Assembly: GCF_000730165.1 (NCBI RefSeq)
Contig: NZ_CP022110.1
Location: forward strand, 1,991,501-2,055,500
DNA length: 64,000 bases
Origin: Nitrospirillum viridazoti CBAmc
Lineage (GTDB): Bacteria; Pseudomonadota; Alphaproteobacteria; Azospirillales; Azospirillaceae
Reading direction: 5' to 3'
Shown: in pieces, positions 1 through 64,000 of the stretch
Position numbering within the stretch: position 1 is the stretch's first letter
How the letters are laid out: every line of letters begins with the position of its first letter
Made by a program: the position numbers and the translations under genes
The notes under the pieces: generated by a model
Database searches by the model: none
The model's input: the letters and a program-made list of their open reading frames with translations, nothing else
What the model was told of the DNA's origin: nothing

Positions 1-113
1 CATGCATGGGCGATCGCGATGGCATGCGAAAGCCGGTCCCGGGGCGGCGGGGAAACGCGGAAGCGTTTGGACCGGAAGCGGCCGCGGGGCCGCCTCCGTA
101 ATCGGTAGAACGA

Positions 114-512
114 TCAGACGCGGCGCTTCTTCGGCGGGCGAACGCCGTTGTGCGGAATCGGCGTCACGTCGCGGATGGACGTGATCTGGAAGCCGACCGA
201 CTGCAGGGCGCGCAGGGCGGACTCACGGCCCGAACCCGGACCCTTCACTTCCACTTCCAGGGTGCGCATGCCGTGTTCCTGGGCCTTGCGGCCCGCGTCT
301 TCGGCGGCCATCTGGGCGGCGTAGGGGGTCGACTTGCGCGAACCCTTGAAGCCCATCATACCCGACGAGGACCAGGCAATGGTGTTGCCCTGGGCGTCGG
401 TGATGGTGATCATGGTGTTGTTGAACGAGGCGTTCACATGCGCCACGCCCGAGGTGATGTTCTTGCGCTCGCGGCGACGAAGCCGGGCGGCAGAAGCGTT
501 GGGCTTTGCCAT
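114..512 (-). CDS. rpsK: 30S ribosomal protein uS11 (S11)
   Basis: uS11 lies on the platform of the 30S subunit and helps form the mRNA exit channel. The 132-residue product is full length. It has the conserved core [19 protein letters not shown] near residues 49-67 and the basic C-terminal tail RPPKKRRV. It follows rpsM by 19 bp on the same strand, as in the classical alpha operon. The next gene is expected to be rpoA, which is not in the window: the 113 bases beyond the stop hold only a GC-rich spacer. Assignment is certain from sequence and context. Confidence 0.98.
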
Positions 513-531
513 TTCTTATCAGTCCTTCAGC

Positions 532-900
532 TTACTTCTTCTTACCGGCGATCGGCTTGGCCGGGCCCTTGCGGGTGCGCGCGTTGGTGTGCGTGCGCTG
601 ACCGCGGACCGGCAGGCCCTTGCGGTGACGCAGGCCGCGGTAGCAGGCCATGTCCATGAGCCGCTTGATGTTCATGGCGACAGAGCGACGCAGGTCGCCT
701 TCGACCGAGTAGTCGCTGTCGATGACTTCGCGGATACGCAGGACTTCGTCGTCGGTCAGCTGATGCACGCGGCGCTCCAGGGGAATGCCGACCTTGCCGC
801 AGATCTCCTTCGCCATGAAGGGACCGATGCCGTGAATGTACTGAAGGGCGATTTCCACCCGCTTCGCGGTGGGAATATTAACGCCAGCGATACGCGCCAC
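532..900 (-). CDS. rpsM: 30S ribosomal protein uS13 (S13)
   Basis: uS13 sits in the head of the 30S subunit, forms a bridge to the large subunit and touches P-site tRNA with its basic tail. The 122 residues carry the N-terminal helix-turn-helix region ([18 protein letters not shown]) and the tail [21 protein letters not shown] from about residue 102. It is the first gene of a separate alpha-operon transcript: its promoter is at 1165-1192 and a leader of about 250 nt precedes the ATG. An insertion sequence separates it from adk, its usual upstream neighbour. Confidence 0.98.
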
Positions 901-1158
901 GCGCTTTCTCCATCGTTCATGCCCGCCCCGGCGTCACGCCCGGGCGATGCGATCTTCGTCCACACCCCGCCTGATCACCGGCTCCCGTGGCGGGGACGTC
1001 CAATGACCTTCGGGGCATCTCATCCGAAGAAAACCTGGAAACTCCAGGATCTCCAAATGCACATACGAACCAACTCCGTCCCGCCACCCCATAGGGGCGC
1101 CAGGGCCGAGAGTTGGTTTCATCCGGACCCGCAAGGCCAAAGCCCAAAGCGGATCGGA
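901..1158 (-). promoter_or_regulatory. Long structured 5' leader of the rpsM-rpsK transcript
   Basis: Transcription from the promoter at 1165-1192 would give an untranslated leader of about 250 nt before rpsM. It contains a perfect 9-bp inverted repeat, AACCAACTC at 1068-1076 and GAGTTGGTT at 1110-1118, with a CCCC/GGGG inner stem (1087-1090 with 1093-1096). No convincing reading frame covers this interval. In other bacteria the alpha operon is autoregulated by S4 at a folded rpsM leader. Whether this structure has that role is inference. Confidence 0.5.
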
Positions 1159-1164
1159 TGCGGG

Positions 1165-1192
1165 AGTATACGCAGGCGCGACCGGATGTCAA
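1165..1192 (-). promoter_or_regulatory. Sigma70-type promoter of the alpha operon (rpsM)
   Basis: On the minus strand the sequence reads TTGACA (1192-1187), a 16-bp spacer, then TATACT (1170-1165). This is a perfect -35 and a 5/6 -10 element. It points toward rpsM. The left target duplication of the insertion sequence starts 7 bp upstream of the -35 box, so the core promoter was spared but any upstream activating sequence was displaced. Confidence 0.85.
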
Positions 1193-1199
1193 CCGCGCC

Positions 1200-1209
1200 C
1201 ACGCGGGCG
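1200..1209. repeat. Left target-site duplication of the ISAs1-family element
   Basis: The 10-mer CACGCGGGCG directly abuts the left inverted repeat of the insertion sequence. It is repeated identically at 2441-2450 on the right side, in direct orientation. Confidence 0.93.
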
Positions 1210-2440
1210 CACGGCAATCGCTTGAAGCGGGTCTTGACAAGACGGGGCTTTCGGAGCGGTGGCGATCTGTGATTCGTAGGAGGCTCCATTGATCTGGAGT
1301 TCTCGATGGCCGGTTCGCTTCTCGACCATTTTGCGGCGCTCAGCGATCCGCGGCAATCCTGGAAGGTCATTTATCCACTGCCGGAGATTCTGCTTGTGGT
1401 GCTCTGCGCAACGATCGCGGGGGCTGAGGATTTCGTCGAGATTCGGCGCTGGGGCACGATGAACCGGGATTTCCTGCGGCGGTTTTTGCCCTATGCGGGC
1501 GGGATTCCGAGCCACGATACGCTGAACGACATCCTCAACGCGCTCGACGGCGATCTTTTTGCGCGATGCTTCGGCGACTGGGTCGAGGGGCTGCGCGAGG
1601 CCGAGCCCGACATCGTCGCGATCGACGGTAAGACCTCGCGGCGGACGCATGACCGGGCGAAGGATCGCAATCCGCTGCATCTCGTTTCAGCCTGGGCCAG
1701 CCGGCAGCGCTTGGTGCTGGGCCAGCAAGCTTGCGAGGCCAAGTCGAATGAGATTACGGCCATTCCGTTGCTGCTCGACCGCTTGGCGTTGACCGGGGCG
1801 CTCGTCACCATCGATGCGATGGGCTGCCAGACCAAGATCGCCCAGAAGATTCTCGATAAAGGCGCCGATTACCTGCTGGCCATCAAAGAGAACTGGCCCA
1901 ACCTGCACAGCGAGGTCATCCGCCACTTCGACGATCTGCCTGCCGCCGACACGTTCGACACGACCGATGGCGAGCACGGCCGCATCGAGGTGCGCCGCCA
2001 TGTCGTCAGCCACGAAGTTGACTGGCTTACCACAGACCGCCGCTTCCCCGGCGAGCCCCGCTTCCCCGGCCTCAAGGCCATCGCCATGGTCGAAGCCGAG
2101 ATCGAGCGTGACGGCAAAACCAGCCGGGAACGCCGATACTACCTGTCATCTCAAAAACTCGACACGCGCCTCTTCGCTCATGCCGTCCGAGCCCACTGGC
2201 ATATCGAAAACCGGCTCCACTGGGTCCTCGATGTCGTCTTCCATGAAGACTTGAGCCGTCTCAGATCCGGCAACGGCCCCCACAACATGGCAACCATCCG
2301 ACACATGGCCTTGAACCTCCTGCGCGGCGCAAAGGATAAGCACAGCCTCAAAGTCCGAAGAAAATCCGCCGCATGGGATACCCAATACCTTCACGCCGTC
2401 ATCACACAGTCCGCATAACCCCCTTCAAGCGATTCCCCTG
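1210..2440 (+). mobile_element. Complete ISAs1-family insertion sequence
   Basis: The element is 1,231 bp. Terminal inverted repeats of 23 bp (1210-1232 and 2418-2440) match at 20 of 23 positions and share the core AATCGCTTGAAG. They are flanked by a perfect 10-bp direct repeat. One intact transposase gene fills the element and runs opposite to the ribosomal genes. Size, single DDE transposase and 8-10 bp duplication fit the ISAs1 family. The perfect duplication and intact gene suggest recent insertion. The element lies between the adk terminator and the rpsM promoter. Confidence 0.93.
1306..2418 (+). CDS. ISAs1-family transposase
   Basis: The 370-residue DDE transposase moves the surrounding insertion sequence by cutting at the terminal repeats. 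It has the N-terminal ISAs1-associated domain (about 5-95, with LPEILLVVLCATIAGAEDF) and a catalytic domain with likely acidic residues in VAIDGKTSRR (about 107), VTIDAMGCQTKIA (about 167) and the late HIENRLHWVLDVVFHED segment (about 298-314). The ATG at 1306 follows a GGAG ribosome site at a 6-base distance. The stop codon overlaps the right inverted repeat by one base. No frameshift or internal stop is present, so the element looks capable of transposition. Confidence 0.93.
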   Translation: MAGSLLDHFAALSDPRQSWKVIYPLPEILLVVLCATIAGAEDFVEIRRWGTMNRDFLRRFLPYAGGIPSHDTLNDILNALDGDLFARCFGDWVEGLREAEPDIVAIDGKTSRRTHDRAKDRNPLHLVSAWASRQRLVLGQQACEAKSNEITAIPLLLDRLALTGALVTIDAMGCQTKIAQKILDKGADYLLAIKENWPNLHSEVIRHFDDLPAADTFDTTDGEHGRIEVRRHVVSHEVDWLTTDRRFPGEPRFPGLKAIAMVEAEIERDGKTSRERRYYLSSQKLDTRLFAHAVRAHWHIENRLHWVLDVVFHEDLSRLRSGNGPHNMATIRHMALNLLRGAKDKHSLKVRRKSAAWDTQYLHAVITQSA

Positions 2441-2450
2441 CACGCGGGCG
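2441..2450. repeat. Right target-site duplication of the ISAs1-family element
   Basis: CACGCGGGCG, identical to 1200-1209 and directly abutting the right inverted repeat. Confidence 0.93.
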
Positions 2451-2490
2451 GCGCCCACACCGGGCATGCAGCCAGGTGATGGGCCACCAA

Positions 2491-2533
2491 AGGGAAAAGG
2501 CCGCCTCCCCCACCGGAGAAACGGCCCTTCCCT
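2491..2533 (-). terminator. Probable intrinsic terminator after adk
   Basis: Read on the minus strand, an imperfect inverted repeat (AGGGAAGGGCCG with CGGCCTTTTCCCT) folds into a hairpin about 27 bases past the adk stop. The T residues fall within the distal arm, so it is weaker than the other terminators of the window. It would end the secY-adk transcript before the insertion sequence. Confidence 0.55.
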
Positions 2534-2559
2534 ATTCGGATAAACGCGACGCCCGAGGC

Positions 2560-3203
2560 TCAGGCGGCGATGATGGCTTCCAACTGACGGGTGACCTCAT
2601 CGATCTCCGCCATGCCGTCCACCTGCTTCAGCACGCCCTTGCCCTGGTAGTAGGGCAGGATGGGCGCTGTCAGTGCATGGTATTCGGCCAGACGCTTGGT
2701 GAAGGTCTCGGCGTTGTCGTCGGCCCGGCGCTTGAACTCGGTCGAGCCGCAGATGTCGCAGACGCCCGCCACCTTGGGCTGGTGAAACTTGTCGTGATAG
2801 CCGGCGCCGCATTTGGCGCAGGTATACCGGCCGGTCACACGCTCCACCAGAGCCGCGTCGTCCACCACCATCTCGATGATGTGGTCCAGCTTCAGGTGCT
2901 TGTCCGCCAGCATACGGTCCAGGGCCTCGGCCTGCGGAACCGTGCGGGGGAAACCGTCGAGGATGAAGCCCTTGGCGCAATCCGGCTGGGTGATGCGGTC
3001 GGCGATCATTTCGACCATGATCGCGTCCGGCATCAGCTTGCCGGCGGCCATGATCTCCTTGGCCTGCTGACCCAGCGGGCTGCCGCTATCCTTCAGCGCC
3101 CGCAACATGTCGCCCGTCGACAACTGCACCAACCCGAACTTCCGTTCAAGCCGCTGCGCCTGCGTTCCCTTGCCGGCGCCCGGCGGCCCCAGAAGAATCA
3201 GGT

Positions 3204-3207
<4 letters not shown>
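2560..3207 (-). CDS. adk: Adenylate kinase
   Basis: Adenylate kinase interconverts ATP plus AMP and two ADP in the cytoplasm. The 215-residue product has the P-loop GPPGAGKGT at 7-15, the AMP-binding FILDGFPRT near 81-89, and the long LID typical of bacteria. The LID carries four cysteines (C130, C133, C150, C153) that should bind a structural zinc. The gene overlaps the end of secY by 4 bases (ATGA), which suggests translational coupling. This is its usual place at the end of the spc cluster. Downstream, a hairpin and an insertion sequence separate it from rpsM. Confidence 0.98.
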
Positions 3208-4538
<1,331 letters not shown>

Positions 4539-4595
4539 GGAATCCGTTCCTATCGAGGCGCCTCTCAGGGGCGCGGCACAGACGGTATCAAAAAG

Positions 4596-4624
4596 ACAAA
4601 AGAAAAGGGACCGTCGCCGGTCCC
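4596..4624 (-). terminator. Intrinsic terminator or attenuator between rplO and secY
   Basis: On the minus strand GGGACCG-GCGA-CGGTCCC (4624-4607) forms a perfect 7-bp stem with a GNRA-type tetraloop. It is followed at once by TTTTCTTTTG. It has every feature of an intrinsic terminator but lies inside the spc operon. No strong promoter is visible between it and secY, so partial read-through is the likely outcome. Confidence 0.75.
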
Positions 4625-4718
4625 CCTAACGGGTCCCACCCCAGATGGGGAGACCTGCGGCAGAAAGAAAGACGGCCGGCGCTCGCTTTTATCACGAACG
4701 CCGACCGCACTTCCTTAA

Positions 4719-5195
4719 TTACTCGGCAGCCGCTTCGACCGCGGGCACCTTGACCGAGCCGCCAGCAGCTTCCACGGCGGCCACGGCCGCGGCGGAAGCG
4801 CCGGCAACATCGAACGCCACCTTGGCGGTGATGCTGCCCTTGGCCAGCAGGCGCACGCCGTCACGGGACGGGCGCACCAGGCCGGCGGCGACCAGCACCT
4901 CGGCGGTGATCACGTCGGCGGCGTTCAGGCGGCCCTCATCGATGGCCTTCTGGACGGTGCCGACGTTCACCACCGAGTAGTCGGTGCCGAACAGGTTGTT
5001 GAAACCGCGCTTCGGCAGGCGGCGATGCAGGGGCATCTGACCGCCTTCAAAGCCGTTGATCGACACGCCGGAACGCGAGGTCTGACCCTTCACGCCACGG
5101 CCGCCGGTCTTGCCCTTGCCGGAGCCGATGCCCCGACCAACCCGGGTGGGCGCCTTGCGGGCGCCCGGGTTGTCGCGAATATCCGTAAGCTTCAT
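4719..5195 (-). CDS. rplO: 50S ribosomal protein uL15 (L15)
   Basis: uL15 is an assembly protein of the large subunit with a long basic extension that penetrates 23S rRNA. The product has 158 residues, with the glycine/arginine-rich N-terminal signature [19 protein letters not shown] near 20-38 and a globular C-terminal half ending in an Ala/Val/Glu-rich tail. It lies between rpmD (33 bp upstream) and secY (180 bp downstream, with a terminator-like hairpin between). Confidence 0.97.
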
Positions 5196-5228
5196 GACTT
5201 TATCCCTTCAAGCCGTATCGGGAAGGCC

Positions 5229-5420
5229 TCAGGAGGCCTTCTCGACGCGCACGAGGTGCTGCACCTTGGCGATCATACCACGGACCGAAGGGGTATCCTC
5301 CAGCTCGCTGGTACGGTGCAGCTTGTTGAGACCAAGACCCACCAGCGTCGCCCGCTGGTCCTTCTGGCGGCCGATCGGGCTGCCGATCTGGGTCACGATG
5401 ACGGTGTTCTTCTCGCTCAT
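5229..5420 (-). CDS. rpmD: 50S ribosomal protein uL30 (L30)
   Basis: uL30 is a small globular protein of the large subunit. Starting at [18 protein letters not shown] gives 63 residues, the normal length, with family motif [20 protein letters not shown] near 29-48. The reading frame is open further upstream, but that would add unrelated Arg/Pro-rich sequence inside rpsE, so the ATG at 5420 is chosen. This ATG shares one base with the rpsE stop codon (TGATG arrangement), pointing to coupled translation. Confidence 0.96.
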
Positions 5421-6022
5421 CACGCGCTCTCCTTCGCCTCGGCACCGGCCTCGCGGCGGCCCAGGATATCGCTGACGCGACGGCCACGGCGGGCGGCGAC
5501 GGCGCGGGGGCTGACGCACTGGGACAGGGCGTCGAAGGTCGCCTTGATCATGTTGTGCGGGTTCGACGTCCCGACCGACTTGGTCACGACGTCCTGGACG
5601 CCGAGAGCCTCGAAGATCGCGCGCATCGGACCACCGGCGATGATGCCGGTACCAGCGTCGGCGGTGCGCAGCACCACCTTGCCGGCGCCGAAGTGGCCAT
5701 GCACGTCATGATGCAGCGTCCGGCCCTCACGGAGCGGCACGCGGATCATGGAGCGCTTGGCCTGATCGGTGGCCTTGCGGATGGCTTCCGGCACTTCGCG
5801 GGCCTTGCCCGAACCAACGCCGACGCGACCCTTGGCGTCACCCACCACGACCAGGGCGGCGAAGCCGAAGCGACGGCCACCCTTCACCACCTTGGCGACG
5901 CGGTTAATACCAACGAGCTTTTCTACCAGCTCGCTTTCCTCACGGTCCCGGGGTGTACGATCCCGGTCCCCGCCACGCTCGCGACCGCCGCTGTTGCCGC
6001 CGTCCCTCTCGTTACGTGCCAT
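5420..6022 (-). CDS. rpsE: 30S ribosomal protein uS5 (S5)
   Basis: uS5 lies at the mRNA entry side of the 30S subunit and supports decoding accuracy and helicase activity. The 200-residue product has an alphaproteobacterial-style Arg/Asp/Gly-rich N-terminal extension (about 1-28), the double-stranded RNA-binding domain ([19 protein letters not shown] near 31-49, with [20 protein letters not shown] next) and the C-terminal domain with [20 protein letters not shown]. It sits between rplR (12 bp) and rpmD (1-base overlap). Confidence 0.97.
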
Positions 6023-6034
6023 AATCGCTACCCC

Positions 6035-6397
6035 TTAGAACTGCAGGCCGGCTTCGCGCGCGGCGTCGGCCAGGGCCTTGACCCGGCCATGGAACAGGTA
6101 CGAACCGCGATCGAACACCACTTCCGTGATGCCGGCTTCCTTGGCCCGCTCGGCGATCAGCTTGCCGACGGCCTTGGCTGCTTCGATGTCGGCGCCAGTC
6201 TTCAGCTCCGCACGCAGGGTCTTGTCGATGGACGAAGCCGCGGCCTTGGTCTGGCCCGCCACGTCGTCGATGACCTGGGCGTAGATGTGCTGGCTGGAAC
6301 GGAACACCGACAGGCGCGGACGCCCCTGCCCCAGCTTCCGGACCCGCGTGCGCACCCGCTGCTTGCGGCGCGCGCTCAGAACTTTTGCATTGCTCAT
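6035..6397 (-). CDS. rplR: 50S ribosomal protein uL18 (L18)
   Basis: uL18 binds 5S rRNA with uL5 and places it in the central protuberance. The 120 residues include the basic N-terminus [20 protein letters not shown] and the core [14 protein letters not shown] near 33-46. The C-terminus ends [12 protein letters not shown], typical of the family. It is 11 bp from rplF and 12 bp from rpsE in the unbroken spc block. Confidence 0.97.
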
Positions 6398-6408
6398 GAT
6401 CGTGCGCC

Positions 6409-6942
6409 TTACTTCTTCTTGCCTTCTTTGCGGATGATGACCTCATCCGCGTACCGGATGCCCTTGCCCTTGTAGGGCTCGGGCGGACGGTACGCGCGGA
6501 TCTCAGCCGCAACCTGGCCAATCTTCTGCTTGTCGAAACCGGTGATCGAGATGGAAGTGGGCTTGTCGCACTTCATCGTGATGCCGGCCGGGATCGGGAA
6601 GCGCACGTCATGGCTGAAGCCCAGGTTCAGGAGCAGTTCCTGACCCTGGACGGCGGCCTTGTAACCCACGCCCGTGATCTCGAGGTTCTTGGTGAAGCCG
6701 GTGTCGACACCCTTGACCATGTTGGCCAGCAGCGTGCGGGAGGTGGCCCAGTTCACGCGAGCCTTGCGGCTGTCGTTCGCGGGCTTCACCACCACAGCGC
6801 CGTTTTCCAGCGTGGCGGAGATGTCGTCAACCAGGGTCAGACTGAGCTGGCCCAGCTTGCCTTTCACGGTGACGTCCTGGCCGGTGACCTGAACGGTCAC
6901 GCCGGCCGGAACGGGCACCGGATGCTTGCCGATACGAGACAT
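6409..6942 (-). CDS. rplF: 50S ribosomal protein uL6 (L6)
   Basis: uL6 is a two-domain protein near the sarcin-ricin loop and factor-binding site of the large subunit. The product has 177 residues, begins [15 protein letters not shown] and ends with the family signature [20 protein letters not shown] followed by a Lys-rich tail. It is preceded by rpsH (12 bp) and followed by rplR. Confidence 0.97.
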
Positions 6943-6954
6943 GTGGCCAGCTCC

Positions 6955-7353
6955 TTAGAACACTTTGCAGAGGACCTCGCCGCCAACATTGGCGGCACGG
7001 GCCTCGCTGTCCGACATGACGCCACGGGGCGTCGACAGGATCGAGATGCCGAGGCCATTAAAGACCCGCGGCAGATCGGCGATCTTGGAGTAAATGCGGC
7101 GGCCGGGCTTCGACACGCGCTGCACCTGCTTAATGACAGGCTCGCCTTCGTGATACTTCAGCTCGATACGCACGCTATGGACGCCCGGACGAACCGTGTC
7201 CAGGGAGTAGCCACGGATGTAACCCTCGCGCTTCAGCACCTCCAGAACGTTGGTGCGCAGCTTCGAGGCCGGGCTGGTGACAGACTGCATGCGGGCCCGC
7301 TGTCCATTACGGATGCGGGTCAGCATATCGCCCAAGGGATCGCTCAACGCCAT
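6955..7353 (-). CDS. rpsH: 30S ribosomal protein uS8 (S8)
   Basis: uS8 binds the central domain of 16S rRNA early in assembly. In Escherichia coli it also represses the spc operon by binding the rplE message; that function is known for the family, not shown here. The 132-residue product has [17 protein letters not shown] near 5-21 and the C-terminal signature [20 protein letters not shown], which ends with CKVF. It sits between rpsN and rplF. Confidence 0.97.
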
Positions 7354-7368
7354 TTCCCGAACCTCCGA

Positions 7369-7674
7369 TTACCAGCTGGACTTCGTCATGCCCGGGATCT
7401 GGCCGGTCGAGGCCAGGTCGCGCAGGGCAATACGAGACAGCTTAAACTTGCGGTAAAAAGCACGCGGACGACCGCTCAGCTCGCAGCGATTCCGAATACG
7501 GGTCGGGCTGGAGTTGCGCGGCAGCTCGGCGAGCTTGAGGCGAGCGGCGAACCGCTCCTCGGGCGGCAGGGTACGATCGGACGCGATGGCCTTCAGAGCA
7601 TTACGCTTGCCGGCGTACTGCTTCGCGAGGCGCTCGCGGCGCTTGTTCTTCTGAACAGAACTGGTCTTGGCCAT
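7369..7674 (-). CDS. rpsN: 30S ribosomal protein uS14 (S14), zinc-independent type
   Basis: uS14 is a late-assembly protein of the 30S head. The 101-residue length and the lack of CxxC pairs identify the zinc-free form. The conserved segment [20 protein letters not shown] lies near 62-81, followed by [19 protein letters not shown] at the C-terminus. It lies between rplE and rpsH in the standard order. Confidence 0.97.
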
Positions 7675-7690
7675 GGGAAGCTCCTGCCGC

Positions 7691-8233
7691 TCAGTTCGCG
7701 AACGGCATCTGGAAGCCCTTCAGGAGGGCCTTGGCCTCCTTGTCGGTCTTCGCCGTGGTGACGATGATGATGTCCATCCCCCGGATCTCGTCCACGCGGT
7801 CGTAGTCGATTTCCGGGAAAATGATCTGCTCCTTGAGACCCATGGCGTAGTTGCCACGACCGTCGAAGCTCGTGCCCGACACGCCGCGGAAGTCGCGGAC
7901 GCGCGGCAGGGCGATCGTGATCAGACGGTCCAGGAACTCGTACATGCGGTCACGGCGCAGGGTCACCTTGCAACCAATGGCCATGCCCTCGCGCAGCTTG
8001 AACTGCGCGATGGACTTGCGGGCGCGGGTCACCACCGGCTTCTGACCGGACAGGGCGGTCAGATCGGTGACGGCGGCGTTGATCTTCTTACCATCGGACG
8101 TGGCTTCGCCGACGCCCATGTTAATGATGATCTTCTCGATCCGCGGCACTTCCAGGTCGTTGGCGTAGTTGAACTCGCTCTTCAGCGAGGCGCGAACGAC
8201 GGAATCGTAATGTTCTTTAAGCCTGGCAGCCAT
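7691..8233 (-). CDS. rplE: 50S ribosomal protein uL5 (L5)
   Basis: uL5 binds 5S rRNA and contacts P-site tRNA from the central protuberance. The product has 180 residues from [13 protein letters not shown], with [13 protein letters not shown] near 33-45 and a C-terminus containing [20 protein letters not shown]. An in-frame GTG lies 12 bases upstream inside rplX. The ATG at 8233 is preferred because a GAGG ribosome site lies 6 bases before it and the resulting N-terminus matches the family. Confidence 0.96.
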
Positions 8234-8241
8234 AACGCGCC

Positions 8242-8556
8242 TCACAGGTCGATGACTTCACCGGAAACCTTGGCAAAACGGACCTTGCGGCCGTCTTCCA
8301 GGATCCGGTAGCCGACGCGGGTCGGCTTGTTGGTCTTGGGGTCGACATGGGCGACGTTGGAGACGTCGATGAACGCCTCGAGCTCAACGATGCCACCCTG
8401 CTGGGTCGGAGTCGGACGCTGGTGCTTCTTGACCAGGTTCACGCCGCGCACCTTGACGCGGTTCTCCTTCGGCAGAACGGCGATCACCTCGCCCTGCTTG
8501 CCCTTGTCCTTGCCGGCGATGATGACGACCTTGTCGGCCTTCTTAATCTTCGACAT
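8242..8556 (-). CDS. rplX: 50S ribosomal protein uL24 (L24)
   Basis: uL24 starts large-subunit assembly and later lies at the peptide exit. The 104 residues begin with a KOW RNA-binding motif ([19 protein letters not shown] near 9-27) followed by [19 protein letters not shown]. Its start codon directly abuts the stop of rplN with no spacer, and it is 8 bp from the chosen rplE start, so the three should be translationally coupled. Confidence 0.97.
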
Positions 8557-8925
8557 TTACAGGACCTCCGGCGCCAGGGAGATGATCTTCATGAACTTCT
8601 TGGCGCGCAGCTCACGCGTGACCGGCCCGAAAATACGGGTCCCGATCGGCTCACCCTGCTTGTTGATGAGCACGGCCGCGTTGCGGTCGAAGCGGATGGC
8701 GGAACCGTCGGTGCGACGGATTTCCTTGGCGGTGCGAACGATGACGGCGCGGTGCACGTCACCCTTCTTCACGCGGCCCCGCGGAATGGCCTCCTTGACC
8801 GAGACGACGATAACGTCGCCAACGGCCGCGACCTTCCGCATGGAGCCGCCCAGCACCTTGATGCACTGCACCCGGCGCGCGCCGCTGTTGTCAGCGACCT
8901 CCAGGTTGGTTTGCATCTGGATCAT
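8557..8925 (-). CDS. rplN: 50S ribosomal protein uL14 (L14)
   Basis: uL14 is a beta-barrel protein of the large subunit that forms intersubunit bridges. The 122 residues begin [20 protein letters not shown] and keep the highly conserved first 30 residues of the family; [20 protein letters not shown] closes the protein. It is classically the first gene of the spc operon. Here it follows rpsQ by 25 bp with no terminator between, so S10 and spc are probably one transcript. Confidence 0.98.
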
Positions 8926-8950
8926 GGTTTGGCTTCCTTAAGCAAAACAG

Positions 8951-9208
8951 TTAGACGGCGGCGCCCGACGGGGCGGCGCTTTCCACGACGACGGCCCACC
9001 GCTTCCGCTTGGAAATCGGACGGCACTCTTCGATCGTCACCGTGTCGCCAGCCTTATAAGCATTCTGCTCGTCATGAGCAGCATACTTCTTCGACTGCTT
9101 AATAAACTTCTTGTACACGGGGTGCATAACACGACGCTCGACCAGCACGATGACGGTCTTGTCGCCCTTGTCGCTCACAACCGTGCCCTGCAAAACACGC
9201 CGGGGCAT
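8951..9208 (-). CDS. rpsQ: 30S ribosomal protein uS17 (S17)
   Basis: uS17 is a primary binder of 16S rRNA with an OB fold. The 85 residues include [20 protein letters not shown] near 8-27 and [19 protein letters not shown] near 29-47, both diagnostic. It lies between rpmC (14 bp) and rplN (25 bp), the normal last position of the S10 operon. Confidence 0.97.
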
Positions 9209-9222
9209 AACGCTTCCCCCTG

Positions 9223-9429
9223 TCAGGACACGGGCGCAGCGGTTTCCCGCTGGCCCAGGATGGTCTTAATCCGAGCGATGTCGCGCCGAACCTGGCCGAC
9301 ACGCGCGGTATTCTCCAGCTGCCCGGAGGCGCGCTGGAAGCGCAAATTGAACTGCTCTTTCTTCAGCTGCAAGAGCTGGTCCTGCAACTCATCCACGCTT
9401 TTGGTGCGCAGGTCGACGGCTTTGGTCAT
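9223..9429 (-). CDS. rpmC: 50S ribosomal protein uL29 (L29)
   Basis: uL29 is a small two-helix protein at the peptide exit tunnel, near where SRP and trigger factor dock. The 68 residues carry [20 protein letters not shown] near 14-33 and [16 protein letters not shown] near 47-62. Its start overlaps the rplP stop by 4 bases (ATGA), so its translation should be coupled to rplP. Confidence 0.96.
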
Positions 9430-9851
9430 GCCTCAGCTCCCTCACCCAGGCGGGTGATGAATCGGGTCTTAATCGGCAGCTTGGCAGCGGCCAGCTCGAA
9501 GGCGCGCTTGGCGAGGTCCGCCGGCACGCCGTCCAGCTCGAACATGATGCGGCCGGGGGCCACGCGGGCCGCCCAGAACTCGGGCGAACCCTTACCGGAG
9601 CCCATGCGGACTTCGGCGGGCTTGCTCGACACCGGCACGTCCGGGAAAATCCGGATCCAGACCCGGCCCTGACGCTTCATGTGACGGGTGATCGCGCGGC
9701 GGGCCGCCTCGATCTGGCGCGCGGTGATGCGCGCCGGTTCGACCGCCTTCAGGCCAAAGGCGCCGAAGTTCAGCTGGCTGCCGCCCTTGGTGGCGCCGTG
9801 GATGCGCCCCTTGTGCTGCTTGCGGTACTTAGTACGTTTCGGACTCAGCAT
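9426..9851 (-). CDS. rplP: 50S ribosomal protein uL16 (L16)
   Basis: uL16 shapes the A-site and links the peptidyl-transferase centre to the central protuberance. The 141 residues start [19 protein letters not shown] and include the conserved [19 protein letters not shown] region near 77-95, where the arginine hydroxylated in some bacteria lies. It is between rpsC and rpmC in the S10 order. Confidence 0.98.
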
Positions 9852-9880
9852 GGCAATTGCCCTCTAGTATCCGTTCACCC

Positions 9881-10561
9881 TCAGCGCGCCGCGACGGGCT
9901 GCTGATCGGCGCGCTTGTCCTGGGCGAACGGATCGTGCGCCAGAATTTCGCCCTTAAACACCCACACCTTGACACCGCAGGTGCCGTAGGTGGTCTTAGC
10001 CGTGGCCGTGCCGTAATCGATCTCGGCGCGCAGCGTGTGCAGCGGCACGCGACCTTCGCGGTACCACTCCATACGAGCGATCTCAGCACCACCCAGACGG
10101 CCGCCGCAGTTGATGCGGATGCCCTGGGCGCCGAGACGCATGGCCGACTGCACGGCGCGCTTCATGGCGCGACGGAAGGCGACACGGCGCTCCAGCTGGC
10201 TGGCGATGTTCTCGGCGATCAGCCGGGCGTCGAGTTCCGGCTTGCGGATCTCGACGATGTTCAGGCTGACCTCGGAACCGGTCATGCGGCCCAGATCGGT
10301 GCGCAGCTTCTCGATGTCGGCGCCCTTCTTGCCGATCACCACACCCGGACGGGCCGTGTGGATGGTGACGCGGGCCTTCTTGGCCGGCCGCTCGATGATG
10401 ATGCGCGAGGCGCCGGCCGCGGCCAGCTTGCCCTGCAGGTGCTTGCGCAGGCGCAGGTCCTGGTGCAGCAGCGTGGCGTAGTCGCGGCTGGCGAACCAGC
10501 GGCTGTCCCAGGTCCGGTTGATACCGACGCGGAGCCCGATGGGGTTGACTTTCTGACCCAT
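9881..10561 (-). CDS. rpsC: 30S ribosomal protein uS3 (S3)
   Basis: uS3 forms part of the mRNA entry channel. The 226-residue product has the N-terminal signature [20 protein letters not shown], a type II KH domain ([19 protein letters not shown] near 65-83) and the C-terminal S3 domain. A short charged tail ends [10 protein letters not shown]. It is one base from rplV and 29 bp from rplP. Confidence 0.98.
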
Positions 10562-10562
10562 G

Positions 10563-10958
10563 TTACGCGGTCTCCCCCGTGGCTTCCTCGGCGCGCTCGC
10601 GCACCACCACGGTCAAGTTGCTGTAAGACTTCTCGACACGGGCGCCGCGACCGCGGGCCCGGGCATGGAAGCGCTTCATCACCAGGGCACGGCCCACAGT
10701 GGCGTAAGCGACCACCAGACGGTCAACGTCCAGCTGGTGGTTGTTCTCGGCGTTGGCGATGGCCGACTGCAGGACCTTCTTCACCTCGCCGGCGATGCGG
10801 CGCTTGGAGAAGGTCAGCATGGCCAGCGCGGTGCCGGCTTCCTTGCCGCGGATCATCTGGGCGACGAGGTTCAGCTTGCGGGCACTGGATTTGATCATCC
10901 GACCGTGCGCCGCAGCCTCGTTGTCGGCGAAAGGCCGTTCAGATTGAGGCTTGCTCAT
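10563..10958 (-). CDS. rplV: 50S ribosomal protein uL22 (L22)
   Basis: uL22 lines the peptide exit tunnel with a long hairpin. The chosen ATG gives 131 residues from [20 protein letters not shown]. The frame stays open 66 bases further upstream, but that Arg-rich stretch lies within rpsS and is not protein-like for this family. [19 protein letters not shown] near 24-42 and the C-terminal [15 protein letters not shown] support the call. It is one base from both rpsS and rpsC. Confidence 0.96.
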
Positions 10959-10959
10959 T

Positions 10960-11238
10960 TTACTTCCTCTTCGCCTTCTTGTCGGCCGCGTGGCCGTAGA
11001 AAGTCCGCGTCGGGGAGAACTCACCGAACTTGTGTCCGATCATGTTCTCGGTCACGAGCACCGGCAGGAACTTATGGCCGTTGTAAACGCCAAAGGTCAG
11101 ACCGACGAACTGGGGCAGGATCGTGGAACGGCGCGACCAGATCTTGATGATCTCGTTGCGGCCGGACGCGCGCGCCTTCTCTGCCTTCTTCAAAAGGTAG
11201 CCGTCAATGAACGGCCCCTTCCAGACGGAACGGGTCAC
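10960..11238 (-). CDS. rpsS: 30S ribosomal protein uS19 (S19)
   Basis: uS19 pairs with uS13 in the 30S head and bridges to the large subunit. The 92 residues start [20 protein letters not shown] and include [20 protein letters not shown] and [17 protein letters not shown], as in nearly all bacteria. It lies 12 bp after rplB and one base before rplV. Confidence 0.98.
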
Positions 11239-11250
11239 GGGTCCTACTCC

Positions 11251-12078
11251 TTACTTAGAGCGACGACGACGGATAATCAGGCCGTCCGTCTTCTTGTTGC
11301 TACGCGTCTTCTTGCCCTTGGTCGGCTTGCCCCACGGCGTGACCGGATGACGGCCACCGGAGGTACGGCCTTCACCACCACCGTGCGGGTGGTCGATCGG
11401 GTTCATGGCGACGCCACGGACGGACGGACGACGGCCCAGCCAACGGTTGCGACCGGCCTTGCCGATCACGGTGTTGGACTGGTCGGGGTTGGACACGGCA
11501 CCGATGGTGGCCATGCACTCGCCCCGGACCATGCGCAGCTCGCCCGAGGGCAGCTTCAGCTGGGCGTAACCCTGGTCGCGGCCCACCAGCTGCAGGAACG
11601 TACCGGCGGAACGGGCGATCTGCCCGCCCTTGCCCGCACGCAGCTCCACATTGTGGACGATGGTGCCGACCGGGATGTTCTTCAGCGGCATGGCGTTGCC
11701 GGGCTTCACGTCGACCTTCTCACCGGCGACGACGACGTCGCCGGCCTTCAGGCGCTGCGGAGCCAGGATGTAGGCCAGGTCGCCGTCCTGATAACGGATC
11801 AGAGCGATGAAGGCCGTCCGGTTGGGATCGTACTCCAGACGCTCGACCGTCGCGGGGACGTCGAACTTGTTGCGCTTGAAGTCGACCAGACGGTAACGGC
11901 GCTTGTGGCCGCCGCCCATGCGACGCGCGGTGATGCGACCGGTGTTGTTACGACCGCCGGTGCCGCTCAGGCCCTCCGTCAGACGCTTAACCGGCTTGCC
12001 CTTGTACAGCTCCGAGCGGTCGACCAGCACCAGCTGACGCAGGCTCGGGGTAATGGGACGGTAAGTCTTAAGTGCCAT
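11251..12078 (-). CDS. rplB: 50S ribosomal protein uL2 (L2)
   Basis: uL2 is needed for subunit joining and peptidyl-transferase activity. From [16 protein letters not shown] the product has 275 residues, the usual length. It shows the OB and SH3-like domains and the strongly conserved [20 protein letters not shown] near 224-243, which includes the histidine close to the catalytic centre. An in-frame start five codons upstream would overlap rplW. The ATG at 12078 with a GAGGG ribosome site is preferred. Confidence 0.97.
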
Positions 12079-12089
12079 CGTTAATGCCC

Positions 12090-12407
12090 TCACACGCCGG
12101 TGGTGACGTCGATCGTGTGCCCTTCGGCGAGGGTCACGATGGCCTTCTTGAAGTCGGACCGGCGAGCCACGATGCCCCGGAAGCGCTTGGTCTTGCCCTT
12201 CGAGACGATGGTGTTCACGGCCGTCACCTTGACCTTGAACAGGCCTTCGACGGCCTGCTTGATCTCGGGCTTCGTGGCATCCAGGGGCACCCGGAAGGTG
12301 ACCTGGTTATGCTCGGAGCCCAGGGTGGACTTTTCGGTGATGACGGGCGCGACGATCAGGTCGTACATGCGCTCGGCGCTCACAAACGGCTTCGCGTTCT
12401 TGCTCAT
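12090..12407 (-). CDS. rplW: 50S ribosomal protein uL23 (L23)
   Basis: uL23 is the main docking site for trigger factor and SRP at the peptide exit. The 105 residues include [20 protein letters not shown] near 15-34 and [20 protein letters not shown] near 50-69. Its start overlaps the rplD stop by 4 bases. Confidence 0.97.
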
Positions 12408-13024
12408 TTCAGGCGAGCCTCCAACTGCTCGACCGCGTTGCGGGTCAACACCAGGGTGTCGCGCCGCAGGATGTCGTACACGTTGGCGCCCTGCTCCGGC
12501 AGCACATCCACGTGGGGAATGTTGCCAGCGGCCCGGACGAAGTTCTCATCCAGGTTGGCGCCGTCGATGATCAGAACCGAGTTCAGGCCCAGGGCGCCGA
12601 ACTGCTCGACCAGCGCCTTGGTCTTGTGGGTCTCGGCGCGGGCGTCGTCGAGGATGATCAGCTTGCCCTCGGCAGCCTTGACCGACAGGGCGGTCTTCAG
12701 GGCCAGCTTGCGGACCTTCTTCGTCAGGTCGTGCTCATGGCTGCGCACCACCGGACCGAAGATCACCGCACCGCCGCGGAACTGCGGCGAGCGCAGGGAG
12801 CCCTGACGGGCACGGCCGGTGCCCTTCTGCTTCCACGGCTTCTTGGTCGTGCCGGAGATCTCGGAGATCCCCTTGGTCTTGTGCGAGCCCTGACGGCGCT
12901 TGGCCAGCTGCCAGTTCACCATGCGGGCCAGCAGATCGGCGCGGGCCGGCAGGCCGAACACGGCGTCGTCCAGCTCGATTTCGCCGACTTGCTCGTTCTT
13001 CAGGTTCTTAACGGTCGTCTTCAT
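12404..13024 (-). CDS. rplD: 50S ribosomal protein uL4 (L4)
   Basis: uL4 lines the exit tunnel and in Escherichia coli represses the S10 operon through its leader; that control is not shown here. The 206 residues contain the tunnel loop ([20 protein letters not shown], then [20 protein letters not shown]) near 54-93. It is 5 bp after rplC and overlaps rplW by 4 bases. Confidence 0.97.
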
Positions 13025-13029
13025 GATGC

Positions 13030-13737
13030 TCAGCCCTCCTGCGCGGCAGGAGCGTCCTGCGTCGGCGCACGGAAGGCGGCCGGGAAGGGAACGCCCTCCG
13101 GCAGCTTCTTCTTCACGGCGTCCTTGACCAGGATGTAACCGCCTTCGGAGCCGGGGACGGCGCCGCGGACGAGGATCAGGCCGCGCTCGACATCGACCGA
13201 GACGACCTTCAGGTTCTGGGTGGTGACCTGCTCAACGCCCAGGTGACCCGCCATCTTCTTGTTCTTGAAGGTGCGGCCCGGATCCTGGCGCTGACCGGTC
13301 GAACCGTGCGAACGGTGCGACACGGACACACCGTGCGTGGCGCGAAGGCCGCCGAAGTTCCAGCGCTTCATGCCACCGGCGAAGCCCTTACCGATGGTCG
13401 TCCCGGTGACGTCCACGAACTGGCCAGCGACGAAGTGGTCGACGGTGATCTCCGCACCGACCTCGACCAGGGCGTCCGGGGTCACCCGGAACTCCACGGT
13501 CTTCTTCTTCGGCTCAACCTTCGCCTTGGCGAAGTGGCCGCGCTCAGCCTTCGTGACGTTCTTCACCTTGGCCTTGCCCACGCCGATTTCCAGGGCGGTG
13601 TACCCGTCCCGGTCTTCGGTCTTGTGGGAGACGACCTGGCAATTGTCGACTTTCAGCACAGTCACCGGCACGTGCTCACCCTCATCCGTGAAGATGCGGG
13701 TCATGCCGAGCTTCTGCGCGATCAAACCGGATCGCAT
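13030..13737 (-). CDS. rplC: 50S ribosomal protein uL3 (L3)
   Basis: uL3 starts assembly of the large subunit and reaches the peptidyl-transferase centre with a long loop. The 235-residue protein begins [20 protein letters not shown] and has the loop region [20 protein letters not shown] near 123-142, then [22 protein letters not shown]-terminal Ala/Pro-rich tail ends DAPAAQEG. In the 58-base gap before it, GGGAC/GTCCC arms can form a small leader hairpin. Confidence 0.97.
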
Positions 13738-13795
13738 TTTAGTCTCTTCTCCTAACAGGGGACATCCTCAGGGGGAGAGGTCCCTCAACTCAAAC

Positions 13796-14104
13796 TTACA
13801 GCTTAATCTCGACGTCGACGCCGGCGGCCAGGTCGAGCTTCATCAGCGCGTCCACGGTCTGCGGGGTCGGATCGACGATGTCCAGCAGGCGCTTGTGGGT
13901 ACGGATCTCGAACTGCTCACGCGACTTCTTGTCGATGTGCGGGCTGCGGTTCACCGTGAACTTCTCGACCTGGGTCGGAAGGGGGATCGGACCGCGCACC
14001 CGGGCACCGGTCCGCTTGGCCGTATTCACGATCTCGCTGGTCGACTGGTCGAGCACGCGATGATCGAACGCCTTCAGGCGGATCCGGATATTCTGGCTTT
14101 CCAT
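13796..14104 (-). CDS. rpsJ: 30S ribosomal protein uS10 (S10)
   Basis: uS10 is a 30S head protein that also joins NusB in transcription antitermination. From [20 protein letters not shown] it has 102 residues, the normal length. The conserved [20 protein letters not shown] and [20 protein letters not shown] are present. The frame is open 57 bases further upstream, but that part falls in the hairpin-containing spacer behind tuf and is not conserved sequence. Confidence 0.97.
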
Positions 14105-14125
14105 CGTCCTAAACCTTGGTTGGAA

Positions 14126-14151
14126 GCGGTGCCGAATAGCATCGGCACCGC
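14126..14151 (-). promoter_or_regulatory. Perfect hairpin between tuf and rpsJ
   Basis: GCGGTGCCGA (14126-14135) and TCGGCACCGC (14142-14151) form a perfect 10-bp stem with a 6-base loop. No T-tract follows on the minus strand, so it is not a standard terminator. A TTGACG hexamer lies just upstream on the minus strand (14160-14155) but has no good -10. Possible roles are an RNA processing or stability element, or a control site at the start of the S10 genes. Confidence 0.5.
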
Positions 14152-14180
14152 ACACCGTCAATCAAATCAGTTGGTACTTA

Positions 14181-15371
<1,191 letters not shown>

Positions 15372-15403
15372 GGTTACTCTTCCTTCTCTTGACTTCTGCC
15401 AGA

Positions 15404-17473
<2,070 letters not shown>

Positions 17474-17503
17474 GATTCCTTAAGGCCTAAGCAGGTCCCA
17501 ACC

Positions 17504-17977
<474 letters not shown>

Positions 17978-17985
17978 CTAACTCC

Positions 17986-18357
17986 TTACTTCGGACGCTT
18001 GGCGCCGTACTTGGACCGGCGCTGGCGACGGTCCTTCACGCCCTGGGTATCCAACGAACCGCGGATGATGTGATAGCGCACGCCGGGAAGGTCCTTCACA
18101 CGGCCGCCGCGGATCATCACCACGGAGTGTTCCTGCAGGTTGTGACCCTCGCCGGGGATGTAGCTGATGACCTCGTGGCCGTTGGTCAGCCGCACGCGGG
18201 CGACCTTACGCAGCGCCGAGTTCGGCTTCTTCGGGGTGGTCGTGTAGACGCGCGTGCAGACACCGCGCTTCTGGGGGCATTCCTGCAACGCCGGGACCTT
18301 GTCCCGCTCCGGCACGCCCTCACGGGACTTGCGGATCAACTGGTTGATCGTCGGCAT
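17986..18357 (-). CDS. rpsL: 30S ribosomal protein uS12 (S12)
   Basis: uS12 is at the decoding centre and controls accuracy. The 123 residues include [17 protein letters not shown] near 41-57 and [17 protein letters not shown] near 84-100. K43 and K88, the usual sites of streptomycin-resistance changes, are wild type. D89 in the KDLPGVRY motif is the residue methylthiolated by RimO, whose gene is divergent just upstream. It is the first gene of the str operon, behind a strong promoter and a structured leader of roughly 220 nt. Confidence 0.98.
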
Positions 18358-18501
18358 CTACCGCTCTCGGTTCACAGTTCCAACAACAAGGCACCCAAAC
18401 GCATGCCCAGAACGACGAAAGTCCCGTCACGAAGCACTGACTGGCTCCGCGCGGGCCTTGCAAACGCCGTCCGAACAAGGACTCGGGTGCGGCTATACAG
18501 A

Positions 18502-18571
18502 TTTTCGAGGGGGTCTTTTTGAGAGACAGCGTCTAGCCCGCAAGGGCGGCCTACAGCCTGCCCCTCGAAAA
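18502..18571 (-). promoter_or_regulatory. Long-stem leader structure at the 5' end of the str transcript
   Basis: TTTTCGAGGGG (18502-18512) and CCCCTCGAAAA (18561-18571) are perfect 11-bp complements. Between them a GCCCGC/GCGGGC-type hairpin lies around 18556-18542. The outer stem starts within a few bases of the transcript start predicted from the promoter at 18582-18610. No open frame in the leader looks like a gene. A 5' stabilising structure or an S7/S12-type control site is possible; neither is shown. Confidence 0.55.
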
Positions 18572-18581
18572 ATGTGGGCGG

Positions 18582-18610
18582 ACTATATGGAGGTCGGCCC
18601 CGCCCGTCAA
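18582..18610 (-). promoter_or_regulatory. Sigma70-type promoter of the str operon (rpsL)
   Basis: On the minus strand TTGACG (18610-18605), a 17-bp spacer and TATAGT (18587-18582) make a near-consensus promoter pointing at rpsL. The gap between rpsL and rimO is 540 bp. The other side of it has a TATAGT at 18799-18804 facing rimO, but with no recognisable -35, so the rimO promoter stays open. Confidence 0.85.
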
Positions 18611-18896
18611 GCGCTCTGGACTCAAAAATCCAGGGTAAGCCGTGCGTCCAGGACAGGGGGCGGCCCCACAATTGCGGGCCCCTCCCCTGCGCGCCTGGCA
18701 CGCGCTCCGGACAGCGCGGGGGATGGGCAAACGGCCCCGGTGCCGCTATATACCCGGGCCAGACGGGCGGCGGCACCACCAAGGTCGGACGCTCACCTTA
18801 TAGTATAGTGTAAGCGCGCTTTCGAGAGAGACCCCGCCGACCGCATGCGGCACAAGGTCCCCCTGCTGGCGCCCTTTTGGATTCCCGAGCGCCGCC

Positions 18897-20252
18897 ATGA
18901 GCAAGCCCACCCTCATCACCAATACCCCGTCCCCCAATGGCGCACCGAAGGTCGGCATCGTCAGCCTGGGCTGCCCCAAGGCGCTGGTGGACAGCGAACG
19001 CATCCTGACCAAGCTGCGCTCGGAAGGGTATGAGGTGTCGCCCAGCTATGACGACGCCGACGTGGTTCTGGTCAACACCTGCGGCTTCCTGGACAGCGCC
19101 AAGCAGGAAAGCCTGGATGCCATCGGCGAGGCCATGCGCGAGAACGGCCGCGTCATCGTCACCGGCTGCATGGGCGTGGAAGAGGACCGCATCCGGGAGA
19201 TGTACCCCAACGTGCTGGCCGTCACCGGCCCCCACCAGTACGAGCAGGTGGTGTCGGCGGTGCATGACCACCTGCCCCCGGTGCACAACCCCTACACCGA
19301 CCTGGTGCCGCCCGAGGGCCTGCGCCTGACGCCGCGCCACTACGCCTATCTGAAGATTTCCGAGGGCTGCAACCACCGCTGCAGCTTCTGCATCATCCCC
19401 TCGCTGCGCGGCGACCTGGCCAGCCGGCCGGCCGGCAATGTGCTGCGCGAGGCGGAGCGGCTGGTGAACGCCGGCGTGCGCGAGCTGATGGTCATCTCCC
19501 AGGACACCAGCGCCTATGGCCTGGATCTGCGCCATGCCGAGAGCGAGTTCAAGGGCCGCAAAGTCCGCGCCCACATGACCGACCTGGCCCGTGAACTGGG
19601 GTCCTTGGGCGCCTGGGTGCGCCTGCACTACGTCTACCCCTACCCGCATGTGGACGAGGTCATTCCCCTGATGGCGGAAGGCCTGGTGCTGCCCTATCTG
19701 GACATTCCCTTCCAGCACGCCAGCCCCAACGTGCTGAAGGCCATGAAGCGGCCGGCCAACCAGGAGAAGGTGCTGGACCGGATTCGCGGCTGGCGCGACG
19801 TCTGCCCCGACCTGACCATCCGCTCCACCTTCATCGTCGGCTTCCCCGGCGAGACGGAGCAGGATTTCCAGTTCCTGCTGGACTGGCTGTCGGAAGCCAA
19901 GATCGACCGGCTGGGCTGCTTCAAGTATGAGGCCGTGGACGGCGCCCCCGCCAACGCCCTTGAGGGCGCCGTGCCGGAGGAGGTGAAGGAAGAGCGCTGG
20001 AACCGCCTGATGGCCCACCAGCAGGCCATCAGCGAGGAGCGCATGCAGGCCAAGGTGGGCCGCACCATCGACGTCATCATCGACGAGGTCGATGAGGAAG
20101 GCGCCATCGGCCGCTCCGCGGCGGATGCGCCGGAAATCGACGGCAGCGTCTTCCTGAACGGCGACACCAGCGTCGCGGTGGGCGACATCGTCCAGGTGAC
20201 CGTGGAGCACGCCGAAGAATACGACCTGTGGGGCACCCGCGTGGACGCCTAA
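18897..20252 (+). CDS. rimO: Ribosomal protein uS12 methylthiotransferase RimO
   Basis: RimO is a radical-SAM enzyme with two iron-sulfur clusters that adds a methylthio group to the beta carbon of the conserved Asp of S12. The 451 residues have the MTTase domain with cluster cysteines C26, C62 and C91, the radical-SAM motif C158-x3-C162-x2-C165 ([17 protein letters not shown]), and a C-terminal TRAM domain (about 385-451). [13 protein letters not shown] near 22-34 separates RimO from MiaB. It is divergent from rpsL, which encodes its substrate. A hairpin terminator follows. Confidence 0.96.
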
Positions 20253-20298
20253 GTCCCCGCCCTGAACCCTGTCCCACCAGTCCTTATTGAAGTGATGG

Positions 20299-20324
20299 GG
20301 CCGGCCAGTGATGGCCGGCCTTTT
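20299..20324 (+). terminator. Intrinsic terminator after rimO
   Basis: GGCCGGCCA-GTGA-TGGCCGGCC forms a perfect 9-bp stem with a 4-base loop, followed by TTTT. It lies 47 bp past the rimO stop. Confidence 0.85.
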
Positions 20325-20500
20325 CCGTACCGGCATGGCGACAGGGCGGTCACGCCGCCATATCCAATATCCAACTTTCGTCAGCAAGCCCGCCCAGGGT
20401 CTTGGAATCCCGGCCGGTACCCCCGTATGCTCTCGCCCCAAGCGGCGCTATCGCGGGGTAACCGCCGGCGACACGACCAAGACAATGGGGATTCGCACTT

Positions 20501-22180
20501 ATGGGAGCCAGACTACGCACAGGGACCAAGGCGCTGTTCGCCGCGGCCCTCGCGCTCGATGTCGGGGCCGCGGCGGTGGGGCAGGCCAAGGACGCCGCCC
20601 CGGTAACGCCCGAGGCCTTGTCGGCCCACGTCAAAATCCTCGCCTCCGACGACTTCCAGGGCCGCAAGCCGGGAACCGTGGGCGAGGAGAAGACCATCGC
20701 CTACATCCAGGACCAGTTCAAAAAGATCGGGCTGAAGCCCGCGGCCGGCGGCGCGAAGGGCTACCTTCAGGACGTGCCCATGACCGAGATCACCAGCAAG
20801 GCCGATGGCCCCATGGTGTTCACCGCCACGGGCAAGGACGGCCAGGCCAAGAGCCTGTCGTACGAATACTTCAGCCAGATGATCGTCTGGAACCGGCAGC
20901 GCACCACCCATGCCGAGGTGAAGGACAGCGACCTGGTCTTCGTCGGCTACGGTATTACGGCGCCGGAGTTCGGCTGGGACGACTATGCCGGCGTGGATGT
21001 GAAGGGCAAGACGGTCGTCATTCTGGTGAACGACCCGGGCTTCGCCACCGGCGACCCCGCCCTGTTCGGCGGCGGCGCCATGACCTGGTATGGCCGCTGG
21101 CCCTACAAGTATGAGGAGGCGGCCCGCCATGGCGCCGCGGCCGCCATCATCGTGCATGAAACGCGCGCCGCCGGTTACCCCTGGGGCGTGGTCGCCAACA
21201 GCAACAGCGTGCCCAAGCTGACCCTGATGCCCGCCGACGGCGGGCTGCAGAGCCGGTCGGCCGTGGAAGGCTGGGTGCAGCTGGACGTGGCCAAGGAGCT
21301 GTTCGCGGCCGCCGGCCTGGACTACGGCACGCTAAAGGACAGCGCCGCCCGGCGCGGCTTCAAGGCCGTGCCCATGAACGCCAGGATGTCGGTGGGCATC
21401 ACCCCGGTGGTGCGCGACGTCGTCTCGCACAACGTGGTCGGCATCGTCCCCGGCGCCAAGCGTCCGGACGAGGTGGTGCTGGTGGGCGCGCACTGGGACC
21501 ACCTGGGCGTGGGCCCGGCGGTCAACGGCGACACCATCTATAACGGCGCGCTGGACAACGCCACGGGCATCGCCGGCTTGATCGAGATGGCCAAGCGCTA
21601 CATGCACGGTCCCAGGCCGGACCGCACCCTGATGTTCATCGCCTACACCGCCGAGGAACAAGGCCTGCTGGGCTCGGAATACTATGCCCAGCACCCCCTG
21701 TACCCAGTGGGCAAGACGGTGGCCGGCTTCAACATGGACGGTCTGGGCGTGCTGGGTCCCGTGCATGACGTGGTCCTGGTCGGCGGCAAGAAGTCCGACC
21801 TGGAGGAACGGCTGAAGGCCTGGACCGATGCCCACGGCATGGTCGTGAATCCCGAGCCCTTCCCCGAGCGCGGCTATTACTACCGCTCCGACCACTTCAA
21901 TCTGGCCAAGGTCGGCATCCCCGTCATCGACGCCGGCATGGGCATCGACAGCGTGGAGCACGGCGCGGAGTGGGGCAAGGCGAAGGAGGAGGAGTACACC
22001 CGCCTGCACTACCACCAGCCGTCCGACGAATGGTCGCCGGCCATGGACCTGCGCGGCGGCGCCGTCCAGGTCAACATGTGGTACGACATCAGCCGCGACC
22101 TGGCGTCCAGCGATGCCTGGCCCAAGTGGTACGACAAGGCCGAGTTCAAGGCCGCCCGGGACAAGTCCCAGGGCAAATGA
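20501..22180 (+). CDS. Secreted M28-family zinc metallopeptidase (copy 1)
   Basis: M28 enzymes are two-zinc amino- or carboxypeptidases. This 559-residue protein has an N-terminal export signal (about 1-29, with an unusual Asp in the hydrophobic core), a PA-type insert domain (about 125-290) and the M28 catalytic domain. Probable metal ligands are H331 (HWDHLG), D352 (LDNATG), E386, D413 (FNMD) and H465 (SDHFN); E385 is the general base. A close tandem paralogue follows at 22354. Unlike copy 2 it has IDAGMGIDS where copy 2 has IYAHSGIDS near the last ligand, so specificity may differ. The substrate is unknown. Confidence 0.9.
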   Translation: MGARLRTGTKALFAAALALDVGAAAVGQAKDAAPVTPEALSAHVKILASDDFQGRKPGTVGEEKTIAYIQDQFKKIGLKPAAGGAKGYLQDVPMTEITSKADGPMVFTATGKDGQAKSLSYEYFSQMIVWNRQRTTHAEVKDSDLVFVGYGITAPEFGWDDYAGVDVKGKTVVILVNDPGFATGDPALFGGGAMTWYGRWPYKYEEAARHGAAAAIIVHETRAAGYPWGVVANSNSVPKLTLMPADGGLQSRSAVEGWVQLDVAKELFAAAGLDYGTLKDSAARRGFKAVPMNARMSVGITPVVRDVVSHNVVGIVPGAKRPDEVVLVGAHWDHLGVGPAVNGDTIYNGALDNATGIAGLIEMAKRYMHGPRPDRTLMFIAYTAEEQGLLGSEYYAQHPLYPVGKTVAGFNMDGLGVLGPVHDVVLVGGKKSDLEERLKAWTDAHGMVVNPEPFPERGYYYRSDHFNLAKVGIPVIDAGMGIDSVEHGAEWGKAKEEEYTRLHYHQPSDEWSPAMDLRGGAVQVNMWYDISRDLASSDAWPKWYDKAEFKAARDKSQGK

Positions 22181-22187
22181 GTGTAAA

Positions 22188-22227
22188 GGTCGCCATACCC
22201 CGGCAGAGGGGTGCGGCGGCCTTTTTT
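22188..22227 (+). terminator. Intrinsic terminator between the two M28 genes
   Basis: GGTCGCC (22188-22194) pairs with GGCGGCC (22215-22221), extended by an ACCCC/GGGGT inner stem, and six T residues follow. It lies just after the stop of copy 1, so copy 2 probably has its own promoter. Confidence 0.8.
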
Positions 22228-22353
22228 CAGTCGGGGGAGCGGCCCAACTGGGCCGTAACCCTGCCGGCGCCTGTAACCCCAGGCAGGGGGTATGGGCGGT
22301 TTGAGGGGCGCCAATGGACGCGCCCCGGGAAAGATAAGGAACGCAAGAAACCC

Positions 22354-24030
22354 ATGCGAACCCACACCAGACGCGCCCGCCTGCTGAAAGGCACGGCGGC
22401 GCTGGCTCTCGCAGTGGCCGTGGCCACGCCGGCGCTGGCGGCCGGCAAGGTCACCAAGGACGTGGCCCCGGTGACGGCCCAGGCCCTGTCCGAGCACATC
22501 CGCATCCTGGCATCCGATGAATTCCAGGGCCGCAAGCCCGGCACGGCGGGCGAGGACAAGGCCATCGCCTACATCCAGGACCAGTTCAAGAAGATCGGCC
22601 TGAAGCCCGCCGTGGACGGCAGCTATCTGCAGGACGTCCCGCTGACGGAGATCGTCAGCAAGGCCGACGGCCCCATGGTCATCACCGGCCCCAAGGCCGC
22701 GCCGCTGTCGCTGGAGTATTTCAGCGACATGATCGTCTGGACCCGCCAGCGCACCCCCCATGTCGAGGTCAAGGACAACGACATGGTGTTCGTGGGCTAT
22801 GGCATCACGGCGCCGGAATTCGGCTGGGACGACTATGCCGGCGTCGATGTGCGCGGCAAGACGGTGGTCATCCTGGTGAACGACCCCGGCTATGCCACCG
22901 GCGATCCCGCCCTGTTCGGCGGCGGCGCCATGACCTGGTACGGCCGCTGGGTCTACAAGTTCGAGGAGGCCGCCCGCCACGGCGCCACCGCCGCCATCAT
23001 CGTGCATGAGACGCGCGCCGCGGGCTATCCCTGGGGCGTGGTCGCCAACGGCGGCAGCATCCCCAAGCTGAGCCTGATGCCGGCCGACGGCGGGCTGAAG
23101 ACCCGTTCCGCCGTGGAAGGCTGGATGCAGCTGGACCAGGCCAAGGCCGTGTTCCAGGCCGCCGGGCTGGACTTCAACACCCTCAAGGACAGCGCCGCGC
23201 GGCGCGGCTTCAAGGCCGTGCCCCTGCCCCTGAAGATGTCGGTCGGCATCACGCCGACGGAGCGCGACGTCATCTCCCACAATGTCATCGGCACCATCCC
23301 GGGCACCAAGCACCCGGACGAGATGGTCCTGGTCGGTGCGCACTGGGACCACCTGGGTATCGGCCCCGCCATCAACGGCGACACCATCTATCACGGCGCC
23401 ATGGACAACGCCTCCGGCGTCGCCGGCCTGATCGAGCTGGCCAAGCGCTACACCAAGGGCCCCAAGCCCGACCGCACCCTGCTGTTCATCGCCTACACGG
23501 CGGAGGAGCAGGGCCTGCTGGGGTCCGAGTACTATGCCCAGCATCCCCTGTTCGCGCCCAACAAGACGGTCGCGGGCTTCAACATGGATATGCTGAGCAG
23601 CGTGGGCCTGACCCGCGACATCGTGCTGGTGGGCGGGCGCAAGTCCGACCTGGAGGACAGGCTGAAGGCCTGGACCGACGCCCACATGATGGCCCTGAAC
23701 CAGGAGCCTTTCCCCGAGCGCGGCTACTACTACCGCTCCGACCACTTCAACCTGGCCAAGATCGGCATCCCGGTGATCTACGCCCACAGCGGCATCGACA
23801 GCGTGGCCAACGGCGCCGAGTGGGGCAAGACCAAGGAGGACGAGTTCACCCGCCTCCACTACCACCAGCCGTCGGACAAATGGTCGCCGGACCTGGACCT
23901 CAGCGGCGGCGCCATGGAGGTCAACATGATCTATGACCTCAGCCGCCCGCTGGCCTTCGGCACCGATTGGCCGAAATGGTACGACAAGGCGGAGTTCAAG
24001 GCCGCCCGCGACAAGTCCATGGGGAAGTAG
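22354..24030 (+). CDS. Secreted M28-family zinc metallopeptidase (copy 2)
   Basis: The 558-residue product is a close paralogue of the preceding gene, nearly colinear over its whole length. The start MRTHTRRARLLKGTAALALA gives a classic signal peptide (cleavage near ALA-AG). The reading frame is open far upstream into copy 1, but only this start yields an export signal. It has the HWDHLG, MDNASG, AEEQGLLGSEYY, FNMD and SDHFN motifs, so both zinc sites look intact. It is bounded on both sides by terminators. Tandem duplication is the simplest origin. Confidence 0.9.
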   Translation: MRTHTRRARLLKGTAALALAVAVATPALAAGKVTKDVAPVTAQALSEHIRILASDEFQGRKPGTAGEDKAIAYIQDQFKKIGLKPAVDGSYLQDVPLTEIVSKADGPMVITGPKAAPLSLEYFSDMIVWTRQRTPHVEVKDNDMVFVGYGITAPEFGWDDYAGVDVRGKTVVILVNDPGYATGDPALFGGGAMTWYGRWVYKFEEAARHGATAAIIVHETRAAGYPWGVVANGGSIPKLSLMPADGGLKTRSAVEGWMQLDQAKAVFQAAGLDFNTLKDSAARRGFKAVPLPLKMSVGITPTERDVISHNVIGTIPGTKHPDEMVLVGAHWDHLGIGPAINGDTIYHGAMDNASGVAGLIELAKRYTKGPKPDRTLLFIAYTAEEQGLLGSEYYAQHPLFAPNKTVAGFNMDMLSSVGLTRDIVLVGGRKSDLEDRLKAWTDAHMMALNQEPFPERGYYYRSDHFNLAKIGIPVIYAHSGIDSVANGAEWGKTKEDEFTRLHYHQPSDKWSPDLDLSGGAMEVNMIYDLSRPLAFGTDWPKWYDKAEFKAARDKSMGK

Positions 24031-24046
24031 CCCCTTGAGTGACGAG

Positions 24047-24086
24047 AAGGGCCGCATCCCCACACCGGAGATGCGGCCCTTTTTTT
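24047..24086. terminator. Bidirectional intrinsic terminator
   Basis: AAGGGCCGCATC (24047-24058) and GATGCGGCCCTT (24070-24081 plus the following T) form a 12-bp stem with an 11-base loop and seven T residues on the plus strand. It lies between the convergent M28 gene and the flavin oxidoreductase, and the AAGG side gives a weaker T-tract for the minus strand. Confidence 0.88.
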
Positions 24087-24116
24087 AATCCAGTCCGGCG
24101 CGTTCCGCCCGGTGCC

Positions 24117-25121
<1,005 letters not shown>

Positions 25122-25227
25122 GGGGGGACCGGCCTTTCTTCGAACCGCGACGGAACTGCCAAGGGTTACCTAAGCACGCCCGCGCGGCTTTTCGAGGTGA
25201 GGCCGGTCACAGGGTTCCGGTTCCCGT

Positions 25228-26160
25228 TCAAGGCCGCTGCACCGCATCCACCGCCACCTTGAACGCCGCCAGTTCCAGGGCGTCCAGGTCACCGTCCCAC
25301 AGCGACTGGTGCAGGCGCCCGCCGTCGTTGACCAGACGGTCGGACCCCACGACCACGCTGGCCGCCTTCAGGCCCATCAGGGTGGCCAGGGTGAAGAACG
25401 GCCCCTCCTCCATCTCCACGAAGGTGGGCTTGTCCGAACCCTTGATGGCCAGCAGGTCGCGCAAGATGCTGCCCGGCTGGAAATAGTAGATGGGCATGGT
25501 GTAGCCGATGCCCCGGGCGCTGGGCAGGCCGGAGCGGGCGGCGGCGGCGCGCACCCGGGCGGTGAACTCCTGGTCCGGCCGTGCCACCTGCTGCTTGGCG
25601 TCGGGCGCCAGCAGGAAGGCACCGCCATCGCGGTAGGAGCCATCCGATACGATGATCTGGCCATAGGGCACGTCCGGCGACAGCAGGCCCGCCGTGCCGA
25701 CATGGATGACCCGGCGCGCGCCCAGGGCCTGCAACTCCGCCACCTGGGTGGTGATGCCGCCGGCGCCGGGCAAGCCGCGCACCACGGTGAAGGGCGCCGT
25801 GCCCGGCTTGCGCACCACCCACAGGTCGGTTGGGTCGGTGAAGCCGTAGGACAAATGGGTGTAGCTGCCCTGGAAGCCCGCCTGGTCCAAGTAGGTTTCC
25901 ACATCCACGCGGTGCAGCACGATGGCGTCGGCCGGGAAATCGTCCAGCTCGCCATGCATGAAGCGGTTCTTGCGCAGCCAGTCGACCTCATCGGCCGGGG
26001 TGTTCAGCCGTTCCTGGTGGCCGTGGCGGGCATAGCCGTCCAGCACCCGGTAGGGGGTCTCGGCCGTACCGGCCAGCGCCACGCCCGTCATCTGCCCAGT
26101 AGCCGCAGCTACGGTGACCATCACCAGACCAACGGCCAATGCCGCGATTCCCTTCGCCAC
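25228..26160 (-). CDS. Exported nucleoside-phosphorylase-superfamily protein
   Basis: The 310-residue product has a signal peptide (about 1-31) and a phosphorylase/nucleosidase fold: GAGGITTQVAELQALGARRV near 133-152, HVGTAGLLSPDVPYGQIIVS near 154-173 and FVEMEEGPFFTLATLMGLKA near 251-270. The last contains the EME motif that contacts ribose in the family. The likely start is GTG at 26160. Known relatives cleave nucleosides or 5'-methylthioadenosine in the cytoplasm, so export is unusual, and the substrate is open. A strong terminator lies upstream, at the end of the methyltransferase gene. Confidence 0.75.
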   Translation of the reverse strand: MAKGIAALAVGLVMVTVAAATGQMTGVALAGTAETPYRVLDGYARHGHQERLNTPADEVDWLRKNRFMHGELDDFPADAIVLHRVDVETYLDQAGFQGSYTHLSYGFTDPTDLWVVRKPGTAPFTVVRGLPGAGGITTQVAELQALGARRVIHVGTAGLLSPDVPYGQIIVSDGSYRDGGAFLLAPDAKQQVARPDQEFTARVRAAAARSGLPSARGIGYTMPIYYFQPGSILRDLLAIKGSDKPTFVEMEEGPFFTLATLMGLKAASVVVGSDRLVNDGGRLHQSLWDGDLDALELAAFKVAVDAVQRP

Positions 26161-26201
26161 GCCCCGTCCCCCTTCTTGGTCTTGATGGCTAAAGGGTCCG
26201 C

Positions 26202-26247
26202 AAAAACAAAGGGCTGCGCAATGGCCAAAACGGCCCTGGCGCAGCCC
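26202..26247 (-). terminator. Intrinsic terminator after the exported methyltransferase gene
   Basis: On the minus strand GGGCTGCGC and GCGCAGCCC (26247-26239 and 26219-26211) form a 9-bp stem with an inner GGCC stem, followed by TTTGTTTTTG. Confidence 0.85.
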
Positions 26248-26266
26248 CGGTCATGAGGGACTCTTA

Positions 26267-27031
26267 TTACTTCGGCTTGCGGAACTTGAAGATGAACTGG
26301 TCGGTGTGGCCGCGCAGCGCGGGGTCGAAGACCTTGAGCGTGTGGTTGTCCGACGTGTTATGCAGGGCATCGTCCTGGCCTTCCAGCACGAAGCCCGCGG
26401 CCTCCACCTCCTTTTTCACCGTTTCGGGATCGATACGATGAAGGGTATTGGTGTCGCGCACGCCGGAACCGGCCTCGGCCACATGGTCCAGCACGATATA
26501 GACGCCGCCGGGCTTCAGCGCGTTGAAGATGGCCTTGTTCACGGCCGCCGCCGCCTCCGCGCCCATGAAGGCGTGGACGTCGTGGTAATTCTGCGAGGTC
26601 CAGACCACGTCCACCTTCTCAGGGAAGGTCAGCGCGTTCACGGGCTCGACCAGCGGCACGATGTTGCCATAGGCCTTGTCCCCCGCCAGCGCCTTCTGCC
26701 CGTCCACCGCTTTTTGCGAGCGGGTGGCGATTTCATTGGGCAGCAGGGAATAGACCCGGCCCTTGGGGCCGACCGCCTTGGCGAACAGGCGGGTGAAGTA
26801 GCCGGCGCCCGGCATGAAGTCCACCACCTTGTCGCCCGCCTTCACGCCGGCGAAGGCCAGCATCTCGGCCGGCTTGCGGTCGGTGTCGCGATCCTTGTCG
26901 GCCTGGGGCCGGTTGCTGTCGGCGACGGCGGCGGTGATCGCGGGTGACGGCGCGGTGGCGGCGCTGGCGGTAAGCGCCAGGCTGGACACGGCCAGCCCCA
27001 GGGCCAGCGCGATGACGGAGACGCGAGACAT
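26267..27031 (-). CDS. Exported class I SAM-dependent methyltransferase-like protein
   Basis: The 254-residue protein has a clear signal peptide (MSRVSVIALALGLAVSSLAL, cleavage near ASA-AT). A class I methyltransferase domain follows, with motif I VVDFMPGAGYFTRLFAKAVG near 68-87 and a late FVLEGQDDALHNTSDNH region. An excellent GGAGGGAAGGGAACA ribosome site precedes the ATG. S-adenosylmethionine is not expected in the periplasm, so either the fold binds another ligand or the signal acts as an anchor. Similar exported methyltransferases occur in other alphaproteobacteria; their substrates are not known to me. Confidence 0.78.
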   Translation of the reverse strand: MSRVSVIALALGLAVSSLALTASAATAPSPAITAAVADSNRPQADKDRDTDRKPAEMLAFAGVKAGDKVVDFMPGAGYFTRLFAKAVGPKGRVYSLLPNEIATRSQKAVDGQKALAGDKAYGNIVPLVEPVNALTFPEKVDVVWTSQNYHDVHAFMGAEAAAAVNKAIFNALKPGGVYIVLDHVAEAGSGVRDTNTLHRIDPETVKKEVEAAGFVLEGQDDALHNTSDNHTLKVFDPALRGHTDQFIFKFRKPK

Positions 27032-27180
27032 TGTTCCCTTCCCTCCCTGGATGTCAGCCTTTGGCCAAGGATGGGTCCCCGATCAGGTCCCTTGCGGCCG
27101 GCTGCCGCTAGAAAGTGCGGAGCCGGCGCCATAAATCAATCCCACATCTCTGAAAAAACGACGGAATTGCAACCGCCGGG

Positions 27181-28413
27181 TCATCGCGCCGCAGGGCAGG
27201 CGGCCCGGGTTTGGACAGTCTTGGTGGCGCTCGCCACGGCGCCCCGCCGCCGGGTGACGGCCAGCAGCCCCAAGCCCGCGGCCATGAAGCCGGCCGAGAC
27301 CAGCGGCAGCGTGCCCACGCCGGCCAGGGGCTCAACCGCGCCGGCAGTGAAGGAGCCGGCGGCCATGCCGACATAGAGGGCCGACGAATTCAGGGCCAGC
27401 ACCAGGCCACGCACCTCCGGCGCCAGTTCCACCATGCGCCGCTGCTGCGAGGGCATGAACAGATCGTTGGCCAGCGCCCACAGCACCAGCAGGGCCAAGG
27501 CGGCCCACAGCCGCGCCGGGGCGCCGGCCATGGCCAGGAACATGACGGTCAGGCCGCCCAGGCTGACGGCCACCAGCCGGTCGGCGGACCACAGGTCGGC
27601 CAGCCAGCGCGCGAGGTAATTGCCGGCCAGTCCCGACAGCCCCAGCACCATGAGGGCCAGCGACGTCTGCGCCGTATCGGCGCCGAAGCGGTCGCGCAGC
27701 AGCGGGTTGATCAGCGTGATGGTGGTGAACAGTCCCGCCATCTGGCAGACCATCAGGGCGACGCCCCCCGCCACCCCCGGGCGCCGCAGGACGGCCGCCA
27801 GCTGCCCCAAGCCCAGGGCATGACCCCGCCCCCGGTCCTTGACGCCCAGCGCGATGGCCAGCGCCACGCCCCAGGTCCACACGCCCAGCCCGACGAACAT
27901 GGGGCGCCAGCCGATCTGTTCCCCCAGCCAGGCGGACAGCGGCAGGCCGACGACCGACGCCATGGTCATGCCGCTGAAGACAATGGCCAGGGCCCGGCCC
28001 TGCCGCTGGGGCGGCACCAGGGTGCTGCCCAGGGCCGACACCACCGGCCCGACGCAGGCGGCCCCCACGCCCGAGACGATGCGCAAGATCAGCAGCACGG
28101 AATAGCTGCCCACCCCGGCCGACAGCAGGGTGCAGGCGCCCAGGATGCCCAGGCCGGCCAGCAACAGGGTGCGGCGCGGCAGGTGTCCCGCCACCATCTG
28201 CACCACCGGGGCGGCGACGGCGAAGGTGGCGGCGAAGGCGGACACCATCAGCGCCACCGCGCTGGGTGGCAAAGACAGCGAGGCGGCGATCGGGGGCAAC
28301 GCCCCGACCACCGCCAGGGTGCCGGTGCCCATGGTGAAATAAGCCAGCGCCAGCAGGCGCAGGGGCCAAGCGGGCCAATCGGCGGCGGCATCCGGAGAGC
28401 GGGATTGGGACAT
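27181..28413 (-). CDS. MFS drug-type efflux transporter
   Basis: The 410-residue membrane protein has about 12 hydrophobic segments and the AraJ/DHA1-type motifs AYFTMGTGTLAVVGALPPIA (TM1 region) and LRIVSGVGAACVGPVVSALG (TM4-5 region), with GRALAIVFSGMTMASVVGLP following. It probably exports small molecules by proton antiport. It is divergent from a LysR regulator with only 93 bp between the starts, a classic regulator-target pair. Confidence 0.88.
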   Translation of the reverse strand: MSQSRSPDAAADWPAWPLRLLALAYFTMGTGTLAVVGALPPIAASLSLPPSAVALMVSAFAATFAVAAPVVQMVAGHLPRRTLLLAGLGILGACTLLSAGVGSYSVLLILRIVSGVGAACVGPVVSALGSTLVPPQRQGRALAIVFSGMTMASVVGLPLSAWLGEQIGWRPMFVGLGVWTWGVALAIALGVKDRGRGHALGLGQLAAVLRRPGVAGGVALMVCQMAGLFTTITLINPLLRDRFGADTAQTSLALMVLGLSGLAGNYLARWLADLWSADRLVAVSLGGLTVMFLAMAGAPARLWAALALLVLWALANDLFMPSQQRRMVELAPEVRGLVLALNSSALYVGMAAGSFTAGAVEPLAGVGTLPLVSAGFMAAGLGLLAVTRRRGAVASATKTVQTRAACPAAR

Positions 28414-28472
28414 GGTTGCCTCACGATCAGGGTTAGGCGATGCCCTGGTGAGATAGTTTCCGTTTGGCTATA

Positions 28473-28491
28473 ATTGAAATCGATCGTCAAT
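28473..28491. promoter_or_regulatory. Candidate LysR-type operator
   Basis: ATTGA (28473-28477), nine bases, then TCAAT (28487-28491) form an inverted repeat with an ATCGAT centre. It lies in the short gap between the divergent MFS and lysR-type genes, 16 bp before the lysR ATG. LysR proteins usually bind T-N11-A dyads, so this fits loosely. Confidence 0.4.
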
Positions 28492-28506
28492 ATTGGACCC
28501 ATAACC

Positions 28507-29430
28507 ATGATCGATCTGAGGGGCGTGGACCTGAACCTGCTGGTCTCGCTGGACGCGCTGCTGGACCAGGCCAACGTCACCCGGGCGGCCGCGCGCCTGG
28601 GCATCAGCCAGCCGGCCCTGTCGGCGCAGTTGGCCCGCCTGCGCGACCTGTTCCACGATCCCCTGTTCGTGCCGTCGGAAACCGGCCGGGGCATGGTGCC
28701 CACCACCCGCGCGCTGGAACTGCAGACTCCCCTGCGCGCCGCCTTGCAGGAGCTGGAGACGGTGGTGCGCCGGCCACCGGCCTTCGACCCCCTGACGGCC
28801 ACCCGCGATTTCGCCATCGCCGCCAGTGACAACAGCACGGTGGCGGTGGGGCTGGGCTTGATGGAGCGCTTGCGCGCCGTGGCGGGCCCGGGCATCCGCC
28901 TGTCCTTCCGCGCGCCCAACGCGGAACGCATCCTGGGCCAGATGCAGCGGGGCGAGGTGGATTTGCTGATCGGCTCGCAAAACATGGTCCAGACCGGCAT
29001 GATCGTGCGCCGCCTGGCGGGGGAGCGCTATCTGGTGGCCCAGCGCAAGGGCCATCCGCGCGGCGCCGGGCCCCTGGACCTGGACGGCTATTGCGCCCAG
29101 GAGCACATCCTGGTGTCCACCAACGGCGGCGGCTTCGTCGGTTTCGTGGATGAGGATCTGGAGCGGCTGGGGCGGCAGCGGCGGGTGGCCCTGTCCATCC
29201 ACCAGTTCATGCTGGCCGTGCCCATCCTGCTGGCCACCGATTATCTCTGCGTCCTGCCCAGCCGCCTGGCCCGCCGCTATGCCGAGAAGCTGGACCTGTT
29301 CGACCTGCCCCTGCCCAACCGGCGCAGCTATGATTTCATGGCCGCCTGGCACCCCCGCCACCAGGCCGATCCCGGCCATGTCTGGCTGCGCCAACAGGTG
29401 GCGGCGGTGGCGGAGGGGATGGGCTGCTAA
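28507..29430 (+). CDS. LysR-family transcriptional regulator
   Basis: The 307-residue protein has the N-terminal winged helix (DLNLLVSLDALLDQANVTRA, with the recognition segment RLGISQPALSAQLARLRDLF near 29-48) and the LysR substrate-binding domain. The ATG at 28507 is chosen over a TTG 33 bases upstream because the family begins just before DLNLL. It is divergent from the MFS gene and probably controls it. Its stop codon overlaps that of the convergent oxidase gene by 4 bases. The effector is unknown. Confidence 0.9.
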   Translation: MIDLRGVDLNLLVSLDALLDQANVTRAAARLGISQPALSAQLARLRDLFHDPLFVPSETGRGMVPTTRALELQTPLRAALQELETVVRRPPAFDPLTATRDFAIAASDNSTVAVGLGLMERLRAVAGPGIRLSFRAPNAERILGQMQRGEVDLLIGSQNMVQTGMIVRRLAGERYLVAQRKGHPRGAGPLDLDGYCAQEHILVSTNGGGFVGFVDEDLERLGRQRRVALSIHQFMLAVPILLATDYLCVLPSRLARRYAEKLDLFDLPLPNRRSYDFMAAWHPRHQADPGHVWLRQQVAAVAEGMGC

Positions 29431-30647
29431 CCGAAGGCCGGCGGTGGAAACAGGCCGGCGATGATGCGCACCGACTGCTCCGCCAGCGGGCGGTCAGGCT
29501 CGATGGTGTCGTCGTTGTAGCCGTAATAATCATCCGGCCCTACCGCCTGGAAGACGAAGCCGTCGCGCCGGGGCACGAAGGACACGCCGTTGTAGAACAG
29601 GCCGTAGTGCACATCCTCCTGCGGGATCATGCGCGCCAGCTGGCCCCGCACCGGGATGATGGAGTTGTCGCCCATCAGGGCGCGGGCGCCGTAGCCGGTG
29701 CAGTTCACCAGCACCTTCTGAGCAACGCCGGCGAAATCCGCCGGGGTGTGGAATTCCCGCACCTCGATGCGGCCGCCGTTGGCGTGGAACTCATCCAGCA
29801 ACAGGCGGGCGTAGCTGGAAATGTTGAACACCATGTTGGTGTTGCGCCGAACAAAGCGCGCGCCGAAGGGATGCAGACCCGCCGGCACATCAACGGAATG
29901 GGGTGTCAGGGTTGGCAACAGCTCGTGCTGCAAGGCGTCGGCGAAGGGAGGCCGGCCGTCGGTCACCGGCTCGTGGCGCTCCCGGTTGGCCTGGTCGGAG
30001 ACGTTGTAGTTGTCCACCCACTCGATGGGGGTGCCGGGCAGGCCCAGCAGGCTCTGATAGGCCTGGAACGAGGTCAGGCACATGCGTGCCCACAGCGCCT
30101 TGAACTCCGGCGTGGCGTATTGTTCCAGGCAGATGCGCGAATCCGGTGACCAGACGCCGGTGGCGAAGCTGGACCGGGTGTCAGGCGGCAGGTCCTTGGC
30201 ATAGATGGTGACCTTGGCACCGGCGCGCTGCAGCTGCAGCGCCGTGGTCAGGCCGATGGCCCCGCAACCGATGACGGCGATGTCGCGCTCCCCCAGGGCC
30301 ATGGCCTTCTCCGTCGCGACCAGGCCCGTCCCCCAGGATAGGGACCAGCCGCTGCCGCCGTGGCCGTAATGGTGGACCACCAGCTTCTGGCCGATGCGCT
30401 CCACCTCCAGCCGGGGGCCCTGGGCGCGAAAGGGGCGCGTGCAGACGGTGATGCGGGTGATGCGATCCGGCGTGGCCCGGATGGGCGTCAGCGCCAGGGG
30501 CGACCGCGCCGCCTCGGTCACGCCGCCATGCCGGCCCCCCTCTACATTGACTGCGCAACCCGCCAGCATCAGTGCCGCACCCGCACCGGCCAACAGATCG
30601 CGCCGGCCCACGCCAACGGCCAGACCCTTCATCCGCCCCACCGCCAT
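29427..30647 (-). CDS. Exported FAD oxidoreductase, apparently a circularly permuted D-amino-acid oxidase
   Basis: From the ATG at 30647 (AAGGGG ribosome site) the product has 406 residues. It begins with a twin-arginine signal (GRRDLLAG) that ends in a lipobox (LMLAGC, Cys about 31). The segment TRPFRAQGPRLEVERI then VVHHYGHGGSGWSLSWGT (about 70-107) matches the block that closes ordinary D-amino-acid oxidases. Here it precedes the FAD Rossmann motif IAVIGCGAIGLTTAL (about 123-137). NCTGYGARAL and PVRGQLARM (about 317-341) follow, and the chain stops where the missing C-terminal block would begin. This order reads as a circular permutation. The predicted site is the inner membrane surface or periplasm. 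The substrate is unknown; D-amino acids are an inference. Confidence 0.8.
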   Translation of the reverse strand: MAVGRMKGLAVGVGRRDLLAGAGAALMLAGCAVNVEGGRHGGVTEAARSPLALTPIRATPDRITRITVCTRPFRAQGPRLEVERIGQKLVVHHYGHGGSGWSLSWGTGLVATEKAMALGERDIAVIGCGAIGLTTALQLQRAGAKVTIYAKDLPPDTRSSFATGVWSPDSRICLEQYATPEFKALWARMCLTSFQAYQSLLGLPGTPIEWVDNYNVSDQANRERHEPVTDGRPPFADALQHELLPTLTPHSVDVPAGLHPFGARFVRRNTNMVFNISSYARLLLDEFHANGGRIEVREFHTPADFAGVAQKVLVNCTGYGARALMGDNSIIPVRGQLARMIPQEDVHYGLFYNGVSFVPRRDGFVFQAVGPDDYYGYNDDTIEPDRPLAEQSVRIIAGLFPPPAFG

Positions 30648-30822
30648 GCCATCCCCCTTATCGTTACCGGACGGCATCCAGGGCCGCTTGGAGAAGACGA
30701 TACGGGAAAAGAAGGGCTTGAGAAACCGGGACTTGGCGGGGAAGGTAGACGCCGCCCATCGCGAGCTACGGGACCTGGCCGCCGCCATGTTCGAAAAGAT
30801 CACCCACCTGGCGCGCGACTGA
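30646..30822 (+). CDS. Possible small protein, divergent and overlapping at its start
   Basis: A 58-residue frame begins MPSPLSLPDGIQGRLEKTIR and continues with charged helical sequence (RELRDLAAAMFEKITHLARD at the end). Its composition is more protein-like than most chance frames here. However, its ATG overlaps the ATG of the divergent oxidase gene by two bases and no ribosome site is visible. It may be a chance frame or the remnant of a longer gene. Confidence 0.25.
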   Translation: MPSPLSLPDGIQGRLEKTIREKKGLRNRDLAGKVDAAHRELRDLAAAMFEKITHLARD

Positions 30823-30881
30823 TCCCGCGACAGCCGGGCCGTTGGCCCGGCCACCACTCCCAGGCAGCGCTCATCTGACTA

Positions 30882-30938
30882 CCAATTAGCGGACTGTTGA
30901 CTTCCAATTGGCCGAATATGATATTCCCAATCGGCCGA
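30882..30938. repeat. Three tandem 12-bp repeats upstream of the AAA/DUF4143 gene
   Basis: CCAATTAGCGGA (30882-30893), CCAATTGGCCGA (30904-30915) and CCAATCGGCCGA (30927-30938) are near-identical direct repeats spaced 22 and 23 bp apart, about two helical turns. They overlap the candidate promoter of the following gene. Such face-aligned repeats usually mark a cooperative DNA-binding site. Confidence 0.65.
30897..30925 (+). promoter_or_regulatory. Candidate promoter of the AAA/DUF4143 gene
   Basis: TTGACT (30897-30902), a 17-bp spacer and GATATT (30920-30925) resemble a sigma70 promoter. The middle copy of the tandem repeat lies between the two hexamers. A TATGAT also starts at 30917 but would leave a 14-bp spacer. 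Confidence 0.5.
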
Positions 30939-30954
30939 CGCTTTGAGGGTGAGC

Positions 30955-32175
30955 ATGTTCGAACGGTTTGTGGCGCATCGGGTGGAGGAAGCCCTTTCCG
31001 ACACCCCCGTCGTCCTGGTCGTGGGGCCGCGCCGGGCCGGCAAGACCACGCTCGTCCGCAAGATGGGAACGGACAACCGCGCCTATATCACGCTCGATGA
31101 TCAAACCGCCCTCGCCGCCGCCCAATCCGATCCAGCTGGGTTCATCCGGGGGCTAGATCAGGCCATCATCGATGAGGTGCAGCGCGCGCCGGACCTGCTG
31201 CTGGCGATCAAGAAGACCGTTGATGAGGACTATCGTCCCGGTCGCTTCCTGCTCACGGGCTCCGCGAACGTGCTCACCCTGCCCAAGATCGCCGATAGCC
31301 TGGCGGGGCGAATGGAAACCATCCAGATGCTGCCCTTGGCCAGAGCCGAAATCGCCGGCCGGACACCCAGCTTCTTGGAACGCCTGTTCGACGGCAGGCT
31401 AGGCCCTCAACCGGACGCGCTTGTCGGTGACGAGCTGATCCGCGTCGTCTTGGCCGGGGGATTCCCGGAATCGATCAGCCGCGACAGCGAACGGCGCCGA
31501 CAAGATTGGGCACGCGCCTACCTCACGTCGATCCTGACGCGGGACCTGCGAGACATCGCCGATGTGGAAAAGCTCACCGAGCTGCCGAAATTCGTGCGCC
31601 TACTGGCCGAGCACGCCGGCCAGTTGGTCAACTACTCGCAATTCGGCGCGGGTATCAACGTCAGCCACAAGACCGGCCAGCGCTATGTCGCGCTGCTGGA
31701 ACAGATTTTCTTGGTCGCGACGGTGCAGCCCTGGTTCACCAACGCCCTGAAGCGAATCGTCAAGACGCCCAAACTGCATTTCCTCGATTCCGGCCTGCTG
31801 GCAGCCGTGCGGGGGCTCACGTTCGACCGGATCAAGGCCGACCGCACGGCCTTCGGCGCCCTGCTGGAAAGTTTCGTCTTCTCGGAAGTGCTGAAGCTCA
31901 TCAGCGGCTCAGACCTGCGGGTGACCGCCCACCATTTCCGGGACCGCGACGGCCGCGAGGTGGATGTCATCCTAGAACGTGATGATGGGATGATCGTAGG
32001 CATCGAGGTGAAAGCCAGCGCCACCGTCAAGGCCACCGATTTCACCGGCCTCAAGGCGCTGGCCGAAGCCTGCGGGGAGCGGTTCGCTTATGGCGTCATC
32101 CTGTATGACAGCGCCGACTTCGTTCCCTTTGGGGATAAGCTGGCGGCCGCGCCACTGTCATGCCTGTGGGGCTGA
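30955..32175 (+). CDS. AAA_14 / DUF4143 family ATPase
   Basis: The 406-residue protein has an N-terminal P-loop ATPase domain with Walker A GPRRAGKTT at 24-32, Walker B QAIIDEVQ near 69-76 and sensor-like LLTGSANV near 99-106. A DUF4143 domain fills the rest (about 190-400, with GREVDVILERDDGMIVGIEV toward the end). The ATG at 30955 has a GAGGGTGAG ribosome site; an in-frame TTG 12 bases upstream is less likely. This family is widespread in accessory DNA and its role is unknown. The gene stands alone behind tandem repeats and before an AT-rich tract and a tRNA. Confidence 0.88.
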   Translation: MFERFVAHRVEEALSDTPVVLVVGPRRAGKTTLVRKMGTDNRAYITLDDQTALAAAQSDPAGFIRGLDQAIIDEVQRAPDLLLAIKKTVDEDYRPGRFLLTGSANVLTLPKIADSLAGRMETIQMLPLARAEIAGRTPSFLERLFDGRLGPQPDALVGDELIRVVLAGGFPESISRDSERRRQDWARAYLTSILTRDLRDIADVEKLTELPKFVRLLAEHAGQLVNYSQFGAGINVSHKTGQRYVALLEQIFLVATVQPWFTNALKRIVKTPKLHFLDSGLLAAVRGLTFDRIKADRTAFGALLESFVFSEVLKLISGSDLRVTAHHFRDRDGREVDVILERDDGMIVGIEVKASATVKATDFTGLKALAEACGERFAYGVILYDSADFVPFGDKLAAAPLSCLWG

Positions 32176-32611
32176 GCGGGGAAACTCAATAAAATTTCAC
32201 CTGCTTGGGCCCAAAGTCAGTTCAAGATTAACAATTTATGGAACAATCAGCGACAAATACGACAGATATCGAGTGAAATTTAAATAGACTCCATAAAAGC
32301 AGATGAAATTCCAATAGATAATAGGAAATCCACCTAATTCTTTCTGAAGTCGATCATGGCGTATGGCCGCCAGTGGCTTTACATACCGATACAGGCCACC
32401 CTAGCTAACCGTCTGTTTGAATCATTAACTCGCCGGGAAGCCTGGGAAACGGGCGCACCCGACCAGTCCGCTCCTCCGGATTTCATTGCCCTGAAATGTT
32501 TGTGGATTTTCCTGGCAGGTCACAGGCATCCGCCAATGCGCGTTGCACTTACAGCTCATTTACAGGCGGGGCGCACTTCCCCACCGCAAACAGCTAAGTC
32601 TTTGAAAAGAT
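32176..32611. other. AT-rich gene-free tract between the ATPase gene and tRNA-Ile2
   Basis: The first part of this tract is clearly poorer in GC than its surroundings. It holds a 9-bp inverted repeat, AAATTTCAC (32192-32200) and GTGAAATTT (32273-32281). A 99-codon frame at 32356-32655 runs into the tRNA and is not a gene. I see no integrase, transposase or attachment-site duplication. It looks like residue of foreign DNA. Confidence 0.5.
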
Positions 32612-32687
32612 TGGTGGGCCCGGCCAGATTCGAACTGGCAACCAGACCGTTATGAGCGGCCGGCTCTAACCGTTGAGCTACAGGCCC
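32612..32687 (-). tRNA. tRNA-Ile2 (anticodon CAU, lysidine type)
   Basis: The 76-nt gene folds into a full cloverleaf. The acceptor is GGGCCTG/CGGGCCC, the D-arm begins TAGCTC, the anticodon stem GGCCG/CGGTC holds loop CTCATAA, and the T-arm is GCCAG-TTCGAAT-CTGGC. CCA is encoded. The anticodon is CAU, but the CTCATAA loop and the overall sequence match tRNA-Ile(CAU) rather than tRNA-Met. C34 of this tRNA is changed to lysidine by TilS so that it reads AUA. No clear promoter is seen upstream. Confidence 0.93.
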
Positions 32688-33231
32688 ACGCGGGGCGCAC
32701 TTTGCCGGGTGAGGCAGCGGGTTGCAACACCCTTCATAAATTTTTTACGACACCGCCCAAACCGTTGGAAACGCGCCGCTATCCTTTTGATTTGACGTGC
32801 GTTGCCAGGTGAATGCCATGTTGCCGCCTCAAGACTGAGGTGCTACCTTTGCAAGGCTTGGGACGGTGACGGCATCCTTTGTCCAGGCGGCAAATGGCCG
32901 CGGTGGCACCTGGGGTAGCGGTAACACCCGGCGAACGCGGGCCCCGGCAGGGCGACCCGCATGAGGCTCCGGCCAACGGGGTCCGCCAAAGCGGTTGAGT
33001 GTCAGGCCCAGGGGCATGCGCGTCCAGGGCCGGGGGGACATATACGCGAAGGGGGGCCAGCGGCAGCAATCCGACTTAAGACGTCCAACCGGACGCCCGT
33101 TACCGGGCCCCGCGGGGCCACCAGCGGCACGGCGCCGCCACCGGGCCGGGACGGTCCCGGGCCAGGAGCGTGAACGCCAGCACCAGCCCCGCCGCCAGCC
33201 AATACCAGAACATCCATGGGAGGAAGTCACG
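32688..33231. other. Gene-free interval between tRNA-Ile2 and the MHS transporter gene
   Basis: This 544-bp interval has GC-rich palindromes near 33105-33170 and a CCTC/GAGG hairpin near 32826-32843. Frames crossing it on either strand have no recognisable protein content. It should contain the promoters of both flanking genes, but I could not identify them. Confidence 0.4.
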
Positions 33232-34902
33232 ATGGCGAACATCGCCAGCAGCAGTACCAATGGGGCCTCGACCAGCATGACGAGGGAGGAGCGCAAGGTC
33301 ATCTTCGCCTCGTCCCTCGGCACCGTGTTCGAGTGGTATGATTTCTATCTGTATGGCGCCTTGGCCTCCATCATCAGCGCCCGCTTCTTCTCGGGCCTGC
33401 CGACGCAGGGCGCCAAGGACGTGTTCACGCTGCTGGGCTTCGCGGCCGGCTTCTTCGTCCGACCCTTCGGCGCCCTGGTCTTCGGCCGGCTGGGCGATCT
33501 GGTGGGCCGCAAGTACACCTTCCTCGTCACCATCGTCATCATGGGCCTGTCGACGGCCGTCATCGGCTTCCTGCCCAGCTATGACTCGGTGGGTGTGCTG
33601 TCACCCATCCTGCTGATCAGCTTGCGCCTGCTGCAGGGCCTGGCCCTGGGCGGCGAGTACGGCGGTGCCGCCACCTACGTGGCGGAGCACGCGCCGCACG
33701 GCAAGCGCGGTTCCTATACCGCCTGGATCCAGATCACCGCCACCGGCGGCCTGTTCCTGTCCCTGCTGGTCATCCTGGCCTGCCGCATGAGCCTGCCGAA
33801 GGCGGACTTCGAGGCCTGGGGCTGGCGCATTCCCTTCCTGGTGTCGCTGCTGCTGCTGGCTGTGTCGCTGTGGATCCGCCTGCAGCTGGACGAATCGCCG
33901 CTGTTCAAGAAGATGAAGGCCGAGGGCAAGACCTCGTCCTCCCCCATCCTGGAAAGCTTCGGCAACCTCTATAACCTGAAGTTCGTGCTGCTGGCCCTGT
34001 TCGGCGTCGTCGCCGGCCAGGCGGTCGTCTGGTATTGCGGCCAGTTCTATGCCCAGATCTTCCTGAAGAACACGCTGAAGATCGACCCCAACACCGCCGA
34101 CACCCTGGCGGCCGTCGCCCTGCTGTTCGCCACCCCCTTCTTCGTGGTGTTCGGCAGCCTGTCGGACCGCATCGGCCGCAAGAAGGTCATCCTGGCCGGC
34201 CTGGCCCTGGCCATCCTGACCTACTTCCCCATCTTCCGTGGCATCACCCACTTCGGCAACCCGGCGCTGGAGGCCGCCATGGCCGCCAGCCCGGCCACGG
34301 TCACCGCCGATCCGGCCGAGTGCACCTGGCAGCTGAACGTGGCCGGCACGTCCAAGTTCACGTCCAGCTGCGACGTGGCCAAGGCTGCGCTGGTGGGCAA
34401 GAGCGTGCCCTACAGCGCGGTCGACGGCGGCGCCGGTTCCGTGGCGCAGATCAAGATCGGCGACACGGTCATCGACAGCTATGATGCCAAGGCCCCCGAC
34501 GCGAAGGAGAAAAAGGCCGCGTTCGACGCGGCGGTGGCCGACGCGGTGAAGGCCGCCGGCTACCCGGCCAAGGCCGATGATGCCGCCATCAACAAACCGG
34601 CGCTGACCTTCCTGCTGTGGGTCCTGGTCATCTACGTGACCCTGGTCTACGGCCCCATCGCCGCCATGCTGGTGGAGATGTTCCCGTCGCGCATCCGCTA
34701 CACCTCCATGTCCCTGCCCTACCACATCGGCAACGGCTGGTTCGGCGGCTTCTTGCCCGCCATCTCGCTGGCCATCGTGGTCACCACCGGCCAGATGTAC
34801 GCCGGCCTTTGGTACCCGATCATCGTGGCCGCCATCACCTTCGTGATCGGCCTGCTGTTCGTGCGGGAAACCAAGGACACGGAAATCAGCCACGACAAGT
34901 AA
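33232..34902 (+). CDS. MHS-family (MFS) metabolite:proton symporter with periplasmic insert
   Basis: The 556-residue protein belongs to the metabolite:H+ symporter branch of the MFS. Signatures are GTVFEWYDFYLYGALAS near 30-46, GRLGDLVGRK near 85-94 and LRLLQGLALGGEYGGAATYV near 131-150. About twelve membrane segments are visible. Between TM9 (after SDRIGRKK near 311-318) and TM10 lies an extra hydrophilic stretch of roughly 115 residues (about 340-455) with two cysteines (C364, C380). By topology it faces the periplasm, where they could form a disulfide. The ATG at 33232 has a GGGAGGAA ribosome site. The substrate is probably an organic acid or osmolyte. Confidence 0.9.
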   Translation: MANIASSSTNGASTSMTREERKVIFASSLGTVFEWYDFYLYGALASIISARFFSGLPTQGAKDVFTLLGFAAGFFVRPFGALVFGRLGDLVGRKYTFLVTIVIMGLSTAVIGFLPSYDSVGVLSPILLISLRLLQGLALGGEYGGAATYVAEHAPHGKRGSYTAWIQITATGGLFLSLLVILACRMSLPKADFEAWGWRIPFLVSLLLLAVSLWIRLQLDESPLFKKMKAEGKTSSSPILESFGNLYNLKFVLLALFGVVAGQAVVWYCGQFYAQIFLKNTLKIDPNTADTLAAVALLFATPFFVVFGSLSDRIGRKKVILAGLALAILTYFPIFRGITHFGNPALEAAMAASPATVTADPAECTWQLNVAGTSKFTSSCDVAKAALVGKSVPYSAVDGGAGSVAQIKIGDTVIDSYDAKAPDAKEKKAAFDAAVADAVKAAGYPAKADDAAINKPALTFLLWVLVIYVTLVYGPIAAMLVEMFPSRIRYTSMSLPYHIGNGWFGGFLPAISLAIVVTTGQMYAGLWYPIIVAAITFVIGLLFVRETKDTEISHDK

Positions 34903-34928
34903 GCGCGGCCTTGTGGCGCTGAATGGCG

Positions 34929-34960
34929 AAGGGCCCGGACATCCCCGTCCGGGCCCTTTC
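34929..34960 (+). terminator. Intrinsic terminator after the MHS transporter gene
   Basis: AAGGGCCCGGAC (34929-34940) and GTCCGGGCCCTT (34947-34958) form a perfect 12-bp stem with a 6-base loop, followed by TTTCTT. Confidence 0.9.
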
Positions 34961-35013
34961 TTCATGGGGTGGCCGACGCGATCGCCCGCCCGTTACCCAT
35001 CACACCCGCCCCA

Positions 35014-35733
35014 TCACACCCGTTGGCGCAGATGGCGGGAGAAGCGCAGGGGGGAAGGCACAAGGCCGCCCCAGCCTTTCAGCGAGGACAGCTTCGGAAG
35101 CGACAGGGTGGCGATGCCCTTGCCGACCGCCATGACGTTCTCGATCCGGCGGTCGAGGAAGGCCCAGGTGTCGGCATGGTCGGGCGACCGGTCGCTCAAC
35201 CAATACAGCACGGTGGCGGTCTGCACCGCGGCCAGCAGGGCCCGCTTGGTGTAATAGTTGAAATCGGTCGCCTGGTCGCCGGCGGCGTACCACGCGGCAT
35301 CCACCGTGCGGTACAGCAGGCGGGCGGCCAACCCGGCATGGGTGGGCAGCGCCAGGAAGGAGCTGGCGCGCTGCACCGCCTCCGCCCACGGCGCGAGCAG
35401 TTCCAGGCGCACGCGCACCGCCAGGGTGACCCGCGCCCGCACCTTCATCGTGGACAGATCCCGGCCCGCCAGCTGCGCCAGCATGGCGCGGTCGGCCCAG
35501 TCGCTGAACTGCGCGACCACGTCGGCCACACCGCCGGGGAACAGGGCCGCCAGCTGGGCCGCCCCCATGTCCACGTCGGCCGCGCCCTGGCGCAGCGCCG
35601 CGGCCGACCAGCCGTCGAAGGCCACGTGCGGCAGGACGGCCAGCATGAGCCGATCGCGCAAAACCATGCGCTCATCCACCACGTCATCGTCAGGGCGGGA
35701 CGTGGACTGGGCGGGGGTGTCAGGGGTGACCAT
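35014..35733 (-). CDS. COQ9-family ubiquinone biosynthesis protein
   Basis: COQ9 proteins bind lipid and help the ubiquinone biosynthetic enzymes. From MVTPDTPAQ (ATG 35733, AAGGGA ribosome site) the product has 239 residues, with the family core LPHVAFDGWSAAALRQGAAD near 33-52 and, at the C-terminal side, DQATDFNYYTKRALLAAVQT (about 153-172) and YWLSDRSPDHADTWAFLDRR. Earlier in-frame starts add Ala-rich sequence. It lies near rpsU, a common neighbour of COQ9 in alphaproteobacteria, with def between. Confidence 0.9.
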   Translation of the reverse strand: MVTPDTPAQSTSRPDDDVVDERMVLRDRLMLAVLPHVAFDGWSAAALRQGAADVDMGAAQLAALFPGGVADVVAQFSDWADRAMLAQLAGRDLSTMKVRARVTLAVRVRLELLAPWAEAVQRASSFLALPTHAGLAARLLYRTVDAAWYAAGDQATDFNYYTKRALLAAVQTATVLYWLSDRSPDHADTWAFLDRRIENVMAVGKGIATLSLPKLSSLKGWGGLVPSPLRFSRHLRQRV

Positions 35734-35842
35734 GGGGCTGTCCCTTGCAACGGACGGGCGGCCGGCGGCCGCGGGGTTTGCGCCAGTATAGGCGCGCACC
35801 GCCATCCGCCTCTACCCCCTCAAAGGGAAACGGTGAATCGGC

Positions 35843-36382
35843 TCAACCGGGCAGCTTGGGCACCGACTCGGTGCCGAAATACTTCATTTCCTCCGTAAAG
35901 CTGAGGAAGCGGAGGTCGTTCATGCGATCCAGGTACAGCACCCCGTCCAGGTGGTCGCATTCATGCTGTACCACGCGGGCATGAAAGCCCCGCGCCTCGC
36001 GTTCCACCACCGACCCGTCCAGGGCCAGGCCGCGATACCGGATGTGGTTGTAGCGGGGCACGGCGCCGCGCAGGCCGGGAATGGACAGGCACCCTTCCCA
36101 GCCGAACTGCATTTCCTCCGACAGGGGCTCCACCACCGGGTTGACCAGCACCTGGACATCGACGGTTTCCCCGCCCGCCCGCTCCGCCGGGACGCGGAAG
36201 ACGATGACGCGCCAGCCGACATGCACCTGGGGGGCCGCCAAGCCCACGCCCGAGGAGTCGACCATGGTTTCAATCATGTCCTGGGCCAGTTGGCGGACCA
36301 CCGCGGGTATCGGCTCCTCCACCGGCACGGCCGGACGGCGCAGCACCGGATGGCCCATGCGGGCGATCTTCAGGATGGCCAA
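35843..36382 (-). CDS. def: Peptide deformylase
   Basis: Peptide deformylase removes the formyl group from nascent N-terminal methionine, using a metal bound by one Cys and two His. The 179 residues contain all three motifs: GVGLAAPQV near 46-54, EGCLSIPG near 95-102 (metal Cys) and QHECDHLDG near 138-146 (two metal His and the catalytic Glu). The gene is minus strand with no operon partner close enough to be sure, although COQ9 follows 109 bp downstream. Confidence 0.96.
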   Translation of the reverse strand: MAILKIARMGHPVLRRPAVPVEEPIPAVVRQLAQDMIETMVDSSGVGLAAPQVHVGWRVIVFRVPAERAGGETVDVQVLVNPVVEPLSEEMQFGWEGCLSIPGLRGAVPRYNHIRYRGLALDGSVVEREARGFHARVVQHECDHLDGVLYLDRMNDLRFLSFTEEMKYFGTESVPKLPG

Positions 36383-36564
36383 CGTTCCCCCTTCCCCGGA
36401 TCTTGGATCAAGTGCCGCCAGGCCCCGCGCCGGCGCGCCCTTACCCCGATATAGGTGCTACCCCGGTAGTTTCCACGGGATTCGGCGCCCTGTCACCCCG
36501 GACCCCGCCGCCTGTCCTTTGGATAAAGCGGTCTCAGGGAAATTCCACGCCCCCCACCATCCTA

Positions 36565-36604
36565 GGAACGCCCATCCCGGGAACGCCCATCCCGGGAACG
36601 CATG
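36565..36604. repeat. Short tandem repeat, 15-bp unit
   Basis: GGAACGCCCATCCCG occurs twice in tandem (36565-36579, 36580-36594), followed by a partial third copy. It lies in the 368-bp divergent gap between def and rpsU. Confidence 0.7.
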
Positions 36605-36634
36605 GGGGCCCCGCGCGGCCATGGCGGGATTCAC

Positions 36635-36662
36635 TTCACAGGGCGGGGGGCCTGTGTTATAC
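36635..36662 (+). promoter_or_regulatory. Candidate rpsU promoter
   Basis: TTCACA (36635-36640), a 16-bp spacer and TTATAC (36657-36662) lie about 90 bp before rpsU in the right direction. Confidence 0.45.
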
Positions 36663-36750
36663 CACCGGCCTCCGATCGGGCTGCCTGCGCGACCGTGCGT
36701 CTTGGCTATTACCCGTTAACCTTTTACTCTGTTTGGAGTGGTGACGTCCC

Positions 36751-36954
36751 GTGCAAGTGCTGGTTCGTGACAACAACGTCGATCAGGCCCTCCGCGCTCT
36801 CAAGAAGAAGATGCAGCGCGAAGGCATTTTCCGCGAGATGAAGCTGCGTCGCAACTACGAGAAGCCCTCGGAGAAGCGCGCCCGTGAGAAGGCCGAGGCC
36901 ATTCGCCGCGCCCGCAAGCTGCTGCGCAAGCGTCTGGAGCGCGAGGGCTACTAA
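36751..36954 (+). CDS. rpsU: 30S ribosomal protein bS21 (S21)
   Basis: bS21 lies on the 30S platform beside the anti-Shine-Dalgarno end of 16S rRNA. The 67 residues begin [20 protein letters not shown] and continue as a highly basic helix pair ending in [13 protein letters not shown]. The start is GTG, preceded by TTTGGAG. A terminator follows within 60 bp, so the gene is single. Confidence 0.97.
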
Positions 36955-36985
36955 GCCTCTCACGCGCTGTTAGACGCACGGACGG

Positions 36986-37016
36986 AGCCGCCCCTGAAGC
37001 TCAGTGGGCGGCTTTT
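36986..37016 (+). terminator. Intrinsic terminator after rpsU
   Basis: AGCCGCCC (36986-36993) pairs with GGGCGGCT (37006-37013), followed by TTT. The loop has 12 bases. Confidence 0.85.
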
Positions 37017-37074
37017 GTCATGCCTGCGTTTTGGAAGATGGCAAGCCCCAGGTGCCAAGCCCAGGTACCGGACC

Positions 37075-37109
37075 CAAAACGAAACGGCCCGGGAGCACAC
37101 CCGGGCCGT
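37075..37109 (-). terminator. Intrinsic terminator after the chemoreceptor gene
   Basis: On the minus strand ACGGCCCGGG (37109-37100) and CCCGGGCCGT (37093-37084) form a perfect 10-bp stem with a 6-base loop, followed by TTCGTTTTG. Confidence 0.85.
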
Positions 37110-37152
37110 CTGCGTAAAAGTCGTCTGGATCAAATTATTGGACAGCGCCGGA

Positions 37153-38862
37153 TCAGGCGGCACTCATCTCCGCGGTGAAGGTACCGACCGTCCGCTTCAA
37201 GGTATCCGAGTCTCGCGCCAGTAGCGAAGCCGAGGATTGAACCTGTGCGGCCGCGGTCCCCGTGCTGGACGCGGCCTCCGAAACGCCGGCGATGTTGGTC
37301 GTCACCGCCTCGGTCCCCCGTGCGGCCTCCTGAACGTTGCGGGCGATCTCGTGGGTGGATGCCTCCTGCTCCTCCACCGCCGCGGCGATGGCCGACGCGA
37401 TGCCGCTGATGTCCTGGATGCGTTGGGCGATGGCCTGTATGGCCCCCACCGCGTCGGATGCCGCCTGGCGGATTTCGCCGACCTGGGCGCCAATCTCATC
37501 CGTCGCCTTGGCCGTCTGGGTGGCCAGGCTCTTGACCTCGCTGGCCACGACGGCGAAGCCCTTGCCAGCCTCCCCCGCCCGCGCCGCCTCGATGGTGGCG
37601 TTCAGGGCCAACAGGTTGGTCTGGGCGGCGATGTCGGCGATCAACCGGACCACGTCACCAATGCGTTCCGCCCCGCTGGACAGGGTCTGGACCACCTGGT
37701 CGGTACTGCGCGCCTCGGTGACTGCGTCGTTGACCGTATGCATGGTGCGTCCCATCTGGCGCCCGATCTCCTGGATGGAGGCCGACAGTTCCTCCGCCGC
37801 GGACGCCACCGTCTGCACGTTGGCGGATGTCTGCTCCGCCGCGGACGACACGACCATGGCCTGACGGTTGGTCTCCTCCGCATTGTTGGACATCGCCTTG
37901 GCCGTGGCGTCCATCTCATTGGCCGCGGCGGCAAGGCTGTTGGACAATTCCGAGATCTTGGCCTCGAAACCCCGGGTGATGCGGGCCACCCGCTCCGCCC
38001 GGCGGGCTTTCTCCTCTTGCTCCGCCTTCTGGGCGGCTTCAAGCTCACGCGCCCTGATGAGGCCGACCTTCAACTCATCGAAGGCCCGGACCATTTGGCC
38101 GACCTCGTCGCGCCGTTCCGCGCCGGCCATCTCCAGGTCATAGTTCCCCTGTCCCAGGCCAATCAAGCCGCCCACAACGCGCTGCAGCGGACGGCCGATG
38201 CCGGTTATCGCCAGGTAGGACGCCAAGCCCCCAACCAGACCCAGCCCGGCAAGCACGACCCCGAAGACCGACCAGATGGTGCTGATGGTGTCTGAATGAT
38301 TCTGTCTGGCGATGGCGCCGGCTTCCCCTCGAATGTCATCGGCCAGCTTCGCCTGGCGGTCCAGCAGGCTCAGCATCGCCGGGTCGCACTTGGGGCCCAT
38401 CATGGTGGTGCTGATACGAACGTTCTCTTCGGGATTACTCGACTTCGTCGCGGCATCGACCGTTTGACCGCAAATGCCCGATGGTGCCAGCAAGGCCCGC
38501 ATCTCCTGCTGGAGGGCCGCGATGTCCGGCGCCCGGGAGGGCAAGGCCGCTTTCGCCTCCTCCATGAAGCTCTCATAGGCATCGGCGCCTTTGCGATAGT
38601 TCGCGTCGGCCTTGGCGTTGCCGGCGTCGTCAGTCACCGTCATAGCTTCATAGATGGAACGCTCGATAAACACCAAACTGCGGTTGCCCCGCGCCACCGC
38701 CAGGCTAGCCTTCGATGCGCCGCTCAGCAGTCGGCCGTAACTTTCGTCGATGGCCATCATCCGGGTGGCGGCAAACCCAGACGCGATCAAGGCGAAAACA
38801 CCCAATATTCCAAGTAGAGTTAATATCTTGGCGGTTATTCTGATATTCGCAAAAGAGAACAT
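37153..38862 (-). CDS. Methyl-accepting chemotaxis protein
   Basis: The 569-residue transmembrane chemoreceptor has TM1 near 10-31, a helical periplasmic sensor (about 32-192), TM2 near 193-219, HAMP near 220-272 and a cytoplasmic signalling domain. The signalling tip is [20 protein letters not shown], which contacts CheA and CheW. The sensor resembles a four-helix bundle and contains two cysteines (C131, C159). An excellent GGGAGGAAAAA site precedes the ATG. No che genes are nearby, so it is an orphan receptor. The ligand is unknown. Confidence 0.93.
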
Positions 38863-39075
38863 TTTTTCCTCCCGGCCCGCGCCCGGCTAAGACTTAGGCA
38901 TATCTCCGACCTATCCAGGAGGATGTTGTGTTCTGATTAGATAATTTTCCCTTAACCTCTTGATGACATAATACTTCCGGATATATCAATGTATTCAAGT
39001 ACGTTGAAATGATTTTCCTAAAGAACCGTGCACGGGTCTTCGCTGAACCCTTCACGGGGTCGCGGCCTATGATGG

Positions 39076-39411
39076 TCAGCGCCGCCGCGGCTCCGTCCGG
39101 GTCACGAACTCCGGGGGTTTGTTGGCCACCCAGCGGATGAAGGCGGCAATGGCGGGATGGGCGCGTAAGGCGTCCACTGTGGCGTAAGCCCCGGCCAGGT
39201 CCCGCCCACTCAATTCGGCATGGATTTTCCGGTGGCAGACGCGGTGCAGCGGCACCGTCACTCGTCCGCCTTGGCTGCGCGGCACCAGGTGATGCTGTTC
39301 CACGGAGGGGCCGGGCACCAGGGGCCGGTCGCACAGGGCGCAGAGGCCCGGCTGGGAATCCGGCGCCGGTACCGCGGCAGCCCCGTCCAACCTTCCGAAC
39401 TTCCGGCCCAT
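39076..39411 (-). CDS. Small HNH-nuclease-like protein
   Basis: The 111-residue product (ATG at 39411; a TTG two codons earlier is less likely) shows a zinc-finger/HNH layout. A CALC pair (C24, C27) is followed by HHLVPRSQGG at 40-49 and LHRVCHRKIH at 55-64. This is the beta-beta-alpha-metal nuclease signature with a structural zinc. The rest is short and without further domains. It is a housekeeping-sized lone gene and its substrate is unknown. Some related HNH proteins are not proven nucleases. Confidence 0.72.
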   Translation of the reverse strand: MGRKFGRLDGAAAVPAPDSQPGLCALCDRPLVPGPSVEQHHLVPRSQGGRVTVPLHRVCHRKIHAELSGRDLAGAYATVDALRAHPAIAAFIRWVANKPPEFVTRTEPRRR

Positions 39412-39462
39412 ATCCAACCCCGTCCGGCTCTCCCCATCATGGGCCGGGGGAGTATAGCGCTC

Positions 39463-39663
39463 TTAATGGCGGCGCGCGCCGTCCTCACCGAACACCACGA
39501 CGGGATAGCCGTTGTAGTTCTCCGGCGCGCCATGGTCCGGCGCCGTGACGCGCAGATAGATCAGTCCCTCACCGATGCCCACGCCCACCACGGGGCGGCC
39601 GGCTTCCGTCAGTTCCTTGAACAGGGCGCGCCCGGCCGCGGCCAGTGCATGGGAATCGGTCAT
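39463..39663 (-). CDS. Small conserved-looking protein of unknown function
   Basis: From the ATG at 39663 the product has 66 residues (MTDSHALAAAGRALFKELTE start). It has a predicted helix and a beta-rich second half (GVGIGEGLIYLRVTAPDHGA, then YNGYPVVVFGED). A GAGAG site precedes the start, and the residue pattern and codon use fit a real gene. I do not recognise the family. It lies 51 bp upstream of the HNH gene on the same strand and may be co-transcribed with it. Confidence 0.6.
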   Translation of the reverse strand: MTDSHALAAAGRALFKELTEAGRPVVGVGIGEGLIYLRVTAPDHGAPENYNGYPVVVFGEDGARRH

Positions 39664-40186
39664 CACGAACTCTCTCGTCCACATGGGCGTCACCCGCATC
39701 CTGTAAGGCCGTTGCTGTCTGATGACGGTTCAACGCCGGACGGGGGAACACCGGGCGCAGTTTAACGGCGCGATTTGGACCAAACCACCCCAATGTCCCG
39801 CATAGGCCTTTTTCGCCCCTGGCCTCGCGGCGCGCCCTCGCCCACCCTATCTCCTCCTGAGGCACCCAATTCGATGGGGGCCCATCTCGGCGTCTCGCAT
39901 GGCTGGCCCTTATGGTAACCGGTGGACAATTCCACTTTCGACTGTACACCCTGGCAATGGAGAGGGGGACGAATGGATGGCATTAATCACTTTTGCTGCG
40001 GAGCCTTGCACGTATCGTGACGGTTCCATGCGCGCACCCCTCCGCTTCTTCACAAAGATTACCGGATAGGTCATGGTGGCCCAGCGTCATCACCCTTCCG
40101 CGATAAGGACGTTCTCGCGGCCAAATTGAATCCAGCTGGCCCAAACCCAGCGTCACGGGGTCCAGCGATCATGGGGAGCGTAACCA
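39664..40186. other. Gene-free interval upstream of the transhydrogenase operon
   Basis: This 523-bp divergent gap must hold the promoters of pntAA and of the small minus-strand gene. The 10-mer CCCAGCGTCA occurs twice before pntAA (near 40079-40088 and 40145-40154). No good -35/-10 pair or gene is seen. Confidence 0.35.
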
Positions 40187-41389
40187 ATGAAAATCGGCGT
40201 ACTTAAAGAACGTCGACCGGGGGAGTTGCGCGTCGCCGCCTCGCCCGAGACGGTACGGAAATTCGTCGGGCTCGGATTCGACGTCACCATCGAGACGGGC
40301 GCCGGTGTCGGCGCCGCCATCACCGATGACGCGTTCGCCGCCGCCGGCGCCACCATCGCGCCCGACGCCGCCAGCACCCTGGCCGACGCCGACGTGGTGC
40401 TGAAGGTGCAGCGGCCGGAACCGGAAGAGCTGGCGCTGATCAAGCGCGGCGCCAAGCTGGCCGCCATTCTCAGCCCCTACGGCGATGCCGAGCGGGTGAA
40501 GAGCTACGCCGACGCCGGCGTCGACGCCTTCGCCATGGAGTTCATCCCCCGTATCACCCGGGCGCAAAGCATGGACGTGCTGTCCAGCCAGGCCAACCTG
40601 GCCGGATACCGCGCCGTGCTGGACGCGGCGTACGAGTTCGGCCGCGCCTTCCCCATGATGATGACGGCCGCCGGCACCGTGCCGCCGGCCCGCGCCTTCA
40701 TCATGGGCGTGGGCGTGGCGGGCCTGCAGGCCATCGCCACCGCCCGCCGCCTGGGCGCCATCGTCTCGGCCACCGACGTGCGCCCGGCCACCAAGGAACA
40801 GGTGCAGTCGCTGGGCGCCACCTTCGTCGCGGTGGAGGATGAGGAGTTCCAGCAGGCGCAGACCGCCGGCGGCTATGCCAAGGAGATGAGCGCCGAGTAC
40901 CGGGCCAAGCAGGCGGCCCTGGTGGCCGAGACCATCAAGAAGCAGGACATCGTCATCACCACGGCGCTGATCCCCGGCCGCAAGGCCCCGGTGCTGGTGA
41001 CCGACGCCATGCTGCGGACCATGAAGACCGGCGCCGTGGTCGTGGACCTGGCAGTGGAACAGGGCGGCAATGTCGAGGGCAGCGAGCCCGGGAAGATCGT
41101 CGAGAAATATGGCGTGAAGATCGTGGGCCACACCAACGTGCCCAGCCGCATCGCCGTGGACAGCAGCGCGCTCTACGCCAAGAACCTGCTGAACTTCCTC
41201 ACCCCCCTGGTCGACAAGGAATCCAAGGCGCTGAAGATCGACTGGAACGACGACATCATCAAGGGCACGGCCCTGACGCGTGACGGCGCCGTCGTCCACC
41301 CGACCTTCGCCCCGCCGCCCGCCCCGGCGCCCGCGCCTGAACCCGCCCCGGCCGCCGAACCGGCCGCCGCGCCTGAGAAAGCGGAGTAA
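40187..41389 (+). CDS. pntAA: NAD(P) transhydrogenase subunit alpha part 1
   Basis: This is the NAD(H)-binding domain I of proton-translocating transhydrogenase, which makes NADPH from NADH using the proton gradient. The 400 residues begin [20 protein letters not shown] and contain the alanine-dehydrogenase-like fold with the NAD-binding [19 protein letters not shown] near 175-193 and the [16 protein letters not shown] segment. The C-terminus is a Pro/Ala/Glu-rich linker. A GGGGAG site precedes the ATG. It is 5 bp from pntAB and clearly one operon with pntB. Confidence 0.96.
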
Positions 41390-41394
41390 GCCCC

Positions 41395-41823
41395 ATGGAC
41401 GCGCAAAACTACGCCAAGAACGCGGCCGACCTCGCCACCAACGCGCAGAAGCTGGCCGAGCAGGCCGCCAACGTGGCCAACCAGGCGACCCAGATTGCCA
41501 CCGACCAGGCCCAGCAGGGCATGCCCTTCATCGTCACCGGCCTGACGGTCTTCGTCCTGGCGGTGTTCGTTGGGTACTACGTGGTCTGGCGGGTGACGCC
41601 GGCCCTGCACAGCCCGCTGATGAGCGTCACCAACGCCGTGTCGTCGGTCATCATCGTCGGCGCGCTGATCGCCACGGGCGCCCACCACTTCGGCTTCTCC
41701 ATGGTGATGGGCTTCCTGGCCGTCATCCTGGCGTCGGTGAACATCTTCGGGGGCTTCATGGTCACCCAGCGCATGCTGGCCATGTACAAGAAAAAGGCCC
41801 CTGCCCAGGGCGCCAAGAAGTAA
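41395..41823 (+). CDS. pntAB: NAD(P) transhydrogenase subunit alpha part 2
   Basis: This 142-residue membrane subunit supplies helices of the proton-conducting domain II. It has an Ala/Asn/Gln-rich amphipathic N-terminus (about 1-40, coiled-coil-like) and then three hydrophobic segments, with [20 protein letters not shown] in the second and third. Separate pntAA and pntAB genes are usual in alphaproteobacteria, whereas enterobacteria have one fused pntA. Confidence 0.94.
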
Positions 41824-41838
41824 GGGGGCCGGACCATC

Positions 41839-43248
<1,410 letters not shown>

Positions 43249-43274
43249 GCCCTTTAGAGCCCAGAGTGTAAGAC

Positions 43275-43307
43275 AAGGCCCGGCGGAGCGATCCGTCGGG
43301 CCTTTTT
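43275..43307 (+). terminator. Intrinsic terminator after pntB
   Basis: AAGGCCCGGCGGA (43275-43287) and TCCGTCGGGCCTT (43292-43304) form a 13-bp stem with one G-T pair, a GCGA loop and TTTTT. Confidence 0.9.
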
Positions 43308-43329
43308 CTACGAGAAAAAGTATCGATTT

Positions 43330-44262
43330 CTATAGAATTCTCTCTTCCAATACGCCGATAAGTCCGCGCACACGACGATAAATCTCAATATTTCCCCATC
43401 GATCTGATGATTTGACTTTTCCTATTATTTCATCAATAAATTCTTTTCCAGCATCGTAACCTATCACGATTGAATGTATCGCCTGCGATGGAATTTCAAA
43501 TAGGAAGACTCGATTTCCAAATTTGTCAATGCTATCGGACCTCACTGCCTCACTCACCATTCTTAGCAGGCGAACCTCTTCTTCATGTTGCCAATCAATT
43601 TTCTTCCTTAATAATATTGCTAGCGGGAACCCATTAGATTTTATGGCCTCTTCAATTTTCCGATCCAGAGCTTCTTCGATGCTAATTCTTTGGCCACAGA
43701 TACGTAGCATTCCACCTTGATTAGATACGCGAACAGGCTCGTCACTGTATTGAACAGGATGCGAGCGATCCCTAAAGAATAGGTGATCTTGCCAAAAGCG
43801 GACCTGCAAACCTGAATGGCTTCCACCATAATAGGCCCACATTGGCTCTGAAATAAGTTTAGACGAAAGACTAAAAATGGCAAAATTCTCGTTAGCATAA
43901 TTGTTATATAATTCGACAACTCGCTCGGATATCGCCTGATCAAATTCCGATATTTTAGAAAAAGGTTCCGCTCTTAAACGTGGCTCCGACATTGGCCACA
44001 AGCCAGGGAAGCTCTCTTCATCGTAGCGATGGGCTGGGCACGACGCTAGAAATAACGCCTCAATCGTGCTTCGAGGAGCTCCATCCAGACCAACACTAGC
44101 TGCGTCTGCGTACGCCACCGCCCAATCTTCATCAGAATATCCGCTAAATAGAACCTCCGGCAGCGCTTCCCGAAAGTCATTCAGCGATTTCGGTTGCGAG
44201 AATCGAAATAAATTATTGTCTAAGAACCCGGTGTGATTTGTATATTTAGCAAGAAGTCTCAT
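43330..44262 (-). CDS. DUF2971-family protein, AT-rich
   Basis: The 310-residue protein has the DUF2971 pattern: LLAKYTNHTGFLDNNLFRFS at the start, MWAYYGGSHSGLQVRFW near 142-158, PVQYSDEPVRV near 171-181 and KIDWQHEEEVRLLRMVSEAV near 223-242. Its DNA is much richer in A and T than any neighbour, a sign of recent transfer. It starts 16 bp after the S66 peptidase stop with an AAGGAGGGGG ribosome site, so it can ride on that transcript. Function is unknown; the family is often found in accessory and mobile regions. Confidence 0.78.
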   Translation of the reverse strand: MRLLAKYTNHTGFLDNNLFRFSQPKSLNDFREALPEVLFSGYSDEDWAVAYADAASVGLDGAPRSTIEALFLASCPAHRYDEESFPGLWPMSEPRLRAEPFSKISEFDQAISERVVELYNNYANENFAIFSLSSKLISEPMWAYYGGSHSGLQVRFWQDHLFFRDRSHPVQYSDEPVRVSNQGGMLRICGQRISIEEALDRKIEEAIKSNGFPLAILLRKKIDWQHEEEVRLLRMVSEAVRSDSIDKFGNRVFLFEIPSQAIHSIVIGYDAGKEFIDEIIGKVKSSDRWGNIEIYRRVRGLIGVLEERIL

Positions 44263-44278
44263 CCACTCCCCCTCCTTT

Positions 44279-45325
44279 TTACCCCACCACCCCGCTCTCC
44301 AGCACCGTCAGGGTGTGGGCCGTGGCGTCGAGGTGGGCCTCGACGCCCAGGGGCAGGGTCAGGGTCTCGTCGGTGTGGCCCAAGGCCAGTCCCGAGAAGA
44401 CGGGGATGCCCAGGTCGCCCAGCACTAGGTCGAACACCTCGTTCAGGCCATAGGGCGAGGCGTCGGAGGGCTTGTCGCAGCCAGCGCAGGCGCCGACGAC
44501 GATACCGGCGGCGGTCTGCAGCTTGCCGGCGTGCCGCAGGGTCCACAACATGCGGGCGATGGCGTAAGGCGCCTCGTCCACATCCTCGACCATGAGAATG
44601 GCGCCGCGCGTGTCGATCTCCCAGGGCGTGCCCATGGCGGCCATGATCATGGACAGGTTGCCACCCACCAGCCGGCCACCGGCCTGGCCGGGCGCAATGG
44701 TGCGCAGCGGGTAGTTGGGGCGGAGCAGATTGCCCTCCTCCGGATTGGAGAGGAGGCCCAGGGGCTCCGGCGCGCAGACGGCGCGGCGCAGCGCCTCCAG
44801 CGAGAAGGGCGTGAACTTGGCCAGGCCCGGCATGCGGCCGTGGAAGGCGACCAAGCCCGCCTTGCGCGCGATGGCCAGGTGCAGCAGCGTCGGATCGCTG
44901 AAGCCCAGGAAGATCTTGGGGTTGCGACGGATGAGGTCGTAGTCCACCCGGTCCACGATCTCACTGATGCCATAGCCGCCGCGCGCGCAGAAGACACCGC
45001 GAATGGCGGGGTCGGTGATGAAGCCGTGCAGGTCGGACAGCCGCTCCTGGACGGAAGCCTTGAAGGCCCGCGAGCGGTCGAAGAGATGCGGCGACAGCAC
45101 CGGCACCAGGCCCAGGGCTTGGATGACGGCCGCCACCCGGTCGGCGACGGCGGGGTCATAGACGGCAGTGCTGAGGTCCAGCACGCCCACCTTGTCGCCC
45201 GCCCGCAACATCGGGGGCCGCAGCATGGGCGGCTTGATCGAGGCCGGGCCGCCCGCCGCCGCCGGAGTCGAAGACGCGATGACGGCGGCAGTGCCCGCTG
45301 TCGTCAGGAATGAACGCCGATCCAC
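44279..45325 (-). CDS. S66-family LD-carboxypeptidase, Tat-exported
   Basis: S66 enzymes cut between meso-diaminopimelate and D-alanine in peptidoglycan tetrapeptides. The GTG at 45325 has a GGGGGG ribosome site and gives 348 residues starting with a twin-arginine signal (DRRSFLTTAG, about 2-25). Catalytic residues are S143 (GFSDPTLLH), E247 (MVEDVDE) and H317 (GHTDE). The classical Escherichia coli enzyme is cytoplasmic; an exported copy would trim wall peptides in the periplasm. It lies 16 bp upstream of the DUF2971 gene and after the M24 peptidase on the same strand. Confidence 0.88.
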   Translation of the reverse strand: MDRRSFLTTAGTAAVIASSTPAAAGGPASIKPPMLRPPMLRAGDKVGVLDLSTAVYDPAVADRVAAVIQALGLVPVLSPHLFDRSRAFKASVQERLSDLHGFITDPAIRGVFCARGGYGISEIVDRVDYDLIRRNPKIFLGFSDPTLLHLAIARKAGLVAFHGRMPGLAKFTPFSLEALRRAVCAPEPLGLLSNPEEGNLLRPNYPLRTIAPGQAGGRLVGGNLSMIMAAMGTPWEIDTRGAILMVEDVDEAPYAIARMLWTLRHAGKLQTAAGIVVGACAGCDKPSDASPYGLNEVFDLVLGDLGIPVFSGLALGHTDETLTLPLGVEAHLDATAHTLTVLESGVVG

Positions 45326-45408
45326 TGCCGCCCCCCTATACTGCCGCCCCCTGCCTTGAGGGCGGCAGCTTAAAGGATGCCGGCGGCCGCGCAAACCCGC
45401 CGGTTATC

Positions 45409-47454
45409 TCAGATGGGCGCCGTCGCGGTGGCCAGCCAGGCGGCGGCGTCCGCCTCCAGCTGGGGGCCCACCTTTTCCGCCACGCGGGCGTGATAGGCGT
45501 TCAGCCAAGCCTTTTCCGCCTCCGTCAGCAGCGCGGGCTCGATCAGATTGCGGTCGATGGGCGCCAGAGTCAGGGTCTCGAACGCCATCATGGGGTGGTC
45601 GCCGCCGGGAATGTCCGCCGCCGGCCGCACCAGCACCAGGTTCTCGATGCGGATGCCGTACTGGCCCGTGCGGTAATAGCCGGGCTCATTCGACAGGATC
45701 ATGCCCGGCACCATGGCCACCGCGTTGGGGGCCTTGGCGATGCGGGCCGATTCCTCATGCACCGACAGGAAGCTGCCCACGCCATGGCCGGTGCCATGGT
45801 CATAGTCCAGGCCCTGGGCCCACAGGAACTGGCGGGCCAGGATGTCGATCTGCGAGCCGGTGGTGCCCTTGGGGAAGCGCAGGGTGGCCAGCGCGATGTG
45901 CCCCTTCAGCACCAGGGTGAAGTGGCGCTTGGCGTCGGCCGGCGGGGTGCCCACGGCCACCGTGCGGGTGATGTCTGTGGTGCCATCCAGGTACTGCCCA
46001 CCGCTGTCGATCAGGTAGACGCTGTCCTTCTCCAGCACGCGGTTGGTCTCGGGGGCCGCGCGATAATGGACGATGGCGCCATTGGGCCCGGCGCCGGAGA
46101 TGCTGTCGAAGCTGGTGCCCCGGAACATGGGCTGTTCCTTGCGGAACTCGAACAGGCGGTCCGACGCCTCGATCTCCGTCAGGGTCCCGGCCGCCGCCGC
46201 ACCGCTCAGCCAGTGCAGGAAACGGGTGACGGCGACACCGTCGCGGGCATGGGCGGCGCGGGTGCCGGCGATCTCGACCGTGTTCTTGGCGGCCTTGCGG
46301 AAGACGGTGGGGTCGCGTTCCTTCACCACCCGGGCACCGGCCTCGGTCAGGCGGTCGAACACCCAGGACGCCGTCCAGACGGGGTCGACCCGCACCTTGC
46401 CGCCGGTGGCGCCGATGGCCTCCAAGGCACCGCGCAATTCCTCCGGCTTGCGGACGGAGACCTGATTTCCCAGGTGGACCTCCAGCCCCGGCACCAGCTT
46501 GCGGCTGTCGATGAACAGGTCGACGTCGCCGTCGTTGGTCAACAGGGCGTAGGACAGCGGCAGGGGCGTGTTGGGCACGTCGCCGCCGCGGATGTTCAGC
46601 AGCCAGGCGATACCGTCCGGCTGGGTCAGCACGGCCGCCAGTTCCCCATTGCGCTTCAGCTCGGCCGCGATCTCCGCCCGCTTGTCGGCGGAGGACTGGC
46701 CGGCCTGGGCCAGGGCCTGGGCCACCACCGGCCCCAGCGGGGCGGAGGGGCGGTCGTGCCAGATGGCGTCCAGCGGATTGGTGTCGACCGCCACCAGTTC
46801 CGCGCCGGCGCGGCCCAGGGCCGTCTTCATGCGGTCGATCCAGCCCACGGTGTGCAGCCACGGATCATAGCCGATGCGGCCGCCCTTCTTCACGATGCCG
46901 GCGATCCAGTCGCCGTGGAAGGTTTCGGTCAGATGGTGGCGCTCATAGAGGCTGGCGGACACCTGGGCCTCGGCCTGCAGGGTGTAGCGGCCGTCGACGA
47001 AGACGGCGGCGCGGTCGCGCATCACCACGGCGACACCGGCCGAGCCGGTGAAGCCCGTGATCCAGGCCAGGCGCTCCGACCGGGCGGGCACGTACTCGCC
47101 CTGGAATTCATCGGCGCGGGGAATGACGAACCCGTCCAAATCCATGCGCGCCAGTTCGGCGCGCAGCGCCGCCACGCGGGCGGCGATGTCGCCCACCTGC
47201 GGCGGGGGCGGCGCCTCGATCAAGGACTTCAAGGCGGCCAGCTGGGCCGCCAGTTCCTCCGGCAGGTCGCGGCCGAACAGGGCCAGGAAATGGCTCGGGT
47301 CCACATCCTCCGGCGCCGCCCGCACCCCGCGCAGCAACTCCCGCACCCCGGCCACGTCACGGTCGATGCCGGCGGCCTTCAGCAGGCGGGCCAGTTCGGC
47401 ATCGCCCCGGTAGGGTTCAACGGCGGGGTGCGGGGTATGATGGGTGCTATCCAC
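45409..47454 (-). CDS. M24B aminopeptidase P family protein
   Basis: The enzyme removes an N-terminal residue that precedes proline. The 681-residue protein has two N-terminal creatinase-like domains (GFVIPRADEFQGEYVPARSE, then GFTGSAGVAVVMRDRAAVFV) and a C-terminal pita-bread domain. The metal ligands are in YLIDSGGQYLDGTTDITRT, GTGHGVGSFLSVHE, ILSNEPGYY and IRIENLVLV. An extra segment of about 85 residues at the N-terminus makes it longer than the usual 600-residue three-domain form. No signal peptide is evident. A promoter with leader lies upstream at 47613-47641. Confidence 0.9.
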   Translation of the reverse strand: MDSTHHTPHPAVEPYRGDAELARLLKAAGIDRDVAGVRELLRGVRAAPEDVDPSHFLALFGRDLPEELAAQLAALKSLIEAPPPPQVGDIAARVAALRAELARMDLDGFVIPRADEFQGEYVPARSERLAWITGFTGSAGVAVVMRDRAAVFVDGRYTLQAEAQVSASLYERHHLTETFHGDWIAGIVKKGGRIGYDPWLHTVGWIDRMKTALGRAGAELVAVDTNPLDAIWHDRPSAPLGPVVAQALAQAGQSSADKRAEIAAELKRNGELAAVLTQPDGIAWLLNIRGGDVPNTPLPLSYALLTNDGDVDLFIDSRKLVPGLEVHLGNQVSVRKPEELRGALEAIGATGGKVRVDPVWTASWVFDRLTEAGARVVKERDPTVFRKAAKNTVEIAGTRAAHARDGVAVTRFLHWLSGAAAAGTLTEIEASDRLFEFRKEQPMFRGTSFDSISGAGPNGAIVHYRAAPETNRVLEKDSVYLIDSGGQYLDGTTDITRTVAVGTPPADAKRHFTLVLKGHIALATLRFPKGTTGSQIDILARQFLWAQGLDYDHGTGHGVGSFLSVHEESARIAKAPNAVAMVPGMILSNEPGYYRTGQYGIRIENLVLVRPAADIPGGDHPMMAFETLTLAPIDRNLIEPALLTEAEKAWLNAYHARVAEKVGPQLEADAAAWLATATAPI

Positions 47455-47612
47455 GGATAAGACGCCTCTCTCAAGGCCGCGAGGATCGGCGGCCGATTGA
47501 TTTGGGGGACGAAGCTAGGACGCGGCACGCACGCGCGCAAGGACATGCGCCTGTTGGCATCCCGGACGTCGCGGGCCTTGCCCCGTGACCACCCTAAAGC
47601 CCCCTTGCCGCC

Positions 47613-47641
47613 AGTGTAGGCGAGGCTTTTGACAGCATCAA
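47613..47641 (-). promoter_or_regulatory. Candidate promoter of the M24 peptidase gene
   Basis: On the minus strand TTGATG (47641-47636), a 17-bp spacer and TACACT (47618-47613) resemble sigma70 boxes. The leader to the start codon would be about 150 nt. Confidence 0.6.
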
Positions 47642-47887
47642 ATTTTTTGGTGGGAAGCCCTCATGCGAGGGGGGGGGAAGCGTCGCGGCGGGGACCAACG
47701 CGGGGAGAAGACCCCCGCCGCGACTTACCGGCGCCGGTCGCCCGATGCCGTATCCGTTGGGCCGTACGTCCGTGCGGGACGGTGGTGCCCAAGGCCTTCG
47801 TGATACGCTTGGCAGCCCGCCCCTGTCTGCCGCGTTTACACACGCGTTACATGAATTTACAGGCGTGAAAACGCGCCCGGAAAAGAC
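47642..47887. other. Gene-free hairpin-rich interval
   Basis: This interval between the prmA terminator and the M24 promoter holds a perfect 12-bp inverted repeat, GTCGCGGCGGGG (47682-47693) with CCCCGCCGCGAC (47713-47724). It also has a run of nine G residues (47669-47677), a CCCTC/GAGGG hairpin next to it, and a TTGGGC/GCCCAA pair around 47757-47805. A small basic 60-residue frame on the minus strand is not convincing. A structured RNA is possible, but nothing is identified. Confidence 0.4.
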
Positions 47888-47917
47888 GAACGCCGGCCCT
47901 GGGCGGGACCGGCGTTC
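47880..47917 (-). terminator. Intrinsic terminator after prmA
   Basis: On the minus strand GAACGCCGG (47917-47909) and CCGGCGTTC (47896-47888) form a 9-bp stem, followed by GTCTTTTCC. Confidence 0.8.
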
Positions 47918-47963
47918 AACATCATGGAAATTTTGGATTCTAGAAGTTTTGGATTTGGGGGCC

Positions 47964-48833
47964 TCAGCCCTTCATCACCAGCGTGTTCCACTCGCCGATC
48001 TGGTAGCGGCGCACCAGCTTCAGACCCTGGCGGCGGTGGGCGGCGATGACCAGCTTCTCCTGCCGGGCCAACAGGCCGGACAGCACGGCGACACCGCCCG
48101 GGCGCAGGTTGCGGCGCAGCTGCGGCGCCATGCGGGCCAGGGGGCGGGCCAGGATGTTGGCGACGATCAGGTCATAGGGGCCCTTCTGCCGCACGATGGG
48201 GGTGCGGTAGCCGTCGCCGCCGCGGCAGGTCACCAGCTTGTCCACCTTGTTCAGGCGGGCGTTCTCGGCGGCGATCATGATGGACAGGGCGTCGATGTCC
48301 ACCGCCGCCACCGGGGCGTGCCACAGCTTGGCGATGGCGAAGGCCAGGATGCCGGAGCCGCAGCCCATGTCCAGCGCCCGGGTGACGGGCATGGACTTGT
48401 TGAGGTCGCTCAGCGCGCGCAGGCAGCCCTGGGTGGTGGCGTGCTCACCGGAGCCGAAGGCCATGGCGGCTTCGATCAGCAAGCCGATGGCACCGGCGGG
48501 CACCGGCTTCTTGTGGTGGCTTCCGTGGACGAAGAAGCGGCCGGCGCGGATGGGCGGGAAGCTGAGGTAGGTCTGGGTCACCCAGTCGATGGGGGCCAGC
48601 GGCTCCACCTCGATCTGGGGCTGCGGCACGCCCAGGGCCATGGCCAGGACGGTGACACGGGCCACCAGGCGGGACTGGTCGGGCTCGCCATGGCTGGTGC
48701 CCTCGATCAGCCAGTTGCCGCCCTCTTCCAACTCGAAGGTGGACACGGCGTCGACATGGCTCTCCAGCACCTGGGCGAAGTTCTGCACTACATCCTCATG
48801 CACCGTCAGTGCGACCCGCCACATGCCCGACAT
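47964..48833 (-). CDS. prmA: Ribosomal protein L11 methyltransferase
   Basis: PrmA trimethylates several amino groups of ribosomal protein L11. The 289-residue product (ATG at 48833 with GGGAG; GTG codons just before are possible) has an N-terminal substrate-recognition region and a class I methyltransferase domain. Motif I is ALDMGCGSGILAFAIAK near 154-170, and the catalytic-type motif DLIVANILARPLARMAP follows. AFGSGEHATTQGCLRAL near 125-141 is a PrmA hallmark. It lies between the pepF and M24 peptidase genes on the same strand, each side with its own terminator. Confidence 0.94.
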   Translation of the reverse strand: MSGMWRVALTVHEDVVQNFAQVLESHVDAVSTFELEEGGNWLIEGTSHGEPDQSRLVARVTVLAMALGVPQPQIEVEPLAPIDWVTQTYLSFPPIRAGRFFVHGSHHKKPVPAGAIGLLIEAAMAFGSGEHATTQGCLRALSDLNKSMPVTRALDMGCGSGILAFAIAKLWHAPVAAVDIDALSIMIAAENARLNKVDKLVTCRGGDGYRTPIVRQKGPYDLIVANILARPLARMAPQLRRNLRPGGVAVLSGLLARQEKLVIAAHRRQGLKLVRRYQIGEWNTLVMKG

Positions 48834-48865
48834 CACCACACTCCCGCAAAATCATGAAAGCCCAT

Positions 48866-48901
48866 GGCAAAAGGTTCCGGCGGGCTGCCCCGCCGGAACC
48901 T
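48866..48901 (-). terminator. Intrinsic terminator after pepF
   Basis: AGGTTCCGGCGGG (48872-48884) and CCCGCCGGAACCT (48889-48901) form a perfect 13-bp stem with a CTGC loop. On the minus strand TTTTGCC follows. It lies about 155 bases past the pepF stop and just before prmA. Confidence 0.82.
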
Positions 48902-48943
48902 GCTGTTTCTCTATAGACGGTGCTGATTCGCCTGTGAAGCCTC

Positions 48944-48977
48944 ATACATATCCCGGCCGAACAGCCGGGATATGTAT
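48944..48977. repeat. Perfect 14-bp inverted repeat downstream of pepF
   Basis: ATACATATCCCGGC (48944-48957) and GCCGGGATATGTAT (48964-48977) are perfect complements with a 6-base loop and no T-tract. It lies in the pepF 3' untranslated region, between a smaller GCCTTCC/GGAAGGC hairpin and the terminator. It could stabilise the transcript or be a protein-binding palindrome. Confidence 0.7.
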
Positions 48978-49056
48978 CGGACGTGACTGCGTCCGCGGCC
49001 CGGTGGGCCGTGAGCCTGCGTGGCGTGTGAACGCAGCCTTCCGCCAGGAAGGCGCC

Positions 49057-50946
49057 TCAATTGTCCTTCTGATCCAGCAACCGTTCCATCTCGGTGATGA
49101 CGGCGTCCATGCGCCGCACCAGCGCCTGGTAGGGGGCCGGCGAGGCCATGTCCAGACCGGCCTTCCTCAGCACGTTGACCGGATAGTCCGACCCGCCGGC
49201 CTTCAGCGCCGCCAGGTAGGTGTCGCGCGCCGCCGGCCCCCCGTCGCGGATCTTCTCCGTGAAATAGGCAGAGGCGGAGATAGAGGTGGCGTACTGGTAG
49301 ACGTAGAAGGGCCGGTAGAAATGGGGGATGAAGGCCCATTCCGCCGCGTACACCGGATCGATCTGCATCACGCCCTGGTCGGCGCCGTGGTACTTGCGCA
49401 GCAGGCCCAGGTAGATTTCCGTCATGCGCTTGCCCGACATGGGCTCGCCCTTCTCCACCGCGTCATGCACCTGCAGTTCGAACTCGGCGAACATGGTCTG
49501 GCGGAAGAAAGTGGCGCGGATGGTCTCCAGCTCATTGCCCAGGTACAGCAGCTTTTCCTGGCGCGTCTTGGCGTTGGCCAGCATGTAGTCGGACAGCAGG
49601 AATTCGTTCGCCGTGGACGCGATCTCCGCCATGAACAGGGAATAGCCCGCCAGCTCATAGGGCTGGGTGCGGTTAGCGAAGGTGGTGTGCATGGCGTGGC
49701 CCCATTCATGGGCCAGCGTGGAGACGGAGTTGTAGTTGTCCTGATAGTTCAGGAAAACAACGGGGTGCAGCCCGTAGACGCCCGTCTGGTAGGCGCCGGA
49801 CTGCTTGCCCTCCTGGGGATAGGCATGCATCCAGCGATGGGCAAAGCCGTCCGCCAGCGCCTTCTGGTAGTCGTCCCCCAGCGGCTTCACCGCCGCCAGC
49901 ACCAGCTTCTCGCCCTCCTCGACGGGGAATTTGGCGTCGGACGACACCAGGGGCGGATAGATGTCGTAATAGTGCAGGTCGGGCAGGTTCAGCATGCGCT
50001 GACGCAGCTTGAAATAGCGGTGCAGCGTGGGCAGGCCCTTGTTGGCCTCCGCCACCAGGGTGCGGTAGACGCCCTCGGGAATGTCGTTGTTGGACAGCGA
50101 GGCCGCCACCGCCGACGGGTAATGGCGCAGCTTGGACTGGATGACGTCGCCCTGCACCGTGTTGCCCAAGGTGGAGCCCATGGTGTTGGCGTATTGGCCG
50201 AACTTGGTCCAGAAGGCGTCGAACACGGCCTTGCGCACGGCGCGGTCCGGATCCTCGCGATACTTCTGGTAATTGGCCTGGGTCAGCTTCACCGATTGCC
50301 CATTGGGAAGGGTGATGGTGGGCCAGTCGATGTCGGCGTTGGACAGCAGGTTGTAGGTGGTGCCGCCGCCGCCCAGCGCCGGGCTCAGCGCCGCCAGGAC
50401 CCCCTCGGCCTCCGCCCCCAGGGTATGCGGCTTCAGGCGCAGCGCGTCATGCAGGGCGAAGCCGAACTTGGCCAGCTTGGGCTCGGCCTTCAGGTAGGCA
50501 TCGACCTTGGCGGTGCCCAGCGCCTGGATCTCCGGCGACAGCCAGGCGGTCGCGGCCGAGACCTCACCCGACAGGTCCTGGGCCAGGCCGTCCCGCTCCT
50601 GCGCCGGCGCGTCGCGCGTGTCGGTGCTGGCGATGGTGCTGGCGTAGGTGCCCACCTGCTCCAGCTCATGATAGACGCCGTAGATGGCCTCCAGCGCCGC
50701 CAGCGTGGCCGCCGGCCCTTTGGCCAGCGTGCCCTTGTACTTGGCCAGGCCCGGCAGTTCGGCCTTGATCTTGGCCCGCGCGGCGTCCCAGTCCGCCGGC
50801 GACTTGTAGTAGTCGCTCAGGTCCCAGATGTATTTGGGATCGACCTTGGGATCGTCGGCGGCGCGCGCCGGCAGGGTCAGCGTCAGCAGGGAAACGGTGG
50901 ACGCCGCCGCCAGGACGGCGCGGCGTAGAGTGATCTTGCCCGACAT
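49057..50946 (-). CDS. pepF: Oligoendopeptidase F (M3 family), exported
   Basis: PepF is a zinc endopeptidase that cuts short peptides. The 629-residue product has the N-terminal M3B region and the catalytic motif HEWGH at 413-417 (in STLAHEWGHAMHTTF), with the third ligand expected in SLFMAEIASTANEFLLSDYM about 25 residues on. Unlike most cytoplasmic PepF proteins it begins with a signal peptide (TLRRAVLAAASTVSLLTLTL, cleavage near ARA-AD), so it probably acts in the periplasm or outside. Three hairpins follow it. Confidence 0.93.
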   Translation of the reverse strand: MSGKITLRRAVLAAASTVSLLTLTLPARAADDPKVDPKYIWDLSDYYKSPADWDAARAKIKAELPGLAKYKGTLAKGPAATLAALEAIYGVYHELEQVGTYASTIASTDTRDAPAQERDGLAQDLSGEVSAATAWLSPEIQALGTAKVDAYLKAEPKLAKFGFALHDALRLKPHTLGAEAEGVLAALSPALGGGGTTYNLLSNADIDWPTITLPNGQSVKLTQANYQKYREDPDRAVRKAVFDAFWTKFGQYANTMGSTLGNTVQGDVIQSKLRHYPSAVAASLSNNDIPEGVYRTLVAEANKGLPTLHRYFKLRQRMLNLPDLHYYDIYPPLVSSDAKFPVEEGEKLVLAAVKPLGDDYQKALADGFAHRWMHAYPQEGKQSGAYQTGVYGLHPVVFLNYQDNYNSVSTLAHEWGHAMHTTFANRTQPYELAGYSLFMAEIASTANEFLLSDYMLANAKTRQEKLLYLGNELETIRATFFRQTMFAEFELQVHDAVEKGEPMSGKRMTEIYLGLLRKYHGADQGVMQIDPVYAAEWAFIPHFYRPFYVYQYATSISASAYFTEKIRDGGPAARDTYLAALKAGGSDYPVNVLRKAGLDMASPAPYQALVRRMDAVITEMERLLDQKDN

Positions 50947-51159
50947 TCAGCAAAGCCCCCGATGTTCATGGGCGGAAGCCGGCGACCCGGGCTTCCGCAG
51001 GTTGGGCCCTTTATATCAGGCACTTGCGGCCAAGGCGCGGGGTGGTTTGTAACACGGGCGTAACGGCGAAGCCCTGCGACCCCTCCACCCAATTGCCTTG
51101 AATTGCCGCCGGGCAGCCGGTCTTATCACGGCACGCCACGGCAAGGACCGGCCCCCAAG

Positions 51160-52755
51160 ATGAGCACCCCCGCAGCCCTGTTCCGAGTAGCGTTGATCGC
51201 GCACCGCGCAGGGGATCTGTCCCGGGCGGCGGCGGCTTATCAGCGGCTGATGGAGCAGACGGGGCCGGAGCGGCAGGAGCACCGCGACGCGCTCAGCAAC
51301 CTGGGCGCCCTGCGCTTGGCCCAAGGTGATGCCGCCGAGGCCGACCGCCTGTTCCAGGCGGGTTTGGCCTTGGCACCCCGCGACGCCGCCCTGCTGGACA
51401 ACCGGGGCATCGCGCTGAAGTCCCTGGGCCGGCTGGCCGAGGCGGCGGACCACCACCGCCAGGCCATCGCCGCCAATCCCAACCATACCAACGCCTACAG
51501 CAATCTGGGCGTCTGCCTGACGGAGCAAGGTGACCTGCAGGGCGCCCGGCGCTGCCTGGAGCGGGCGGTGGCGCTGGCCCCGGGCAGCGCCGATTCCTGG
51601 CACAATCTGGGCAAGGTGCATGAGGGGCTGGGCGACGGCCCCGCCGCCATCCAGGCCTATCGCCATGCCGTGGCGGCGGACGCGGCCCACCGGCCCGCCT
51701 GGATCAATTTGGGCACGATCCTGGATCACACCGGCGACAGCATGGGCGCGCTCGCCGCCTATGACGCCGGCCTGGCGCTGGCCCCCAACGACGCCAAGAT
51801 CCGGTGGAACCGGTCGCAGGTTCTGCTGAAGCTTGGCCGCCTGGCCGAGGGTTGGGCCGAAGCCGAATGGCGCTGGACGGGCAATGCGGGTCTGGCGGCG
51901 CAGCGCCGCCCCTTCCCCATGCCCCTGTGGATGGGCGAGGACTTGGGCGGCGGCGCTTTGCTGGTCCATTCCGAACAGGGCTGGGGCGACACCTTGCAGA
52001 TGCTGCGCTTCCTGGCGCCCGCGGCGCGGGCCGCCAACGCGCGCCTGGTGGTGGAAACGCGGGCGGAACTGATCCGGCTGATCGAGGCCAGTTGGGATTT
52101 GCTGGACCTGGCGGCGGTTCGCCCTGCCCTGCTGCCCCTTTCTGCAGACTTTCCCGGCATCGGCGACCTGCCCCAGGCCGATGCCCACCTGCCGATGATG
52201 AGCCTGCCCGGGCGCCTGGGCGTCACGCTCGACACCCTGCCCGGCGGGTCCGTCCCCTATCTGCGGGCGCCGGAAGACAGTCGCCTGCGATGGGGCCCGC
52301 GCATCGCGGAGAGCCGGAACGGCCGGCGCCTGACCGCCGGGCTGGTGTGGCAGGGCAATCCCGGCCACTGGAACGACCGCCACCGTTCCTTGCCGCCGGA
52401 AACGCTGGCGCCATTGCTGCGCCGCGCGGACATCGCCTGGCACAGCCTGCAGAAGGACGGGGCGCCGGTAGCAGGGCTCAGCCCCCTGGGACCGGACCTT
52501 ACCGACTTCGCCGAGACGGCGGCGGCCATCAGCGCCCTGGATCTGGTCATCACCGTGGACACCGCCGTGGCCCACCTGGCAGGGGCTCTGGGGCGGCCCA
52601 CCTGGCTGCTCCTGCCTTACGTGGCGGAGTGGCGGTGGATGGACGATCGCACGGACAGCCCCTGGTACCCGTCGATGCGCCTGTTCCGCCAGCCGGCACC
52701 GGGCGACTGGCCGGCCGTGATGGCGGCAGTGGTGGAAGCGCTGGATACGCTTTAG
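51160..52755 (+). CDS. TPR-repeat protein with glycosyltransferase-like domain
   Basis: The 531-residue protein has about seven tetratricopeptide repeats (about 5-245; for example NRGIALKSLGRLAEAADHHR, NLGVCLTEQGDLQGARRCLE). A C-terminal glycosyltransferase-like domain (about 270-525) ends with the nucleotide-sugar type motif DLVITVDTAVAHLAGALGRP. This layout matches TPR-containing glycosyltransferases related to the GT41/GT9 folds. The acceptor could be a protein or glycan; it cannot be read from sequence. The ATG at 51160 is chosen because upstream sequence is Pro/Gly-rich. Its stop overlaps the convergent oxygenase gene by 4 bases. Confidence 0.85.
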   Translation: MSTPAALFRVALIAHRAGDLSRAAAAYQRLMEQTGPERQEHRDALSNLGALRLAQGDAAEADRLFQAGLALAPRDAALLDNRGIALKSLGRLAEAADHHRQAIAANPNHTNAYSNLGVCLTEQGDLQGARRCLERAVALAPGSADSWHNLGKVHEGLGDGPAAIQAYRHAVAADAAHRPAWINLGTILDHTGDSMGALAAYDAGLALAPNDAKIRWNRSQVLLKLGRLAEGWAEAEWRWTGNAGLAAQRRPFPMPLWMGEDLGGGALLVHSEQGWGDTLQMLRFLAPAARAANARLVVETRAELIRLIEASWDLLDLAAVRPALLPLSADFPGIGDLPQADAHLPMMSLPGRLGVTLDTLPGGSVPYLRAPEDSRLRWGPRIAESRNGRRLTAGLVWQGNPGHWNDRHRSLPPETLAPLLRRADIAWHSLQKDGAPVAGLSPLGPDLTDFAETAAAISALDLVITVDTAVAHLAGALGRPTWLLLPYVAEWRWMDDRTDSPWYPSMRLFRQPAPGDWPAVMAAVVEALDTL

Positions 52756-53852
52756 TCGGTGGATCGGGCGTCGGCCTGCGCCGCCCATTCCCGGTATTCG
52801 CGCTGCTGTCGCTCCCCCGCCTCATCGAACAGGAAGGGCAGATAGGCATAGCGGCGGCCCCGGGTGACCGGCAGGGCCTCATGCAACAGGCTGCAGGAAA
52901 AGACCACGGCGCCGCCGGTGGGCGCGCGATAGGTGCGGGGGCCGAATTCGGGGAAACGCAGTTCCCCGCCCTCATAGTCCTCCGTGTTCAGGTTCAGGGT
53001 GACGGCGAAGCGGCGATGGGCGGTGCCGGCGGAGGTGTTGTCGCGGTGCGGGCGGAAATAGCCGCCCTCCGCCGCGTCATAACAGGCGACCACATGACGC
53101 TCCATGCGCGTGGCCTCGAAGGCGAAAGCCTGGCGCACCTGGGGCAACAGGCGACGGGCGATGCGCTGGGTCGCCGCCTGGCATAGCGCCTCCTCCTCCA
53201 TGAAATAGTCGCGGCGGCGCTTGCGGCTATAATCGTAGACCCCCACCAGCCGGCCATCGACCTCGTTCATCACGCCGGAATCCAAACCGCCGCGATCCTG
53301 ATGCAGGGCGATCAGCAGGCGGCAGAAGTCGGGCTCGAACACCCGGGGCACCACCAGCACGGGCGCCTGCACCGCCATGCCGGCGTGCAGATCAGGGGGC
53401 GGCAGGGCCGCCACCGCCGACATCACCCGGTCCGCCTCGGCGGCGGGTGCCGCCATCAGGACCCGCAGGGTGGGATCCAGCAGCAGCCAGAAGCCCGTGT
53501 GGACACCATCCGCGCCGACGGCGCCATAGCCCCGGCTGAGGCTGGAATCGTAATCCAGGAAATAGCGGATGCCGGGCAGCTGCGGCGTGACTTGGCCGGC
53601 GGCATCGTCACCGGGGTTGGTGGTGACGCCGAAGAAGCAGACCCGGTCGTCATCGAACAAGGCGCGGTGCGCGGCCACCGTGCGCAGCATGCCGGCCCCC
53701 ACCGCCTCCCCGGCCGACGCGAAGAAGCCCAGCAGCACATGGCGGCCGGCCACCGTGTCCAGCGCGAACCGGGGATGTGTATGGGTGGGACCGTTGAACC
53801 ATGGCACAGGCTCGCCACAGACGAACCGTTCCCAAGGACCTGATGCCGACAT
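52752..53852 (-). CDS. Peroxiredoxin-like / 2-oxoglutarate-Fe(II) oxygenase fusion protein
   Basis: The 366-residue protein joins a thioredoxin-fold N-terminal half (about 1-155) to a 2OG-Fe(II) oxygenase C-terminal half (about 160-345). The oxygenase has its iron ligands H269, D271 and H324 (FRPHRDNTSAGTAHRRFAV, FSCSLLHEALPV) and R334 for 2-oxoglutarate. The peroxiredoxin half reads VLLGFFASAGEAVGAGML where an active enzyme would carry the peroxidatic Cys, so it looks redox-dead and may be a binding domain. ATG 53852 follows AGGTCAGCG. It converges on the TPR glycosyltransferase gene with overlapping stops. Confidence 0.86.
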   Translation of the reverse strand: MSASGPWERFVCGEPVPWFNGPTHTHPRFALDTVAGRHVLLGFFASAGEAVGAGMLRTVAAHRALFDDDRVCFFGVTTNPGDDAAGQVTPQLPGIRYFLDYDSSLSRGYGAVGADGVHTGFWLLLDPTLRVLMAAPAAEADRVMSAVAALPPPDLHAGMAVQAPVLVVPRVFEPDFCRLLIALHQDRGGLDSGVMNEVDGRLVGVYDYSRKRRRDYFMEEEALCQAATQRIARRLLPQVRQAFAFEATRMERHVVACYDAAEGGYFRPHRDNTSAGTAHRRFAVTLNLNTEDYEGGELRFPEFGPRTYRAPTGGAVVFSCSLLHEALPVTRGRRYAYLPFLFDEAGERQQREYREWAAQADARSTD

Positions 53853-53981
53853 CGCTGACCTGACTTCCAACCGCGCCGCGTGATGGCCACCATAACAGCA
53901 ACCCGACCCCCGGCCGCCAGTGGGCGTTTTAGCAGGGGGGCATTCTGCCAGGGACGTTCTGCCGCTGACCCTAGCGGCGTG

Positions 53982-54626
53982 TCAGCCTCCGGCCACCGCC
54001 GCCGCGAGATAGGCGGAGAGCACCAGCCGCATCTCCTGGAACAGGGCCGCGGCCTCCGCCTCCTCCGCCAATTCAGGAATGGTCTTCATCAGGTGCAGCA
54101 ACATGACCGAGAGGAGGTCGGCCCGTTCCGCCGACAGTCCAGGCGCATGGGCGGACAGTACACCGGCCATACGGCCGCGGATGACACCGCGCAGGTACTG
54201 CCGCCGGTTGGCGCCGTCCACCCGGGCATCCATCAGTACCTTCAGGGCGGTGCGCTCGCTTTTCAGCGCCATCATCAAATCCAGCAGCGCATCCGCCATC
54301 TGGGCCGCTGTCAGCGCGGGCGCCCGGGCGGCGATGGCATCCAGGCCGGCCCCCGCCCGCTCACCATAGCGGTGCAGCAGCCCCTCGGCCAGGGCCTCCT
54401 TGGACGGGAAGAAGCGGTAGAGGGAGCCGATGGCCGTGCTGGACCGTGCCGCGATCTCCGTCATCGTGGCCGCGTCATAGCCCTTTTCCGCGAACACCAC
54501 GGTGGCGGCGTCCAGCAAGGCAGCAACGCGTTGCCGCCCGCGCGCCCGTTTGGGCGCCCGCCCGGCCGCGTTGGGGGCAGCATCGGGGGCGGTATTCGGG
54601 GCGGCTGTTGACTTTTGCGAGGGCAT
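53982..54626 (-). CDS. TetR-family transcriptional regulator
   Basis: The 214-residue repressor has a disordered Ala/Pro-rich start (about 1-30) and a TetR DNA-binding domain (LLDAATVVFAEKGYDAATMT near 37-56, then EIAARSSTAIGSLYRFFPSK). A C-terminal ligand/dimer domain follows. ATG 54626 is used rather than the TTG two codons earlier. It is divergent from a PEBP-family gene, and the gap holds a perfect 10-bp palindrome. Autoregulation and control of the PEBP gene are likely; the ligand is unknown. Confidence 0.9.
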   Translation of the reverse strand: MPSQKSTAAPNTAPDAAPNAAGRAPKRARGRQRVAALLDAATVVFAEKGYDAATMTEIAARSSTAIGSLYRFFPSKEALAEGLLHRYGERAGAGLDAIAARAPALTAAQMADALLDLMMALKSERTALKVLMDARVDGANRRQYLRGVIRGRMAGVLSAHAPGLSAERADLLSVMLLHLMKTIPELAEEAEAAALFQEMRLVLSAYLAAAVAGG

Positions 54627-54638
54627 CCTCAACTATCC

Positions 54639-54664
54639 GTTATGCGAGACCATCCTCGCATAAC
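54639..54664. promoter_or_regulatory. Perfect palindromic operator, probably for the TetR regulator
   Basis: GTTATGCGAG (54639-54648), ACCATC, then CTCGCATAAC (54655-54664) is a perfect inverted repeat with 10-bp arms. It lies 12 bp from the tetR-type ATG and 67 bp before the PEBP gene. Confidence 0.75.
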
Positions 54665-54731
54665 ACGGGCCGCCGCCGCCGTCACCTCCTCACCTGGGCG
54701 CCGCTCATCACCCTGACGCGGGAGGAACCGC

Positions 54732-55373
54732 ATGAGGACCACCCTGGACAGCGGCCTGCCCCCCTTGATCCTGGACCGCGGCCACGGCACGCGCCCCGCC
54801 GCGCCCAAACGCCACTGGCTGGGCCGCCTGCTGCGGGGCCTGCGTGCGGGGGATGCCCGCCTGGTCGTCAACCATCCCCTGGTGAAGGATGCGCCGGCCA
54901 GCCTGTGCCTCAGCAGCCCCGCTTTCGCCGAGGGCACGGCCATTCCCCGACGCCATGCCGGCAGCGGCGTGGGCGAGAACCTATCCCCGACGCTCACCTG
55001 GACGGGCGTGCCCGCCGGCACGGCGGCCTTGGCCCTGGTGATGCAGGACCCGGACGCGCCCTTGCCCCGGCCGGTGACCCACCTGCTGGCCACGGCCATC
55101 GCCCCCAAACGCAAGGGTTTCGAGGAGGGGGAGCTGTGCCCCCAGGTGGGCAACGGCGTCATCCTGGGCCGGGGCCTGTTCGGCCGCGTCGGCTATGCCG
55201 GGCCGCGTCCGGTGCACGGCCACGGCCCCCACCGCTACGTCTTCCAGCTGCTGGCCCTGGAACACCCGCTGGCCCTGCCGGACCTGCCCAGCCTGGCCGA
55301 CCTGCTGGCCGCCCTGACGCCCCAGACCGTGCTGGCCTGGGGCACCCTGACCGGCACGTACGAGCGGGCGTGA
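54732..55373 (+). CDS. YbhB/YbcL-type PEBP family protein
   Basis: PEBP-family proteins share a fold with the Raf kinase inhibitor and bind anionic ligands. The 213-residue protein carries the bacterial signature PTLTWTGVPAGTAALALVMQ near 85-104 and DPDAPLPRPVTHLLATAI (ligand pocket DPDAP), and later HGHGPHRYVFQLLALEHPL. A strong GGAGGAA site precedes the ATG. It is under the palindrome shared with the TetR gene. It ends 24 bp before the convergent pcrA stop. No biochemical role is certain for bacterial members. Confidence 0.88.
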   Translation: MRTTLDSGLPPLILDRGHGTRPAAPKRHWLGRLLRGLRAGDARLVVNHPLVKDAPASLCLSSPAFAEGTAIPRRHAGSGVGENLSPTLTWTGVPAGTAALALVMQDPDAPLPRPVTHLLATAIAPKRKGFEEGELCPQVGNGVILGRGLFGRVGYAGPRPVHGHGPHRYVFQLLALEHPLALPDLPSLADLLAALTPQTVLAWGTLTGTYERA

Positions 55374-55397
55374 GGGTTTGCGCCCCTGACCCTATTT

Positions 55398-57836
55398 CTA
55401 TTTCCCCGCCTGGTCCGCCGGCACGACGAAGCTGTCCATAACCTTCTTCGTGCCGGAGTGTTCGAAGTAGATTTCCAACTTGTCGTTTTCCACCGCCTTG
55501 ACCACGCCGTAGCCGAACTTCTGGTGAAAGACGCGGGCGCCGGGGCGGAAGGGGGCGTCGGGGCGCGCGCGCGGGGTGACGTCCAGGGCCGTGCCCTCGA
55601 TCAGGCGGCTAGTGCGGTTCCCGGCGGGCGCCTGGCGTCCCATGCGGTTGAAGCTGTCGCTGAAACTGTCGCTGCGGGCACCCCAGGAAGAACCGCCCCG
55701 GCCGTAGCCGCCATCGTTGCCGCCACCAGCCATCCCTTGCCCCCAATGGCCTGAGGTCAGGCCGGGATCGTTCTCCACCGCGATGTGATCATCCGGCAGT
55801 TCCCCGATGAAGCGTGACGGCAGGCTGGTGGACCAGGTGCCGTGGATGCGGCGGTTGGCGGCGTGGCTGATGTAGACGCGCTTGCGGCCCCGGGTGATGC
55901 CGACATAGGCCAGGCGCCGTTCCTCCTCCAATCCCGCGATGCCGTTCTCATCCAGGGTGCGCTGGCTGGGGAACACGCCCTCCTCCCACCCGGGCAGGAA
56001 GACCACGTCAAACTCCAGTCCCTTGGCGCCGTGCAGGGTCATGAGCGAGACCTGGGCGGAATCCACCGTCTCCGCGTTCTCCATCACCAGGCTAACATGC
56101 TCCAGGAAGCCCAACAGGTTCTCGAACTCGCCCATGGCGTTGACGAGTTCCTTGAGGTTTTCCAGGCGGCCCGGCGCCTCCGGCGTCTTGTCCTCCTGCC
56201 ACATGCGGGTATAGCCGCTCTCATCCAGGATGGACTGGACCAGGTCGGTGTGACGCACGGTGTCCATCTGCGCCCGCCAGCGGGCGAAATCCTCCACCAG
56301 GCCGCGCAGGGTGCCGCGCACCTTGGGCTTCAGCTCATCCGTCTCGGTCAGGCGCCAGGTGGCCTCCAGCAACGGCACGCCCAGCACCCGGCTGGTCTGG
56401 TACAGCTGCTGGATGGTGGCGGGCCCGATGCCGCGCTTGGGCGTGTTGATGATGCGCTCGAACGCCAAATCATCGGCCGGCTGGGCCACGACGCGCAGGT
56501 AGGCCATGGCGTCGCGGATTTCCAGGCGCTCATAGAAGCGCTGGCCACCCACCACACGGTAGGGCAAGCCGAGAGTGATGAAGCGCTCTTCGAACTCGCG
56601 GGTCTGGAAGCCGGCGCGCACCAGCACGGCCATCTGGTCCAGGCTGGTGCCCTTGCGCTGCAGCGCCTCCACTTCGTCCCCCACCCAGCGGGCCTCGCTG
56701 TCGGCGTCCCACAGGCCGCGCAGGCGCACCTTCTCCCCGCCCTCGGCCTCGGTCCACAGGGTTTTGCCCAGGCGGCCCTGGTTGTGGGCGATGACACCGG
56801 CGGCGGCGCCCAGGATATGGCCGGTGGAGCGGTAGTTCTGTTCCAGGCGGATAACCTTGGCGCCGGGGAAGTCCTGCTCGAACCGCAGGATGTTGCCCAC
56901 CTCCGCCCCGCGCCAGCCGTAGATGGACTGATCGTCGTCGCCGACGCAGCAGATGTTGTGATGCCCCTGGGCCAGCAGGCGCAGCCACAGATACTGCGCC
57001 ACGTTGGTGTCCTGGTACTCATCCACCAGGATGTAGCGGAAGCGGCGATGGTAATCCGCCAGCACGTCCGCATGCGCCTGGAACAGGGTGATGTTGTGCA
57101 TCAAGAGGTCGCCGAAGTCGCAGGCGTTCAGCGTGCGCAGGCGGTCCTGGTATTGGCGGTAGAGGGTCAGCACCTTGCCACCGGCGGCCTCACCCGCGTC
57201 CTCGGGGCGCAGGCGGTCGGGCGGCAGGGCCCGGTCCTTCCAGCGCTCGATGACCGACAGCAGCAGGCGGGCCGGCCACTTCTTGGCATCCACCCCCTCC
57301 GCCTCCATCAGCTGCTTCAGCAGGCGCAGCTGGTCGTCGGTGTCCAGGATGGTGAAGCTGGAGGTCAGGCCCACCAGCTCGGCATGGCGGCGCAGGATAC
57401 GGGCGGCCAGGGCGTGGAAGGTGCCCATCCACCAGCCCTCGGTGTCCGTGCCCATCAGCGCGCCCACGCGCTCCCGCATCTCACGCGCCGCCTTGTTGGT
57501 GAAGGTGACGGCCAGGATGTTCCAGGGGCTGACGCGCCGGGTCATCAGCAGGTGCGCCAAGCGTGTGGTCAGGGCCCGGGTCTTCCCCGTGCCGGCGCCG
57601 GCCAGCACCAGGACGGGGCCGTCCAGCGACTCCACCGCCTCACGCTGCGCCGGGTTCAGCGCATCGAGATAGGCGGGCGACCAGCCGGCCGGCCCATGGG
57701 GAGGCATTGAGGGGGGCGGAGCTGGGGCGGGGCGGGGCGTCATCACGGGAGTAGCGGCAGGCGGCACCGGCTCCGCCTTCTGCGGCTCGGCGGGCTTGGG
57801 GGCGGGCGGGTCCAGACGGGAAAACAGATCGGTCAT
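55398..57836 (-). CDS. pcrA: UvrD/PcrA-family DNA helicase
   Basis: This superfamily 1 helicase unwinds DNA 3'-5' in repair and replication-fork maintenance. From MTDLFSRLDPPAPKP the product has 812 residues. A Pro-rich N-terminal stretch precedes the Q-motif LNPAQREAVESLDGP and Walker A AGAGTGKTRA near 79-88. DEYQDTN, GDDDQSIYGWRGA, VMTLHGAKGLEFDVV-type and EERRLAYVGITRGRKR motifs follow. The C-terminal tail ends with a Tudor-like segment (FGYGVVKAVENDKLEIYF) that contacts RNA polymerase in relatives. Upstream in-frame sequence to 58268 is not protein-like. It could equally be named uvrD. Confidence 0.94.
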   Translation of the reverse strand: MTDLFSRLDPPAPKPAEPQKAEPVPPAATPVMTPRPAPAPPPSMPPHGPAGWSPAYLDALNPAQREAVESLDGPVLVLAGAGTGKTRALTTRLAHLLMTRRVSPWNILAVTFTNKAAREMRERVGALMGTDTEGWWMGTFHALAARILRRHAELVGLTSSFTILDTDDQLRLLKQLMEAEGVDAKKWPARLLLSVIERWKDRALPPDRLRPEDAGEAAGGKVLTLYRQYQDRLRTLNACDFGDLLMHNITLFQAHADVLADYHRRFRYILVDEYQDTNVAQYLWLRLLAQGHHNICCVGDDDQSIYGWRGAEVGNILRFEQDFPGAKVIRLEQNYRSTGHILGAAAGVIAHNQGRLGKTLWTEAEGGEKVRLRGLWDADSEARWVGDEVEALQRKGTSLDQMAVLVRAGFQTREFEERFITLGLPYRVVGGQRFYERLEIRDAMAYLRVVAQPADDLAFERIINTPKRGIGPATIQQLYQTSRVLGVPLLEATWRLTETDELKPKVRGTLRGLVEDFARWRAQMDTVRHTDLVQSILDESGYTRMWQEDKTPEAPGRLENLKELVNAMGEFENLLGFLEHVSLVMENAETVDSAQVSLMTLHGAKGLEFDVVFLPGWEEGVFPSQRTLDENGIAGLEEERRLAYVGITRGRKRVYISHAANRRIHGTWSTSLPSRFIGELPDDHIAVENDPGLTSGHWGQGMAGGGNDGGYGRGGSSWGARSDSFSDSFNRMGRQAPAGNRTSRLIEGTALDVTPRARPDAPFRPGARVFHQKFGYGVVKAVENDKLEIYFEHSGTKKVMDSFVVPADQAGK

Positions 57837-58058
57837 GATGGGAACATATATAGCACAAGGCGGCGCTCGTCTGCCCCCGCCGTGGCCTTTTCCCTGTCCT
57901 CTCCCTCTTTCGCCGGGGGGCCCTCCCCTAAAGGCCGGGCACCTATCCCGTTGCGCGAGAGGTTCATATGGTGGAAAGATAATGATCAACGTGATGAAGC
58001 CGTTCGTACGGTTCCGCAGCCCCTTCGGGCGGCGGCTGGCGAAGCGGGGAGTGAACCG

Positions 58059-58415
58059 ATGAACCTGCGCTTGAACGACACCAAGACGCTGCAAGCGATC
58101 GGCATCCTGGCCGACGTCCTGGACGATCTGTCGGGGCCGGAGCGGCTGGAATGCCTGATGGCGGCCAACGCCCTGCGCCAGGTTCTGGAAACCCGGTCGG
58201 AGAATGCGCTGGTCTTCGCCCGTGAGGCGTTCGAGTCGCTGGAATCGGACGTGCGGCACCAAATCCACACCGACGCCACCGAGGCCGCCATCAAGGTAGT
58301 GGCCGCCACCCGGGCCCAGGGCACCCTGCGCGCCACGCGTGACCGCAAGTCGACCGGCAGCCCCTTCCTGGACGCCATCAACGCCGGCGGCATGAAGACC
58401 GAGCGCAAGTGGTGA
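58059..58415 (+). CDS. Hypothetical protein, mostly helical
   Basis: The 118-residue protein begins MNLRLNDTKTLQAIGILADV and has a predicted all-helical core (LSGPERLECLMAANALRQVL, then AREAFESLESDVRHQIHTDA) and a basic C-terminus ending GGMKTERKW. A GGGGAG ribosome site precedes the ATG. Codon use is like its neighbours. It has no signal peptide or membrane segment. I do not recognise a family. It is divergent from pcrA with about 220 bp between. Confidence 0.7.
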   Translation: MNLRLNDTKTLQAIGILADVLDDLSGPERLECLMAANALRQVLETRSENALVFAREAFESLESDVRHQIHTDATEAAIKVVAATRAQGTLRATRDRKSTGSPFLDAINAGGMKTERKW

Positions 58416-58560
58416 GGCGCTGAAGGCATCTTCACCCTTCCCATTGGCTTGTAAAACTAGGCCGCGACTGCGGCCGCCGCAGATTTCCGGGAAGCGTCAG
58501 CGGACTGGAAATCGAGGATGAGGCAAGCGGGCGGATGCCCGCGCCCGCCGTTTGAGGGAC

Positions 58561-59607
58561 TCAAACAAACGCCGCTTCGGTATCCACGTGGGCGCGCACT
58601 TGGTTACGGCCTTCGTGCTTGGCCATATAAAGCGCCTCGTCCGCGCGCTGGACGAAGCGGCCCAGCGACTCCCCCGGCTCATACAGCGCCACGCCCACCG
58701 ACAGGGTGATGTTGCCGATGGCGGCGCCCGAGGTGCGCTTGACGATACGGCGGTTGGCGATGGTGGCCCGCGTCTTCTCCGCGAAGGCCAGCGCCTCGTC
58801 CAGGGTGCATTCCGGCATGATGATGGCGAATTCCTCACCGCCGAAGCGGGCGGCGGTATCGCGGCCGCGCACGGAGTCCTTCAACGTGCGCCCCACCAGC
58901 TTGAGCACTTGGTCGCCCACAACATGGCCGTGGTTGTCATTGAATTTCTTGAAGAAATCGATGTCGATCATCAGCAGGCACAGGGGCCGGCCATCCTCCA
59001 TGGCGGTGGCGGCGGCCTCGCGCAGGGCTTGGTCGAACTGCTTGCGGTTGGCCAGGTCCGTCAGGGCGTCGGTCATGGCCTCGCGCCGCACGGTGTCCAG
59101 GTCGCGGCGCATGGTTTCCAGCTGTTGCGCGCTGTCGCTCAGCTGGGTCTGCAGGAACTGGTTACGCACGGCCACGCGTTGCGCCTGTTCCGTCATGGCG
59201 CGGATGACGCCGCGCAACTGATCCAGGGTGTCGGACAGGTCAACCTGGCCCTGGAACACCTTCAGGGCCGCGCCGAAATTACCCACATCACTGCCGGCGG
59301 ACGCGACGGCGCCGGTGACGCCGGCCAAGGCCTCGGTCAGTTTCACGCCGATCTCCTGGATGGCCTGGATCTCGTCATCGGCGGCGAAGAACTTGTGATA
59401 GAGGTCGGCGCAGCGCGCCTCGGTGAAGGCCAGGCCGTTGCTGGCGATGATGTCCACCGCCCGGGTCAGGTCGGGATAGCGGCCGCTGCAGTAGGCGTAC
59501 CAGACGGTGAAGTTGTGCGGGTGCGGGGCCACCGCCTCGGCGCGCATGCGCTCCATCGCCCGTTGGGCGAGATGGCCGGCCGCCTGTGGTCCCTCCGCGA
59601 ACAGCAC
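58561..59607 (-). CDS. Diguanylate cyclase (GGDEF domain)
   Basis: The 348-residue protein makes cyclic di-GMP from two GTP. The C-terminal GGDEF domain (about 175-345) has the active-site motif GGEEF at 256-260. The RGRD inhibitory site lies at 247-250, exactly five residues before it, so product inhibition is expected. The N-terminal half is helical without membrane segments, possibly a dimerising sensor. The start is GTG with a GGGAGAG site. It lies downstream of a mini-chemoreceptor protein but is separated by a terminator. Confidence 0.92.
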   Translation of the reverse strand: MLFAEGPQAAGHLAQRAMERMRAEAVAPHPHNFTVWYAYCSGRYPDLTRAVDIIASNGLAFTEARCADLYHKFFAADDEIQAIQEIGVKLTEALAGVTGAVASAGSDVGNFGAALKVFQGQVDLSDTLDQLRGVIRAMTEQAQRVAVRNQFLQTQLSDSAQQLETMRRDLDTVRREAMTDALTDLANRKQFDQALREAAATAMEDGRPLCLLMIDIDFFKKFNDNHGHVVGDQVLKLVGRTLKDSVRGRDTAARFGGEEFAIIMPECTLDEALAFAEKTRATIANRRIVKRTSGAAIGNITLSVGVALYEPGESLGRFVQRADEALYMAKHEGRNQVRAHVDTEAAFV

Positions 59608-59949
59608 GTGCTCTCCCTACGCCATCTGGTCCGGGGCGCGATCCACGGCCCCCTCATGCGGGCTGGGCGGTTGTCGATTTGCTACCCCTATAGATAGCCT
59701 TTTTTAGGACGGCCGCCCGCCGCCCCTACCCCGTAAGAATAAGTCACAAAACGGCGGGGATGGAAATGACGGAAAATCGGAAAGAGTCGCCATATCCGAA
59801 ATTGTTCGTTGCCCCAGAGCCGCACCGTCAAAGGGTCACTCAAAAAACCTGTGGGGGCCTGCAAAGAAACAGGCCCGCGCTTGAGGGTGCATCCCCCGCG
59901 CGGGCCCGCGAATACCAGGGCGACTCTTGAACGAGCCGCCGCAACCTTA
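59608..59949. other. Interval between the diguanylate cyclase and mini-chemoreceptor genes
   Basis: The 342 bp contain the terminator at 59841-59876 and a CCCGCGC/GCGCGGG inverted repeat (near 59874-59904) just upstream of it. The promoter of the cyclase gene should be here; TCTATA near 59688 on the minus strand is only a weak -10 candidate. No gene is seen. Confidence 0.45.
59841..59876 (-). terminator. Intrinsic terminator after the mini-chemoreceptor gene
   Basis: On the minus strand GGGCCTG (59876-59870) and CAGGCCC (59861-59855) form a 7-bp stem with an 8-base loop. CCACAGGTTTTTTG follows. Confidence 0.72.
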
Positions 59950-60297
59950 TCAGGCGGAGGTGATCGCCCGCTCGACCAGCTGGCCCAGGTGCTGCGTGCG
60001 CTTGGTCAGGCTCTGCAGAACGGCGGAGATTTCCGCGGTAGCGGCGGCGGTCTGGCCCGACAGGTTCTTCACTTCGCCGGCGACGACGGCGAAGCCCTTG
60101 CCCGCCTCACCCGCGCGAGCGGCTTCGATGGTGGCGTTCAGGGCCAGCAGGTTGGTCTGCTTGGCAATGGCGTCAATCTGCTGGGCGACGGTGCCCACCT
60201 TTTCGATCTCGGCGCGCAGGCCTTCCAGTTCCCGGCTGATTTCCTGGAGGGCGGAGGACAACTCGGTCTTCGACAGACTGGTGGGCGTGGAGCTCAT
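59950..60297 (-). CDS. Soluble mini-chemoreceptor (signalling tip only)
   Basis: The 115-residue protein consists almost only of the chemoreceptor signalling tip: [20 protein letters not shown] near 45-64, then [20 protein letters not shown]. Short coiled-coil flanks are present on either side. It has no membrane segment, HAMP domain or sensor. The ATG at 60297 has an AGG site; a GTG three codons earlier is possible. It could still bind CheA or CheW and act as a modulator, or it may be a remnant of a larger receptor. It stands alone between terminators. Confidence 0.85.
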
Positions 60298-60496
60298 CGA
60301 TGGCACCTGAGGTTGATTAGGGTGTCGCTGGATCGGTGGCCGGGAATGGTGGCCGGGTGTCCCCTGCCGGAACGGCCAACCCGGTGCCTTCTAATACCAC
60401 AGAAGAACAGGGGCCGGGACGCACAAAATCAACCCTTGCGCATATAGCCGGATTTATTTGGTTCGGTTCCGAAACAATCCTGACGCGAAGCTGTGG

Positions 60497-60537
60497 GCAT
60501 AAGAAAAGGCCGCCCCAGGTCTCTCCGAGGCGGCCTT
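60497..60537 (-). terminator. Intrinsic terminator after serA
   Basis: On the minus strand AAGGCCGCC (60537-60529) and GGCGGCCTT (60514-60506) form a 9-bp stem, followed by TTCTTATG. Confidence 0.82.
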
Positions 60538-60561
60538 CCTGATGATGATGCGGGTTCCGCC

Positions 60562-62145
60562 TCAGGCCTGGAAGCGCAGGGCCTTGGCGCGGACCACGCT
60601 GGGCAGGCCCTGGATGCGTTCCAGCAGCCCGTCCGCCACCTCCTGGTCCACCGACACCAGGGCGATGGCGTTGGCGCCGGCCTCGGTGCGGCCCAGGTGG
60701 AAGGTGGCGATGTTGACGCCGGCGTCGCCCAGGGTGGTGCCCAGCTTGCCGATGAAGCCGGGCTTATCCTCGTTGCGGATGAACAGCATGTGCTCGCTCA
60801 GCTCCGCCTCGACCGGCACTTCCTCGATCTGCACGATGCGGGGCTTCTCGCCGCCGAACAGGGTACCGGCCACGGTGCGGGTCGCCCGCTCGGTCTGCAC
60901 CACCACGCGGATCAAGGTCTGATAGTCGGCGGCGTCGTCCCGCTTGGTCTCCGCCACCTTGATGTCCCGCTCGCGCGCGATGACGGGGGCGTTGACCATG
61001 TTGACCGACGCCAGCAGGGGTGACAGCAGGCCCATGAGGACGATGGCGGTCAGCGGGCGGGTGTTCAGGTCGGCAACCTGGCCCTCATACTCCACCGTCA
61101 CCGACTTCAGGCCGGTCTCGGTGATCTGGCCGGCGAAGCCGCCCAGCTGTTCGGCCAACTTCATGTAGGGCTTCAGCTTGGGCGCGTCCTCGGCCGAGAC
61201 CGAGGGCATGTTCAGCGCGTTGACCACGGCGCCGGTCACCAGGAAGTCGGACATCTGCTCGGCCACCTGCAGGGCCACGTTCTCCTGCGCCTCGGTGGTG
61301 GAGGCGCCCAGGTGCGGCGTGCAGATGATCTTCTCATTGCCGAACAGGATGCTTTCCTTGGCCGGCTCTTCGGCGAACACGTCCAGGGCGGCGCCGGCGA
61401 CATGGCCGCTGTCCAGCGCCGCCTTCAGGTCGGCCTCGACGATCAGGCCGCCGCGGGCGCAGTTGATGATGCGCACGCCCGGCTTGGTCTTGGCCAGGGC
61501 CTTGGCATCCAGGACGTTGCGGGTGGCGTCGGTCAGCGGCGTGTGCAGGGTGATGAAGTCGGCGCGGCGCAGCAGCTCGTCCAGCTCCACCTTCTCCACG
61601 CCCAGGTCCTGCGCGCGCTCGGCCGACAGGAAGGGGTCGAAGGCGACGACGCGCATCTTCAGGCCCACGGCGCGGTCGGCGACGATGGAGCCGATGTTGC
61701 CGCAGCCGATGACGCCCAGGGTCTTGCCGTACAGCTCGACACCCATAAAGCGGTTCTTTTCCCACTTGCCGGCATGGGTGGAGGTGTTGGCGGCCGGGAT
61801 TTCACGGGCCAGCGCGAACATCATGGCGATGGCGTGCTCGGCGGTGGTGATGGAATTGCCGAACGGGGTGTTCATGACCACCACGCCGCTGGCGGTGGCG
61901 GCGGGCACGTCCACGTTGTCGACGCCGATGCCGGCGCGGCCGACCACCTTCAGGTTGGTGGCGACGGCCAGCACTTCCTTGGTGACCTTGGTGGACGAGC
62001 GGATGGCCAGGCCATCGTACTTGCCGATGATGGCCTTCAGCTCGTCGGGCTTCAGGCCGGTGATGACGTCGACCTCGACGCCGCGCTCCTTGAAAATCTC
62101 GACGGCGCGGGGGCTCAGGCTGTCCGAAATGAGAACCTTGGGCAT
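60562..62145 (-). CDS. serA: D-3-phosphoglycerate dehydrogenase
   Basis: SerA performs the first step of serine synthesis, oxidising 3-phosphoglycerate with NAD. The 527-residue type-1 enzyme has the substrate domain, the NAD-binding KTLGVIGCGNIGSIVADRAV near 140-159, and catalytic R (NCARGGLIVEADLKAALDSG), E and H (CTPHLGASTTEAQENVALQV). The intervening ASB domain and a C-terminal ACT domain (LFIRNEDKPGFIGKLGTTLG) that senses serine in relatives follow. serC is just upstream on the same strand, 114 bp away, so a serCA operon is likely. Confidence 0.96.
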   Translation of the reverse strand: MPKVLISDSLSPRAVEIFKERGVEVDVITGLKPDELKAIIGKYDGLAIRSSTKVTKEVLAVATNLKVVGRAGIGVDNVDVPAATASGVVVMNTPFGNSITTAEHAIAMMFALAREIPAANTSTHAGKWEKNRFMGVELYGKTLGVIGCGNIGSIVADRAVGLKMRVVAFDPFLSAERAQDLGVEKVELDELLRRADFITLHTPLTDATRNVLDAKALAKTKPGVRIINCARGGLIVEADLKAALDSGHVAGAALDVFAEEPAKESILFGNEKIICTPHLGASTTEAQENVALQVAEQMSDFLVTGAVVNALNMPSVSAEDAPKLKPYMKLAEQLGGFAGQITETGLKSVTVEYEGQVADLNTRPLTAIVLMGLLSPLLASVNMVNAPVIARERDIKVAETKRDDAADYQTLIRVVVQTERATRTVAGTLFGGEKPRIVQIEEVPVEAELSEHMLFIRNEDKPGFIGKLGTTLGDAGVNIATFHLGRTEAGANAIALVSVDQEVADGLLERIQGLPSVVRAKALRFQA

Positions 62146-62259
62146 GGCTCTGCGATCCTTTTGGAGGATGGGCCGGCGCCGCCCCCGGATGGACTCCGGG
62201 TGTACCAGGCGGCGCCAGGCCGTATGTCAGGAAAGGCGTGTAAGACGCTAAGGTGCGGC

Positions 62260-63429
62260 TCAGGCGACCAGTTCGGCCGCGACCGTGGCGTACGCCCAGT
62301 CGATCCAGGGCAGCAGCGCCTGGATGTCGGACCGCTCCACCGTGGCGCCGCCCCAAATGCGCAGGCCGGGCGGGGCGTCGCGGTAGGCGCCAGCGTCCAG
62401 CGCAACGCCTTCCTTTTCGAGCAGGGACGCCACTTTCTTCGCCACCTCAGCCTGGACTTCCGGCGTCTGACCGGCCAGCTTCGGGTCGGCGAACTTCAGG
62501 CAGATGGAGGTACAGGAGCGGGTGGCGGGCACCTCGGCCAGGAAGGCCGCGGTGGTGCCGGCCGCAACCCAATCGGCCACCGCGGCCAGGTTGCTTTCGG
62601 ACCGTTCTATCAGGCCTTTCAGGCCGCCCACGGACTCGGCCCAGCGCAGGCCATCCAGGGCGTCTTCCACCGCCAGCATGGAGGGGGTGTTGATGGTCTC
62701 GCCCTTGAAGATGCCTTCGACGATCTTGCCGTCCTTGGTCATGCGGAAGATCTTGGGCAGCGGCCATGCCGGCTTATAGCTTTCCAGGCGGGCGACGGCG
62801 CGGGGGCTCAGCACCAGCATGCCGTGGGCCGCCTCACCGCCCAGCACCTTCTGCCAGGACCAGGTGACGACATCCAGCTTGTCCCAGGGCAGGTCCATGG
62901 CGAACGCGGCGGAGGTCGCGTCGCAGATGGTCAGGCCTTCGCGGTCGGCCGCGATCCACTCACCATCGGGCACACGCACGCCAGAGGTGGTGCCGTTCCA
63001 GGTGAAGACCACATCGTTCTTGAAATCGACCTGCGTCAGGTCCGGCAGCTTGCCGTAGCCGGCGGTGAAGGTGCGGGCGTCGGCCAGCTTCAGCTGCTTC
63101 ACGACGTCGGTCACCCAATCCTTGCCGAAGCTTTCCCAGGCAACCATGTCGACGCCACGGGCGCCGAGCAGCGACCACAGGGCCATTTCCACGGCACCGG
63201 TGTCGGAGGCCGGGACGATACCGATGCGGTAATCGGCCGGAATGTTCAGCAGGGCGCGGCTGCGGTCGATGACCTCTTGCAGCTTGGCCTTGCCGGGCTT
63301 GGACCGGTGCGAGCGGCCCACCAGGGCGCCCTTCAAGGCTTCCAGCGTCCAACCCGGACGCTTGGCGCAGGGACCAGAGGAGAAATTCGGATTCGACGGC
63401 CGGCTCTCGGGCTTCGGCGGTACGGTCAT
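62260..63429 (-). CDS. serC: Phosphoserine aminotransferase
   Basis: SerC is a PLP enzyme that converts 3-phosphohydroxypyruvate to phosphoserine, the second step of serine synthesis. The 389-residue product starts [20 protein letters not shown]. The PLP-lysine is expected in [20 protein letters not shown] near 201-220. This longer form, common in alphaproteobacteria, differs from the 360-residue enterobacterial type. ATG 63429 has an AAGGA site; earlier in-frame sequence is not protein-like. It leads the serC-serA pair, behind a candidate promoter. Confidence 0.95.
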
Positions 63430-63487
63430 GATGCTATTCCTTGCAGAATAGTTGCGCCTCGTTGGGGAGGCGTGTCCCGCCGCGGAC

Positions 63488-63514
63488 ATTATGGGCGCCG
63501 CGCAAGAACGTCAA
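63488..63514 (-). promoter_or_regulatory. Candidate serC promoter
   Basis: On the minus strand TTGACG (63514-63509), a 15-bp spacer and CATAAT (63493-63488) face serC. A small GCCTC/GAGGC hairpin lies in the leader. The spacer is shorter than ideal. Confidence 0.5.
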
Positions 63515-63598
63515 TCATGACGGCATGGTGGCGACACATTGCTGCCATGCCGGAACGCGCGGCGAAACATCCTTTCGAATATGGACAGGGTGGCGGGA

Positions 63599-63985
63599 TC
63601 AGGCCGCCGCGTGGGGGATGAGGGCCGGCGGAACCAGGCGGCTGGCGGCCAGATTCTCACACAGCTTGAAGTAGTTGTCCCGCCGCTCCGTGGCGCTCTC
63701 GAATCGCTCCAGATAGTTCAGGATGAACTCCGGACGGCGCAGGGCGGTGGTCAGCGTCTCGCTGGCGAAGGTGCGGGCCCTGCCCTCCGGCAGGCCGCCG
63801 CAGGTGTTGATCAGGGCCAGCATGCGGTCGGCGAAGCCCATGGCCTGGTTGCCGACGATCTCCGTTCGCACCGTCTCGAACAGGGCGCTGTCCAGAATGT
63901 CCAGCATCTCCCGCTTGGAGGTTTCCGGCAGGCCGGCGTTCTGGATACGGTCGGACAGCTCGCTCAGCGGCTGGATGATGTCCAT
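63599..63985 (-). CDS. Hypothetical helical protein
   Basis: The 128-residue product begins MDIIQPLSELSDRIQNAGLP and is rich in predicted helix (REMLDILDSALFETVRTEIV; RPEFILNYLERFESATERRD). It has one Cys pair far apart in sequence and no signal peptide or membrane segment. The ATG at 63985 makes it complete within the window, although its promoter is outside. It is on the same strand as serC with about 170 bp between. I do not recognise the family. Confidence 0.7.
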   Translation of the reverse strand: MDIIQPLSELSDRIQNAGLPETSKREMLDILDSALFETVRTEIVGNQAMGFADRMLALINTCGGLPEGRARTFASETLTTALRRPEFILNYLERFESATERRDNYFKLCENLAASRLVPPALIPHAAA

Positions 63986-64000
63986 ACGCCGATTCTGGCA

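Follow-up and report, generated by a model that had tools for sequence, protein, structure and literature searches.

A tandem repeat array on the promoter of a PDC-S01 gene co-varies with the ATPase encoded behind it

Introduction

Which protein reads a set of short direct repeats that covers a promoter when no regulator gene lies beside it? The question is raised by a locus in a 64,000-nucleotide stretch of the Nitrospirillum viridazoti CBAmc genome (contig NZ_CP022110.1; this whole stretch is called the window here), where the repeats lie upstream of a gene encoding an ATPase with a DUF4143 domain. An initial annotation, made from the letters alone, left it open whether the ATPase itself or an outside factor binds them. 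Here we computed the array, its overlap with the promoter, its spread among relatives and its covariation with the protein, and found no second tandem array in the genome; these results lead us to suggest that the ATPase perhaps switches off its own gene.

Repeats on a promoter

Three copies of a 12-bp unit lie on the forward strand at 30882-30893 (R1, CCAATTAGCGGA), 30904-30915 (R2, CCAATTGGCCGA; the full unit covers about 30902-30915) and 30927-30938 (R3, CCAATCGGCCGA), with steps of 22 bp from R1 to R2 and 23 bp from R2 to R3 in the window sequence. The initial annotation had these sequences, positions and steps exactly right. An array finder added a degenerate fourth copy on the same strand, R0 (CCAGGCAGCGCT, 30860-30871), 22 bp 5' of R1, with a recognisable counterpart in 36 of 57 close loci. 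The annotation's term 'helically phased' is true only in the rough sense that the copies are some two turns apart: 22-23 bp corresponds to 2.1-2.2 turns at 10.5 bp per turn, but each copy is rotated by about 35-70 degrees relative to the last, so phasing is not exact.

Searching the genome for the 12-mer, a check proposed with the annotation, gave a different answer for single copies and for pairs. With up to two mismatches allowed, the window holds 43 single matches against 46.4 expected, and seven of the 10 exact matches to the IUPAC 12-mer in the genome are scattered singles. For the spaced pair CCAATNNGC-N10-14-CCAATNNGC, on the other hand, the 7.38 Mb genome has just two matches, which both lie inside the window array; the reversed control of this pair has no match there, nor was a second tandem array of the window unit found. 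Single 12-mers are thus at chance frequency, and it is the tandem arrangement that is special.

The middle copy had been placed between the two boxes of a promoter, and this is what we find. Because sigma-70-like hexamers lie at 30897-30902 (-35, TTGACT, abutting R2) and 30920-30925 (-10, GATATT), both on the forward strand, R2 fills the 17-bp spacer between them, while R1 lies 5' of the -35 box and is conserved among relatives, and R3 directly follows the -10 box, on the transcription start expected (though only inferred) from it. TTGACT-17-GATATT is the sole sigma-70-like site found in 30600-32500, where shuffled sequences average 0.5. Of 78 close loci, 73 have TTGACT here; the -10 box is less uniform, with GATAGT its commonest form (31 of the 78) and A at its second place in 57. 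At 50-70% identity to the window protein, TTGA abuts the unit in seven of eight array loci (the exception is L271), and below 50% no consistent -35 position was found. The pitch of the array coincides with the start-to-start distance of the hexamers (23 bp, with a 17-bp spacer), and therefore the hexamers fall in the linkers between units. A repeat that fills the spacer and covers the start is a layout that usually blocks polymerase; that the array blocks this promoter is inferred from the overlap, without expression data. When 385 genomes of the class were searched for the close clade's promoter as one composite pattern, two matched, namely the genome of the window and that of an 85% homologue (G140); the pattern missed a 78% homologue (G326) whose spacing is one base shorter.

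An ATPase with a winged helix and a nuclease-like domain

The first gene after the array encodes the ATPase, of 406 amino acids (30955-32175, forward strand), and the divergent neighbour is a DAO-family gene; no regulator gene adjoins the array, as had been noted at the outset. Pfam recognises AAA_14 (residues 17-133; 31003-31353) and DUF4143, no replication initiator family being among the Pfam matches of the protein, and the PADLOC profile for the phage-defence candidate PDC-S01, PDLC04790, matches residues 2-405 with an E-value of 1.2e-168. It is the only DUF4143 gene found in the genome. In an AlphaFold2 model (pLDDT 90.8, pTM 0.91), helices 227-233 and 238-250 followed by a strand form a winged helix, with 238-250 as the recognition helix; codons 237-239 (S, H, K; 31663-31671) encode the N-terminal end of that helix. 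Further on, strands 323-329 and 335-342 of a nuclease-like domain enclose a beta-hairpin tip at 330-334, which includes residues 331-332 (R, D; 31945-31950).

Both halves of the protein have conserved motif residues: G24, R26, G29, K30, T32 and D73-E74 of the Walker A and B motifs are invariant among 48 sequences, and so are E335, D337, E351 and K353 (the catalytic E/D and ExK). Searches with the full model gave as best matches 2qen (Z 15.0, rmsd 4.7, 249 residues aligned) and SSO1545 (2fna; Z 14.4, rmsd 3.2, 240 aligned), archaeal STAND-type ATPases, followed by NLR/CED-4 proteins, including the plant NLR RPP1 (Z 13.8, rmsd 5.0, 240 aligned). A Walker A/B core followed by a winged helix, with fold matches that span residues 1-287, is what we call STAND/NLR-like here. 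The match list of the C-terminal domain alone is headed by nucleases of the restriction-endonuclease-like PD-(D/E)XK fold, namely Can2 at the top (Z 9.2, rmsd 3.9, 147 aligned), a chain of the McrBC complex (Z 8.5, rmsd 3.3, 128 aligned), Card1 and restriction enzymes; Foldseek E-values for this domain are weak (best 1.9e-3, none below 0.001). The window protein is thus a PDC-S01 protein that resembles STAND ATPases in fold and ends in a domain like that of PD-(D/E)XK nucleases; DNA cleavage and anti-phage activity are putative.

Arrays upstream of relatives

The initial annotation would have been refuted by the absence of the repeats upstream of close homologues together with their random occurrence elsewhere in the genome. 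Removal of 11 open reading frames without a recognised Walker A motif, of duplicates and of those with short upstream sequences left 227 distinct relatives out of 294, and their upstream regions were thinned to 184 for lag statistics, with 182 downstream regions as controls. When each upstream region was matched against itself (at least 11 of 13 letters), a lag of 22 appeared in 39 of the 184 and a lag of 23 in 36, as against 0-3 regions at other lags from 9 to 43; the harmonics at 44 and 45 appeared in 18 and 8. No lag exceeded three regions among the downstream controls or one among shuffles. Every identity class shows the peaks, with 27 regions at lag 22 and 11 at lag 23 at 70% identity or more (n = 46), 10 and 9 at 40-70% (n = 25), and a peak at lag 23 (16 regions) with its harmonic at 46 (11 regions) below 40% (n = 113).

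The array finder gives the same separation: at score 7 it calls arrays in 83 of the 184 upstream regions and in five of the 182 downstream ones, and at score 9 in 66 and none. Steps within the arrays are 22 bp (118) or 23 bp (107), rarely 21 (3) or 24 (1). Arrays precede 44 of 46 relatives that are at least 70% identical to the window protein, 7/7 at 50-70% and 15/18 at 40-50%; they thin out to 15/72 at 30-40%, 2/39 at 25-30% and 0/2 below that, and a relative from Thermus, 33% identical, lacks a 22-23 bp array in its upstream region. Once loci from plasmids and viral contigs are included, 18 of 18 loci examined at 50-70% reach score 7 (L302, from a viral contig, stands outside this count). 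An 80-locus set of relatives shares 73 loci with the 227, of which all score at least 6 and 70 at least 7; L034 ends at a contig edge, and L070, whose match starts at residue 16, shows no array. Since the array is kept upstream of relatives, the refutation fails for close homologues, and the window array is one case of a general trait of DUF4143/AAA_14 genes. Nearly identical arrays accompany their gene in Roseomonas, Rhodopseudomonas and Sphingopyxis (L037, L039, L043). One relative (L123/L094, G065:C118) has two in-frame stops, and the repeats upstream of it look eroded.

A unit private to each lineage

What is conserved is the arrangement rather than the letters. The unit is shared within a locus and varies between lineages, examples being CCAATYAGCSG, ACAAATCTGCCG, TTCTAATTATCATG, TTTCAATYRGTCGG, ATTCCGAATTGGACG, TTTACAATTGGACG, TATAAAAACGCGG and CTAATAGCCGTTTTC. 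Similarity between units follows protein identity overall, from 0.48 below 30% identity to 0.93 above 90%, but unevenly (0.86 at 60-70% and 0.77 at 70-80%). A search of seven genomes for tandem pairs of the TTTCAATYRGTC type, the unit of another lineage, returned 14 overlapping matches in five arrays, every one of which lies directly upstream of a DUF4143/AAA_14-family gene.

Paralogues within one genome differ in unit in all 12 of the pairs compared. This does not amount to selected orthogonality, for which there was no sign in the 12 pairs: their units differ no more than protein identity predicts. Three genomes (G406, G407, G075) have 13-14 family matches each in about 3-4 Mb, some of them fragments, and the paralogue pairs examined there differ in unit.

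Residues of the ATPase that follow the repeat letters

If the unit varies, does the protein vary with it? A pairwise window scan over the whole family (L215 and L061 excluded by hand) scored best in the nuclease-like domain (residue 329, r 0.36) and lower in the winged helix (0.22); it was confounded by clade structure and could not name a site. For this reason we scanned 57 loci (78 close loci thinned below 97% identity), pairing 406 protein columns with 15 positions of the unit. The column scans use copy R2 only, and counts over all copies were made separately.

The top associations join residues 331, 332 and 368 to positions 9, 11 and 12, and residues 237-239 to positions 1 and 3. In the model these residues fall on the recognition helix and the hairpin tip. 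H238 is the sole column of the 406 that separates the five loci with T at position 3, and K239 the sole one that separates the seven with A there, while three columns, R331, D332 and A368, separate the 16 loci with A at position 11, that is, with a switched 3' half. Counted over all copies, H238-K239 goes with C at position 3 (135/135), Y238-K239 with T (14/15), and L-R or Q-R at 238-239 with A (6/6). In the five loci with H238-R239, position 3 is A in R2 alone, R1 and R3 keeping C in 5/5. In the 3' half, loci with Q331 have A at position 11 in 16/16 R2, 10/16 R1 and 7/16 R3 copies, against 0, 0 and 1 of 40 for R331; the covariation is cleanest for R2. Residue 237 shows a tendency only: position 1 of R2 is T in 32 of 40 loci with S237 and C in 9/9 with T237.

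A tree was built without the covarying columns. On it Y238 arose three times, each time with T3, and two of these are countable on starred branches. After addition of eight plasmid loci and the viral-contig locus L302, every one of the 66 loci is consistent in having Y238 and T3 together or neither, and each undergoes six changes on the 66-locus tree, three on well-supported branches; on either tree, sign tests confined to such branches have too few pairs for significance (p 0.25 with 66 loci). In L302 the CTAAT units were seen first, tyrosine was expected at residue 238, and it was then found. The base-3 letters of L302 and the plasmid loci were read by eye, and only eight of 16 plasmid loci entered the set because L342 could not be aligned in its reading frame and the units of L335-L341 are in a different register. 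The 3' half is less secure. The change from RD to QQ at 331-332 was one event in the close clade, so common ancestry accounts for part of the perfect score there. The 57% clade follows the rule less strictly: Q332 occurs again in L239, in L125 and L189, and in L338, with TCA copies alongside TCG or other copies; loci with D332 (L126, L095, L303) have TCG or CCG in every copy, and those with E332 are mixed. L334, which has QQ, shows A11 in one of four copies when read by eye.

The letters of the unit change with residues of the ATPase, and therefore the ATPase very probably reads its own promoter. Of the two candidates originally named, the residue-base covariation and the differing paralogue units (12/12) favour the ATPase over an outside factor as reader of the array, a preference that rests on sequence comparison and not on binding data.

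A gene on an insertion beside a tRNA

The gene is carried by a lineage-specific insertion of about 1.9 kb (30660-32611, the left edge lying between 30610 and 30734) between the DAO gene and a tRNA-Met gene (32612-32687, reverse strand), which forms the right edge, with the insertion at its 3' end. The left flank is present in six of six congeners searched, and all five inspected have both flanks but lack the gene. About 170-225 bp separate the flanks in three of the five, whereas in the other two some 0.9 kb of other DNA lies there. Because these two (L345 and L346, the latter with an open reading frame of 264 amino acids) hold other DNA there, the site looks like a small insertion hotspot. 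A 16-nt direct repeat (15/16 identical) flanks the tRNA-Met gene at 32563-32578 and 32687-32702.

Relatives are patchy, occurring at any identity in 71 of 385 genomes of the class and in 437 of 72,556 plasmid records. Phage records hold 13, all below 60% identity, and viral contigs hold 15 loci by alignment search, where a search with the single sequence found no relative. Related open reading frames lie upstream in 48 of 81 close loci, although the cluster includes antisense reading frames, and similar neighbour frames were seen by eye in L012, L018, L033 and L048. Among the flanking genes that were scanned, those upstream encode ParB_N (L009) and ArdC (L015), and those downstream HamA and HamB (L030), TrlF (L015), a Druantia-like helicase (L009), a DISARM-like SNF2 helicase (L037) and a Ppl-like AAA_21 protein (L068); the neighbour in L084 matched nothing. 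In L009, L015, L030 and L037 the gene sits between a mobile-element part (the ParB_N gene in L009, ArdC in L015) and changing defence cargo, as if it marked the entry of a cargo slot. On three rhizobial plasmids (L327, L328, L329) a DUF1173 gene follows and, in two, a strawberry-notch family gene precedes. The window gene itself, unlike some close relatives, has no defence system beside it.

Proposed autorepression and its alternatives

We consider it likely that the ATPase binds its own promoter array head-to-tail and represses itself, both binding and repression being inferred. The array would be the private operator of the gene directly behind it, with one ATPase protomer on each unit of 12-14 bp. 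The start of the winged-helix recognition helix (237-239) may read the 5' half of the unit, at positions 1 and 3, and the tip of the PD-(D/E)XK-like hairpin (331-332, perhaps with 368) may read positions 9-12 in the 3' half. Direct repeats with a pitch of 22-23 bp would place the protomers head-to-tail, a way in which STAND and AAA+ ATPases can assemble; the geometry hints at nucleotide-driven oligomerisation but is no more than suggestive. Bound protein would cover the -35 box, spacer, -10 box and start site and so repress its own transcription, and a trigger that shifts the nucleotide or oligomer state, possibly infection, would free the promoter for a burst of nuclease-ATPase. Direct binding, assembly, repression and trigger are all inferences for the close clade, in which we have neither binding nor expression data.

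Could the ATPase be merely the target gene of a chromosomal regulator from outside? A LysR-family gene does lie about 1.4 kb upstream in the window, and dedicated small repressors of defence islands exist, as the accessible parts of the reports on RptR (PMC12255303) and BrxR/CapW indicate. We nevertheless think this very unlikely, as the unit letters follow residues of the ATPase, near-identical arrays accompany the gene in Roseomonas, Rhodopseudomonas and Sphingopyxis, paralogues of one genome differ in unit, and no regulator gene is adjacent to the array in the window. A function as an iteron-like or partition-like site of a mobile element has still less to recommend it and seems barely credible to us. 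Relatives are often on mobile elements, the one upstream neighbour of its kind that was scanned (L009) has a ParB_N domain, an AT-rich stretch follows the window gene (GC 0.41 at 32200-32399), and the pitch of iterons in plasmid origins is similar to 22-23 bp; but the window gene belongs to a large contig and has no neighbours of this sort, and the array sits on a promoter and co-varies with the ATPase. That the repeats arose by chance and do nothing, as the chance rate of single 12-mers might suggest, is refuted by the conservation of the array, and the uniqueness of the tandem pair in the genome and the lag peaks leave this idea virtually no standing.

The sign of regulation is harder to settle, since the overlap of array and promoter leaves it undetermined. 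Were the ATPase an activator, or the array a docking or assembly site, the match between pitch and hexamer spacing could keep the hexamers readable in the linkers; against this stands the layout of the close clade, where R2 takes up the spacer and R3 lies over the expected start, and we regard the reading as unlikely. A more speculative reading, which we also doubt, makes the array more than an operator: as a docking site it would nucleate a head-to-tail filament of the STAND nuclease and hold it in a harmless state, serving as an antidote encoded in DNA and as an identity tag; infection that degrades or sequesters host DNA, or loss of the island, would then free the nuclease to attack. If so, array and recognition surface would evolve as lock and key, with a private lock for each mobile copy.

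Autorepression by the ATPase, our preferred reading, would give PDC-S01 a testable mechanism, that of a STAND-like nuclease recognising a private, co-evolving array on its own promoter through a residue-to-base code at two places (237-239 and 331-332). If it is true, an NLR-like winged helix acts as a sequence-specific DNA reader, and the family supplies autoregulated promoters of many specificities.

Relation to known systems

PDC-S01, an ATPase fused to a PD-(D/E)-X-K domain, ranks fourth by frequency among the defences of prokaryotes according to the accessible parts of PMC12988326, where most such candidates are said to await experimental validation. Neither a promoter array nor autoregulation of PDC-S01 is mentioned in the accessible parts of that paper and of PMC13356809, and in the literature searched, which left subscription journals and bioRxiv mostly outside, we found no report of an array upstream of DUF4143/PDC-S01 genes. 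The sole expression result found for the DUF4143 family concerns TT_P0211, an AAA_14/DUF4143 gene of Thermus thermophilus whose RNA, in the part of the report available, is 6.6-fold higher with plasmid DNA, an effect seen only when TtAgo is present (PMC4406477). We take the ATP-binding gene TT_RS11170 on pTT27 for TT_P0211, although the match of names is unverified; being the 33% identical relative without a 22-23 bp array, it bears on inducibility only loosely. In place of an array, an inverted repeat, TGAATGA..TCATTCA, was seen by eye just ahead of the start codon of the DUF4143-like gene on pTT27 (L351, 5950-6700), perhaps another kind of operator.

The closest regulatory analogue is RptR of an E. 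coli defence island, which represses its own promoter as we propose for the ATPase (PMC12255303). From what is accessible of that report, RptR is a dedicated 9-kDa homodimer that binds 9-bp repeats with a 6-bp palindrome, itself conserved across genomes, whereas the proposed reader here is an effector-like ATPase-nuclease and its units are non-palindromic, spaced at 22-23 bp and variable between lineages. Nor does the window have a separate small repressor gene beside the operator, as in the RptR type. The WYL regulators BrxR/CapW likewise exert transcriptional control over phage-defence loci, but they are encoded by a separate regulator gene, and the accessible accounts of them contain no array of the kind seen in the window.

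For the protein itself the nearest likenesses are of fold. The archaeal ATPases 2qen and SSO1545 (2fna) and the NLR/CED-4 proteins resemble the window protein, but nothing in our analysis showed them to have a nuclease domain or to read an operator. The PD-(D/E)XK nucleases are the best fold matches of its C-terminal domain; in the window protein, covariation with the putative operator of its own gene involves a hairpin tip that lies next to the catalytic motif.
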